The position numbers and the translations under genes are program-made. 57,388 bases of DNA from Rhodospirillales bacterium (GTDB lineage Bacteria; Pseudomonadota; Alphaproteobacteria; Acetobacterales; Acetobacteraceae), in contig JAGWSV010000030.1 in the NCBI GenBank assembly GCA_028869315.1, positions 1-57,388 on the forward strand. The letters run 5' to 3'. Positions 1 to 57,388 of this stretch are shown here, piece after piece. The notes beneath the pieces were generated by a model. The model saw nothing but the letters and a program-made list of their open reading frames with translations. It was not told where the DNA came from and ran no database searches. Numbering within the stretch: the stretch's first letter is position 1; every line of letters starts with the position of its first letter.

Positions 1-636
1 ACCGCCTTCGCCGCCCACACCTACAACGAAGCGTTCCGCCTGCTCGGCGCCCACCCCCGCCTGGTCGAACCGATCGAGCAGGTCTTCGGCGACCGGCTCT
101 ACATGCACCAGTTCAAGATCAACGCCAAAGCGGCCTTCGACGGCGACGTGTGGCAGTGGCACCAGGACTACGGCACCTGGGCGCGCGACGACGGCATGCC
201 GGAAGCGCGGGCGATGAACATCGCCGTCTTCCTCGATGAGGTGATGCCGATCAACGGCCCGCTGATGCTGGTGCCGCGCAGCCACACGGAGGGCGTGCTT
301 AACGCAGGGCACGACCTGGCCACGACGTCCTACCCACTCTGGACCCTGGATCAGGAGACGGTGAGCCGGCTGGTGGACGCCGGCGGGATCGTCGCGCCGA
401 CCGGCAAGCCGGGCGGTGTGCTGATGTTCCACGGCAACCTCGTGCATGGCTCGGCCGGGAACATCACCCCCTATCCGCGCAAGATCGTGTACCTGACCCT
501 CAACGCCGTCTCCAACCACATCCGCACGCCGACCCGGCCGGAGTGGATCGCGCATCGCGACTTCACGCCGATCGAGCCAGTGGCCGACGACGCGCTGGCG
601 GCCTACGCGCGGCGGTTCGCGGCGGCGGCCGAGTAG
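1..636 (+). CDS. Phytanoyl-CoA dioxygenase (PhyH) family protein, 5' truncated by window edge
   Basis: Frame 1 is open from base 1; WHQDYGTW (HxD iron-binding motif) and distal H in NLVHGSAGN; stop TAG at 634-636. Confidence 0.85.
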   Translation, partial: TAFAAHTYNEAFRLLGAHPRLVEPIEQVFGDRLYMHQFKINAKAAFDGDVWQWHQDYGTWARDDGMPEARAMNIAVFLDEVMPINGPLMLVPRSHTEGVLNAGHDLATTSYPLWTLDQETVSRLVDAGGIVAPTGKPGGVLMFHGNLVHGSAGNITPYPRKIVYLTLNAVSNHIRTPTRPEWIAHRDFTPIEPVADDALAAYARRFAAAAE

Positions 637-743
637 CGCCCGCGCAGCGCACCGCCGGCGCCCGCCGCCTGCCGGACGCGGCGGACCGCGTGCAGCCCGG
701 TTTGCCGCCCCCTGGGACAACGCCGCCCCCCGGGACAACCCGC

Positions 744-2060
744 TTGGAGACCCCGCCGCTTGGGACGCGGCCTGGAGGCGTCGGACCGGCCGGCGCGACG
801 CGGCGACGCCATCCGCGCTTCCTCGGGCTGATCCGGCGGCTCGGTCCTGGTTTTATCACCGGCGCGGCGGACGACGATCCCTCCGGCATCGTCACCTATG
901 CCCAGGCTGGGGCGGCGTTCGGCTATGGGCTCGGCTGGGCGGTGGTGCTCACCCTGCCGTTCATGGTCGCGGTGCAGGAGATCAGCGCCCGCATCGGCTG
1001 CGTGACGGGGCGGGGCATTTTCGGTGCGCTGCGCACCCATGCGCCGCGCCCGGTGGTGCTGACCGCGGTCGCGCTGCTGGTGATCGCCAACGTCGCCAAT
1101 ATCGGCGCCGATATCGGCGGCATGGTGGAGGTCGCGCGGGACCTGCTGGGCGGGCCGGCCTGGTTCTGGGCCGCCGCCGTCGCCGGGTTCTGCGCCGCGG
1201 CCGAAATCTGGGTGGCGTACGCGCGCTACGTCAGGTTCCTAAAATGGCTGAGCCTGGCGCTGCTCGCCTATGTCGGGCTGCTGTTCATCATCCACCTGCC
1301 CTGGGCCGCGGTGCTGGCGGGCGTCCTGCTGCCCCGGGTGACGTTGAGCCGGGAGGCGCTGCTCACCCTGCTCGGCGTGCTCGGCACCACCATCAGCCCC
1401 TATCTGTTCGTCTGGCAGGCGGCGGAGGAGGCCGAGGACCTGGCCGCCTCGGCCGACCCGCGCCCGTTCCGTGACCGCGGCGCCGAGGCCGGCGGCCAGA
1501 TCGCCCGCATCGGCTTCGATACCTGGGCGGGCATGAGCTATTCGAACCTGGTCTCGCTTTCCATCATCGTCGGCACCGCGGCCACCCTGCACGCGCGCGG
1601 CATCACCACGATCGCGACCGCCGGGCAGGCGGCCTCCGCCCTGGCGCCGATCGCCGGGCCGTTCGCCGGCCTGATCTTCGCGCTCGGCGTGTTCGGAACC
1701 GGGTTGCTGGCGGTGCCGGTGCTGGCCGGGTCCACCGCCTATGCGCTCGGTGAAGCATTCGGCTGGGCGGTGGGGCTCGGCCAGCGGGCCCGCGACGCGC
1801 GCGCCTTCTACGGCACCATCGCCGCGGCAACCCTGGTCGGCGCCGGCATCGTGTTCTCCCCGATCGATCCGCTGCGGGCGCTGATCCTCGCCGCCGTGAT
1901 CAACGGCGCGGTCGCCGGGCCGGTGATCGCCGCGATGGTCGCGCTGGGATCGATGCCCTCGGTGATGGGCGATTTCACCTTGCCGCGATGGCTTCGGCTG
2001 CTGGGCTGGAGCACGGCGGCGCTGATGGCGGCGGCCACCCTCGGGATGCTCGTGCTGTAG
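744..2060 (+). CDS. Nramp-family (COG1914-like) metal ion transporter with non-canonical metal-site motifs
   Basis: LGPGFITGAADDDPSGIVTYAQAGAAFGYGLGW, multi-pass TM; start uncertain (TTG 744 or GTG 690), ORF open from 543. Confidence 0.8.
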   Translation: METPPLGTRPGGVGPAGATRRRHPRFLGLIRRLGPGFITGAADDDPSGIVTYAQAGAAFGYGLGWAVVLTLPFMVAVQEISARIGCVTGRGIFGALRTHAPRPVVLTAVALLVIANVANIGADIGGMVEVARDLLGGPAWFWAAAVAGFCAAAEIWVAYARYVRFLKWLSLALLAYVGLLFIIHLPWAAVLAGVLLPRVTLSREALLTLLGVLGTTISPYLFVWQAAEEAEDLAASADPRPFRDRGAEAGGQIARIGFDTWAGMSYSNLVSLSIIVGTAATLHARGITTIATAGQAASALAPIAGPFAGLIFALGVFGTGLLAVPVLAGSTAYALGEAFGWAVGLGQRARDARAFYGTIAAATLVGAGIVFSPIDPLRALILAAVINGAVAGPVIAAMVALGSMPSVMGDFTLPRWLRLLGWSTAALMAAATLGMLVL

Positions 2061-2093
2061 GAAGCGGCGTCTGTCAGCCGCTGGAATTCACTT

Positions 2094-2108
2094 TGCTGCA
2101 ATGCAGCA
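2094..2108. promoter_or_regulatory. Candidate PhaR-type TGC-rich operator TGCTGC-AAT-GCAGCA
   Basis: Perfect palindrome containing CTGC-N3-GCAG, 22 bp upstream of patatin ATG. Confidence 0.45.
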
Positions 2109-2129
2109 CGCGCTGGTCCGCCGCCCCAT

Positions 2130-3176
2130 ATGCGGGCCATGACCCATGCTTCGAACGCCCCGATCACGGCCCTGTCCGCCGGCCTTCCCGGCTCGATGGC
2201 AGGATTTTCGCCCGGTACCGCCACGCCGCCGCCATTCCGCGAGGGGAAGCTGTCGCTCGGCCTGCAGGGCGGCGGGTCGTTCGGCGCCTTCACCTGGGGG
2301 GTGCTCGACCGGCTGCTGGAGCAGGACGGACTCGCCTGGGACACGATCAGCGGCGCCAGCGCCGGCGCGGTGAACGCGGTGGTGCTGGCCGACGGTCTTG
2401 CCGCGGGCGGGCCGGCGACGGCGCGGCGCAAGCTCGCCTGGTTCTGGCAGGAGGTGAGCCGCCGCACCCCGAGCGGGGCGGCGATGCTGGCGGTGGCGGC
2501 CCTCGGCGCCTCCCTGCGCTGGGTCACGCCGTTCGCGCTCGACCCGCCGCGGCTGAACCCGCTGCGCGACCTGCTGGCGGAGACGGTCGATTTTCCCCGG
2601 CTGCGCGCCGCCGCCGCAGCGGGCTCGGGGCCGCGGCTGCTTCTCGCCGCGACCCGGGTGCGCGACGGCCGCCCGGTCCTGTTCGGCACGCCGCAGGTGC
2701 GCCTGGAGGCGGTGCTCGCCTCCGCCTGCCTGCCGTTCCTGGGGGAGCCCGTGGTGATCGACGGCGAGGCCTGCTGGGACGGTGGCTTCAGCGCCAACCC
2801 GCCGCTGCGCGCCCTGGTGGAAGCGAGCACGGCGGCGGACCTGCTGCTGGTGCGCCTGCTGCCGGCCGAGCACGACCGCGTGCCGCATCACTCCCATGAG
2901 ATCGCCCGGCGCCTGCAGGAGCTGACGTTCAACGCGCCGCTGCTGCGGGAGGAAGACGAGGTGGCGGCGCTGCGGCGGGCCTGCGGCGAGCGGCGGCTGT
3001 TCCGGCCCGCCTTGTGCCGCAAGCTGGAGCGGCTGCGGCTGCACCGGATCGCGGCGCCGGACGCGGTGGCGGGGCTGGAGCGGGAGAGCCCGCTGGATAC
3101 CGGCTGGCCGCTGCTGCAACGCCTGAAGGACGCAGGAAGGGCGGCAGCCGAGGTGTGGCTGGCGGGCGGCGAATGA
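2130..3176 (+). CDS. Patatin-like phospholipase family protein
   Basis: SLGLQGGGSFGAFTWGVLDRL oxyanion motif, GASAG nucleophile elbow (GxSxG), DGG motif (CWDGGFSANPP). Confidence 0.9.
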   Translation: MRAMTHASNAPITALSAGLPGSMAGFSPGTATPPPFREGKLSLGLQGGGSFGAFTWGVLDRLLEQDGLAWDTISGASAGAVNAVVLADGLAAGGPATARRKLAWFWQEVSRRTPSGAAMLAVAALGASLRWVTPFALDPPRLNPLRDLLAETVDFPRLRAAAAAGSGPRLLLAATRVRDGRPVLFGTPQVRLEAVLASACLPFLGEPVVIDGEACWDGGFSANPPLRALVEASTAADLLLVRLLPAEHDRVPHHSHEIARRLQELTFNAPLLREEDEVAALRRACGERRLFRPALCRKLERLRLHRIAAPDAVAGLERESPLDTGWPLLQRLKDAGRAAAEVWLAGGE

Positions 3177-3211
3177 TACGGGCGGCCGCTTCGGCCGACC
3201 GTATGGCGCGC
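3174..3211 (+). repeat. Stop-codon-overlapping hairpin repeat, copy 1
   Basis: TGATACGGGCGGCCGCTTCGGCCGACCGTATGGCGCGC; near-identical to 7360-7397; hairpin CGGCCG-CTT-CGGCCG. Confidence 0.6.
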
Positions 3212-3466
3212 AGGGTTGCCAGGGGCGCCGGGGTGCGGCCGGGCAGGCCTCCGGGACCGGCATCGAGGTCGGCGCGATCGCCGTTCCGGCGAGCTTCGCG
3301 CAACACGCGCCAATCGGGCGGCTCAACCAGATGTTAGCCCGGCCGGCGGCGGTGCCGGCCTATGCTGCATCGTTCCGTTCCACCGTGCTGGAAGGGATCC
3401 CGCCGACGCGCCGGTTGCGTGCCGGCGCGGCCGATATGGCGGCGCATTTACGGGAGCACATGCAAC

Positions 3467-4498
3467 TTGGCACGCACGGCGTCCCCCGCGCGGGCAAATA
3501 ATTTCGACAGCCTGCGGACCATCGCGGCGCTGATGGTGCTGGTCTCCCACGCCTTTCCGCTCTCCGGGCACGACGCCGCGGAACCCATCCGGCGATTGAG
3601 CCACGGGCAGACGACCGCCGGGACCATTGCGGTCGCGATCTTCTTCATCATCAGCGGCTATCTGATCACGATGAGCTTCGAGCGGAACCCGGTCGCCCGC
3701 AGCTTCATCATGAACCGTGTCCTGCGGCTGGTTCCGGCGCTCGCCGTGGTGGTGCTGTTCCTGACCTTCGTCGCCGGTCCGCTGCTCTCCCGGGACGCCA
3801 CCAGCCTCTATCTCCGGCAGCCTGCAACCTACGAATTTCCAATCGTGGCCGTTACGCTCGTGCATTTCTACGACGGGCTTCCGGGGGTGTTCCTGCACAA
3901 CCCGTTTCCGCGCTCGGTCGACGGCTCGCTCTGGACACTCCATTACGAAGTGGCCTGCTACGTCCTGGTGTTCCTGCTCGGTGTCTCGCATATCCTGAAC
4001 AAATACGTGACGGCTTTCCTGTTCCTGGTCGGTCTCGTTGCGATGGTGTCCGGTGTGGGCCACCACGTGACGGAGTTCGGAACCTATTTCCTCGCCGGCG
4101 CGGTCATCCATCTCTGGAAGCCGCCGATCCGTGGCGACCTGGCCGCGGCGTCCGCGCTCGTCTGGATCGCCGCATTGCTGTGGCGCGGCGTGACGCCGGC
4201 ATCGGCGACCGCCGGCGCCTACCTCGTCATCTTCCTTGCCGTCAGCCCGTCGATCCGGCTGCCGCGGCTGGCGCGATGGGGGGATCTGTCGTACGGGATC
4301 TATATCTGGGCGTTTCCGGTGCAACAGTCGATCGCGTGGCTGCGGGGCGGGCACGTCGCCTGGTACGTCGACGCCGCGGCGTCGCTGCCGATCGTTCTGG
4401 GCCTCGCGCTGCTGTCGTGGCACCTGGTCGAGGCGCCCGCGCTGGCCCTCAAGCGACGGCGGGCCTACGCGCCGGTGGTGGCCGCCGAGAGGGCCTGA
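3467..4498 (+). CDS. Acyltransferase family 3 (OafA/YrhL-like) membrane protein
   Basis: NNFDSLRTIAALMVLVSHAFPL..., multiple TM helices; start uncertain (TTG 3467 proposed, ORF open from 3362). Confidence 0.85.
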   Translation: MARTASPARANNFDSLRTIAALMVLVSHAFPLSGHDAAEPIRRLSHGQTTAGTIAVAIFFIISGYLITMSFERNPVARSFIMNRVLRLVPALAVVVLFLTFVAGPLLSRDATSLYLRQPATYEFPIVAVTLVHFYDGLPGVFLHNPFPRSVDGSLWTLHYEVACYVLVFLLGVSHILNKYVTAFLFLVGLVAMVSGVGHHVTEFGTYFLAGAVIHLWKPPIRGDLAAASALVWIAALLWRGVTPASATAGAYLVIFLAVSPSIRLPRLARWGDLSYGIYIWAFPVQQSIAWLRGGHVAWYVDAAASLPIVLGLALLSWHLVEAPALALKRRRAYAPVVAAERA

Positions 4499-4516
4499 CC
4501 GGCATCACCTGCCGGT
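4498..4516. terminator. Short hairpin between convergent genes
   Basis: ACCGGC-ATCACCT-GCCGGT between stop codons of convergent genes; no T-run. Confidence 0.35.
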
Positions 4517-4522
4517 GCGCCC

Positions 4523-5785
4523 CTACCCAGCCACCCCCATCGCCCGGCGCATGAACGCCCGCTTCAGCGACGGCACCCGGTGCACCGCCGCGATGCCCAG
4601 GTCGCGCGCCGCCCGCAACACCGGATTGTCGTTGCTGAACAGCCGGTCCAGCACGTCCGTCGTTGCCAGCATCAGAAGATTGTCGCCGCGCCGGCGCCGC
4701 TGGTAGCGCGCGAGCAGATCGGGCGCGCCCGGGTCCTGCCCGGCCGCGTGCGCCGCGATCACCAGCTCGGCCAGCGCGATCGCGTCGCGGAACCCGAGAT
4801 TGAGCCCCTGCCCGGCGATCGGATGGATGCCGTGCGCCGCATCGCCCGCCAGCGCCAGCCGGACGTCGGTGTAGCGGTGCGCCAGCATCGCCGAGAGCGG
4901 GTAGCGCCAGCGCCGCCCGACCGGCCGCACCGCGCCCAGATGGTCGCCCAGCCGGCGCGCGATCTCGGCCCCGAAACGGGCATCGTCGAAGCCGAGGATC
5001 CGCTCGGCCACCGCGGTCCGCTCGGTCCAGACGATTGCGGAGATGTTCTCCGCCCCGCCGGCCTCGGCATCCGGGCTCGCTGTCATCGGCAGTTGCGCGA
5101 ACGGACCGGCGGGCAGGAAATGCTCCAGCGCGGTGTTGTGGTGCGGACGCTCGTGCGCCACCGCGGTCACGATCCCGGTCTGGCCGTAGGGCAGCCGCGT
5201 CACCGGAATGCGGGCGGCCTCCCGCAGCGGCGACATCCGGCCCTCGGCGGCGATCACCAGCTTGCAGGCGATGGTCGTGCCGTCGGCCAGGTGCACGCGC
5301 GCACCCGCGGCGGCGCGCTCCACCCGCGCTTCCGCCGGGGCGAACACGCGAAGCGCCGGCAGCGCGTGCATGTGCGCGTTCAGCGCCACCCGCAGCGCGC
5401 GCGCCTCCACCATCCAGCCGAACGGGCTCCGCTGCGACGGATCGCCGCCCTCGCCGGCCTCCTGCGTGTCGAAATCGAGGAAGAGGCGAGAGGCCGGGCG
5501 CCCCAGCCGGCCGTCGGTGACCCGGATATGCATGATCGGACAGGCCGGCGCCGGCAGGCGCGCCCAGACCCCGGCCGCGTCCAGCAATGCCTGCGACCCG
5601 GCGGCGATCGCATAGGCCCGCCCGTCGAAATCCGGGTGCTCCATCGGCGGCAGCGCCGCGCGGTCGACCACCACGGTCGGCACGCCGGACGCGGCGAGGC
5701 GGCACGCCAGGCTGCCGCCCACCGGGCCGGCACCCACCACGCAGACTTCGGCCTCGCAGACCTCGGTGGAGAGCGTTTCGTTCAT
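4523..5785 (-). CDS. UbiH/UbiF/VisC/COQ6 family FAD-dependent hydroxylase
   Basis: VCVVGAGPVGGSLACRLAASG (FAD GxGxxG), RLALAGDAAHGIHPIAGQGLNLGFRDA. Confidence 0.9.
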   Translation of the reverse strand: MNETLSTEVCEAEVCVVGAGPVGGSLACRLAASGVPTVVVDRAALPPMEHPDFDGRAYAIAAGSQALLDAAGVWARLPAPACPIMHIRVTDGRLGRPASRLFLDFDTQEAGEGGDPSQRSPFGWMVEARALRVALNAHMHALPALRVFAPAEARVERAAAGARVHLADGTTIACKLVIAAEGRMSPLREAARIPVTRLPYGQTGIVTAVAHERPHHNTALEHFLPAGPFAQLPMTASPDAEAGGAENISAIVWTERTAVAERILGFDDARFGAEIARRLGDHLGAVRPVGRRWRYPLSAMLAHRYTDVRLALAGDAAHGIHPIAGQGLNLGFRDAIALAELVIAAHAAGQDPGAPDLLARYQRRRRGDNLLMLATTDVLDRLFSNDNPVLRAARDLGIAAVHRVPSLKRAFMRRAMGVAG

Positions 5786-5869
5786 CGGAATCCCCTGCAC
5801 AGGAAACAGGCAACCGGTTCGGCCCATCCCAACGGCAGGCGGGCGCGCCGTGCCCCCGGGGCGCGCAAC

Positions 5870-5898
5870 CCAGGGTGCCCAAAGCGCGGGCACCCTGG
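5870..5898. promoter_or_regulatory. 11-bp perfect inverted repeat upstream of amtB
   Basis: CCAGGGTGCCC-AAAGCGC-GGGCACCCTGG. Confidence 0.45.
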
Positions 5899-5931
5899 CG
5901 CGGAAGCCGGGCGCAGACAAGACCGGAACCC

Positions 5932-5947
5932 TGGCATGGAACTTGAT
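5932..5947 (+). promoter_or_regulatory. Possible sigma-54 (-24/-12) promoter for amtB
   Basis: TGGCATGGAACTTGAT versus consensus TGGCACG-N4-TTGCW, correct spacing, 42 bp before ATG; lacks the C of the -12 GC. Confidence 0.4.
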
Positions 5948-5988
5948 TCCCAGGGCGGCACCAGTCCACGACCAGAAAGAATGCCACC

Positions 5989-7362
5989 ATGCACCGGACC
6001 CGACTCAGCGCGGGAGCGGGGGTCGCTCTTGCGCTCGCCCTGCACGCGCTCCCCGCCGCCGCCGCACCCGCCGCCGCCCCAGTTACCGCCGGCACGCTGG
6101 CGGGGCGGATCAGCCCGGGCGACACCGCCTGGGTGCTGGTGTGCACCGCGCTCGTGCTGCTGATGACGATCCCCGGTCTGGCGCTGTTCTACGCGGGGAT
6201 GGTGCGCAAAAAGAACATCCTCGCCACCATGATGCAGTCCTTCGCGATCTGCGCCCTGGTCAGCGTGGTGTGGATGGTGGCGGGCTATTCGCTCGCCTTC
6301 ACCAACGGCGACGCCTGGATCGGCGGCGCCGGCCGATTCCTGCTCAACGGCATGGGCGCCGGGTGGGACCGGCCGTTCGTGCTCGGCGCCGGCACCGCCG
6401 TGGCGCAGGCGACGACGATCCCGGAAAGCGTCTTCGTGATGTTCCAGATGGCCTTCGCCATCATCACCCCGGCCGTGGTCACCGGCGCGTTCGTCGACCG
6501 GATGAAGTTCTCGGCGCTGATGGTGTTCATGACCCTGTGGTCGCTGCTGGTCTACGCGCCGATCGCCCATTGGGTCTGGGCGCCGACCGGCTGGCTGAAC
6601 CGGATGGGGGTGGCGGATTTCGCCGGCGGCACGGTGGTGGAGATCAACGCCGGCGTGGCCGGCCTGGTCTGCGCGCTGGTGCTCGGCCGGCGGCTCGGCT
6701 TCGGCAGCGAGAACATGGCGCCGTGGAACCTCTCCTACGCGGTAACCGGGGCGGCGCTGCTGTGGGTCGGCTGGCTCGGCTTCAACTCGGGCGGCGCGCT
6801 GGGGGCGAACGGACGGGCCGGCATGGCGGTGCTGGCGACGCAGATGGCCGCGGCCGGCGCAACCCTGTCCTGGAGCGCGGCGGAATGGGCGCTGCACGGC
6901 AAGCCCTCGGTGCTGGGCGCGATCTCCGGCGCGGTGGCGGGGCTGGTGGCGATCACCCCGGCGGCCGGCTTCGTGCTGCCCGGCCCGGCGCTGGCGATCG
7001 GGCTGATCGCCGGGGTGGTGTGCTTCTACAGCGCCACCGAGCTGAAGCCGCGGCTCGGCTACGACGACAGCCTGGACGCGTTCGGCGTGCACGGCGTGGG
7101 CGGCATCGTGGGGATGCTGCTGACCGGCGTGTTCGCCTTCGGCCCGCTTTCGGCCACGGCGGCGGCACCGGGCGGCGCCGCGATCGGCGGCGCGCACCTG
7201 CTCGGCGTGCAGGCGATCGCGGTGGCCGCGACCCTGGCCTGGAGCGGCCTCGGCACCTACGCCGCGCTGAAGATCACCGGCGCGCTGGTGGGGCTGCGGG
7301 TGTCGCGGGAGGAGGAACGCGAAGGGCTGGATATCGTGCTGCACGGCGAGCAGGTGTTCTGA
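5989..7362 (+). CDS. amtB: Ammonium transporter (Amt family)
   Basis: Signal peptide, FYAGMVRKKNILATMMQS, GVHGVGGIVGMLLTGVFA and other Amt family signatures. Confidence 0.95.
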   Translation: MHRTRLSAGAGVALALALHALPAAAAPAAAPVTAGTLAGRISPGDTAWVLVCTALVLLMTIPGLALFYAGMVRKKNILATMMQSFAICALVSVVWMVAGYSLAFTNGDAWIGGAGRFLLNGMGAGWDRPFVLGAGTAVAQATTIPESVFVMFQMAFAIITPAVVTGAFVDRMKFSALMVFMTLWSLLVYAPIAHWVWAPTGWLNRMGVADFAGGTVVEINAGVAGLVCALVLGRRLGFGSENMAPWNLSYAVTGAALLWVGWLGFNSGGALGANGRAGMAVLATQMAAAGATLSWSAAEWALHGKPSVLGAISGAVAGLVAITPAAGFVLPGPALAIGLIAGVVCFYSATELKPRLGYDDSLDAFGVHGVGGIVGMLLTGVFAFGPLSATAAAPGGAAIGGAHLLGVQAIAVAATLAWSGLGTYAALKITGALVGLRVSREEEREGLDIVLHGEQVF

Positions 7363-7397
7363 TCCGGGCGGCCGCTTTGGCCGACCGCAGGGCGCGC
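7360..7397 (+). repeat. Stop-codon-overlapping hairpin repeat, copy 2
   Basis: TGATCCGGGCGGCCGCTTTGGCCGACCGCAGGGCGCGC; compare 3174-3211. Confidence 0.6.
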
Positions 7398-7410
7398 CGC
7401 GCGGCACCGT

Positions 7411-8841
7411 TCAGCCGCGCCGCGTTCGGCGCACCCGGGCGAGGCCCCACAGGCCGGGGCCGATGACCGCAAGCCCGACGGCGAGCCGGGTCGCCAGCGC
7501 CCATGCGGGGGTCGGGCTGTCCTCGGCCAGCGCCGGAACGCCGATCGCGAGCAGGCTCGCCGCCGCCGCCACCAGCAGCGCCGGCATCCCCGCTCGCAGC
7601 AGGTGCCAGACCGGCGCGCCGACCACCCGCGCGCTGGCGCGCAGCGCATAAGGCGCGGGCGCCAGCAGCGCCGCGCACCAGAGCCCCACGGCCGCGAGCG
7701 GCGCCGCCGGACCGGCCCCGAGCACGCCCGCCACCAGCAGGCCGAGGCTCATGAGGTTCGCCCGCAGCGCCACCCCGGGCGCGCCGCGCGCCACCGTTGC
7801 CGCGCCGGCCGGGAACGTGAGGAACTGCCAGGCCGCCAGCGCCACCAGCGGTGCCGTGGCCGCCGCCGCCTGGCCCCAGCCGGGGCCGAGCAGCAGCCTG
7901 GTGGCCGGCCCGAGCCCGACCAGCATCGCGCCGCAAAGCGGGAACAGCAGGCGTCCGCTCTGCGCCAGCGCCCGCTCCATCGCCGCGCGCAGTGCCGCCG
8001 GCCTGGCCTGGCATTCCGAAAACACCGGCAACAGCAGGCGCCACAGCGCCGTCGAGACGAGTTCGCGGAGGGAATCGACCAGGCGGAAGGCCATGTGCAC
8101 CTCGCCCAGCACGCGCGGCCCGGCCTCGCCGCCAAGCAGCAGCAGGAACACGCGATAGCGCCCATGCAGGACGAGGGTGCTCAGGGTCAGCGGGCCGCCG
8201 ATCCGCAGCAGGCCGCGCACTGCGCCGCGGACACGGCGCGGGCGCGGCCACCAGCCGGCCCCGACCAGCAGCACCGCCGCCCCGGCGGCCGAGGTGACCG
8301 CCTGCTGCGCCACCACCGCCCAGGCGCCGGCGCCGCCCCACGCGGCGGCGCACCCGACCGCCGTGCCCGCGCCCTGGCCGAACAGCACCCGGCTGGCGAG
8401 CAGCCGATACCGTCGCTCCCGCGTCAGCCGCCCCTGGACCGCGCCGGCCGCCCCCACCAGCGGCAACGGCCCTGCCAGGACCAGCGCCATCAGTGGGATC
8501 CGCCGGTCCGCGAACAGCCAGGCGAGCGGAAGGCCCGCGCCGGCCTGCACGAGCGCCGCCAGGCCCCCGATGACGGCGGAGGCCCAGAACGCGCTGGCGC
8601 CGGTCGCCTCCTCCCAGGTTGCGCGCTGCACCAGGGCGTCGGCGAACAGGGCGTTCACGCCAACCCATAGCAGCACGTGCACCGAGACCACCGCCGCGCC
8701 GATGCCGAGCGCGGCCGGCCCCACCAGGCGGGCGACGAAGAAGGCGGAGGCGAAGGAGAACAAGCCCGCCGCAGCCGCTTCCGCGGCCGACCACGCGACC
8801 GCGGCCGACGGTCGCCAGCCTCCCTGCGGCGCCACGAACAT
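7411..8841 (-). CDS. Oligosaccharide flippase / polysaccharide biosynthesis protein (Wzx-like)
   Basis: Multi-TM with FVARLVGPAALGIGAAVVS and MAFRLVDSLRELVSTALWRLLLPVFSE; start uncertain. Confidence 0.75.
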   Translation of the reverse strand: MFVAPQGGWRPSAAVAWSAAEAAAAGLFSFASAFFVARLVGPAALGIGAAVVSVHVLLWVGVNALFADALVQRATWEEATGASAFWASAVIGGLAALVQAGAGLPLAWLFADRRIPLMALVLAGPLPLVGAAGAVQGRLTRERRYRLLASRVLFGQGAGTAVGCAAAWGGAGAWAVVAQQAVTSAAGAAVLLVGAGWWPRPRRVRGAVRGLLRIGGPLTLSTLVLHGRYRVFLLLLGGEAGPRVLGEVHMAFRLVDSLRELVSTALWRLLLPVFSECQARPAALRAAMERALAQSGRLLFPLCGAMLVGLGPATRLLLGPGWGQAAAATAPLVALAAWQFLTFPAGAATVARGAPGVALRANLMSLGLLVAGVLGAGPAAPLAAVGLWCAALLAPAPYALRASARVVGAPVWHLLRAGMPALLVAAAASLLAIGVPALAEDSPTPAWALATRLAVGLAVIGPGLWGLARVRRTRRG

Positions 8842-8903
8842 GCTCCGCGCCACCGCGCTATCGGGCGCAGCGGCATCGGGCGCCGCATCGGGCGCTTGCC
8901 TGT

Positions 8904-10367
8904 TCAGCGCCCGGACGCCGGCCGATGCGCGGGCGGCGCGACGGGGTCGCCCCGGCGCGCCGCCAGTTCGGCCCCGCCGGCGAGCAGCGCGGCCAGCACC
9001 GGCAGCCACATCACCCGGCTCTGGTAACGGTCATGCGGCCCGGACAGCGGGCCGGTGACGAAGGCGTTCAGCAACAGGGTCAGCAGCACCGCGACGATCA
9101 GCCCGCCCGCGAGGTCGCGGCGACGCAGCGCCCGTGGCAGCAACAGCAGGCAGCCGGCAAGCGCCGCCAGCGCGACCACGGCGTGCAGAGTCCCCAGGCC
9201 CGGCGGCACCACCGGCAGTCCGCGTGCCTGGCGGGACGCGGCGTAGGCGCGCTGCTCGAAATGCGGGAAGTCGCGGCGGATCCAGGGCGTCACGGTCGCC
9301 GGCCAGGGGTGCAGGCCGTCGCCGGTGCGGAACCGGACCAGTTGCCGCAGCCCGTTGGCCAGCGCCGCGCGCAGTTCCCGCCGGGGTTCGGCGGCGATCG
9401 CGGCGTGGATGATCGCATCGGCCTCCCGGCTGACCCGCTTGGCGCCGCCGTCGCGCACGACCGGACCGTCGGCCCGCCAGAGAAACCCGTCCGCCGTGGG
9501 GGGAAACCGCCCGAGCGCGCCGCACAGCGCCCATCCCGGCCGCGGACAGTCCTGCCGCAGCACGTCCATTCCGGGACCGTCGTAGATCACCCGCGCCAGG
9601 ACGAAGACATTGCCGTAGGGCGCGATCGAGGCCCGGCCGTGCCCCGCCAGGTTCGCCGCCATCAGCGCGGCGACCGCCAGCGCCGGCGCCGCCGCCAGCC
9701 GAAGCCGCCCGGCTTGGCCGAGCGGCAGCGTCGCGCCCAGGCGCCGCCGTCCCGCCACCAGCACCGCCAGCACGCCGGCGCCGATCGGCAGGTTCGACAG
9801 ATGCGCCGCCATCGCGAAGGCGACGAAGGCGGTCAGTACCCCCTGCTCCCACCGCGCCAGGCGTTCGGGGACCACCACCAGCATCAGCAGCGCCAGCACC
9901 AAGAGCCCGGTGAACAGGTCCGGCATCAGTTGCGCCACCACGAACGGCAGCGGCGAGCCCACCGCCAGCACGCCCGCCAGCGCCGCCAGCCGTGCCGCGC
10001 GAAGGCCCGGCAGCAGCAGGGACGCAAGCCGCCGCAGCAGGGCGACGGTGATCAAGGCCTGGGCCAGGATCGCCGGCCAGGTCGTGATACAAAGATGCAA
10101 CGGATACAGGAACAGGCTGTAGAACGGCGGCCGATCCCAGCCGAGATAGTGTTGGATCGCCTGCGACAGGTACGTGCCCGTGTCGGAGAACACCAGCGGA
10201 TAGCCGTTCCACAGCGCCGGCCACACCAGGACCAGCGACGCCACGACGAACCACCCGACCCGGCGCGCGGCACCCGCCCGTCCGGACGCATCGCCGCCGC
10301 GCACATTCCCGCCACGCGCATTTCCGCGCCGGGCAGCGCCGCCGCTTCGGCCGGCTTCGGTTTCCAC
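8904..10367 (-). CDS. Multi-pass membrane protein of EPS locus (GT-C/PMT-like, function unknown)
   Basis: PALWNGYPLVFSDTGTYLSQAIQHYLGWDRPPFYSLFLYPL, many TM segments, downstream of Wzz gene; start approximate (ORF open to 10448). Confidence 0.7.
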   Translation of the reverse strand: METEAGRSGGAARRGNARGGNVRGGDASGRAGAARRVGWFVVASLVLVWPALWNGYPLVFSDTGTYLSQAIQHYLGWDRPPFYSLFLYPLHLCITTWPAILAQALITVALLRRLASLLLPGLRAARLAALAGVLAVGSPLPFVVAQLMPDLFTGLLVLALLMLVVVPERLARWEQGVLTAFVAFAMAAHLSNLPIGAGVLAVLVAGRRRLGATLPLGQAGRLRLAAAPALAVAALMAANLAGHGRASIAPYGNVFVLARVIYDGPGMDVLRQDCPRPGWALCGALGRFPPTADGFLWRADGPVVRDGGAKRVSREADAIIHAAIAAEPRRELRAALANGLRQLVRFRTGDGLHPWPATVTPWIRRDFPHFEQRAYAASRQARGLPVVPPGLGTLHAVVALAALAGCLLLLPRALRRRDLAGGLIVAVLLTLLLNAFVTGPLSGPHDRYQSRVMWLPVLAALLAGGAELAARRGDPVAPPAHRPASGR

Positions 10368-10374
10368 CGCCCGG

Positions 10375-12585
10375 TTATTCGGTGACGTAACGGTTGACCC
10401 GCGGGTCGACCATGCTCGAATCCGCATGGCCGGAGCGGGCATGCGCACGCCGATCGACGCGGGTCAGCGCCACCCCCACCACCGCGGCCTGGGATTCTTC
10501 GAGCAGTTCGATCGCGGCGGCCGCCACGTCGCGCGGGGTGACCCGCCAGCGGACGCAGAGCAGGGTGGCGTCGGCGATCTGCGCGATCACGCGCGTGTCG
10601 CTCATCGCCAGCGCCGGCGGCGCGTCCAGCAGGACAAGGTCGTATTCGTTGCGCAATGCCTGCATGACCCGGACCATCGCTTCCGAAAGGAACAGGCCGA
10701 ACCCGTCCGGTCCGGCGCTGCCCGCCCCGACATAGGCCATCGGGGTTAACGGGTCCTTCCCGAGCACCTGCTCCAGGCTCGCTTCGCCGCGCAGGCAATC
10801 CGCCAGCCCGGCGCGCCCCTCGGCGCCGAACAGCGCCGCCAGCGACGGGTGGCGCAGGTCGCAGTCCAGCAGCACCACGCGTTCCCCGGCGAGCGCGGCG
10901 GAGCGGCCGAGCGCGACCGCCACCGTCGTCTTGCCTTCCGCCGGCCGCGCAGCGGTCACCGCGACCGCGCGCGGACGCCTGGCGCCGAGCCAGAGCCCGG
11001 CGCGCAACCCGCGCACCTGCTCGGCGAAGGCCGAAAGCGGTTTCACCGCCGCGTAATCCTCCACCCGCAGCCGCCCGAGGGTGCGCCGCCGCACTTCCGG
11101 GATCAGCGCGAAACAGGGCAGCCGCAACGCCGCCCGCACCGCTTCCCCGCCCGGCAGGGTGCTGTCGCCCAGTTCCAGCAGGTAGACGACGAACAGCCCG
11201 AACAGCACGCCGAAGCCGGCGGCGGCGGCGAGCATCGGCCGGGTCGGCGGGAAACTGGGCACCGCGGGCGGCAGCGCGAACGAGACCTCGTGCGCGTCCG
11301 GCTGCTCGACCGCGGCCTGCTGCTGCAACGCCTGCAGCCGCTTCAGGACCGAGGTGAGCAGGCTGCGCGATGCCGCGGCGTCGCGCGCCATGGCATCGAG
11401 CGCGATCTCGGCGCGGCCGTTGCGCTCCACCTCGGCACGCGCGGCGGCGAGATCGGCCAGCACCGCCGCCACCCGCTGGTGGGCACTGGCCACGGCGGCG
11501 CCGGTCGCGCCGACCACCCGCGCGGTCTCGGCGGCCACGTCGTCGTCGAGCTGGGCAAGCTGGCGGCGCAGCGCGATCACCACCGGATGGCGCGGACCGA
11601 GCCGGGTGAGCACCGATTGCAGCCGGGCCGCGGTGGCATCGCGCTGCCGGCGCAACGCCACCACGCTCGGCGCCACCGCCGCCGCGGCGGCGGGGGAGCC
11701 GTTTCCGCGCGCCGCGTCGAACCGGCCCTGGGCGGCCGCGAGCGCGGCGCGCGCCTCCGCCAGGCTTTGCATGAGATGGCTGATCTGCTCGGTATCGAGC
11801 CCCGCCTGCACGCCGTGGACCAACCCCTCCCGCGCCCGATAGGCGGCCATCCGGTCGTCGGCGGCGCGGACCTCGCGCCGCAGGGCGTCGGCCCGGTCCT
11901 GCAGCCAGCTCCGCGCCTTGCGCACGGCGCGGTATTTCGCCGCAAGCTGGCTGCGGATGTAGATGTCCATCAGCATGTTCACCGCCGCGGCGGCCAGCGT
12001 GGGATCTTCGGCGGTGAACGAAACCAGCAGCACCCGCGAGGTGCCGGCAGCGCGGACCGCCACCGCGTGCTGCACCGCGAGCAGCGCCTGATCCGGTTCC
12101 GGAAGCGGGCCGACCGGCCGCGCCGGGGCCGGAGAGCGGAACCATGCCGATAGCCACGCGGCCGTGCGCGCAACGGCGCCCGGGCGGCGCAGGGCCGGAT
12201 TGAACTCGGGGTCCTGGAGCAGGCCGAGGCGTTGCGACAGAGGCTCGATCAGGCGCAGGCCGCCGAGCACCCGCGCCTGGCTCGCCATCACCGAAGCGGT
12301 GACGCGCCCGGGGCGCAGGATGCTTTTCAGCTCCCGCGGGCTGGTGGCGTCAGGCTCATAGATGAGGCTGCCGGTGGCGGTGTAGCGCGGGGTGATCCGC
12401 GCCAGCGCCAGCCCCGCCAGCGCGGGAATGACCAGCGCACAAGCGAGGAACGGCCAGAGCCGACGGCGCAACGCGCCGATCAGCGCGCGTCCGCTGGGGA
12501 GCGGCTCGCCCGGACGGTCGGGCCCGGGCGAGCCGCGCCCACGCGGCGGCGCGGTCTGCGCGGGTCCGGCTGGCGTATCGAGCAT
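10375..12585 (-). CDS. Polysaccharide co-polymerase (Wzz) fused to BY-kinase domain
   Basis: N-terminal Wzz-like TM/coiled-coil; C-terminal AARPAEGKTTVAVALGRSAALAGERVVLLDCDLRHPS (Walker A/A'). Confidence 0.9.
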   Translation of the reverse strand: MLDTPAGPAQTAPPRGRGSPGPDRPGEPLPSGRALIGALRRRLWPFLACALVIPALAGLALARITPRYTATGSLIYEPDATSPRELKSILRPGRVTASVMASQARVLGGLRLIEPLSQRLGLLQDPEFNPALRRPGAVARTAAWLSAWFRSPAPARPVGPLPEPDQALLAVQHAVAVRAAGTSRVLLVSFTAEDPTLAAAAVNMLMDIYIRSQLAAKYRAVRKARSWLQDRADALRREVRAADDRMAAYRAREGLVHGVQAGLDTEQISHLMQSLAEARAALAAAQGRFDAARGNGSPAAAAAVAPSVVALRRQRDATAARLQSVLTRLGPRHPVVIALRRQLAQLDDDVAAETARVVGATGAAVASAHQRVAAVLADLAAARAEVERNGRAEIALDAMARDAAASRSLLTSVLKRLQALQQQAAVEQPDAHEVSFALPPAVPSFPPTRPMLAAAAGFGVLFGLFVVYLLELGDSTLPGGEAVRAALRLPCFALIPEVRRRTLGRLRVEDYAAVKPLSAFAEQVRGLRAGLWLGARRPRAVAVTAARPAEGKTTVAVALGRSAALAGERVVLLDCDLRHPSLAALFGAEGRAGLADCLRGEASLEQVLGKDPLTPMAYVGAGSAGPDGFGLFLSEAMVRVMQALRNEYDLVLLDAPPALAMSDTRVIAQIADATLLCVRWRVTPRDVAAAAIELLEESQAAVVGVALTRVDRRAHARSGHADSSMVDPRVNRYVTE

Positions 12586-12635
12586 CGTACCCCCAAGCGG
12601 CGCGCCGGCCGTTTTGGCCGGGCCGCCGTCAGGGA

Positions 12636-12755
12636 CGGATCATGCGCGTGGGGAGGTTAAGAGAGCGCGAATGCAGGCAGGTCCGGCCGCCGCCGCCGCA
12701 GGACGGCGGGGCAGCGCCTGGCGCATGATCGGGTCACGTCGAGCCGATCATGCGC
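12636..12755. promoter_or_regulatory. Three-copy GATCATGCGC motif upstream of EPS operon, two copies in a perfect inverted repeat
   Basis: GATCATGCGC at 12638-12647 and 12746-12755; reverse complement GCGCATGATC at 12721-12730; GGCGCATGATCGG...CCGATCATGCGCC 12720-12756. Confidence 0.6.
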
Positions 12756-12825
12756 CGCACCACGTCGATCGGCCGCCTGATCCACGCCTGCCGGGCAGCC
12801 GCCTCAGACGATCACGCTCCGATGC

Positions 12826-12870
12826 CCTGTCCAGGAAACGCGAGGGCGTTCCATGGACAGGACACTAGGT
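12826..12870. repeat. Dispersed intergenic repeat, copy A, with imperfect 16-bp hairpin
   Basis: CCTGTCCAGGAAACGC-GAGG-GCGTTCCATGGACAGG (14/16 paired); shares GAAACGCGAGGGC(G/A)TTCCA with 14860-14931. Confidence 0.5.
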
Positions 12871-14028
12871 CCCGCGGCCGAGTTGCCGTTCGGCCAGCCG
12901 GGCGAACAGCGCGGCGCCATACGGGATCGTCTCGTCATTGAAATCGTACTTGGCGTTGTGCAGCGCCGCGCTGTCGCCGTTGCCGACGTTCAGATAGGCC
13001 CCTGGGACCTTCTCCATCATGAAGCTGAAGTCTTCCGAACCCATGCCGGGCGGCTTGGCACGATCCACCGCGTCCTCGCCGACGAGGTCGGCAGCGGCGT
13101 CGGCAAACGCCTGCCCGGCCGCTGCGTCGTTGATCAGCGGGGCGAAGATCACCCGGAAATCCGTGCTGGCGCTGGCGCCGAAGGCGCCGGCCACGTTGGC
13201 GGCGATGCGGGTGATCCCCTGTTCCAGCATCTCCAGCGTCTCCCGCTGCATCGCCCGCGCGGTGCCGGCAAGGGTCGCGCCGCCGGGGATGACGTTATAG
13301 GCCGCGCCGCCCTCGATCTTCGTTACGCTGAGCACGGCCGCCTTCCAAGGCGAGAGGTTGCGTGAAATCAGCGATTGCAGCGCGGTGCCGATATGGCAGG
13401 CGACCAGCACCGGGTCGATGCTCTCCTCCGGCCGCGCGCCGTGCGCGCCGCGCCCCGTCACCGCGATATCGAAGAACGCGCCGCCGGCCGAGGACGGGCC
13501 TGGGCTGATCGCGTAAGTGCCGACTTTCATGCCCGGGCGGTTGTGGATGCCGAACACCTGCTCGCACGGGAACCGTTCGAACAGCTTGTCTTCCAGCATG
13601 GCCAGCGCGCCGCCGGCGCCTTCCTCGCCCGGCTGGAAGATGAAGTTCACCGTGCCGTTGAACGCGCGGGTCTCGGCCAGATAGCGCGCCGCGCCAAGCA
13701 ACATGGTGGTGTGCCCGTCGTGACCGCAGGCGTGCATCAATCCTGCGTTTCCGCTGGCGTAGGGCAGGCCGGTGGTCTCGGCGATCGGCAGCGCGTCCAT
13801 GTCGGCCCGCAGCCCGATCGCGCCCGGTCCGTTGCCCGACCGCAGCACGCCGACCACGCCGGTGCCGCCGACGCCGCGATGCACCTCGATCCCCCATTCC
13901 TCCAGCTTGCGCGCAACCATCTCGGCTGTGCGGTGCTCGTTCATCCCGATCTCGGGATGGGCGTGGAGGTCGCGGCGGATGGCAGTCAGGTCTTCGTGTT
14001 GGCGGCGGATGGCGTCGAGCGGAGACAT
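12865..14028 (-). CDS. M20 family metallopeptidase / aminoacylase-hippurate hydrolase-like amidohydrolase
   Basis: IRRDLHAHPEIGMNEHRTAEMV, MHACGHDGHTTMLLGAARYLAE, PGEEGAGGALAMLED. Confidence 0.93.
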   Translation of the reverse strand: MSPLDAIRRQHEDLTAIRRDLHAHPEIGMNEHRTAEMVARKLEEWGIEVHRGVGGTGVVGVLRSGNGPGAIGLRADMDALPIAETTGLPYASGNAGLMHACGHDGHTTMLLGAARYLAETRAFNGTVNFIFQPGEEGAGGALAMLEDKLFERFPCEQVFGIHNRPGMKVGTYAISPGPSSAGGAFFDIAVTGRGAHGARPEESIDPVLVACHIGTALQSLISRNLSPWKAAVLSVTKIEGGAAYNVIPGGATLAGTARAMQRETLEMLEQGITRIAANVAGAFGASASTDFRVIFAPLINDAAAGQAFADAAADLVGEDAVDRAKPPGMGSEDFSFMMEKVPGAYLNVGNGDSAALHNAKYDFNDETIPYGAALFARLAERQLGRGT

Positions 14029-14034
14029 GCAACG

Positions 14035-14077
14035 GGTCCTGGCGCAGGGAACGATCGCCGCACTCTGCGCCGGGACC
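14035..14077. promoter_or_regulatory. Inverted repeat upstream of M20 gene
   Basis: GGTCCTGGCGCA ... TGCGCCGGGACC (11/12), 19-bp spacer, adjacent to the minus-strand ATG at 14028. Confidence 0.4.
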
Positions 14078-14144
14078 GCCGGGGCGCCAAGCGGGGCAAC
14101 CGGGCCAAGGGGGGCAGCTCGCGGAACCGGGCCGGCGGATCGGG

Positions 14145-14158
14145 TTGATCTGTATCAA
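14145..14158. promoter_or_regulatory. FNR/FixK-type anaerobox TTGATCTGTATCAA
   Basis: Exact match to TTGAT-N4-ATCAA, centred about 61 bp upstream of ATG 14213. Confidence 0.75.
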
Positions 14159-14212
14159 TGTCTGCGTTCGCACCGGGCGGCAGCATCCCTGCCAGCAGCA
14201 AGGTCCAGCATC

Positions 14213-14539
14213 ATGGCCACGGCCCGCACAGCATCCGACCGCCGGATCCGCGCTCATGCGATGCGGATGTGGCGCGCCGACGGCGCCCCCGAGGGGCGGG
14301 AAGCCGAATATCTGGAACGCGCGCGGGAGCTTGAGGCCATCGCCGCAAACCCGCAGGCCGGGCTGCTGCCCAACCCGATGACGCAGCATGGCGGGGCGAT
14401 CCCCCCGATCCAACCGGTGGAGGAGGCCGAGCTTGAAGAGAACCTGGGCGAGTTCCCCGGCCGCCTGACCGACCAGGGCAACCGTCCCTCGGTGCCCATG
14501 ACACGCAAAAAAGCTCTCCGGTTCCTGCGCGAGACCTGA
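14213..14539 (+). CDS. DUF2934-like domain protein
   Basis: RIRAHAMRMWRADGAPEGREAEYLERARELE; upstream AAGG Shine-Dalgarno. Confidence 0.75.
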   Translation: MATARTASDRRIRAHAMRMWRADGAPEGREAEYLERARELEAIAANPQAGLLPNPMTQHGGAIPPIQPVEEAELEENLGEFPGRLTDQGNRPSVPMTRKKALRFLRET

Positions 14540-14637
14540 ACTCTCCGATCACGCGGCGGGAGGGCCACCGCCGGCCATCGTCGAGATGCCCGTGCGAAAG
14601 ACACGGAACACGACCGGCGAACCGAAAGGCTCACGTG

Positions 14638-14838
14638 ATGACACCATCGACGCGTCGTAACGTTCTGCTGCCGTGGCACGCCGGGCTCGTGGTTGTCGTG
14701 GCGGCCGATCTCACAGTCGCCCAACGGATGTTCCCGAAGGCCCGCCTGGCATCGGGTCTCGCCCGAGCGCTCGTGCTCGTCGTGATGCCCGTCGTCCATC
14801 TGGTGCTCATGTGCCTGACCCTCAGAAGCCCAGGCTGA
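14638..14838 (+). CDS. Small two-TM hypothetical protein
   Basis: MTPSTRRNVLLPWHAGLVVVVAADLTVAQRMFPKARLASGLARALVLVVMPVVHLVLMCLTLRSPG. Confidence 0.45.
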   Translation: MTPSTRRNVLLPWHAGLVVVVAADLTVAQRMFPKARLASGLARALVLVVMPVVHLVLMCLTLRSPG

Positions 14839-14859
14839 TGTACCGGCTCGCACATAGCG

Positions 14860-14931
14860 TTGTCATAGGTCGGGACACGAACTCTTCGTTTCCAGCGGGC
14901 TGCCGGCCCCCGAAACGCGAGGGCATTCCAG
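14860..14931 (+). repeat. Dispersed intergenic repeat, copy B
   Basis: TTGTCATAGGTCGGGACACGAACTCTTCGTTTCCAG...CGAAACGCGAGGGCATTCCAG aligns with 20589-20660. Confidence 0.6.
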
Positions 14932-15046
14932 GCGCGGGATACGAGCCTGGCTCTCCGTCCTGGCAAGCGAAACCGCGCCCGAGGCCGGGTCGGCCCCGCG
15001 GCTGACCACCGCGTGCGCCCGGCGACACCATGTCCGGAGCCTTTGC

Positions 15047-16063
15047 GTGAACCCTGTCGTCCTGGTCTGGCTCGAATTCGTAGCTTGCCTCGCTTTGGTC
15101 GGGCTTGCCGGGCCGCGGCTGTCGCGCAGCGGCGACGTCATCGCCGACAAGACCGGCCTGTCGGCGAGCTGGGTCGGGGTGATCCTGATGGCGACCGTCA
15201 CCTCGTTGCCGGAACTGACCACCGGGATCAGTGCCGTCACCATAGCCGGCACGCCCGACATCGCGGTGGGCGACCTGTTCGGCAGTTGCGTGTTCAATCT
15301 CGCGATCCTGATCGTGCTGGACTTCGTCCAGCGCGGCGAGAGCGTGTACCGCCGGGTCCGCCAGGGCCATATCCTGTCGGCCGGATTCGGCATCGTCCTG
15401 ATCGGCTTCGCCGGCCTCAGCCTGCTCTTGCACGGCCACGGCGCCTCCTTCGCGATCGGCCATGTCGGCGGCTACACGCCGGTCATCTTCGTCCTGTACG
15501 CGGTCGGCATGCGCGCGGTGTACGGCTATGAGCAGGATCACTGCGAGCAGGCGGTCGAGGACGCCGCGGCCCGTTATCCCGGGGTCACGCTGCGCGCCGC
15601 TCTCCTCGGCTACGCCGGCGCGGCGGTCGTCATCGTGATGGTCGGCACCGCGCTGCCGTTCGTCGCCGCCGCGCTCGCCGCCACGATGGGATGGCAGCGC
15701 ACGTTCGTCGGCACGCTTCTGGTTGCAACCGTCACGTCTCTGCCGGAGCTCGTGGTCAGCATCGCGGCGGTGCGGATTGGCGCCGCCGACATGGCGATCG
15801 CCAACCTGCTCGGCAGCAACCTGTTCAACATGCTCGTGCTCGGCATCGACGATCTGCTCTACGCGCGGGGGCCGTTGCTCTACCGGGTGTCGCCGATGCA
15901 CGTCGTTTCGGCCGTATCGGCGACGATCATGTCGGGCATCGTGATCGTCGGCATCGTCTACCGGTCGGATCGCCGGGTCCTCCGCACCGTCGGCTGGATC
16001 AGCCTCGGCCTGTTCACGATGTACCTGTTCAACTCCTATGTGTTGTATCTGCATGGAACCTGA
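15047..16063 (+). CDS. CaCA-family sodium/calcium antiporter (YrbG-like)
   Basis: Duplicated alpha repeats: ATVTSLPELTTGISAV...GDLFGSCVFNLAIL and VATVTSLPELVVSIAAVRIG...NLLGSNLFNMLVL. Confidence 0.93.
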   Translation: MNPVVLVWLEFVACLALVGLAGPRLSRSGDVIADKTGLSASWVGVILMATVTSLPELTTGISAVTIAGTPDIAVGDLFGSCVFNLAILIVLDFVQRGESVYRRVRQGHILSAGFGIVLIGFAGLSLLLHGHGASFAIGHVGGYTPVIFVLYAVGMRAVYGYEQDHCEQAVEDAAARYPGVTLRAALLGYAGAAVVIVMVGTALPFVAAALAATMGWQRTFVGTLLVATVTSLPELVVSIAAVRIGAADMAIANLLGSNLFNMLVLGIDDLLYARGPLLYRVSPMHVVSAVSATIMSGIVIVGIVYRSDRRVLRTVGWISLGLFTMYLFNSYVLYLHGT

Positions 16064-18719
16064 GCCGACCGCCCCGCCCCCGTGGCACAGTCTGGACGGC
16101 GCGGCCGTCACGGCACGGCTCGGGTCGGACGCCGACCACGGCCTGTCCGACACGACGGCCGAAAGCCGCTTGGCGCAGTACGGGCCGAACGCGATCCGCG
16201 AAGGCGCGCGGCGCGGACCGTTGCGAATGCTGGCTGCGCAGTTCGCCGATTTCATGATCCTGCTGCTGCTCGCCGCCGCCGTGGTGTCCGGCGCGGTCGG
16301 CGACGCCAAGGACACGGCGGTCATCCTTTGCATCGTCCTGCTGAACGCGGCGGTCGGGTTCGTGCAGGAATACCGAGCGGAGCGCGCCATGGCCGCGCTC
16401 CAGCGCATGGGGGCGCCAGGCGCGGTGGTGGTGCGCGAAGGCCGACGCCAGGCCGTCCCAGCCGAGACGCTGGTGCCGGGCGACCTGGTGCTGCTGGAAG
16501 CGGGCAACCTCGTGCCGGCCGATCTCCGCCTGCTCGAAGCCGTAGATCTCAAGCTGGGCGAGGCCGCGCTCACCGGGGAATCTCTTCCGATTTCCAAACG
16601 AACCGGCCCGCGCGCAGATGCCGACCTGCCCATCGGCGACCGCGACAACATGGCGTTCAAGGGAACCATCGTACAGTACGGCCGCGGGCGCGGCATTGTG
16701 GTGACGACCGGCATGGCGACCGAATTGGGGCGGATCGCCGGCATGCTGGAAGGCACGAGCGACACGCGCACGCCGCTGCAACGGCGGCTCACCGTCTTCG
16801 GCCGCCAGATCGCGTCCGCGGCCGTTGGCGTCTGCGGGCTGATCTTCGCCGTCGGCCTGCTGCGCGGCGAGCCGCCGCTGCAGATGCTGCTGACCGCGCT
16901 CAGCCTCGCCGTGGCAGCAATTCCCGAGGCGTTGCCCGCGGTGGTGACCGTGCTGCTGGCGCTGGGCGCGGCCCGGATGGCGCGCGCCCGGGCGCTGATT
17001 CGACGGCTGCCGGCGGTCGAGACCCTGGGCTCGGTGACCGTGATCTGCTCCGACAAGACCGGCACGCTCACCCGCAACGAAATGCGCGCGGTGGAAGCGT
17101 TCGTCGCCGGCGCACGCGGCCCGCTCGCCGGGCTGGACTCGGCGCGCACGCCCGCTGGCGACTTGTTTCGGGCGCTTGCACTCTGCAACGACGTGACCCG
17201 CGCCGGCGACGGGAAGCTGCTCGGCGACCCGACGGAGGTGGCCTTGTGGCTGGCCGCCGAGGAGGCCGGGCTGGCCTCCTCGGCGGGCCTCCTTGGCGGG
17301 CGGCTGTTCGAACTGCCGTTCGACTCCGAGCGCAAGCGCATGACCACCGCGCACCGCGAAGGCGAAGGGATCGTCGCCTATACCAAGGGCGCACCGGAGA
17401 CGGTGCTGGCGCGCTGCACCACGATGGCGACCGCGACCGGTACCGTCCCGTTGCCGCACAGCACGACGATGGCGGCCGCCGAGGACATGGCGCAGGAGGG
17501 GCTGCGGGTTCTCGCGGTCGCGTCCCGGCGCTGGGACAGGGTCCCGGCAGACGGCTCAGCCGAGGTGGTCGAACACGGGCTCACCCTGCTCGGCATGGTC
17601 GGGTTGCTCGATCCGCCGCGCGACGAAGCGAAGGAAGCGGTGGCCACGTGCCGCGCGGCCGGCATCACGCCGGTGATGATTACCGGCGACCATCCGGCGA
17701 CCGCACGCGCCATCGCCCGCCGGCTTGGGATCCTCGACGACGCCGGCACCGTGCTGACCGGGCGCGAACTGGCAGCGCTGCCAGACGAGATCCTGCGCGC
17801 CCGCGCCGGCGAGATCCGCGTCTATGCCAGGGTCGATCCGGCCCAGAAGATCCGCATCGTCGCGGCCTTGCAGGCTGAAGGCGAGATCGTCGCCATGACC
17901 GGCGACGGGGTGAATGACGCGCCGGCGCTCGCGCGCGCCGATATCGGTGTCGCGATGGGCAAGGCCGGCACCGACGTCGCCCGCGAGTCCGCCAGCCTTG
18001 TGCTGCTAGATGACAATTTCGCGACGATCGTGACCGCGGTGGGCGAGGGGCGGCGGATCTACGACAACATCCGCAAGTTCATCCGCTTTGTCGTCGCCTG
18101 CAATTCGGCGGAGATCTGGACAATCTTCCTGGCCCCGTTCCTCGGCCTGCCGGTACCGCTGCTGCCGATCCAGATCCTGTGGATCAACCTGGTGACCGAC
18201 GGCCTGCCCGGCCTCGCCCTGGCCGCGGAGCCGGCGGAGCGCGACGTGATGCGCCGCCCGCCCCGCCCTCCTCAGGAGAGCCTGCTGGGCGGCGGGATGG
18301 CTTCGCAGATGCTCTGGACGGGCCTGCTGATGGCGGCGATCACGTTGCTGACGCAAGCGTTCGCCGCGCGCGGCGGCAACGGCCACTGGCAGACCATGGT
18401 CTTTACCGTCCTGACGCTGGCGCAGATGTGGCAGGTACTGGCCGTCCGGTCCGAGCACGACTCCCTGTTCCGCCAAGGGGTGATGTCCAACCGGCCGCTG
18501 CTGGGCGCGGTGACGCTGACCTTCGCCTTGCAACTGGCGGTGATCTACGCGCCGCCGCTGCGCCCGATCTTCCGCACCGCCCCGTTGAGCGCGGGGGAGC
18601 TGGCCGGGTGCGTCGCCGTCTCCTCCGTCGCGTTCGTCGCGGTGGAGCTCGACAAGTGGCGGCGGCGCACCCGACGACGCAAGGATCTTGCACGACCGCA
18701 AGGTACGCGGCTGGCGTAA
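16053..18719 (+). CDS. P2-type (SERCA-like) cation-transporting P-type ATPase
   Basis: ICSDKTGTLTRNEM phosphorylation motif, TGES, MTGDGVNDAPALARADIGVAMG; start ATG overlaps stop of upstream gene. Confidence 0.95.
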   Translation: MEPEPTAPPPWHSLDGAAVTARLGSDADHGLSDTTAESRLAQYGPNAIREGARRGPLRMLAAQFADFMILLLLAAAVVSGAVGDAKDTAVILCIVLLNAAVGFVQEYRAERAMAALQRMGAPGAVVVREGRRQAVPAETLVPGDLVLLEAGNLVPADLRLLEAVDLKLGEAALTGESLPISKRTGPRADADLPIGDRDNMAFKGTIVQYGRGRGIVVTTGMATELGRIAGMLEGTSDTRTPLQRRLTVFGRQIASAAVGVCGLIFAVGLLRGEPPLQMLLTALSLAVAAIPEALPAVVTVLLALGAARMARARALIRRLPAVETLGSVTVICSDKTGTLTRNEMRAVEAFVAGARGPLAGLDSARTPAGDLFRALALCNDVTRAGDGKLLGDPTEVALWLAAEEAGLASSAGLLGGRLFELPFDSERKRMTTAHREGEGIVAYTKGAPETVLARCTTMATATGTVPLPHSTTMAAAEDMAQEGLRVLAVASRRWDRVPADGSAEVVEHGLTLLGMVGLLDPPRDEAKEAVATCRAAGITPVMITGDHPATARAIARRLGILDDAGTVLTGRELAALPDEILRARAGEIRVYARVDPAQKIRIVAALQAEGEIVAMTGDGVNDAPALARADIGVAMGKAGTDVARESASLVLLDDNFATIVTAVGEGRRIYDNIRKFIRFVVACNSAEIWTIFLAPFLGLPVPLLPIQILWINLVTDGLPGLALAAEPAERDVMRRPPRPPQESLLGGGMASQMLWTGLLMAAITLLTQAFAARGGNGHWQTMVFTVLTLAQMWQVLAVRSEHDSLFRQGVMSNRPLLGAVTLTFALQLAVIYAPPLRPIFRTAPLSAGELAGCVAVSSVAFVAVELDKWRRRTRRRKDLARPQGTRLA

Positions 18720-18782
18720 TCCCGGCGCGGGCGGTGTCGTCCTGCGGCGGGCTTGTCCACCCGAGACCAGGAAGGAGCGATC

Positions 18783-19157
18783 ATGATCGAAGTGCTGACG
18801 GGCTTTCCCCCGCGCGTCGTCGCCGTTGCCTGCAGGGATCAGGTGACGCGGGCCGACTACGAGACGGTGCTGGTTCCGGCCGTGGAGGCCGCACTGAAGG
18901 ACCATCCGAAGATCCGCATCTACTACCGGGTCGAGCCCGGCTTCTCCGGCTTCGAACCGGGTGCGATGTGGGAGGATTTCAAGGTCGGCATGCAGCATAT
19001 CCTGTGCTGGGACCGCATCGCCGTCGTCACCGACGTCGACTGGATGCGCTGGGCGGTCCGCGGCTTCCGCTTCGTGGTGCCCGCGGACCTGCGGGTGTTC
19101 CCGCTCGCGGAAGCGGCGGCGGCGGAGGCGTGGATCACCAGCGACCTCACGGCGTGA
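18783..19157 (+). CDS. SpoIIAA-like / STAS-like protein
   Basis: MIEVLTGFPPRVVAVACRDQVTRADYETVLVPAVEAALKDHPKIRIYYRVEPGFSGFEPGAMWEDFKVG; AAGGAG Shine-Dalgarno. Confidence 0.85.
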   Translation: MIEVLTGFPPRVVAVACRDQVTRADYETVLVPAVEAALKDHPKIRIYYRVEPGFSGFEPGAMWEDFKVGMQHILCWDRIAVVTDVDWMRWAVRGFRFVVPADLRVFPLAEAAAAEAWITSDLTA

Positions 19158-19179
19158 CGAAGGGCTGCCGGGCCCCCTG

Positions 19180-20553
19180 TCAGCCGTCCGTCCGCGCCCG
19201 CAGCCGGAAGCCCGGCGCGTGGTCCGGCTGCGTCGTGACGATCGCCACCGGCAGCACCGGGCGATCGTCGGCCCGGGTGATTTCGAACGCGCGCACCAGC
19301 GCCGCGAGCCCCAGAGCGGCTTCGGTCAACGCGAACTGCGCGCCCACGCACATCCGCGGCCCGGCGCCGAACGGCAGATAGGCGAAGCGCGGCGGCGGCG
19401 GCGCCCCGGGGGCGAAACGATCGGGGTCGAACACGGCGGGCTCGCCCCAGAACCGGCGATGCCGGTGCAGCACCCAGGGGGCGATCAGGATGAGGGTTCC
19501 GGACGGGATGGAGATGCAGCACGCGTCGTCCGGCCCGATCGCCGCCCGCGCCATGGTGAAGGCGGGCGGATAGAGCCGCAAGGTCTCCGCCACGACGGCG
19601 CGGGTGCGCGGCAGCTCGGGAATCGTGCCGGCGGCGACCGCCGCGGTCAGATCGAGGCCCCGCACTTCCGCGGCGAGCAGCGCCTGCTCCTCGGGTGCCG
19701 CCGCGAGCAGGCTGAGGGCCCAGAACAAGGTCACCGCCGTCGTTTCATGTCCGGCAAGGATCATCGTCGCGGTCTGGTCGCGCAACGCCTGCGCCCCGAA
19801 GCCAGCGCCGGTTTCGGGGTCGCGCGCCGCGCGCAACAGGTCGAACAGGTCGCGCGGCGCGGCGGGCGGCGGCTGGCCGAGACGGTCGCGGATCAGGCCG
19901 GACATGACCGCCATCCAGCGCCGGCGAAACCAGCGCCGACGAAGGTCCCGGAAGGTCGGCAGCGCGACCGGCAGCAGCAGATCGGCGAGATGGGCCCGCG
20001 CAAGGTCTGCCCCGTACTCCTGCACCATCGCGCGCAACGCCGGCGCCGCGCCGGAGGTTTCGACCGAGAACATGGAGCGCCCGGCAATCTCCAGCGCCAT
20101 GCCCTGCATCGCCGCCAGCAGATCGACCGGGCCACCCGCCACGGACCGCAGGGCGGCAACCGTCTCGTCCACAACAGCAACGACATGGCGGGCGAGCAGC
20201 GGCAGCATGCGCGGTCCCAGCGCCGGGGCGATGGTGCGGCGCTGCAACCGCCACGCCGCGCCTTCCGACAGCAGCAGCCCGTCGCCCGTCAGCGGGCGCA
20301 GAATGCGGATCGAGGCAGGGGAGCGGCGGTAGTTGCCGGGGTTGTCGACCAGCACCCGGCGGATCGCGTCCGGCGCGTTCAGCAGCAAGGTGGTGCGCCC
20401 GAGGAAGCGGGTTGCGTAGACGTCCTGCTCGTAGGCCTGGTCGGGCCACAGGCCGAGCACATTGCTGCGCGCGGCGCGCAGGAAGCCGCGAAGGCCCGGA
20501 TCGGTCCGGCGGATCGGCGGCGTCGGGGGAGCGTAGCGCGGCGTCGTCATCAT
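19180..20553 (-). CDS. Cytochrome P450
   Basis: I-helix AGHETTAVTLFWAL, ETLRLYPP, haem loop YLPFGAGPRMCVGAQFA. Confidence 0.95.
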   Translation of the reverse strand: MMTTPRYAPPTPPIRRTDPGLRGFLRAARSNVLGLWPDQAYEQDVYATRFLGRTTLLLNAPDAIRRVLVDNPGNYRRSPASIRILRPLTGDGLLLSEGAAWRLQRRTIAPALGPRMLPLLARHVVAVVDETVAALRSVAGGPVDLLAAMQGMALEIAGRSMFSVETSGAAPALRAMVQEYGADLARAHLADLLLPVALPTFRDLRRRWFRRRWMAVMSGLIRDRLGQPPPAAPRDLFDLLRAARDPETGAGFGAQALRDQTATMILAGHETTAVTLFWALSLLAAAPEEQALLAAEVRGLDLTAAVAAGTIPELPRTRAVVAETLRLYPPAFTMARAAIGPDDACCISIPSGTLILIAPWVLHRHRRFWGEPAVFDPDRFAPGAPPPPRFAYLPFGAGPRMCVGAQFALTEAALGLAALVRAFEITRADDRPVLPVAIVTTQPDHAPGFRLRARTDG

Positions 20554-20562
20554 GGGTCGAAC

Positions 20563-20675
20563 CCTAGTGTCCCGACCGGCAAACAACCTCGTCATGCATC
20601 GGGACACGAGCTCGTTGTTTTCAGTACCGTCTGGTCCCTGAAATGCGCGGGCACTCCAGGGCCATGACCCTAGGC
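20563..20675. repeat. Dispersed intergenic repeat, copy C, bounded by CCTAG motifs
   Basis: CCTAGTGTCCCGA...TCGGGACACGAG...CTGAAATGCGCGGGCACTCCAGGGCCATGACCCTAGG; aligns with copies A and B. Confidence 0.6.
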
Positions 20676-20902
20676 AGGGGCCCGCGGTTTGTCACATGGC
20701 CTCACCGCGTGGGTCGCGCGGGACCCGATGCGTCAGCCGTGCAGACGGTCGGCCACCGCGCGGGCCGACGCTTCGGTGCCGCCGATGCCGCAGGAGCGCC
20801 GCCCGGCGGCGAAGGCACCGCAACGACATGCTTCCCTCGCACGTGACCAAATGACCCTGCTCCGCCCTTGCCGCGGCCTTCGGCGCGGTTCACAACGACC
20901 CC

Positions 20903-21946
20903 ATGTCGCCACCCCCCTCGAACGTCGACGCTCCGACCATAGGTCCTTCGAGCCCCGACCCTGCGCGCGTCGGCCCGCTTCGCATCGGCGTCATCGGCGC
21001 CGGGCATTTTGGCCGCTTCCATGCGTTGAAGCTCGCCACCGCGCCGCGCGCCACGCTGTCGGGGATCTACGACCGCAACCCCGAACGCGCGCGCACGGTC
21101 GCGTGGGAGGCCGGCGCGCCGACCCGGGAGCTGGCGGAGCTGATCGCCCAGTCGGACGCGGTGGTGATCGCCGCCCCCGCCGCAGCGCATCACGAACTCG
21201 CGGCCGCTGCTCTTCGCGCCGGGCGGCACGTGCTGGTGGAAAAGCCGATCGCCGCGACCCTCGCCGAAGCGGACGACCTCGCCGCGCTGGCCGCGGCGCG
21301 GGGGCTCGTGCTGCAGGTCGGGCATCTCGAACGTTTCTCGGCGGCGCATGGCGCGCTGTCGGGCCGCATGGGCGCCGCGCTCTATATCGAGGCCACCCGC
21401 ATCGCCCCGTTCAAGCCGCGCGGCACCGACGTCTCGGTCATCCTTGACCTGATGATCCATGACCTCGACCTGATCCTTACCCTGACCGACAGCCCGATCG
21501 ACAGCGTGGACGCGGTCGGTGCGGCGGTCGCCAGCGCGCACGAGGATATCGCCAACGCGCGCATCCGTTTCGCCTCGGGCGCCGTGGCCACCATCACCGC
21601 CAGCCGGGTCTCCGCCCGCACCGAGCGGCGGATGCGCATCTTCGCCGCCGACGGCTATCTTGCGGTCGATTTCGCCAACCGCAAGATGACCGTGATCCGC
21701 CGCGGCCAGGGCCAGAAGCTGCCGTTCGTGGACGGCTTCGGGATCGAGGAAGTCTCCTGGCAGGACCACGACGCGCTGGAGGCGGAACACGCCGCCTTCA
21801 TCGCCGCGATCCTGGACGGCGTCCCGGTCGCGGTCGACGCCGCCGCCGGCCGGCGGGCGCTCGCCGCCGCGCTCGCCGTCGGCGATGCAATGGCGGCGTC
21901 GCGCGCGCGAATGCAGCAATCAGGACTGATCGCGCCGCCGGCGTAA
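20903..21946 (+). CDS. Gfo/Idh/MocA family oxidoreductase
   Basis: LRIGVIGAGHFGRFHALKLA, HVLVEKPIAATLAEADDLAALA. Confidence 0.93.
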   Translation: MSPPPSNVDAPTIGPSSPDPARVGPLRIGVIGAGHFGRFHALKLATAPRATLSGIYDRNPERARTVAWEAGAPTRELAELIAQSDAVVIAAPAAAHHELAAAALRAGRHVLVEKPIAATLAEADDLAALAAARGLVLQVGHLERFSAAHGALSGRMGAALYIEATRIAPFKPRGTDVSVILDLMIHDLDLILTLTDSPIDSVDAVGAAVASAHEDIANARIRFASGAVATITASRVSARTERRMRIFAADGYLAVDFANRKMTVIRRGQGQKLPFVDGFGIEEVSWQDHDALEAEHAAFIAAILDGVPVAVDAAAGRRALAAALAVGDAMAASRARMQQSGLIAPPA

Positions 21947-21962
21947 GCCAAGTGGGGCCGGC

Positions 21963-21972
<10 letters not shown>
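21937..21972. terminator. Bidirectional hairpin containing both stop codons of convergent genes
   Basis: GCCGGCGTAAGCC-aagtggggcc-GGCTTACGCCGGC, perfect 13-bp stem. Confidence 0.75.
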
Positions 21973-23323
<1,351 letters not shown>

Positions 23324-23324
23324 C

Positions 23325-24686
23325 TCACCTGCTGCCGCGCGGCACGAAGCGGCCGGTGCCGGGCGTCGCCAGCACCTGCGTACCGTCCCATACCGTCTGC
23401 CCGCGCAGGAACGTCGCCGCCACCCGGGCGCGCATCGTGCGGCCATGATAGGGCGACCAGCGCTGATCCTGCCGATCGACGATGTCCGCCTGGTCGAAGA
23501 CGAACGCGCCAGGTTCCAGTACCGCCAGGTCGCAATCCGATCCCACCCGGATCGCGCCCTTCTTCGGCCACAGCCCATGCAGCTTCGCGCTGCGTTCGGC
23601 GCAGTAGATCGCCATCATCGTCGGCGACAGGCCGCGCTCGTCGAGCAGGGTGAACATCAGCGGCGCGAAACTCTGGATGCCGGTCAGGCCGGCGGAACAG
23701 GCGAAGATGTCGTCGCCGATCTTGCGCGACCGCGGCCAGGGCGCATGGTCGGTGGAAACATAGGCGATACGGTCGGCCAACAGCGCCTCCCACATGCGCG
23801 GGATCTCCGCCGCTTCGCGGAACGGCGGATTGCATTTGCCGAAGCCGCCCAGGCGCACCACGTCGTCTTCGGTCATGCAGAGATACTGGATGCAGGCTTC
23901 GCCCGTCGCTTGCGCGCCCATGCCGCGGAACGCGGCGGCGATATCGAAGCCGCGCGCCAGGGAGGAATGCGCAATGTGGACATGCGCCCCGGTGGCGAGG
24001 CCCATCTCGAAAATGTCGAGATCGGCCATCGTCTCCGCCAGCGGCGGGCGGGTGCGGCAATGCATGATCGGATCGCTCCGCCCGGCGGCGCGGGCCGTCG
24101 CGGTCAGCCGCTCCACCAGTTCCTGGTCTTCGTTATGGATCGCGACCGGAAGCCCCGTCTTCGCGATCGCCGCGAAGGCGTCCAGCATCGTCGGATGGTC
24201 GATGCGTGGGAAGCGTACGGCATCGTACTCATAGGTCGACAGCTTGAACGCCGAAATCCCTGCCGCTGCCAGGTCCGGAATCGCCTCGACGCCGCCCTCC
24301 TTGGTGATCGTACCATAGAGCGCCATGTCGACATGCGCTGTGCGCGCGACCCATTCGATCTTCGCTGCCAATTTGCCCGCGTCGGTGACCGGCAGCGGCA
24401 CGTCGTAGGGCATGTCGCAACACGTGGTGACGCCGCCGGCGGCGGCGCTGCGCGTCGCGCCCGCGATCCCGGCCCAGCCGAGCGCGGACGACGTGTGCAT
24501 GTGTCCATCGACCAGCCCGGGCAGGATCAAGCGGCCGGAATGATCCAGGATCTCGGCGGCCGGGGGAGCTTCGCCCTGGCCGATGGCGGCGATGGTCTCG
24601 CCGCGGGTGGCGATGAAACCGTTGCGCAGGATCGTCTCGGTGGTGACCACGTCGCCTCGGATCACGCGGTCGAACGGTGCTGGCAT
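23325..24686 (-). CDS. Dihydroorotase/hydantoinase/allantoinase-like amidohydrolase
   Basis: GRLILPGLVDGHMHTSSALGW, STDHAPWPRSRK, DCDLAVLEPGAFVF. Confidence 0.92.
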   Translation of the reverse strand: MPAPFDRVIRGDVVTTETILRNGFIATRGETIAAIGQGEAPPAAEILDHSGRLILPGLVDGHMHTSSALGWAGIAGATRSAAAGGVTTCCDMPYDVPLPVTDAGKLAAKIEWVARTAHVDMALYGTITKEGGVEAIPDLAAAGISAFKLSTYEYDAVRFPRIDHPTMLDAFAAIAKTGLPVAIHNEDQELVERLTATARAAGRSDPIMHCRTRPPLAETMADLDIFEMGLATGAHVHIAHSSLARGFDIAAAFRGMGAQATGEACIQYLCMTEDDVVRLGGFGKCNPPFREAAEIPRMWEALLADRIAYVSTDHAPWPRSRKIGDDIFACSAGLTGIQSFAPLMFTLLDERGLSPTMMAIYCAERSAKLHGLWPKKGAIRVGSDCDLAVLEPGAFVFDQADIVDRQDQRWSPYHGRTMRARVAATFLRGQTVWDGTQVLATPGTGRFVPRGSR

Positions 24687-24862
24687 ATATATAGATGTCC
24701 CTTGTTCGCGATCCGGTGTTCCTTCGCCCCGGATCCTGATCCCGCCGGTCGCGTCCGCGCAATGCTCCCGCGCTGCACGGCCGACTTGCCGCCGCAGGGA
24801 CCCGACCTTACGAAGGTGGCGCGACATCGTCCACAACACGTCGCCTGTCGGGGAGCGTCCGC

Positions 24863-26362
24863 ATGAAGCTGCACGAGGTCCGCGTCCATCCTTCCAAGGC
24901 GGCATTGCCGCGCGAGGAGCAACTGGCCTGGAAGATCGCCGCCGTCGCGGCCGATCGCGTCGCGGTGGAGCGCGACGTCACGGCGATGATCATCAACCGG
25001 ATCATCGACAACGCCGCGGTGGCGATCGCCTCGGTGAACCGTCAGGCGCCGATCTCGGCACGCGGCGCCGCGCTCGGCCACGCCCGGCGCGACGGTGCCA
25101 CCGTGTTCGGTGCGGCCTCGCGGGTGCGGGTCAGCCCCGAATGGGCGGCCTGGGCCAACGGCACGGCGGTGCGCGAGCTCGACATGCACGACACGTTCCT
25201 TGCCGCCGACTACTCGCACCCGGGCGACAACATCCCGCCGATCCTGGCGGTCGCGCAGACCATGGACCGCTCCGGGCGGGACCTGATCCGCGGCATCGCC
25301 ACCGGCTACGAAATCCATGTCGATCTCGTGCGCGCGATCTGCCTGCACAAGCACAAGATCGACCACATCACCCATCTGTGCCCAGCGCAGGCCGCCGGCA
25401 TCGGCACGTTGCTGCGGCTGCCGACGGCAACGATCTACCAGGCGGTACAGCAGGCGGTGCATGTCAGCGTCACCACACGCCAGTCGCGCAAGGGCGAGAT
25501 CAGCTCCTGGAAGGCCTTCGCGCCCGCGCATGCCGGCAAGCTCGCGGTGGAGGCGGTCGATCGCTGCATGCGCGGCGAAGGCGCGCCGAGCCCGATCTAC
25601 GAAGGCGAGGACAGCGTCATCGCCTGGGTGCTGGACGGACCCGACGCCGCCTATCAGGTGCCGCTGCCGGAGGCGGGTGAAGCCAAGCGCGCCATCATGG
25701 CGACCTACACCAAGGAGCACAGCGCCGAATACCAGGCGCAGGCGCTGATCGATCTCGCCTTCCGCGTGCGCGGGCAGATCGCCGATCTCGAGCAGATCGA
25801 GAAGATCGTCATCCACACCAGCCATCACACGCACTACGTGATCGGCACCGGCGCCGGCGACCCGCAGAAGATGGACCCCAAGGCCTCGCGCGAAACGCTG
25901 GATCATTCGATCATGTACATCTTCGCCGTCGCCCTGCAGGACGGGCGCTGGCACCATGTCGACAGCTACGCGCCGAAGCGCGCCGCCCAGGCCGACACGG
26001 TTCGCCTCTGGCACAAGATCGAGACACGGGAGGATCCGGTGTGGACCGCCCGGTACCACGAGACCGATCCGGACAAGCTGGCGTTCGGCGGCCGGGTGGA
26101 AGTGTTCCTGCAGGACGGCACCCGCATCGAAGACGAACTCGCGGTCGCGAACGCGCATCCGAACGGCGCCCGCCCGTTCAGCCGCGACGACTACATCCAG
26201 AAGTTCCTCACCATGACGGACGGGATCATCTCGGCCCGCGAGTCGAACCGCTTCCTGGAAGTGGTGCAGGATCTGCCGCGCCTGCCGGCAGGCGAATTGT
26301 CGGCCCTCAATGTGGCGCTGCCCGCCGGCCGCCTGGCCGAGAGCAAGCCCGGAATTTTCTGA
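24863..26362 (+). CDS. prpD: MmgE/PrpD family protein, 2-methylcitrate dehydratase
   Basis: Whole-ORF similarity to PrpD ([29 protein letters not shown]..., [28 protein letters not shown]); followed by prpC. Confidence 0.93.
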
Positions 26363-26379
26363 GAAGGAGCGCACGAAAC

Positions 26380-27555
26380 ATGAGCGAGACCCCAACCGCC
26401 ACGACGGCACCCATGGCCGGCGGCAACCGGCCGAAGAAATCGGTCGCCCTGTCGGGCGTGCCGGCCGGCAACACCGCTCTCTGCACCGTCGGGCGCACCG
26501 GCAACGACCTCCACTACCGCGGCTACGACATCCTCGACATCGCCGCCGCCGCCGAATTCGAGGAGATCGCGCATCTTTTGATTCACGGCACCCTGCCGAA
26601 CGGGGCCGAACTGCGCGCCTACAAGGACAAGCTACGCCGCCTGCGCGGCCTGCCCGCGGCGGTGAAGGATGCACTGGAGAGCCTGCCGGCAGCGGCGCAC
26701 CCGATGGACGTCATGCGCACCGGCGTCTCCGCGCTCGGCTGCGCGCTGCCGGAGAAGGACGACCACAATCATCCGGGCGCGCGCGACATCGCCGACCGGC
26801 TGATCGCATCGCTCGGCTCGATGCTGCTCTACTGGTTCCACTGGGCGCATAACGGCCGCGCGATCGACGTCGAGACCGAGGACGAGACGATCGGTGGCCA
26901 CTTCCTGCACCTGCTGCACGGACATCCGCCCTCGGAAACCTGGGTGCGGGCGATGCACACCTCGCTCAATCTCTATGCCGAGCACGAGTTCAACGCGTCC
27001 ACGTTCGCCTGCCGCGTCGTGGCGGGCACCGGTTCGGACATGTACTCGGCGATCACCGCCGGCATCGGCGCCCTGCGCGGACCGAAACACGGCGGCGCCA
27101 ACGAGGTCGCTTTCGAAATCCAGAAGCGCTACGCGACGGCCGACGAGGCGGAGGCCGATATCCGCAAGCGGGTCGCGGCAAAGGAGGTGGTGATCGGCTT
27201 CGGCCATCCGGTCTACACGATCGCCGATCCGCGCAACAAGATCATCAAGGAGGTGGCGCATCGGCTCTCCGCCGAGGCGGGTTCGATGAAAATGTTCGCG
27301 ATCGCCGAGCGGATCGAAGCGGTGATGGGCGACGCGAAGAAGATGTTCGCCAACCTCGATTGGTACAGCGCGGTCAGCTACCACATGCTGGGCGTGCCGA
27401 CCGCGATGTTCACGCCGCTGTTCGTGATCTCGCGCACCACCGGCTGGGCCGCGCATGTGATCGAGCAGCGCATGGACGGCAAGATCATCCGTCCCACGGC
27501 CAACTACGTCGGCCCCGAGGATCTGCGCTTCGTCCCGCTCTCTGAACGCGGCTGA
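26380..27555 (+). CDS. prpC: 2-methylcitrate synthase
   Basis: [70 protein letters not shown]. Confidence 0.95.
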
Positions 27556-27579
27556 GCAGGCGCACCATCGGCTCGGACG

Positions 27580-27605
27580 CCGCCGCGGCAGCGATGCCGC
27601 GGCGG
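27580..27605 (+). terminator. Strong stem-loop with GNRA tetraloop after prpC
   Basis: CCGCCGCGGCA-GCGA-TGCCGCGGCGG, perfect 11-bp stem, weak T content afterwards. Confidence 0.65.
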
Positions 27606-28096
27606 TCTTGCGTACGGCATCTGCCCGAGCATCCGTCGGGCCATCCGCCATCGGCAGAAAATTTCTGCAACGCAACGCGTCGGAACGATTGCTTTTTGTT
27701 GACAGATCGGCCGCGGTCGCGGATAGCGGAGTCGGCATGCATGCGCACGATTCGCGCGCTGGTTGCGCGCGTTCGGTGCCTGCATGTGAAAATGGAAGGA
27801 CGGTCCATGGACCGCTGCCTTGACCCGACGACGCCGAGCCAGCGCAAGCACGCACGCTTCCCGTGCGCGGCTGCGACGTTGGCGACCGCCGGGTGTCGGC
27901 GGCCACACCAGGACGATGCCGCTCGCCCGATGCGGACGAATGCGGTTGCGGGTCAGGCTTTACTGTACCCGTTTGGGCGATCGAGCCCGAGTGGGACGGT
28001 CGCAGCAGCCGCCGTACGGACGAGCCCGCGACACGCCCGTCCGACCGTCGCCGTACCAACCCCAGTAAAACACGGCACCAAAAGGAGATTCACGAC

Positions 28097-28663
28097 ATGA
28101 GCACCGAAGAGAACGGCACGGAAACAACCCGCGCGCAGCCGATGGCGATGCGTGCGGGCACTCGTAAGGCCGGCAGCGGCAAGGCAGCCGCGAAGTCGAC
28201 CGCTGGCGCGCGGAAGACCGCCGGCACGCGCAAGACCACCGCAAAGAAAGCCGCCGGCGCGCGCAAGGCCACCGCAAAGAAGGCCGCCGGTACGCGCAAG
28301 GTCACGGCCAAGGCTGCGGCCAAGAAGGCCGCCGGCACGCGCAAGACCACCGCAAAGAAGGCCGCCGGCACGCGCAAGACCACCGCAAAGAAAGCCGCCG
28401 GCGCGCGCAAGGCCACCGCAAAGAAGGCCGTCGGCGCGCGCAAGACCACCGCAAAGAAGGCCGCCGGTACGCGCAAGGTCGCGGCCAAGGCTGCGGTTGC
28501 CAAGAAGGCCGCCGGCGCGCGCAAGACCACCGCACGCAAGGTCGCTGCACGCACCGCGCCCGCCCCGCGCAAGACGACGGCGCGCCGTCCGCGCAAAGCC
28601 GCGATGCCCCCCGCGGTGGAATCCCCGATCGAAGAGATCGGTACGAACGAGTCGACGAACTGA
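28097..28663 (+). CDS. Histone H1-like Lys/Ala-rich repeat protein (AlgP/H1-like)
   Basis: AAGGAG Shine-Dalgarno; 11-aa repeats KKAAG(T/A)RK(T/A)TA; codon use matches + strand. Confidence 0.85.
   Translation: MSTEENGTETTRAQPMAMRAGTRKAGSGKAAAKSTAGARKTAGTRKTTAKKAAGARKATAKKAAGTRKVTAKAAAKKAAGTRKTTAKKAAGTRKTTAKKAAGARKATAKKAVGARKTTAKKAAGTRKVAAKAAVAKKAAGARKTTARKVAARTAPAPRKTTARRPRKAAMPPAVESPIEEIGTNESTN
28205..28543 (+). repeat. 33-bp tandem repeats within the histone-like gene
   Basis: Repeated gccggcacgcgcaagaccaccgcaaagaag units encoding 11-aa hendecads. Confidence 0.8.
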
Positions 28664-28686
28664 TCCTCGCCGTCTCGACGGCATGC

Positions 28687-28716
28687 GAAGGGCGCCTTGC
28701 GGCGCCCTTCTTTTTT
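28687..28716 (+). terminator. Rho-independent terminator
   Basis: GAAGGGCGCC-TTGC-GGCGCCCTTC-TTTTTT. Confidence 0.92.
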
Positions 28717-28743
28717 CGGCTCCTGCTTGCGATCGGTGGGCGC

Positions 28744-29379
28744 TCAGCCGAACGTGATCAGCAGATCGTCCACCTGCGCGCCGGTCAGCAGCCGCGGTGA
28801 GGCGCCACGCAGCAGCAGTGCCAGGCGCGCCGCCTCCTCCAGCTCCTCGGCGGCATGGACCGCATCGGTCAGCGTCTTGCCTGAAACCACCGGGCCGTGA
28901 TTGGCAAGCAGCACCGCGCGGGCATCCCGCGCCGCCGCCGCGATCGCCGGTTCCATCGCCGGATCGCCGGGCCGGAAATACCGGACCAGCGGCAGCGTGC
29001 GCCCGACCCGCATGACGAAATACGGCGTCAGCGGCGGAATCGGGTTCACCGCATCCGCATCCGCCAGGCACGCGACCGCGGTTGCCATCGTGGAATGGAG
29101 ATGCACCACCGCCCCGGCGTCCGGGCGCACGCTATAGAACGCGCGGTGCATGAACACCTCCTTGGAGGGCTTGTCGCCGCCGACATGGCGAAACTCCGCA
29201 TCGAGCCGCGCGATCCGCGCCGGATCGAGCCGGCCGAGGCAGGAGTTGGTCGGCGTGATGAGATATCCGCCCTCCGCCAGCCGCACGCTGATGTTGCCGG
29301 CGGAGCCGACGGAAAAACCGCGGGCGAACAGGCTGGCGGCAAGCTCGGCAAGCAGGGCTCGGGTTTCGCTCTCGGTCAT
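28744..29379 (-). CDS. otnC: Class II aldolase/adducin family protein, probable 3-oxo-tetronate 4-phosphate decarboxylase
   Basis: SAGNISVRL, HLHSTMATAVACL, LLANHGPVVSG; adjacent to otnK. Confidence 0.85.
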   Translation of the reverse strand: MTESETRALLAELAASLFARGFSVGSAGNISVRLAEGGYLITPTNSCLGRLDPARIARLDAEFRHVGGDKPSKEVFMHRAFYSVRPDAGAVVHLHSTMATAVACLADADAVNPIPPLTPYFVMRVGRTLPLVRYFRPGDPAMEPAIAAAARDARAVLLANHGPVVSGKTLTDAVHAAEELEEAARLALLLRGASPRLLTGAQVDDLLITFG

Positions 29380-30641
29380 GCCAGCACCTCGAAGGCTCTC
29401 AGGAAGAAGTCGCGGGCTCCGAAATTGCCCGATTTCAGCGCCAGCAGCAGCGGCGCGCCGCTGCCTTCCGCATAGGTCCAGGGAACGCCGGGATCGATCT
29501 CCGCGCCGATGCGCAGGCTGCGCACCCCCAGCCGCTGCACCACCGCGCCGGAGGTCTCTCCCCCCGCCACGACAAGGCGCCGCACGCGGCGCGCCACCAG
29601 CCCCTCGGCGATCGATGCCAGCGCCTGCTCGATCAGCGCCCCCGCCGCATCGCGGCCCAATCGTTGCTGCAAGGCGGCGACCTGATCGGGCGGGGCCGAG
29701 GCCGCTATGACCACCGGCGGCCCGCCCAGCTTGTCGGCCGCCCAGGCCAGCGCCGCGTCAGCCAGGGCCGCCGCGTCCGGTACGCGCAGCGCATCGAGCG
29801 CAAACACGGGCAGGTGCTCGCGCGCGAACGCGACCTGACCCAAGGTGGCCCGCGAGCACGAGCCGGAAAGCACCGCCGCCGGTCCGTCGAGCGACGTCAG
29901 CGCGCCGGGATCGCGGTGCTGCGCCAGCAGACCGGCGCGACGGAAATTCTCCGGCAAGCCCATTGCCACGCCGGAACCGCCGGTGATCAGCGCGTGCCCG
30001 GCAGCGGCCTCGCCGATCGCCAGCAAGTGGCCGTCATCGACCGCATCGACGATGGCATAGCGGCGGCCTTGCTCCTTGAGCGCGGTCATCGCCTTGCGAA
30101 TGGTCCCGGCGCCGGCCGCGACGGTGGCATACGGAACGAGGCCCACGGTGCCGTCGGTCTGGTGCGAGAGCACCCGCACCAGGTTGGCATCGGTCATCGG
30201 GGTGAGCGGATGGTGCTCCATGCCGCTTTCGTTCAGCAGCGTGCTGCCGACGAACAGATGCCCCTGGAACACGCTGCGCGCATTGGCGGGGAAAGCCGGG
30301 CAAGCGAGCGCGAAGCCGGCGTCCAGCGCAGCCACCAACGCATCCGCGACCGGGCCGATATTGCCCTTCTCGGTGCTGTCGAAGGTGGAGCAGTACTTGA
30401 AGAAGAATTGCCGGGCGCCGGCCTTGCGCAGCCAATGGAGCGCCGCCAGGCTTTCGGACACGGCCTGCGCCGCCGGCGCGGTGCGGGACTTGAGCGCGAC
30501 CACCACCGCGTCCGCGTCGGGCGGCGGTTCGCCGGCCGGCGGCACGCCGATGCGCTGCACCGTGCGCATGCCGTTGCGGACCAGCATGGAAGCGAGATCG
30601 GTGGCGCCGGTGAAATCATCGGCAATCGCGCCGAGCAGCAT
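29376..30641 (-). CDS. otnK: Four-carbon acid sugar kinase (3-oxo-tetronate kinase)
   Basis: MLLGAIADDFTGATDLASMLVRNGMRTVQ, FFKYCSTFDSTEKGNIGPVADAL, VAGGETSGAVVQRL. Confidence 0.9.
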   Translation of the reverse strand: MLLGAIADDFTGATDLASMLVRNGMRTVQRIGVPPAGEPPPDADAVVVALKSRTAPAAQAVSESLAALHWLRKAGARQFFFKYCSTFDSTEKGNIGPVADALVAALDAGFALACPAFPANARSVFQGHLFVGSTLLNESGMEHHPLTPMTDANLVRVLSHQTDGTVGLVPYATVAAGAGTIRKAMTALKEQGRRYAIVDAVDDGHLLAIGEAAAGHALITGGSGVAMGLPENFRRAGLLAQHRDPGALTSLDGPAAVLSGSCSRATLGQVAFAREHLPVFALDALRVPDAAALADAALAWAADKLGGPPVVIAASAPPDQVAALQQRLGRDAAGALIEQALASIAEGLVARRVRRLVVAGGETSGAVVQRLGVRSLRIGAEIDPGVPWTYAEGSGAPLLLALKSGNFGARDFFLRAFEVLA

Positions 30642-30803
30642 GGACGTTCCTCTCATTGGCAAGGCGGGGCAGCCGCGGGTCAGACCCCGCGCGGATGGGC
30701 GCGGGCGGCAGCGAACCGAGGGAGGCAGGACGCTGGCCGCGGGGTCATCCATCGAAGCGTAGCAGATCGGGCGAGCACAAGGGGCGCTCCGCTGGCCGCC
30801 GTA

Positions 30804-31877
30804 TCAGGCCGATTCCGGGCGCCCCGCCACCTTGCGCAACTCGTCGGCGAACGCGGCGACCTGCGCGGGCCAGGCCGGCAGCGTGCGCCCCGCCTGGCAG
30901 GCTGCGTCCGCCATCTCCCGACGCAGCGGCACGTCGAAAATCACCCGCCGCAACGCCTTCGACAGCTGGTCGATGTCGCCCGGCTGGCATACGACGCCCG
31001 CTTCGGGCGGCACCAGCGCCGCGGCGGACCCGCCGCTGGTCACCGCGACCGGCAGGCCGCGCTTCAGCGCTTCCGCAACCGCCGTGCCGTAGCCTTCCCA
31101 CCACGACGCCAGGGCGAACAGGTCGGCCTCCCGCCACAACGTCTCCAGGGTCGGGTCATCGGTTTCGCCGGCGAAGCGGACCCGGTCCTCCACCCGCAGC
31201 GCAGCGACCAGCGCCCGCAACGCCCCGGCATGCGCCGCGTCCCGTGCCGGCCCGACGACGGTGAGCCGCCAGTCGAGATCGAACAGCCGCGCCAGCGCCC
31301 GGATCAGCACGTCGTGGCCCTTGCGCGGCGTCAGCGCGCCCACCGACAGGATGGCGCAACCGGGGTCGCCTGCTCCGCTCCGGTCCGATCCCGTGCTGCG
31401 CACCGCGTCATCGGTGCCCGGCACCACCACCGCGATCCGGGCGGGGTCGACACCGAACTCCGCGGCTAGGCGCGCGGCGGTCGCCCCGCTCGTCACCACC
31501 ACGCGCGCCAGCCGCGGCAGCAGCCGCAACTCGGTATTGCGCAGTCCCGCCCGGTCGCTGTCGCTGTGGCCGGGATCGAGCGCGGTCGGATGATGGATCA
31601 GCCCCACCGCCGGCCGCGCCGCCAGCGCGTCACCGTGCCCGGCGAACGCGGGCAGGATCAGCCCGTCGATCACCGGGAGGTTGCCTGCAGGCAGCGCCGC
31701 CCAGGCGGCCAGGGCGGCCGCTCGGGCCGGCGCATCGGGCAACGGGTGGGCACCCGGCAATGCGACCAGCCGCACGGTATGCCCTGCGGCGCGCAGCCCG
31801 TCGGTCAGGTGTCGTGCATAGGCATGGCCGCCGGCCCGCGCAGAGAACGGGGCGGCGGCGAACAGCGAAATCTCCAT
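30804..31877 (-). CDS. Glycosyltransferase family 4 protein
   Basis: SVGALTPRKGHDVLIRALARL, ASWWEGYGTAVAEALKRGLPVAVTSGGSAAALV. Confidence 0.9.
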   Translation of the reverse strand: MEISLFAAAPFSARAGGHAYARHLTDGLRAAGHTVRLVALPGAHPLPDAPARAAALAAWAALPAGNLPVIDGLILPAFAGHGDALAARPAVGLIHHPTALDPGHSDSDRAGLRNTELRLLPRLARVVVTSGATAARLAAEFGVDPARIAVVVPGTDDAVRSTGSDRSGAGDPGCAILSVGALTPRKGHDVLIRALARLFDLDWRLTVVGPARDAAHAGALRALVAALRVEDRVRFAGETDDPTLETLWREADLFALASWWEGYGTAVAEALKRGLPVAVTSGGSAAALVPPEAGVVCQPGDIDQLSKALRRVIFDVPLRREMADAACQAGRTLPAWPAQVAAFADELRKVAGRPESA

Positions 31878-32023
31878 TGCGCGGGCGATCCTGCATGACG
31901 AGAAAGGCACGGCGGCACAAGCGCGGGCCGCACGGGCAGATCGGAAGGGGACGGCGGAAACCCGCGCGCAGTGTGCGCGCCAGATGGGTTCGCCTCAAGC
32001 GGCCTGCCGCGCGCCGGCTGCTG

Positions 32024-32473
32024 CTACCCCTGCTTCTTTTCCCAGCCACGCGCCGTCTGCTGCCAGTAGGACAAGCGATGGCCACCCGCGCGCGCCGCCT
32101 GCCAGCGCCGGCGCGCGGCGGCGAGGGCCGTCTCGTCGCGCCCGTCGAACAGATCGAATACCCGGGCGAAGCCGCTGAGGTCGGCCGCCTCGGCGCCCTC
32201 GACCAGGAACAGGAAGCGCCCTCCGTTCGGCGCCTCATCCGCCGTCGTCAGCCAGATCGGCTGAAGGGACGCATCGCCGTCCGCGACGGTGCCGTGAGGC
32301 AGCCAGTCCGGCTCGGCGCAGGCCCACAGCGCCGTGTCCAGCGCCGCGACGCGCTCGGTCGACGGGCAGCGCACCACTGCCCGCTCTCCCGCCTCCAGGC
32401 TGCGCGCGAGCAGTCGCGGCAACGCCTGGTCGAGCGGGGTTCGGGTCAAGTGATAGAAGCCGATCTCAGCCAC
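32024..32473 (-). CDS. holC: DNA polymerase III subunit chi
   Basis: IGFYHLTRTPLDQALPRLLARSLEAGERAVVRCPSTERVAALDTALW; adjacent to pepA. Confidence 0.92.
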   Translation of the reverse strand: MAEIGFYHLTRTPLDQALPRLLARSLEAGERAVVRCPSTERVAALDTALWACAEPDWLPHGTVADGDASLQPIWLTTADEAPNGGRFLFLVEGAEAADLSGFARVFDLFDGRDETALAAARRRWQAARAGGHRLSYWQQTARGWEKKQG

Positions 32474-32482
32474 CGCAGCAGA

Positions 32483-33964
32483 TCACTGGCCGCCGGCCGC
32501 ATTTTCGTAGTGTTCGGCCACCAGCCGGTCGAGCAGCCGGACGCCGAACCCCGTCGCGCCTTTGGGCGTGCAGGCGGCATCCTTGGACGACCACGCCATG
32601 CCGGCGATATCGAGATGCGCCCACGGCTTGTCGTTGACGAAGCGCTGCAGGAACTGCGCCGCGGTGATCGAGCCGCCGGGGCGGCCGCCAACGTTCTTCA
32701 TGTCGGCGATGGGAGACTTGATCTGCTCGTCATAGGCCTTGCCGAGCGGCATCCGCCACACCTTCTCCTCGACCGCGACCCCCGCCGCCGCCAGGCGCGC
32801 CGAGAGCTCGTCGTTGTTGGAGAACATGCCCGAGTACTCGTGGCCCAGGGCGATGATGATGGCGCCGGTCAAGGTGGCCAGATCGACCATGAAGACCGGA
32901 TCGAAGGTCTTCTGGCAGTACCAAAGCACGTCGGCGAGCACGAGCCGGCCTTCCGCGTCGGTGTTGATCACCTCGATGGTCTGGCCGGAATAGCTGGTCA
33001 CCACGTCGCCGGGGCGCTGCGCGGTGCCGGAGGGCATGTTCTCCACCAGCCCGACCAACCCGACGGCGTTGACCTTGGCGCCGCGCCCGGCGAGGGCTGC
33101 CATCAGCCCGGTCACCGTGCCGGCACCGGCCATGTCCCATTTCATGTCCTCCATCCCGGCGGCGCCCTTGATGCTGATCCCGCCGGTGTCGAAGGTGACG
33201 CCCTTGCCGATGAAGGCGACCGGCCTGGCCCCGTCCGGCCCGCCGTTCCAGCGCATCACCACCATCCGCGGCTCGTTGGCGCTGCCCTGGGCGACGCCGA
33301 GCAAGGCGCCGAAGCCAAGCTCGCGCAACGCGTCCGGTCCCATCACCTCCACATCGACGCCGAGAGCCGACAGCGCCCGGCACCGCTCGGCGAACTCCGC
33401 CGGGTTGAGCACGTTGGCCGGCTCGCTCACGAGATCGCGGGTCAGGAAGACGCCGTCCGCGATCTTTCCGAGCGGGGCGAACTGCGCCGCCGCCGCCGCC
33501 GGATCGCGCGCCAGGACGGCGAGCCGGGTCAGGCGCGGCTTGTCCTCCGGCTTTTCCTTGGTGCGGTATTTGTCGAAGCGATAGGACCGCAGCGCCGCAC
33601 CCGCTGCCAGCCGCGCCGCCTGCGCCGCGTCCAGCCCGTCGGCCGCGACCGCGACCTCCGTATCGCGCGCCACCGCGGCGGCGACGGCCCCGCCGGCTTC
33701 TTCGAGGTGACGCGGCGTCGCCTCCGCCACCTTGCCCAGACCGACCGCCACGACCCGGGCGAGCCCGGCGCCAGGGGCCAGGACAACGCAGGTCTTGCCC
33801 TTCGCGCCTTTGAACTCGGCCGCGGCGAGGGCGCGGGCGATCGCTCCGCCGGTCGCCTCGTCCGCTGCCGCGGCCAGCCCGGACAGGGCCGCGCCCTCCG
33901 CCAGCGGGAGAACGAGCGTGCCGGCGCGCGGCAGGTCGGCAGAGACGAAAGCGACGTCGAGCAT
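32483..33964 (-). CDS. pepA: Leucyl aminopeptidase
   Basis: KGVTFDTGGISIKGAAGMEDMKWDMAGAGTV, NTDAEGRLVLADVL. Confidence 0.96.
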   Translation of the reverse strand: MLDVAFVSADLPRAGTLVLPLAEGAALSGLAAAADEATGGAIARALAAAEFKGAKGKTCVVLAPGAGLARVVAVGLGKVAEATPRHLEEAGGAVAAAVARDTEVAVAADGLDAAQAARLAAGAALRSYRFDKYRTKEKPEDKPRLTRLAVLARDPAAAAAQFAPLGKIADGVFLTRDLVSEPANVLNPAEFAERCRALSALGVDVEVMGPDALRELGFGALLGVAQGSANEPRMVVMRWNGGPDGARPVAFIGKGVTFDTGGISIKGAAGMEDMKWDMAGAGTVTGLMAALAGRGAKVNAVGLVGLVENMPSGTAQRPGDVVTSYSGQTIEVINTDAEGRLVLADVLWYCQKTFDPVFMVDLATLTGAIIIALGHEYSGMFSNNDELSARLAAAGVAVEEKVWRMPLGKAYDEQIKSPIADMKNVGGRPGGSITAAQFLQRFVNDKPWAHLDIAGMAWSSKDAACTPKGATGFGVRLLDRLVAEHYENAAGGQ

Positions 33965-34075
33965 GAGGCGGCTCCGGGTCAGAGGAAAAGCGGGACTCGC
34001 AAACTGCACCATCCGCCGGCGGAATCAACGACCGGGCCGGCGCCGGCCTTCAACCTGAAACACCACCGACGCCGG

Positions 34076-34987
34076 CTACCCCTTGCGGCGCGACATCCAC
34101 CGCAGCACCGGCAGCGCGACGCGCACCAGGGCGGGAACCGTGCGCGGCTGGCGCAGCCGCGGGTCGTAGCCGGACAGGCGCCGGTCGTTCTCGGCGAGGC
34201 AGATCGCCATCAGCTCGGCGGTGTCGATGTCACCGCCCACCGCGCTCGCGCCTTCCACAGTGAAGTTGGCGTTCTCCTTCTCGCCGGCGCTCACGTCCTT
34301 GGCGAGGCCGATCCGCTCGCGGATCAGATAGGTCCAGACCGCGAGCGTCTTGAGGAAGAACCAGGGCCGCCGCCACAGGGGCATGGTACGCTTGTGCCAG
34401 GCGACCCAGTTGACGAAGAACAGGATATGCCGGCCTTCCTCCTGGATCACCGGCTCGAACGTCTCCACCAGTTCCGGCGGGAAGAAACCGGAGCGGCGGG
34501 CGAGTTCGAACAGACCGAAGGCGAAGAAGCTGTCGATGCACTCGGAATAGCCGGTGACCATGAAGCCCCATTCCGGATCCTTCGGCTCCACGTACTCCGG
34601 TTCCGGTTCCAGCTCGATCCCGTAGGCGGCGACGAGGTGGGACAGCACCTCCTTGTGCCGTCCTTCTTCGAAGGCCATCAGGTCGAAGGCTTCGCGCAGG
34701 ACCGGGATGGCGACCTGCCGCGCGTAGCTCAGGATGCGCAGCCGGGCGCGGCCTTCGGTCTGCACCGCGATGTCCCAGATCGGCAGGCTGGTCAGCCGGT
34801 TGCGCGCCTCGTCATCCAGCTTCGGCCAGACGAGAATCGACGGCCGGTACGGATTGAACGTGTCGAGCAGCATCCGCGACAGCATCGCCACCTGCTCGTC
34901 CGGCGGCGGCTGCGGGGCGCTGGAGGCTTCGTAGCGCCAGTGGCGGGCAGCGCGGTCCGCCGCCTCCATCGCTTGCATCGTGGGCAT
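34076..34987 (-). CDS. Ferritin-like fold (putative diiron) protein
   Basis: Two ExxH-type motifs: FEEGRHKEVLSHL and IQEEGRHILFFVNW. Confidence 0.7.
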   Translation of the reverse strand: MPTMQAMEAADRAARHWRYEASSAPQPPPDEQVAMLSRMLLDTFNPYRPSILVWPKLDDEARNRLTSLPIWDIAVQTEGRARLRILSYARQVAIPVLREAFDLMAFEEGRHKEVLSHLVAAYGIELEPEPEYVEPKDPEWGFMVTGYSECIDSFFAFGLFELARRSGFFPPELVETFEPVIQEEGRHILFFVNWVAWHKRTMPLWRRPWFFLKTLAVWTYLIRERIGLAKDVSAGEKENANFTVEGASAVGGDIDTAELMAICLAENDRRLSGYDPRLRQPRTVPALVRVALPVLRWMSRRKG

Positions 34988-35249
34988 TCCGGGGCCTTCC
35001 GCTCGATCCGTCGACGTTCCCGCAAATGGTTCGGAATCGCCGGTCGTGCAAGCGCGGACCGGTCCACCCGCCCGGTCAGGTCCAAGGCGTCAGGTTGAAG
35101 GCGACGGGCCAAAAATACGGGGTTGCACCCACGTGCGCCGCCGGCCACCTTCACCCCCCTGCCCCGGAACGGCGGTGACCGGACGGCCGGTGCCGGTCCG
35201 CCCGCAGACATGTGCCCGCACCCGCCGGCAAGATCGAGGAACCCACCCG

Positions 35250-36161
35250 ATGTCCGAGCCGTTGCCGGCCCTCAGCCTTGTTGCCGTGCCCGGCCGCCGC
35301 CGGCTGACCGTGGAGCTTGCGCGGGAGATCGAGCGCCGCGGGTTCGCCGGCATCTTCACGCCCAGCCTGTTCGGCACGCTCTCGCTGTCCGAGGCGCTGG
35401 CCTGGACCACGGAGCGGATCGTGTTCGGTCCGTCGATCGCGCCGATCTACGCCCGCACCGTGCTGGATTTCGCGCAGAGCGCGGCGTTCCTGCACGAGGT
35501 CTCGGGCGGCCGGTTCCGGCTTGGCATCGGCGTGGCGCACGCGCCGTCGCACAGGCGGATGGGCGTCGTGCCCGGCCGGCCGCTCCATGACATCCGCGCG
35601 TTCGTCACCGGGCTGCGCGCGGTGGAAGGGCTGGGTCCGCTGCCGCCCGTGATCATCGCCGCGCTGCGGCGGAAGATGGTGGCGCTGGCCGGGGAAATCG
35701 GCGACGGCGTGGTGTTCGCCAACGCGGTGCGCGACCATATGGCAAGCTCGCTCGGCGCGCTGTCCGCCGCGCGGCGCAACGACCCCGGTTTCTTCGTCGG
35801 CGCGATGATCCCGACCTGCATCGCTGCCGATCTGGACGCGGCGCGGGCGGTCAACCGCCGCTCGCTCACCGCCTACGCGATGATGCCGAACTATCGGAAC
35901 TACTGGAAGGAAGCCGGGTTCGAAGCGGACATGACGGCGGTGGAACGGGCGCTGGCGGAAGATCGCGCCGCCGACGTGCCCGGCTGCCTGACCGACCGCT
36001 GGCTGGATCAGGTGAGCCTGGCCGGCCCGGCGGAGCGGGTGAAGGAAGGCCTGGCCGCCTGGCGGGCTGCCGGCGTGCGCACGCCGATCGTGGTGCCGTC
36101 CTCCGCCGCCGGAAACCAGATGCGCGCGATCGAGGAAATGTTCGCCGCCTTCGCCGGCTGA
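35250..36161 (+). CDS. LLM class flavin-dependent oxidoreductase
   Basis: RRGFAGIFTPSLFGTLSLSEALAWTTERIVFGPSIAPIYAR, GRFRLGIGVAHAP. Confidence 0.9.
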   Translation: MSEPLPALSLVAVPGRRRLTVELAREIERRGFAGIFTPSLFGTLSLSEALAWTTERIVFGPSIAPIYARTVLDFAQSAAFLHEVSGGRFRLGIGVAHAPSHRRMGVVPGRPLHDIRAFVTGLRAVEGLGPLPPVIIAALRRKMVALAGEIGDGVVFANAVRDHMASSLGALSAARRNDPGFFVGAMIPTCIAADLDAARAVNRRSLTAYAMMPNYRNYWKEAGFEADMTAVERALAEDRAADVPGCLTDRWLDQVSLAGPAERVKEGLAAWRAAGVRTPIVVPSSAAGNQMRAIEEMFAAFAG

Positions 36162-36213
36162 CGCAGCGCGCGCGGCAGCGTTCGCGCCGCGCGCAGCATC
36201 GAGGAGAGATCGG

Positions 36214-36867
36214 CTGTCCGTTGGGCATATCGCGTTCCTGCAGCACGCCGGCTACGGCGCCGTGGCGCTGGCGGTCGGCATCGAAAGCCTGGGCATTCCC
36301 TTTCCCGGCGAGACGACGTTGCTGGCCGCCGCCTTGTATGCCGGGGCAACGCACAAGCTGAGCATCTGGGGGGTGATCGCCGCCGCGTCGACCGGGGCGA
36401 TCGTCGGCGACAGCGCCGGCTTCTGGCTCGGACGCGAATTCGGCCTGTGGCTGCTGCTGCGGTTCGGACGCTACGTACGCATCACCGAGCGGCGCATCCG
36501 GCTGGGCCAGTATCTGTTCCGCCAGCACGGCGGCAAGGTGGTCTTCTTCGGCCGCTTCTTCGCGCTGCTGCGGGCGCTCGCCGCCTTCCTGGCCGGCGCC
36601 AACCGCATGAGCTGGCCACGGTTCCTGATGTTCAACGCAGCCGGCGGCGTCGTCTGGTCTAGCCTCTATGGCGGCGGCGCCTATCTCTTTGGCAGCCGGA
36701 TCGAAGTCCTGCTGGGACCGGTCGGCCTCGCGCTCGGCGGGCTTGCGCTTGTGGTTGCGGTCGCGGTGATCCTGTTCCTGCGCCGGCACGAAGAGCGGCT
36801 GGGCGACGAAGCCGAACGCGCCATGCCCGGGCCCCTGTTTCCCATCCGCCGCGGGCAGCAGCATTGA
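36214..36867 (+). CDS. DedA family membrane protein
   Basis: GIESLGIPFPGETTLLAAA, GDSAGFWLGREFG, RFFALLRALAAFLAGANRM; start uncertain, non-canonical CTG proposed. Confidence 0.85.
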   Translation: MSVGHIAFLQHAGYGAVALAVGIESLGIPFPGETTLLAAALYAGATHKLSIWGVIAAASTGAIVGDSAGFWLGREFGLWLLLRFGRYVRITERRIRLGQYLFRQHGGKVVFFGRFFALLRALAAFLAGANRMSWPRFLMFNAAGGVVWSSLYGGGAYLFGSRIEVLLGPVGLALGGLALVVAVAVILFLRRHEERLGDEAERAMPGPLFPIRRGQQH

Positions 36868-36941
36868 CCGGGCAAGGGTTGCCAGCGCCGCCGCCGACCC
36901 CGCATCCTCGCCCGGGAACGCAAGCGAAAAGGGAAACGCCC

Positions 36942-38663
36942 ATGCACGATCTCGTGATCCGTGCCGGCCGCATCGTCGACGGCACCGGCCGGCCCGCCTT
37001 CACCGGTGATGTGGCGATCGACGACGGACAGATTTCCGCGGTCGGCGGCAAGGCCGGGCCCGGCCGGCGGGAGATCGACGCCGACGGGCACCTGGTCACG
37101 CCCGGCTGGGTCGACGTACACACGCACTACGACGGCCAGGCGACCTGGGACCCGGTGCTGGCGCCATCCTCCTGGCACGGCGCGACAACGATCCTGTTCG
37201 GCAATTGCGGCGTCGGCTTCGCCCCGTGCCGCCCGGCCGACCGCGCCGCACTGATCGACCTGATGGAAGGGGTGGAGGACATCCCCGACATCGTGCTGGC
37301 CGAAGGGCTGCAATGGGATTGGGAGAGCTTCCCCGAGTTCCTCGACGCGCTGGACCGCCTGCCGCGCACCATCGATGTCGCCGCGCAACTGCCGCACCAC
37401 CCGCTGCGGGTCTATGCGATGGGTGAGCGGGCGATCCGCCGCGAACGCGCCACCGCCGACGACATCGCGCTGATGCGCCGGCTGGCCGAGGAGGCGCTGC
37501 GCGCCGGCGCCTTCGGCTTCACCACCTCCCGCACCGAATCCCATCGCACCACGCGCGGCGAGCGCGTACCGGGCCGTTACGCCGCCGCGGAGGAACTGCT
37601 CGCCATCGGCGGCGCGCTCGGTGCCACCGGCAGCGGCGCATTCGGCATGTTGAGCGATTTCGAGGACGAGGACGCCGAATTCGCCTGGATGACCAAGCTT
37701 GCGAAGGAGACCGGCCGGCCGCTGTGGTTCCTGCTGACCGACCGATCCTCCGACCCTGCGCGCTGGCAGCGGCTGATGGCCGGGGTGCACAAGGCGCGCG
37801 CCGCCGGCGCCATGGTCACCGCACAGGTGGCCGGGCGGCCGGTGGGGGTGATCCTGGGGCTGACCACCTCGCTCACCCCGTTCGCCGCACGCCCCGGCTT
37901 CGCCGCGCTGACCGGCCTGCCGGCGGCGGAACGACTGGCGCGGCTGCGCGATCCTGCGACCCGTGCCGCGATCCTGGCCGAACCGGTGTCGGAGGAACTG
38001 CTCGCGGTGCAGCCGCCGCTGCAGCGCCCGATCGCGAGCCGGTGGGATAGCATGTTCCTGCTGGGCGACCCGCCGGACTACGAGCCGACGGCGGACCGCT
38101 CGATCGCTGCCATGGCCGCGGCAGCGGGCGTGCCGGCCGAGGTCTTCGCCTACGACTACCTCACCGCCGGCGATGGCGGGCGGATGCTGTTCTACCCGAT
38201 CACCAACTACGTGCACGGCGATCACGACGTCATCCGCACTATGCTGACCGACCCCGCCACCGTGCTCGGCCTGTCGGACGGCGGCGCGCATTGCGGGCTG
38301 ATCTGCGATGCCAGCCTGCCGAGCTTCATGCTGACCCATTGGGTGCGGGACCGCACCCGTGGTCCCCGCCTGCCCCTGGAACAGGTGGTGAAGCGGCAGA
38401 CCAGCGAGACCGCCGATTTCTTCGGATTCACCGATCGCGGGCGGCTGGCGCCCGGGCTGAAGGCGGACGTGAACGTGATCGATTTCGACCGGCTGCGGCT
38501 CTATCACCCGGAACTCGCCTACGACCTGCCGGCCGGCGGCAAGCGCCTGGTGCAACGCGCGGACGGCTACGCGGCGACCATCGTCTCCGGAGTGCCGATT
38601 TTCGAGCATGGGGTCGAAACCGGCGCCCGGCCGGGACGGCTGGTGCGGGCCGGGCGCGCATAA
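36942..38663 (+). CDS. N-acyl-D-amino-acid deacylase / D-aminoacylase-family amidohydrolase
   Basis: TPGWVDVHTHYDGQATWDP, SDGGAHCGLICDASLPSFMLTHWVRDR, GRLAPGLKADVNVIDFD. Confidence 0.93.
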   Translation: MHDLVIRAGRIVDGTGRPAFTGDVAIDDGQISAVGGKAGPGRREIDADGHLVTPGWVDVHTHYDGQATWDPVLAPSSWHGATTILFGNCGVGFAPCRPADRAALIDLMEGVEDIPDIVLAEGLQWDWESFPEFLDALDRLPRTIDVAAQLPHHPLRVYAMGERAIRRERATADDIALMRRLAEEALRAGAFGFTTSRTESHRTTRGERVPGRYAAAEELLAIGGALGATGSGAFGMLSDFEDEDAEFAWMTKLAKETGRPLWFLLTDRSSDPARWQRLMAGVHKARAAGAMVTAQVAGRPVGVILGLTTSLTPFAARPGFAALTGLPAAERLARLRDPATRAAILAEPVSEELLAVQPPLQRPIASRWDSMFLLGDPPDYEPTADRSIAAMAAAAGVPAEVFAYDYLTAGDGGRMLFYPITNYVHGDHDVIRTMLTDPATVLGLSDGGAHCGLICDASLPSFMLTHWVRDRTRGPRLPLEQVVKRQTSETADFFGFTDRGRLAPGLKADVNVIDFDRLRLYHPELAYDLPAGGKRLVQRADGYAATIVSGVPIFEHGVETGARPGRLVRAGRA

Positions 38664-38740
38664 GGCGCCCGCAGGGAAACGGCGCGCCCCGGCATCCCGC
38701 CCGGCATCGCGCCCGGCATCGCCGGGGGCGCTCCACCTGC

Positions 38741-42340
<3,600 letters not shown>

Positions 42341-42488
42341 CGGAGCCTCAATAGAACAAGAGGCGGGAGATACGAGCGATGCCCGACCGGGGCAAGTTCG
42401 GCGCCTTTGACGAGTGCGGTGACAAAGCCGGGATGCGGGCTTAGCGTTGCCCCCTTGTTTCCCTGTTTTGCAGCGACCGGAGATCCGC

Positions 42489-43031
42489 ATGAACCCCGCC
42501 GCCGTCGCGCGCCTCGCCCGCCCGCATGGGCTGCCGTTCCGTATCGGCAAGATCGGCCACGTGGCGCTGCACGTCGCCGACGTGGCGCGCTCCGCCCGCT
42601 TCTATACGGAGATCCTCGGTTTCCAGGTGTCCGACGTCTATGGGGAGGACATGATCCCCGGCGGCGCCGTGTTCCTGCGCTGCAACCCCGACCATCACGG
42701 CATCGCCCTGTTCCGCGCCGATGCCGACCCCGGCGCCGGCCTGCACCACGTGGCGTTCGAAGTCGCCACCCTGGGGGAGGTGCTGCGCGCCCGCGACCAT
42801 CTGCGCCGTCACGACGTCCCCATCACCTTCGAGGGCCGCCGCCGCGCAGGCTGCCAGATCGCGGTGGAATTCCGCGACCCGGACGGGCATTCGCTGGAGG
42901 TCTACTGGAACATCGACCAGGTCGGCAGCGATGGCCGGGTGCGCCCGCCCGAGGAATGGAAGGGCGTGGCCGGCATCGAGGCGGCGATCGCCGATCCGGT
43001 GCGCGGCCAGGATACCTCCCTCCCCGACTGA
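42489..43031 (+). CDS. VOC (glyoxalase/dioxygenase) superfamily protein
   Basis: [51 protein letters not shown]. Confidence 0.9.
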
Positions 43032-43043
43032 AGGACCCGCCGC

Positions 43044-43937
43044 ATGACGCCCCGCTTCGCCACCACGCCCGGCCTGGAGATCGCCTATCTGGAACACGGC
43101 CCGCCCGCCGGGTCGCCGGCGATCCTGCTGCACGGATTTCCCGACGACGTGCTCGCCTATGCGGCGGTGGCGCCGCGTCTGGCGGCGTCGGGGATGCGGG
43201 TGCTCGTCCCCTGGTTGCGCGGCTACGGCCCGACCCGGTTCCGCGATGCGGGAACGCCACGTTCCGGCCAGCAAGCGGCGCTGGGGGCGGATCTGCTCGC
43301 GTTCATGGACGCGCTCGGGATCGGCCAGGCGCTGCTCGGCGGTTACGACTGGGGCGGACGCGCGGCCTGCATCGTTGCGGCGCTGTGGCCAGAACGGGTG
43401 CGCGCGCTCGTCTCCGTGACCGGCTACAATATCCAGAACATTCCCGCCGCCGTGGCGCCGGCCTCGGCGGAGCAGGAAATGCGCTACTGGTATCATTGGT
43501 ATTTCCACACCGAGCGCGGACGGGCCGGCCTCGTCGCGAACCGGCGGGAGATCTCGCGCCTGCTATGGCGCCTGTGGTCGCCCAACTGGGCGTTCACCGA
43601 GGCGGAGTTCGCGCGCACCGCCGAGAGTTTCGACAACCCCGACTTCGTCGAGGTGACGATCCAGTCCTATCGTCACCGCTACGCCAACGCGCCGGGCGAC
43701 CCGGCGTTCGCGGCGATCGAACGGAAGCTGGAAGCCGCGCCGCCGATCACCGTGCCGAGCGTGATCCTGCACGGTGCCGCCGACGGCGTGACGCCGATGC
43801 CCGATCCTGGGCGGGAAGCGGCGCATTTCACCGGCCCGATGCGCCGGCATGTGATCCCGTCGGTCGGACATTTCCTGCCGCGCGAGGCCCCGGACGCAAT
43901 GGCGGACGCGATGGCCGAAGCAGCGGCGATGGGATGA
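43044..43937 (+). CDS. Alpha/beta hydrolase (epoxide hydrolase-like)
   Basis: ILLHGFPDDVLAYAAVAPRLA, LLGGYDWGGRAACIVAAL (nucleophile Asp), PSVGHFLPREAP. Confidence 0.92.
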   Translation: MTPRFATTPGLEIAYLEHGPPAGSPAILLHGFPDDVLAYAAVAPRLAASGMRVLVPWLRGYGPTRFRDAGTPRSGQQAALGADLLAFMDALGIGQALLGGYDWGGRAACIVAALWPERVRALVSVTGYNIQNIPAAVAPASAEQEMRYWYHWYFHTERGRAGLVANRREISRLLWRLWSPNWAFTEAEFARTAESFDNPDFVEVTIQSYRHRYANAPGDPAFAAIERKLEAAPPITVPSVILHGAADGVTPMPDPGREAAHFTGPMRRHVIPSVGHFLPREAPDAMADAMAEAAAMG

Positions 43938-43973
43938 CGCACCACTGCCGGGCCCTCGTGCGGGCGGGGTTCG

Positions 43974-44780
43974 TTACGCCGGGACCGGGTCCGCATCCAA
44001 CCGGTGCACGATCCCCTCCAGCCCCGGCGCGGCGGCTGGATAGCGCGCCAGCACCAGCGGGTCGTGCCCCGGAATGATCGCGTCCGGCGCGCTGGCCAGG
44101 CGGCGCATGGCCGCGTAGCCCTCCAGCGTGTCCTCGTGGCTGTGCAGGATCGGGAAGGCGCGGCCCTGCTCCATGTTGGCATAGAAATGGCTGGCGTCGG
44201 AAGCGAGCACCATCCAGCCCCGCCGGGTCCACACCCGCACCACCTGCAGGCCCTTGCTGTGCCCGCCCACGTGATGGACGGAGATCCCCGGCGCCAGTTC
44301 CTCCGCCCCGTCGTGGAACGCGACGCGGCCGGCGAACAGCTTGCGCACGATCGCCACCACGTCCGCTTCCTCGAACGGGCCGCGCAGGCCGGCATGGCAC
44401 ATGCACCGTCCGGTACAGTAGGCCATCTCGCTATCCTGCAGGTGGTAGCTAGCGAGAGGGAACAGGTCGTAGTTGCCGCAATGGTCGTAGTGCATATGCG
44501 ACAGGATTACGTCTTGCACCGCATCCGGTTCGACGCCGACGGCCTTCAGCCCGACGGCGGGCGAGCGCAGGAATTGCCGCCCGCGCCGCACGCCCATCGG
44601 TTCGTCGAAGCCGGTATCGAGAATGAAGCTGCGCTCCTTCCCTTTGATGGCCCAGACAAAATAATCGAGCGGCATCGGCGCGTCATGCAGATCGCCGCCA
44701 AGGAAGTTGCCGGACCGCCGCGCCTGCGCGTTGTGCGCGTAGCGGACGGCATAGACCTCGAAGGGAAGTAGCGCGCTCAT
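43974..44780 (-). CDS. MBL-fold N-acyl homoserine lactonase family protein
   Basis: HMHYDHCGNYD (HxHxDH), HHVGGHSKGLQVV. Confidence 0.9.
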   Translation of the reverse strand: MSALLPFEVYAVRYAHNAQARRSGNFLGGDLHDAPMPLDYFVWAIKGKERSFILDTGFDEPMGVRRGRQFLRSPAVGLKAVGVEPDAVQDVILSHMHYDHCGNYDLFPLASYHLQDSEMAYCTGRCMCHAGLRGPFEEADVVAIVRKLFAGRVAFHDGAEELAPGISVHHVGGHSKGLQVVRVWTRRGWMVLASDASHFYANMEQGRAFPILHSHEDTLEGYAAMRRLASAPDAIIPGHDPLVLARYPAAAPGLEGIVHRLDADPVPA

Positions 44781-44782
44781 GG

Positions 44783-46015
44783 TCAGGTCGGCCAGATCGC
44801 CTTGGACACCGCCATGTTCTCGGGGAACACGGTCACCGGCCGGCCGTTCTGCCACTGCACGATCACCAGTTCGGCGCCGACCCTGCGGCCCTTGCTGTCG
44901 AACTGGAGATGCCGGCCGGGGAAGTAGACCGCCGGGCCATCAGTGACGTTCATGCTGCGAATCTCGTCCGCCACCTTCTTGCGGTTGGCGACGCCGGCCT
45001 TGTTCAGCGCCCAGGCGAGGATCTGCACGTGGGAATAGGCGAAGATCTCGTTATGCCCGAACCACGGGTTGCCGGTGCGCTTGATGTAACGGGCCGAGAG
45101 TGCGTTCAGGTCCTTGCCCGGCCAGTTGGCCAGCCCGATCATGATATCCTGCAGGATGTTGGCGCCGGCGTTCTTCAGCAGCTCCGGCACCGCCCAGTGG
45201 CCGCCATTGCCGATCAGCGGCAGCTTGCTGCCCGGCATGCCGTACTCGCTGAACGTATCGGCCAGCATCTTGTCGTCGCCGCTGCTGGTCGACAGCAGCA
45301 ACACCAAATCCGGTCTCGCCGCGCGCACCGGCTGCACCAGCGGACCGGCGTTCGAAAGCGGCGGAGTGTAGATTTCGTCCACCACCGCCGTCAGCTTCTC
45401 CTGCTTCAGGATATGGCTCTTGATCGGCTTGAGGAAGCTCACCGACGCGGCAGTGTTGTCGCCGACGATGGCCACCTTGGTCGGACGCTTGTGGGTGGCG
45501 TCCTGCGCCAGCTTCATCAGGAATGGCACGATCTGCTCGGCCTGCGTGTTCGCGGTTGGCGAGGTTTGGAACACGTATTTGAAGCCACGATCGGTAATCG
45601 CGTCCGAATAGGACAGCGTGAGCCAGGGCAGGTCCGCCCGCTCCGTCACCTCGGTGGCCGCCAGGGTGAAGGTCGAGAGCCAGCAGCCCATGCCGCCCAC
45701 CAGCTTGGGGTGCTGAGCAACCATCCGCTGCGCCGCATCCTTAGCCGTCTCGGCACTGGTCCCGGCGTCGAACACCAGCAGCTTGAGCTTGGCCCCGCCA
45801 AGCGACTTGATGCCACCGGCCTTGTTGACGTCGTCGACCGCCATCTCGGCACCGAGACGTTCGAGAATGCCTTGTTCGGCCCAGGGACCCGACAGCGGTA
45901 CCAGCATGGCGATCTCGACCTCGTTCGGGGTCTCTGCTTTCGCTGTCGCCGCACCAGCCAGGGCCGCTGCACCGCCAAGCGCCAGGGTCGAGCGCCGTCC
46001 TATCGTGGCCGTCAT
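44783..46015 (-). CDS. Branched-chain amino acid-type ABC transporter substrate-binding protein
   Basis: Tat/Sec-like signal RRSTLALGGAAALAGAATAKA, AMLVPLSGPWAEQG... Peripla_BP_6-like. Confidence 0.92.
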   Translation of the reverse strand: MTATIGRRSTLALGGAAALAGAATAKAETPNEVEIAMLVPLSGPWAEQGILERLGAEMAVDDVNKAGGIKSLGGAKLKLLVFDAGTSAETAKDAAQRMVAQHPKLVGGMGCWLSTFTLAATEVTERADLPWLTLSYSDAITDRGFKYVFQTSPTANTQAEQIVPFLMKLAQDATHKRPTKVAIVGDNTAASVSFLKPIKSHILKQEKLTAVVDEIYTPPLSNAGPLVQPVRAARPDLVLLLSTSSGDDKMLADTFSEYGMPGSKLPLIGNGGHWAVPELLKNAGANILQDIMIGLANWPGKDLNALSARYIKRTGNPWFGHNEIFAYSHVQILAWALNKAGVANRKKVADEIRSMNVTDGPAVYFPGRHLQFDSKGRRVGAELVIVQWQNGRPVTVFPENMAVSKAIWPT

Positions 46016-46038
46016 TTTCCGTTCCTCCCGAAATGGTT

Positions 46039-46755
46039 TCATGCCTCACCCAGACCGAGATACGAACGCCTGACGCGATCGTCCGCGAGCAGGGTCTGGT
46101 ACCCGCCTTCCAGCACCATCCGGCCGGTGTCGAGCACATAGCCGTGGTCGGACAGTTCCAGTGCTTCCGCCACCCGCTGCTCCACGAGCAGGATGGCCAG
46201 TCCGTCTTCCTTATGGATCTGGGCGATCCGATCGAAGATCGTCTCCGCCACCGCCGGCGCCAGACCCATCGACGGCTCATCGAGCATCAGCAACCGCGGC
46301 GCGCAGGCCAGCCCGCGGCCGATCGCCAGCATCTGCTGTTCGCCGCCTGACAGGGTGCCGGCGAGCTGGTCCGCGCGTTCCTTCAGGATCGGAAACAAGG
46401 CATGGATCCGGTCGAGGGTGCGCGCCCATTGCGAACGGCCGGCGCGCGGATAGGCCCCCATCTCCAGATTTTCCTGCACGGTCAGGGTGCGGAACACCTG
46501 CCGCCCCTCCGGCACATGCGCGATCCCGAGATGCGCCCGCGCCGAGGACGGCCGTTTGAGCAACGAGGCACCATCCCACTGCACGGTGCCCGAGGCCGGC
46601 GACACGACGCCGGAGATCGTCTTGAACAAGGTGGTCTTGCCGGCGCCGTTCGGGCCGACAACGGTCACGAACTGGCCGGCCGCCACGCGCAGCGTCACGC
46701 CCTGCAACGCCCGCAGCCCGCCATAGGACACCGACAGATCCTGGACCTCAAGCAT
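46039..46755 (-). CDS. livF: ABC transporter ATP-binding protein (LivF-type)
   Basis: VGPNGAGKTTLFKTISG, LSGGEQQMLAIGRGLACAPRLLMLDEPSMGLAP. Confidence 0.95.
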   Translation of the reverse strand: MLEVQDLSVSYGGLRALQGVTLRVAAGQFVTVVGPNGAGKTTLFKTISGVVSPASGTVQWDGASLLKRPSSARAHLGIAHVPEGRQVFRTLTVQENLEMGAYPRAGRSQWARTLDRIHALFPILKERADQLAGTLSGGEQQMLAIGRGLACAPRLLMLDEPSMGLAPAVAETIFDRIAQIHKEDGLAILLVEQRVAEALELSDHGYVLDTGRMVLEGGYQTLLADDRVRRSYLGLGEA

Positions 46756-48502
46756 TCTGGCGCGCCAGAAACTTGGAGCCGAGATAGGCTTCGATCACGG
46801 CCGGATCCTCCACCACATCGTGCGGCGAGCCCTCGGCGAGCACGCGGCCATGGTCCAGGACAAGGAAACGATCCGCCAGGCGCAGCATCGCATGCATGGT
46901 ATGCTCGATGATGACGATGGTCATCCCGGCCTCCCGCAGCTGCCGCAGCACGGCGAGCACGTCGTCGCATTCCTCCCGCCCAAGCCCGGCCAGGGTTTCG
47001 TCCAGCAGCAGGATGCGCGGGCGGCCAGCCAAGGCGCGGGCCAGCTCCATCAGCCGCAGCTCCTTGTTGGTGAGCTCGCTCGCCGGCCGGGCGGCGCGAT
47101 CGGCCAGCCCCACCGCGTCCAGCGCTGTCGCGGCCGCCGCCGCGGCTTCGTGGTCGTCCAGCCCGGCGCCATAGGCGCCGACGATGACGTTGTCGAGCAG
47201 CGGCAGGCGCGGGAAGCTGCGCACGACCTGGAAGGTGCGGCCGACGCCGAGCCGCGCGACCTGATGCACCTTGCGCCCGCGCAGCTCCTGCCCGGCCAGA
47301 CGCGCACCGCCGGCATCCGCGGGCAGCACGCCGTTCAGCAGGTTGAACAAGGTGGTCTTGCCGGCGCCGTTCGGGCCGATGATGCCGAGGATCTCTCCGG
47401 CCGCAACCGCGAACGCCACCTCCTGCACCGCACGCAGGCCACCGAAGGTCTTCGACAGGCCGGTCACTTCCAGCAACGTGCCGCTGCTGCGCTCCACCGT
47501 GATGGCGGTGCGCGCTTCGTGGATCACCGGCGCGGCTTGCGGGCGGCGGAAGAGGCGGTCGCGGATCTCCCAGAACAGACCCTCCGGCGCCGCGAGCATG
47601 ATGACGATGATCGCGACGCCGTACACCACGCCCTGGATGCCGGGGAGGATGTTGCCGAGCCTGGCGTTTAATGTCTCCGCCAGCGGAATCAGGACCGCGG
47701 CGCCGATCGCCGGCCCCCACACGGTTCCGACGCCGCCGAACAACGTCACCACCAGAGCCTGTGCGGAGACCAGCATGCCGAACACGGAATCCGGCGTCAC
47801 CACCAGCAGCACGCAGGCATAGAGCCCGCCGGCGGCGGCGGCGATGGCACCGCTGGCGACGAGCCCGCGCATCTTCCACTGCCAGGTATTCAGCCCTGCG
47901 GCTTCCGCCGCCAGTTCGTTCTGCTTGATCGCGAGCAGCGCCAGCCCGAAGCGCGTGTTCTCCACCAGAAGCCCGGCCAGCATGGCCGCGACGAACAGGC
48001 CAAGCGCCACCAGCGTGGCGTAGAACGGGTCGTTGAATTGCAGGAACAGCGCCGGATGCGCGCGGTGCATCGGCAACGGCACTTCCTGGAACCCGAGATA
48101 TTCCAGCACGTAGAGAACGGCCAGCGGATAAGCCAGCATCGACAGTGCGAAGTAGTGCCCGCGCAACCGGAACGTCGGCAGACCGATCAGCACCGCGGCG
48201 AGCCCCCCCACCACCATGCCGAACGGGATGCCGAGCCACGGAGTGAGATGCCAATAGACCAGTGCCAGGGTAACGACGTAGGCGCCGATACCGAAAAATG
48301 CGGCATGGCCGAACGACACCAGCCCGCTCATGCCGGAGATAAGATTCCAGCCGAGCCCCATCACCGCCCAGATGGGCACCAGGGTCAGCATCAGCTGGTA
48401 GTAGGCATTGTGCACCGACAACGCGAGCACGAGATAGGTGCCGGCGACAACCGCCAGCGCGACGCTGTCCCGCCGCAGCCGTGCCGCGCCCCCGACCCTC
48501 AT
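46748..48502 (-). CDS. Fused LivM permease-LivG ATPase
   Basis: N-terminal multi-TM LivM (WNLISGMSGLVSFGHAAFFGIGAYV), C-terminal IIGPNGAGKTTLFNLLNGVLP, LELARALAGRPRILLLDETLAGL in one frame. Confidence 0.93.
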   Translation of the reverse strand: MRVGGAARLRRDSVALAVVAGTYLVLALSVHNAYYQLMLTLVPIWAVMGLGWNLISGMSGLVSFGHAAFFGIGAYVVTLALVYWHLTPWLGIPFGMVVGGLAAVLIGLPTFRLRGHYFALSMLAYPLAVLYVLEYLGFQEVPLPMHRAHPALFLQFNDPFYATLVALGLFVAAMLAGLLVENTRFGLALLAIKQNELAAEAAGLNTWQWKMRGLVASGAIAAAAGGLYACVLLVVTPDSVFGMLVSAQALVVTLFGGVGTVWGPAIGAAVLIPLAETLNARLGNILPGIQGVVYGVAIIVIMLAAPEGLFWEIRDRLFRRPQAAPVIHEARTAITVERSSGTLLEVTGLSKTFGGLRAVQEVAFAVAAGEILGIIGPNGAGKTTLFNLLNGVLPADAGGARLAGQELRGRKVHQVARLGVGRTFQVVRSFPRLPLLDNVIVGAYGAGLDDHEAAAAAATALDAVGLADRAARPASELTNKELRLMELARALAGRPRILLLDETLAGLGREECDDVLAVLRQLREAGMTIVIIEHTMHAMLRLADRFLVLDHGRVLAEGSPHDVVEDPAVIEAYLGSKFLARQNA

Positions 48503-49440
48503 GCGCGTTCTGCCGAACGGCCGAACAGGCCTTGCGGGCGCAGCCCGACGATCAGCAGGAACACGACGAAGATCGCGGCGTTCTGCAGTTGCGGCGGCAG
48601 CACCAGGGTCGACGCCTGCTGGACGAACCCGACCAGCAGTCCACCCCAGAAGGCGCCGAGGATGCTGCCCATGCCACCCAGCACCACGCCGGAATACATG
48701 ATGATGACGTAATCGAGCCCAACGAACGGGGTGAAGGACAGGTAGGTCGCCATCAGCCCGCCGGCGATCGCCGTAATCGCCGCGCCGAGACCGAAGGCGA
48801 TGCGATAGGCGCGGTCGACATCGATGCCCATGTAGGTCGCCGCCACCGGGTTGTCGGCGGCGGCGCGCAGCGCCTTGCCGAGCGTCGTGCGCTCCATCAC
48901 CAGCCACAGCACTACCGCAACGACGATCGCCACGACGGCCGCGAACACCTGCGCCTTGTTAAGAAACAGCAACGCGCCGGTCGGAAACGGTCCAAGGATG
49001 AAGGCGCTGGCGGAGAGCGGGGTCAGCACGCTTTCCGGCGTGGAACCGAACAGGATCAGCCCGCCATTCTGCAGGATCAGCGAAATGCCGAGCGTCACGA
49101 TCAGCTGGCCGAACCCGCCCTCATCCTGGCGGGACGCGGTGGAGAGACCGGAGACATGCCGCAGGACGAACCGATGCAGCAACGCCCCGCCGCCGAACAG
49201 CACCGGTCCTGCGATCAGGGCCGCCACGAACGGCGCAGCGTAGGGGCCGAGGAACCCGATCGCCGTGAACCCGGCGACAAGGTAGAGGCTCACATACATG
49301 CCGAGCATCAGCAGCTCGCCCTGAGCGAAGTTCACGACCTTCATGATCCCGAAGATCAGCCCGAGGCCGATGCACATCAGCCCGTAGATGCAGCCGATGA
49401 TCAGCCCTGCCGCCACGGCGTTGAGAATGTTCTCGAACAA
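48499..49440 (-). CDS. livH: Branched-chain amino acid-type ABC transporter permease (LivH-type)
   Basis: GLMCIGLGLIFGIMKVVNFAQGELLMLGMYVSL; 4-nt overlap with downstream gene. Confidence 0.95.
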   Translation of the reverse strand: MFENILNAVAAGLIIGCIYGLMCIGLGLIFGIMKVVNFAQGELLMLGMYVSLYLVAGFTAIGFLGPYAAPFVAALIAGPVLFGGGALLHRFVLRHVSGLSTASRQDEGGFGQLIVTLGISLILQNGGLILFGSTPESVLTPLSASAFILGPFPTGALLFLNKAQVFAAVVAIVVAVVLWLVMERTTLGKALRAAADNPVAATYMGIDVDRAYRIAFGLGAAITAIAGGLMATYLSFTPFVGLDYVIIMYSGVVLGGMGSILGAFWGGLLVGFVQQASTLVLPPQLQNAAIFVVFLLIVGLRPQGLFGRSAERA

Positions 49441-49625
49441 TCGGCTTCCCCCGCCGGATCGTTCGGGTCCGGCCTGCTTCCCACTATGTCAGCAAAGACC
49501 AGCCATTGACCAGACGGCCGAGATGGCGGGGCGCCGCGCCTTTCCGCGGCAAGGCGCCATCCTGCGTCACGCCCCAGCCGGACGCCACCCCGGACGGCCA
49601 CCCCGGATGCCACCGCGTGCTACCC

Positions 49626-49666
49626 TTGACGTTTTCCCGCCCCGGTTCCTACCTACCGTCCGGTAG
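49626..49666 (+). promoter_or_regulatory. Candidate promoter (TTGACG) with overlapping TetR-like palindrome CTACCG-TC-CGGTAG
   Basis: -35-like TTGACG 49626-49631; palindrome 49653-49666, 43 bp upstream of GTG 49709. Confidence 0.5.
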
Positions 49667-49708
49667 AGCCCGCCGCGCGCGGCGCCAACAAGGGTCGGGG
49701 AACGCCGC

Positions 49709-50596
49709 GTGGGCCATGCCTCTCTTAGCCAGGCGCCGGGCAGTCAAGCGCCGGGCAGCGAGACGCCGGGCGCGTTCCTGGATCGGCTCGACCGCATTTC
49801 GCGCCGCTGCCTCTCCGCCTGCGGTGCCGGTCACATGGTGTGGCGCAGCTGGGGCGCAGGCCCGGCGCTCGTCCTGCTGCATGGCGGCAGCGGCTCCTGG
49901 CGGCATTGGGCGCGCAACATCGATTATTTCGTGCGCGCGCGGCGGGTGATCGCGCCCGACCTGCCGGGCCTCGGCGAATCGGACCTGCCGCCCGAGCCGG
50001 ACAACCCGCGCGCCATGGCCCGCATCCTGGCGCACGGACTGGCCGGGCTGATCGGATCTTCTGAACAGTATGATCTTGTCGGGTTCTCGTTCGGCGGCGT
50101 GATGGCCGGCTGCCTAGCCGCCGTGCAGGACACCCGGCTGCGCAGCCTGACGATCGTCGGCTCCGGCGGCCTCGGGCTGGCGCGCGGCCCCACCGCGCTG
50201 GTCAAGGTCCGCCATCTCACCGGCGACGAACGGGTCGCGGCACATCGTACCAACCTCGCGCGGCTGATGATCGCCGATCCGGCGAAGATCGACGATCTGG
50301 CGCTGACGATCCAGGACCGCAACACAATCCAGTCGCGGCTGAAATCGCCGCAGATCTCCCGCGGCACGTGGCTGGCCGAGGCGCTGCCTGCGGTCCGCTG
50401 CCCGGTTGCGGGGATCTGGGGCAGCCTCGACGCGCCGTCGCTGCCCGATATCGGCGCGCGCGAACGGGCGAGGCGGGCGCTGCGCCCGGAATTGCGCTTC
50501 CGGGTGATCGACGGCGCCGGGCATTGGGTGGCCTATGAGGCGGCCGCGTCGTTCAACGCCGCCCTGGCCGACCTCCTGACGGAAGACGTCGGATGA
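49709..50596 (+). CDS. Alpha/beta hydrolase
   Basis: LVLLHGGSGSWRHWARNIDYF, VGFSFGGVMAG, IDGAGHWVAYEAA. Confidence 0.92.
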   Translation: MGHASLSQAPGSQAPGSETPGAFLDRLDRISRRCLSACGAGHMVWRSWGAGPALVLLHGGSGSWRHWARNIDYFVRARRVIAPDLPGLGESDLPPEPDNPRAMARILAHGLAGLIGSSEQYDLVGFSFGGVMAGCLAAVQDTRLRSLTIVGSGGLGLARGPTALVKVRHLTGDERVAAHRTNLARLMIADPAKIDDLALTIQDRNTIQSRLKSPQISRGTWLAEALPAVRCPVAGIWGSLDAPSLPDIGARERARRALRPELRFRVIDGAGHWVAYEAAASFNAALADLLTEDVG

Positions 50597-50809
50597 CCGA
50601 ACGCAACGGCATCGCACCGATGCAGGCGCTGGACGACCCCTCGCTGCTCTTCTGGGCCCACAACCATGGCCGCATCTCGCGACGGCGCCGGTCCGGGTGT
50701 CGGAAGCGGTCGGGGTGGCGCGAATCGGGTATGAAGGCGCAACCCTTCCGCCGCCCTTGGTCCGCGTCGCGGTCCAAGCCGGCAACAGGAGGGGAGAGAA
50801 GGAGGTCCG

Positions 50810-51226
50810 ATACACCCGACCGTCCTGCATGCGGCGAGCGCGCTCAACGCCTGGGTCTACCGGCTGAGCGGCGGCCGCCTCGGCGCCCGCGTCCCTTCCG
50901 GCGCGCCGATCTGCCTGCTCACCACCACCGGGCATCGGTCGGGGCGGGCACGCACCGTGCCGCTGCTCTACCTCGCCGACAACGGCGGGTTCGTCGTCGT
51001 CGCTTCCCAGGGCGGCGCGCCGCTGCATCCCGGCTGGTACCACAACCTGCAGGCGAGCCCGCACGCGATGCTGCAGATCGGCCGCCGGCGCATCGCCGTC
51101 ACGGCGCACACGATCGGCGCCGCGGAGCACGACCGCCTGTGGCCGCGCCTCGTTGCCATCTATCCCGCCTACGACGACGACCGTCGCGGCGCGATCGGCG
51201 ACGGGCCGGACCACGTCCGTCGGTGA
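50810..51226 (+). CDS. Nitroreductase family deazaflavin-dependent oxidoreductase-like (DUF385) protein
   Basis: HPTVLHAASALNAWVYRLSGGRLGARVPSGAPICLLTTTGHRSGRARTVPLLYL...GWYHNLQASPHAMLQIG; apparent ATA start after AAGGAGG. Confidence 0.75.
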   Translation: MHPTVLHAASALNAWVYRLSGGRLGARVPSGAPICLLTTTGHRSGRARTVPLLYLADNGGFVVVASQGGAPLHPGWYHNLQASPHAMLQIGRRRIAVTAHTIGAAEHDRLWPRLVAIYPAYDDDRRGAIGDGPDHVRR

Positions 51227-51304
51227 TGCAGGGGAACGACGTTCCTTTCCGGCATGGCGGGACCGTCACACGCTCTTCACCGACGCCGGCCGCCCCCCCG
51301 CCCT

Positions 51305-51341
51305 ATTGTCATGGCCAAGATTGTCATCGGCACAATTGTCA
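51305..51341 (+). repeat. Three ATTGTCA heptamers at exact 15-bp period
   Basis: ATTGTCA at 51305, 51320, 51335, upstream of ATG 51369. Confidence 0.6.
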
Positions 51342-51368
51342 CGCGAACACTGGGCAGGAGAGCTCCCG

Positions 51369-52532
51369 ATGGCGCACCGTCACCGCTTCGGCCACGCGCG
51401 ACCGTCGCTGCGTCACCCGCATTCGCAGCAGGCCCCGCGGTTCCACGGAAGCGATTTCCAGCCGTTGCCGGCGCCGACCGGCCCGGCGCCGTACCGCCTC
51501 GACCTTGCCGCGGTCGTGCCGGACGCGGTGCAGGCGATGGCGCGAGCCGGCGGGATGGTCCTGCACATCGCCGGCGACACCGGCGGCGTGCGCAACCCGG
51601 TGCCGCAGGAGCTGGTCGCAGCCGGGCTGGAACATGACGCTGGCCAGGCCGGCGCCCTCGGCCGGCCCGCCTTCCTCTATCATCTCGGCGACGTGATCTA
51701 TTTCGACGGCCAGGCCAGCGAGTACTATCCGCAATTCTACAGCCCGTACGAGCATTACCCGCTCCCCGTCCTCGCGATCCCCGGCAATCACGACGGGGAC
51801 CGGTTCGACCGCGGCGAACTCGTCAACCCCGAGCCGTCCCTGGCCCCCTTCGTGCGCAATTTCTGCGCGACCGAGCCTGGCGTTCACACCGCGGAAGCCG
51901 GCGACATGGCGCGCACCGCCATGATCCAGCCAAACGTCTACTGGACCCTGCTGACCCCGTTCGCGACCTTCATCGGCCTCTACACCAACGTCCCCGAAGG
52001 CGGCGACGTGCGGCAGGAGCAGCGCGACTGGTTTGCGGGCGAGTTGCAGGCCGCCGATCCCGGCAAGCCGGTGCTGGTCGCGCTGCACCACCCGATCCAT
52101 TCCCTGGATGCCTACCACAGCGGCAGCCGTGCGATGGCCGACGTGCTGGCCGGCGCCGTCGCCGCCGCCGGCCGGGCGCCGGCGATGGTTTTCGCCGGCC
52201 ACGTGCACAACTACCAGCGCTTCACGGTGAGCGACGCGGCCGGCGCAACCCCGTTCGTGGTCGCCGGTCACGGCGGCTACCACAACCTGCACCGCATGGC
52301 GCGAATCGGCAGCGAAGATATCATCACCCCGTACGTCGCCCCGAACGACCCGCAGGTGGTACTGGAAAGCTATCTGGACGATCGGTTCGGCTTTTTGCGC
52401 CTGGAGATTACGCCGGAGGCGATCGAATTGCGGTCGATGTCGGTGCCGCGCCCGCAAGAATCGTGGCGCACCCCGCCGCGCCTGTTCGACCGCATGCGCT
52501 TCGACTGGCGCGCCCGCCGGATCCTCCGCTGA
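51369..52532 (+). CDS. Metallophosphoesterase (calcineurin-like)
   Basis: IAGDTGG, HLGDVIYFDG, AIPGNHDGD, ALHHPIHS, FAGHVHNYQRF. Confidence 0.92.
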   Translation: MAHRHRFGHARPSLRHPHSQQAPRFHGSDFQPLPAPTGPAPYRLDLAAVVPDAVQAMARAGGMVLHIAGDTGGVRNPVPQELVAAGLEHDAGQAGALGRPAFLYHLGDVIYFDGQASEYYPQFYSPYEHYPLPVLAIPGNHDGDRFDRGELVNPEPSLAPFVRNFCATEPGVHTAEAGDMARTAMIQPNVYWTLLTPFATFIGLYTNVPEGGDVRQEQRDWFAGELQAADPGKPVLVALHHPIHSLDAYHSGSRAMADVLAGAVAAAGRAPAMVFAGHVHNYQRFTVSDAAGATPFVVAGHGGYHNLHRMARIGSEDIITPYVAPNDPQVVLESYLDDRFGFLRLEITPEAIELRSMSVPRPQESWRTPPRLFDRMRFDWRARRILR

Positions 52533-52661
52533 CAGGGCGGGACCCCGACGGAGCCCGAGGCTACTGCACGCAGGGTTACCCGGGAGAGAGCAGGTGCGGC
52601 GGAGCGCGAAAAAAATGCGTAGCCCGTTATCCGCGGGAAGCCGAGGATGCCGGCCGGGTCG

Positions 52662-53210
52662 CTACGGCATCCGCCACACCGACAGCCGCGCCGCGCCGTG
52701 CGTCCGCTCGGCCAGCAGCGTCCCCAGCGACACCGGAACCTCCTCGCGCGCCGTCTCGGCGATCACGACCGCCCCGGGTCCGATCCAACCTTGCGCCGCC
52801 AGCCGGGCGGCTGCGCGTTCCACCAACCCCTGGCCATAGGGCGGATCAAGGAAGACCAGGGCGCAGCGCTCCCCCGCCGGGGCGGCGAGGGCATCACACG
52901 CCAGCACCGAGCAGCGTGCCGCCGCGCCGCAGGCCGCGATATTGGCCCGCAGCGCCGCCACCGCCGCGCGGTCGGTTTCCATGAACACCGCGCGCGCCGC
53001 GCCGCGTGACAGCGCTTCCAGCCCCACGGCGCCAGTTCCGGCAAAGGCATCGAGGACCAGGGCATCCTCGATCAGCGCCCGGCCGCCCCACGGCGCATGC
53101 AGCAGCATGTCGAACAGCGCCTGACGCACCCGATCCGCGGTCGGTCGCGTCGCGCCACCGGCCGGTGCTGTCAGGCGCCGGCCGCGCCAGGCTCCGGCCA
53201 CGATCCGCAT
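52662..53210 (-). CDS. rsmD: 16S rRNA (guanine(966)-N(2))-methyltransferase RsmD
   Basis: MRIVAGAWRGRRL, PTADRVRQALFDML, VLDAFAGTGAVGLEALSRGA, VFLDPPYGQG. Confidence 0.95.
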   Translation of the reverse strand: MRIVAGAWRGRRLTAPAGGATRPTADRVRQALFDMLLHAPWGGRALIEDALVLDAFAGTGAVGLEALSRGAARAVFMETDRAAVAALRANIAACGAAARCSVLACDALAAPAGERCALVFLDPPYGQGLVERAAARLAAQGWIGPGAVVIAETAREEVPVSLGTLLAERTHGAARLSVWRMP

Positions 53211-53243
53211 TCACCCGGCCACGTTCAAACGCCGGGCCGCAAG

Positions 53244-54113
53244 TTAGCCACGCCCCGTCCCCGCCTGCATTTGCATCCTGGTGCCTCCGGCAACCGGGCG
53301 GACCCGGCGGGCCAGAAGCCGCCGGCGCAGCTGCATGAGCTGCCAGGCGCTGCGCGCCGCCAACTCCGAAATGCGGCCGCGCGGCGGCAGCCCAACGGCC
53401 TTGAAGACCATGCCCATGCCGCGCTCGATGTGGCGGAATCGGTAGCAGGACATCGCCCCGGCCATGTAGGCGGCCGAGCAGCGGGCGCGGGCGTACGGAA
53501 TGTCCGACGGTTCGTTGCCGCAGTACCAGGCATAGGCCAGCTCGTCGTCCTCGCTCTCGCCGATCCGTCCCGCGGCGATGCGCATGCGGCGCAGGAGGCC
53601 GATCCGCTCGCGCGCCAGATAGCGGCGCATGTGGTCGTAGAACAACTTGAAGTGACGGAACTCGTCGGCCGCGATCTGCTGGCAGATCTGGCGCAGCAAC
53701 GGCTCCTGCGTGCTCTCGGCGAGCGCGGTGTAGTAGGATGAGGTCCCCGTCTCCACCATGCAGCGGGCGATCAGTTCGCCGGTGCGCGAGCCGCGCACCG
53801 ATGCCGGGGCGTCCAGCGGGATCTTGTAGCCGTCCTTGAAGCGGGCGAAGGCGGCGGCGAAGTCCCAACCCGGGTCGGCCAGCCGGGCCCAGCGCCCCAA
53901 GGCCTCGCCGTGCTGCACTTCCTCTGCCGCCCAGCGATCGGCCGCAGCGCGGAAGTCTGGATCATCGTGGAACACGCCATTGAGGTAGAGCGCGTAGTCG
54001 GTCCCGTTCCGCTCCACCATGGCAGCCGCCTTGACCAGCGGCACGATTGCGGGGTCGACCCTTGCCGGGTCGAACCGGTCCCAGGCGAGCTGCTCGATTT
54101 GCCAGTGCTTCAT
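53244..54113 (-). CDS. Ferritin-like fold (putative diiron) protein
   Basis: WAAEEVQHGEALGRW and IAADEFRHFKLFYDHM ExxH motifs in helical context. Confidence 0.75.
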   Translation of the reverse strand: MKHWQIEQLAWDRFDPARVDPAIVPLVKAAAMVERNGTDYALYLNGVFHDDPDFRAAADRWAAEEVQHGEALGRWARLADPGWDFAAAFARFKDGYKIPLDAPASVRGSRTGELIARCMVETGTSSYYTALAESTQEPLLRQICQQIAADEFRHFKLFYDHMRRYLARERIGLLRRMRIAAGRIGESEDDELAYAWYCGNEPSDIPYARARCSAAYMAGAMSCYRFRHIERGMGMVFKAVGLPPRGRISELAARSAWQLMQLRRRLLARRVRPVAGGTRMQMQAGTGRG

Positions 54114-54228
54114 GACGTTATGGTTTACCCCCTTGCAGGTCCGCCGGCCAAGGCATCCTGCGCCGCTTGCCCGCGTGCGACGGACCGGGTAAAGCCCGCC
54201 GAACGGCCGCCGGCCGGCGGGCCGGCCG

Positions 54229-54312
54229 GCGGGCGTGGTGGAATGGCAGACACGCCAGATTTAGGTTCTGGTGGCGCAAGCCGTGGGGGTTCAAGTCCCC
54301 CCGCCCGCACCA
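54229..54312 (+). tRNA. tRNA-Leu (anticodon UAG), CCA encoded
   Basis: GCGGGCG/CGCCCGC acceptor stem, CCAGA-TTTAGGT-TCTGG anticodon arm, long variable arm TGGCGCAAGCCG, GGGGG-TTCAAGT-CCCCC T arm. Confidence 0.95.
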
Positions 54313-54364
54313 GCCGGGCCGCGGCCCGCCTCCCCGGATACCATACAGGAGAGTTCCGAAGCCG

Positions 54365-55753
54365 ATGCAGGTCACCGAGACGCTCGCCGAAGGGTTGAAG
54401 CGCGCCTTTACCGTCGTGATCCCGGGGACGGAGGTGGAAAGCCGCCGCGCCGCCCGCTTCGCCGATCTCGGCAAGACCGTGCGCCTGCCCGGCTTCCGCC
54501 CCGGCAAGGTGCCGCTGCCGGTGTTGCGCCAGCGCTTCGGCTCCGCCGTCACCGCCGAGGTGATCGAACAGGCGGTGGGCGACTCCACGCGCCAGGTGCT
54601 GACCGACCGCGGCCTGCGTCCGGCGATGCAGCCCAAGGTCGACGTGGTGACCGCCGAGCCGGAAAAGGACCTCGAGTTCAAGGTGGAGCTCGAAATCCTG
54701 CCGGAGATCGCGCTGCCCGACTTCGCCTCCGTGGCGCTCACCCGCCTCAAGGCCGAGGTATCGGACGAAGCGATCGCCAAGGCGCTCGACAACCTCGCCC
54801 AGCGCAACCGCACCCTGACCGACCTCACCGCGGAGGAGCTGGGCGATCGCGGCGCGGCCAAGGGCGAGGTGGTCAAGCTCGACTATGTCGGTCGCGTGGA
54901 CGGCAACGCGTTCCCGGGCGGCACCGCGACCGACGCCGATATCGAGGTGGCCGGCCCCGGTTTCATCGAAGGCTTCTCCGAGCAGATCGAGGGCATCCGC
55001 CCGGGCGAGACCCGCACCATCACGGTGCGCTTCCCCGACCCGTACGGGGCGCCGGAGCTGGCCGGCAAGGAAGCCCAGTTCGAGATCGCGGCAAAGGCGA
55101 TCCGCCGCTCCGAAGTCCCGGCGATCGACGATGCCTTCGCCCAGAAGCTGAGCTTCGAGGCGCTGGACGAGCTGAAGGACCTCATTCGCCGCCAGATGCA
55201 GACGGAGTACGACCAGCTCGCCCGCCAGCGACTCAAGCGGGACCTGCTCGACCGCCTGAACGACCTCGCCACCTTCCCCGCGCCCGAGAGCCTGGTGAGC
55301 GCGGAATTCGACCAGATCTGGGCCCGGTTGGACGCCGACCGGCAGGCAGGCCGGCTCGACGCCGAGGACCAGACCAAGGACGAAGCGACCTTGCGTGCCG
55401 AATATCGGGCCATCGCCGAACGCCGGGTACGGCTCGGCCTGTTGCTGGCGGAGACCGGCCGCACCCACAACATCGTCGTGGCCCCGGAGGAGATGACCCG
55501 TGCCGTCCGTGCGGAAGCGGCGCGCTATCCCGGCCAGGAAGCCCAGGTGTTCGAGTTCTTCCGCAAGAACCCGCAAGCCGCCGAAACCCTGCGCGGACCG
55601 CTGTTCGAGGAGAAGGTCGTCGATTTCGTGCTCGAGCTGGCGCAGATCACCGATCAGCCGGTGACGCCGGAAGCCCTGGTGGAGGAGCCGGCTGCGGAAG
55701 CCGTGGCAGCAAGCCCGGCGACCACGGACAGCACCGCCACGCCCGAAGCGTGA
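54365..55753 (+). CDS. tig: Trigger factor
   Basis: [59 protein letters not shown]; upstream of clpP-clpX. Confidence 0.96.
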
Positions 55754-55791
55754 GGTTACGGATGCCGGCCCGCACCCCAGTCGATCTGATC

Positions 55792-55823
55792 GCGGTCGGG
55801 CGAACCACGTTCCGCCCGACCGC
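55792..55823 (+). terminator. Hairpin terminator/attenuator between tig and clpP
   Basis: GCGGTCGGGCG-aaccacgttc-CGCCCGACCGC-TTT, perfect 11-bp stem. Confidence 0.7.
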
Positions 55824-55883
55824 TTTCAGAAGGGCCGGTCGATCCCCATCTGCTCCCCACCCAGACCAACAAGGTGTTCACCC

Positions 55884-56528
55884 ATGAGGGATCGCGATCC
55901 CGCCCAGACCTACCTCAACACCCTGGTTCCCATGGTGGTCGAGCAGACCGCCCGTGGGGAGCGGTCGTTCGACATCTATTCCCGGCTGCTCAAGGAACGC
56001 ATCGTGTTCCTCACCGGGACGGTGTTCGACGAGGTCAGCAGCCTGGTCTGCGCCCAGCTGCTGTTCCTGGAGTCGGAGAATCCGAACAAGGACATCTCCT
56101 TCTACATTAACAGCCCGGGCGGCGTGGTGTCGGCCGGGCTCGCGATCTACGACACCATGCAATACATCCGCAGCCCGGTGAGCACGGTGTGCATCGGCAT
56201 GGCCGCCTCCATGGGCAGCCTGCTGCTGACCGCCGGCGCCAAGGGCAAGCGCTACGCGCTGCCGAACGCACGGATCATGGTTCATCAGCCCTCCGGCGGC
56301 GCGCAGGGCCAGGCAACCGACATCGAGATCCAGGCGCGCGAGATCCTGTCGCTGCGCAAGCGGCTGAACGAGATCTATGTCCGCCACACCGGCCAGCCGA
56401 TCGAGGCGATTGAGCGCAAGCTGGAGCGCGACAGCTACATGTCGGCCGAGGAAGCCCGCGAGTTCGGCCTGGTCGACGAGGTGGTCGAGAACAGGCCGAC
56501 CCCGGCCGAGGATGCGACGAAGTCCTGA
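55884..56528 (+). CDS. clpP: ATP-dependent Clp protease proteolytic subunit
   Basis: [66 protein letters not shown]. Confidence 0.97.
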
Positions 56529-56792
56529 CCATCTGCACGCAATCGCCGATCCGCTGCGCCCTGGATGGGGATTGCAGATCGCCGGTTTCGGCATAATTCT
56601 TGCAAAGAACTTCGCCCCGCAAGACGTCATCCCGCCTGTTCACCGTGTGCCGCCGGCAAGGACGCCGGCGCGGGCAGCGAAAACCAGCGGGGTGAATTCG
56701 CCTGTGCCCGCGTCGGCTCCGGTTCTTGTCCGGCGGCGCGGAGCGGGGTTAAACTGTAGTTTGGTCCCATCCCTAACGGGACAGGAGTGCGC

Positions 56793-57388
56793 ATGAGCAA
56801 GCCCGGCGAGTCCAAGAATACCCTCTACTGCTCGTTCTGCGGCAAGTCGCAGCACGAGGTGCGCAAGCTCATCGCAGGACCGACGGTGTTCATCTGCGAC
56901 GAATGCGTCGAGCTCTGCATGGACATCATCCGTGAGGAGCACAAAACGCATCTCGTGAAGTCGCGCGACGGGGTACCGACCCCGCGCGAGATCTGCAAGG
57001 TGCTGGACGACTACGTGATCGGCCAGGACCACGCCAAAAAGGTGCTGAGCGTCGCCGTCCACAATCACTACAAGCGGCTGGCGCACGGGCAGAAGAACAA
57101 CGACGTCGAGATCGCGAAGTCGAATATCCTGCTGCTCGGCCCGACCGGCTCGGGCAAGACCCTGCTGGCGCAGACCCTGGCGCGCATCCTCGATGTGCCG
57201 TTCACCATGGCCGATGCCACCACCCTGACCGAGGCCGGCTATGTGGGCGAGGATGTCGAGAACATCATCCTCAAACTGTTGCAGGCGGCCGACTACAACG
57301 TGGAGCGGGCGCAGCGCGGCATCGTCTACATCGACGAGGTCGACAAGATCAGCCGCAAGTCGGACAACCCGTCGATCACCCGCGACGT
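56793..57388 (+). CDS. clpX: ATP-dependent Clp protease ATP-binding subunit ClpX, 3' truncated by window end
   Basis: [42 protein letters not shown] (zinc finger), [18 protein letters not shown]. Confidence 0.97.

Follow-up and report, generated by a model that had tools for sequence, protein, structure and literature searches.

A window of 57,388 nucleotides from a Rhodospirillales bacterium of the family Acetobacteraceae carries a palindrome of the FNR/FixK type in front of a group of cation transport genes. The question raised by this locus is whether the site brings cation transport into the response to low oxygen, and if so which genes it reaches, which cation is moved and which regulator binds it. 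A pattern scan confirms the predicted exact match to TTGAT-N4-ATCAA, TTGATCTGTATCAA at positions 14145-14158 of the forward strand, and identifies it as the only zero-mismatch box in the window. Two more FNR-like boxes with one mismatch each are located at 41388-41401 and 241-254.

Genes of the locus

As originally predicted, five genes follow the box on the forward strand (14213-19157) and no opposing gene lies among them. The first of these encodes a protein of 108 residues (14213-14539), which is referred to as DUF2934-like as its weak match to PF11154 (19.4 bits) is below the gathering cut-off of 22 bits. A possible Shine-Dalgarno sequence, AAGG (14200-14203, forward strand), is situated ahead of its ATG. 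The second is a small membrane-like ORF with no family (14635-14838), comprising 67 residues from a GTG start or 66 from the ATG at 14638; a similar ORF of 66 residues occurs in the sister locus (L064:7771-7971), where it overlaps the stop codon of DUF2934. The third gene codes for a CaCA antiporter predicted to be of the Na+/Ca2+ exchanger type (15047-16063; PF01699, 4.9e-33) and the fourth for a P2A-type cation ATPase, a predicted Ca2+ or Ca2+/Mn2+ pump on the basis of profiles and ion-site motifs (16053-18719). The predicted start-stop overlap of these two genes is indeed present and spans 11 nt.

The last gene (18783-19157) encodes a SpoIIAA-like (STAS-like) protein, for which the match to PF11964 (3.1e-26; 92.6 bits) is well above the 25-bit gathering cut-off. 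Its solved relatives by sequence are only 2ook and 2q3l, both uncharacterised. This gene had been proposed as a partner of the transporters, a proposal that is not borne out: among 150 genomes examined within the family only 2 encode it, and it is not found in the sister genome. A conserved or stable partnership is hence rejected, and the gene is probably an accessory and recent arrival.

The locus is flanked by a divergent M20 amidohydrolase gene upstream (12865-14028, reverse strand; profile match) and by a convergent P450 gene downstream. The centre of the box is 123 nt from the M20 start. The M20 gene is probably not the target, since this neighbour changes in related loci while the spacing between the box and DUF2934 stays.

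Substrate of the exchanger and the pump

The exchanger of the window has two alpha repeats with the ion-site residues of NCX proteins and matches NCX_Mj (MJ0091) in a profile comparison (6e-14), while its score is below the cut-off of TIGR00367 (106.7 vs 179.65). It shares with NCX_Mj the alpha-repeat motifs and the residues E54, E213, T50/S51, T209/S210, S77, S236 and N81, but the overall identity is low and D240 of NCX_Mj is replaced by Asn, which is the usual residue at this position in NCX proteins (PMC5133943).

The ATPase has the P-type core motifs DKTGT and TGD along with PEALP in M4, N..E in M5 and NLVTD in M6, these residues being tentatively mapped to SERCA positions with the LMCA1 alignment as a guide. 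Its best matches among the solved structures, near full-length, are the Ca2+-ATPases LMCA1 and SPCA1; LMCA1 differs in having Ala and Arg where the window ATPase has Glu (M5) and Gln (M8). As it scores below the curated Ca2+-ATPase cut-offs (TIGR01522, 720 vs 798; TIGR01116, 630 vs 703), it is classed as P2A-like without a certain assignment of the ion.

Thirteen alphaproteobacterial loci with this exchanger, the window included, have been considered in the current analysis. An ATPase adjoins the exchanger in 10 of the 13, and both gene orders occur. In a tree from which three ORFs on the wrong strand and a single long branch were left out, the partner ATPases form two well-separated and well-supported clades, one found in exchanger-first units of the window type, into which the solo ATPase L103 also falls, and the other in ATPase-first units (G155, G441 and G956). 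This distribution suggests more than one origin for the pairing of exchanger and ATPase. PE(A/G/S)LP in M4, N..E in M5, NLVTD in M6 and a Gln in M8 are retained throughout the two partner clades; the Asp of M6 is lacking in some solo ATPases.

It is somewhat unlikely that the two transporters move another cation, such as Mn2+, Na+ or Mg2+, and serve in cation or pH stress generally. The highest score of the ATPase is with the PMR1-type Ca2+ model, though below the cut-off, SPCA1-type pumps also carry Mn2+, and sequence gives no secure reading of ion specificity. Against these points, the exchanger retains the ion residues of NCX_Mj and the ATPase the PEALP, M5 and M6 motifs, and the nearest solved relatives of the latter are Ca2+-ATPases. 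Ca2+ is thus the best-supported candidate substrate for both the exchanger and the pump.

Candidate genes for control by the box

The box has been compared in four related loci, namely the window, two copies in the genome G057 and one in G182, in all of which the ATG of DUF2934 and the box are conserved. Within the alignment 12 of the 14 box columns are invariant as against 20 of the 106 other upstream columns (Fisher P of about 1e-6). The conserved form is TTGATCTG-NN-TCAA, and the distance from the start of the box to the ATG is 65-70 nt in each locus; in the window the centre of the box is 61.5 nt from the ATG. The box is retained in orthologous loci, as the original prediction requires.

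Two of these loci (G182:C240 and G057:C333) have the box and DUF2934 beside a P450-like gene and/or an M20 gene, without any transporter, which argues that the box is first of all the promoter element of DUF2934. In the window, the small ORF, the exchanger, the ATPase and the SpoIIAA-like gene are situated between DUF2934 and the P450 gene; the transporters give the impression of a block set behind the box and DUF2934 or, in the other loci, lost. Control of the transporters in the window would consequently rest on read-through from the DUF2934 promoter. The original prediction of a single five-gene unit thus stands in part: the link of the box to the exchanger and ATPase recurs, as described below, but the box and DUF2934 also occur on their own, and expression of the transporters from this promoter is a prediction.

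The sister locus (L064, JABBNW010000007.1) has the order box, DUF2934, small ORF, AI-2E family transporter, ATPase relic, exchanger and ATPase. The relic, a truncated P2 ATPase (L064:9561-10004) just upstream of the exchanger and overlapping its start, indicates that ATPase copies have turned over here. Upstream of the sister box, a cluster recognised by eye (L064:3-6118) contains genes similar to NifJ-type 2-oxoacid:ferredoxin oxidoreductase and dihydroorotate dehydrogenase, which is consistent with an anaerobic island.

The box could also control DUF2934 alone, perhaps with the small ORF, the inserted transporter block being served by a promoter of its own. The two transporter-free loci fit such an arrangement, as do the different gene inserted in the sister locus and the gap of 208 nt ahead of the CaCA gene. 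However, a sequence scan of this gap and of the other gap ahead of the block, of 95 nt, reveals no terminator-like or sigma-70-like sequence, no gene of the locus opposes transcription, and in the genomes G338, G733, G679 and G956 a box immediately precedes the exchanger or the unit to which it belongs. Separate control of the transporters is unlikely on these grounds, and co-transcription from DUF2934 through the transporters is the likely arrangement.

The recurrence of the box has been assessed in the 13 exchanger loci. In the 300 nt ahead of each unit, a perfect box is present in 4 of 13 and one with no more than a single mismatch in 7 of 13, where sequences generated from these regions by a first-order Markov model lead to expectations of 0.003 and 0.09 respectively. 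The significance is strong but not exact, given the small number of loci, the relatedness of some of them (the window and G057 have a common ancestry) and the choice of the unit start by eye. The reversed control pattern does not occur in the same 13 regions. In G338 the box TTGATCCCGATCAA lies between the exchanger and a divergent CBS protein, in G733 TTGATTTCAATCAA precedes an exchanger-ATPase unit and in G956 TTGATCCAGATCAA an ATPase-exchanger unit, while two near-perfect boxes in G441 precede a unit comprising a universal stress protein, VIT, ATPase and exchanger. The remaining 6 of the 13 units are without a box of at most one mismatch in these 300 nt.

P2 ATPases as general FNR targets in the order are rejected: among 30 related ATPase loci, a few of which are exchanger units with the box further upstream, only one has a box within 400 nt. 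The association therefore goes with the exchanger unit rather than with the ATPase family. Orthologs of the exchanger in Nitrospirota and Deltaproteobacteria have no adjacent ATPase by eye and no box of at most one mismatch just upstream, so the FNR link is not demonstrated for the entire exchanger family.

Further features of exchanger loci have been noted. In Nitrospirota and Deltaproteobacteria (L066-L072) the gene is found, by eye, beside UPF0182, mannosyl-3-phosphoglycerate phosphatase-like and glycerate kinase-like genes, and not beside a P2 ATPase. Two exchanger and ATPase units (L086:2545-15435 and L101:6989-16327) form part of larger clusters with several FNR boxes, which also carry universal stress protein, VIT, RNA-type metallo-beta-lactamase, PpsA-like and erythromycin-esterase-like genes. 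A perfect box, TTGATATAGATCAA, lies downstream of the exchanger in Taklimakanibacter (L065:11978-11991).

The candidate regulator and its regulon

A profile search of the genome has identified 15 matches to the Crp-type HTH family. One of them (L020) combines the cysteine motif C-x2-C-x7-C (CLSCDARADSVC) with another cysteine in its sensory domain, and its recognition helix, TVETVSR, has the FnrN pattern E-x-x-S-R. A near-perfect box, TTGATCTGGGTCAA, is located about 90 nt upstream of its first in-frame start, the exact start codon being uncertain. The original prediction required an FNR/FixK regulator in the genome, and an FnrN-type protein with a cysteine cluster is indeed encoded there.

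A second protein (L019) is FixK-like, has no Cys motif and carries the helix METVCR. Its presence leaves room for use of the site by a cluster-less FixK-like or an NO-responsive regulator in place of FnrN, with a signal that would not be oxygen directly, and the type of box is common to such regulators, FNR, FixK and DNR having been treated together (PMC2908626). The ETVSR helix of the FnrN-type protein and the near-perfect box ahead of its own gene speak against this assignment, which is quite unlikely.

The whole assembly of 3.95 Mb contains 21 perfect boxes but no copy of the control pattern in reverse, and perfect boxes are therefore not background in this genome. Genes beside the other boxes encode OmpW, HemN, the cbb3 oxidase subunit CcoN, a DsbD-like protein, a di-haem cytochrome c peroxidase, a CBS protein, a Gpr1/YaaH transporter and an M48 peptidase, and one box adjoins a pyridine nucleotide-disulphide oxidoreductase gene that is itself beside an ArsR regulator. 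Of these, the cbb3 oxidase, HemN, OmpW and the peroxidase are established targets of FNR, and the set overlaps the core FNR regulon published for Alphaproteobacteria (PMC2908626). A single site on its own might arise by chance, but the 21 boxes against none in the control, the footprint and the recurrence across families make a functionless palindrome extremely improbable. As judged from these sequence comparisons, TTGATCTGTATCAA is a real FNR-type site within a real regulon.

Two other perfect boxes have been observed. One has its centre 40.5 nt before the predicted start of a starch/glycogen synthase (L008:6001-6014) and suggests control of glycogen by oxygen. The other (L002:6001-6014) is upstream of a gene of the 2OG-Fe(II) oxygenase family, an O2-dependent type of enzyme in a low-oxygen regulon.

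The original prediction placed the transcription start on the supposition of a class II site. When the -10 element is taken to begin 36 nt from the start of the box, as expected for such a site, its mean match to TATAAT over the 21 box-gene pairs of the genome exceeds that at every other offset (1.67, vs a mean of 0.98; P of 4.5e-4 at that offset and 0.03 allowing any offset). This regulon-wide signal favours the class II geometry, while the candidate -10 element of the window itself, CAGCAT (14181-14186, forward strand), is weak. It matches the consensus at 3 of 6 positions, keeps the A at -11 and the T at -7, and would place the transcription start near 14193.

A predicted low-oxygen calcium export unit

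The explanation we favour, and consider reasonably probable, is that an FnrN class II site drives the DUF2934 promoter and that read-through brings Ca2+ export into the low-oxygen response. It builds on the box, its footprint, the regulator gene, the regulon, the recurrence of boxes before exchanger and pump units and the ion-site residues; activation by FnrN, read-through, the Ca2+ substrate and the physiological reason are the predicted steps. The FnrN-type oxygen sensor would turn on the DUF2934 promoter as oxygen falls. Behind this promoter a putative Ca2+ export cassette comprises an NCX-type exchanger, using a Na+ or H+ gradient, and an ATP-driven P2A pump encoded by the overlapping gene, and read-through would make the extrusion of Ca2+, or of a comparable divalent cation, part of the survival response. 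Transport driven by ion gradients would lose strength as the proton-motive force drops, a loss for which ATP-backed export may compensate.

A hypoxic Ca2+ export unit is probable at this locus. More tentative, and rather short of an even chance, is the proposal of an undescribed alphaproteobacterial unit in which one NCX-type subfamily was joined with different P2A pumps on two or more occasions and repeatedly came under FNR boxes, giving the extrusion of Ca2+ an ATP-driven arm once oxygen runs out. Bacterial Ca2+ homeostasis is poorly understood, and the link to oxygen that could be documented here is confined to individual pumps, under Anr in Pseudomonas and under DosR in Mycobacterium. Should FNR-boxed pairs of exchanger and pump recur in Alphaproteobacteria, Ca2+ export would belong to the low-oxygen response in general; the pair constitutes a defined, testable unit.

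Comparison with known systems

The open-access literature yielded no description of an FNR-boxed pairing with an NCX-type exchanger, which is weak evidence of absence, and nothing specific on DUF2934 or on FixK with calcium transport. The core alphaproteobacterial FNR/FnrL regulon shares with the present genome the type of box and includes hemN, cbb3 oxidase, OmpW and universal stress protein genes, but its cation transporters were tied by the authors to copper for the cbb3 oxidase, and the word calcium is absent from the text (PMC2908626).

The original prediction held that no system of such composition had been described. This needs to be qualified with respect to the pump, as P2 ATPases are known in hypoxia regulons, those nearest to the present case being PA1429 and CtpF. 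PA1429 of Pseudomonas aeruginosa is a cation-transporting P-type ATPase among the Anr-regulated low-oxygen genes, listed next to hemN and ccoN2 (PMC8087004, PMC8575079); it resembles the window ATPase by description and differs in being listed as a single ATPase, with no NCX-type exchanger partner mentioned in the parts of these sources consulted. CtpF of Mycobacterium tuberculosis is likewise a P2A Ca2+ pump, induced by hypoxia within the dormancy regulon, but its regulator is DosR and not FNR, and no exchanger partner is described in the portion of the source consulted (PMC9180918). What appears to be new relative to both of these systems is the composition of an exchanger together with a pump.
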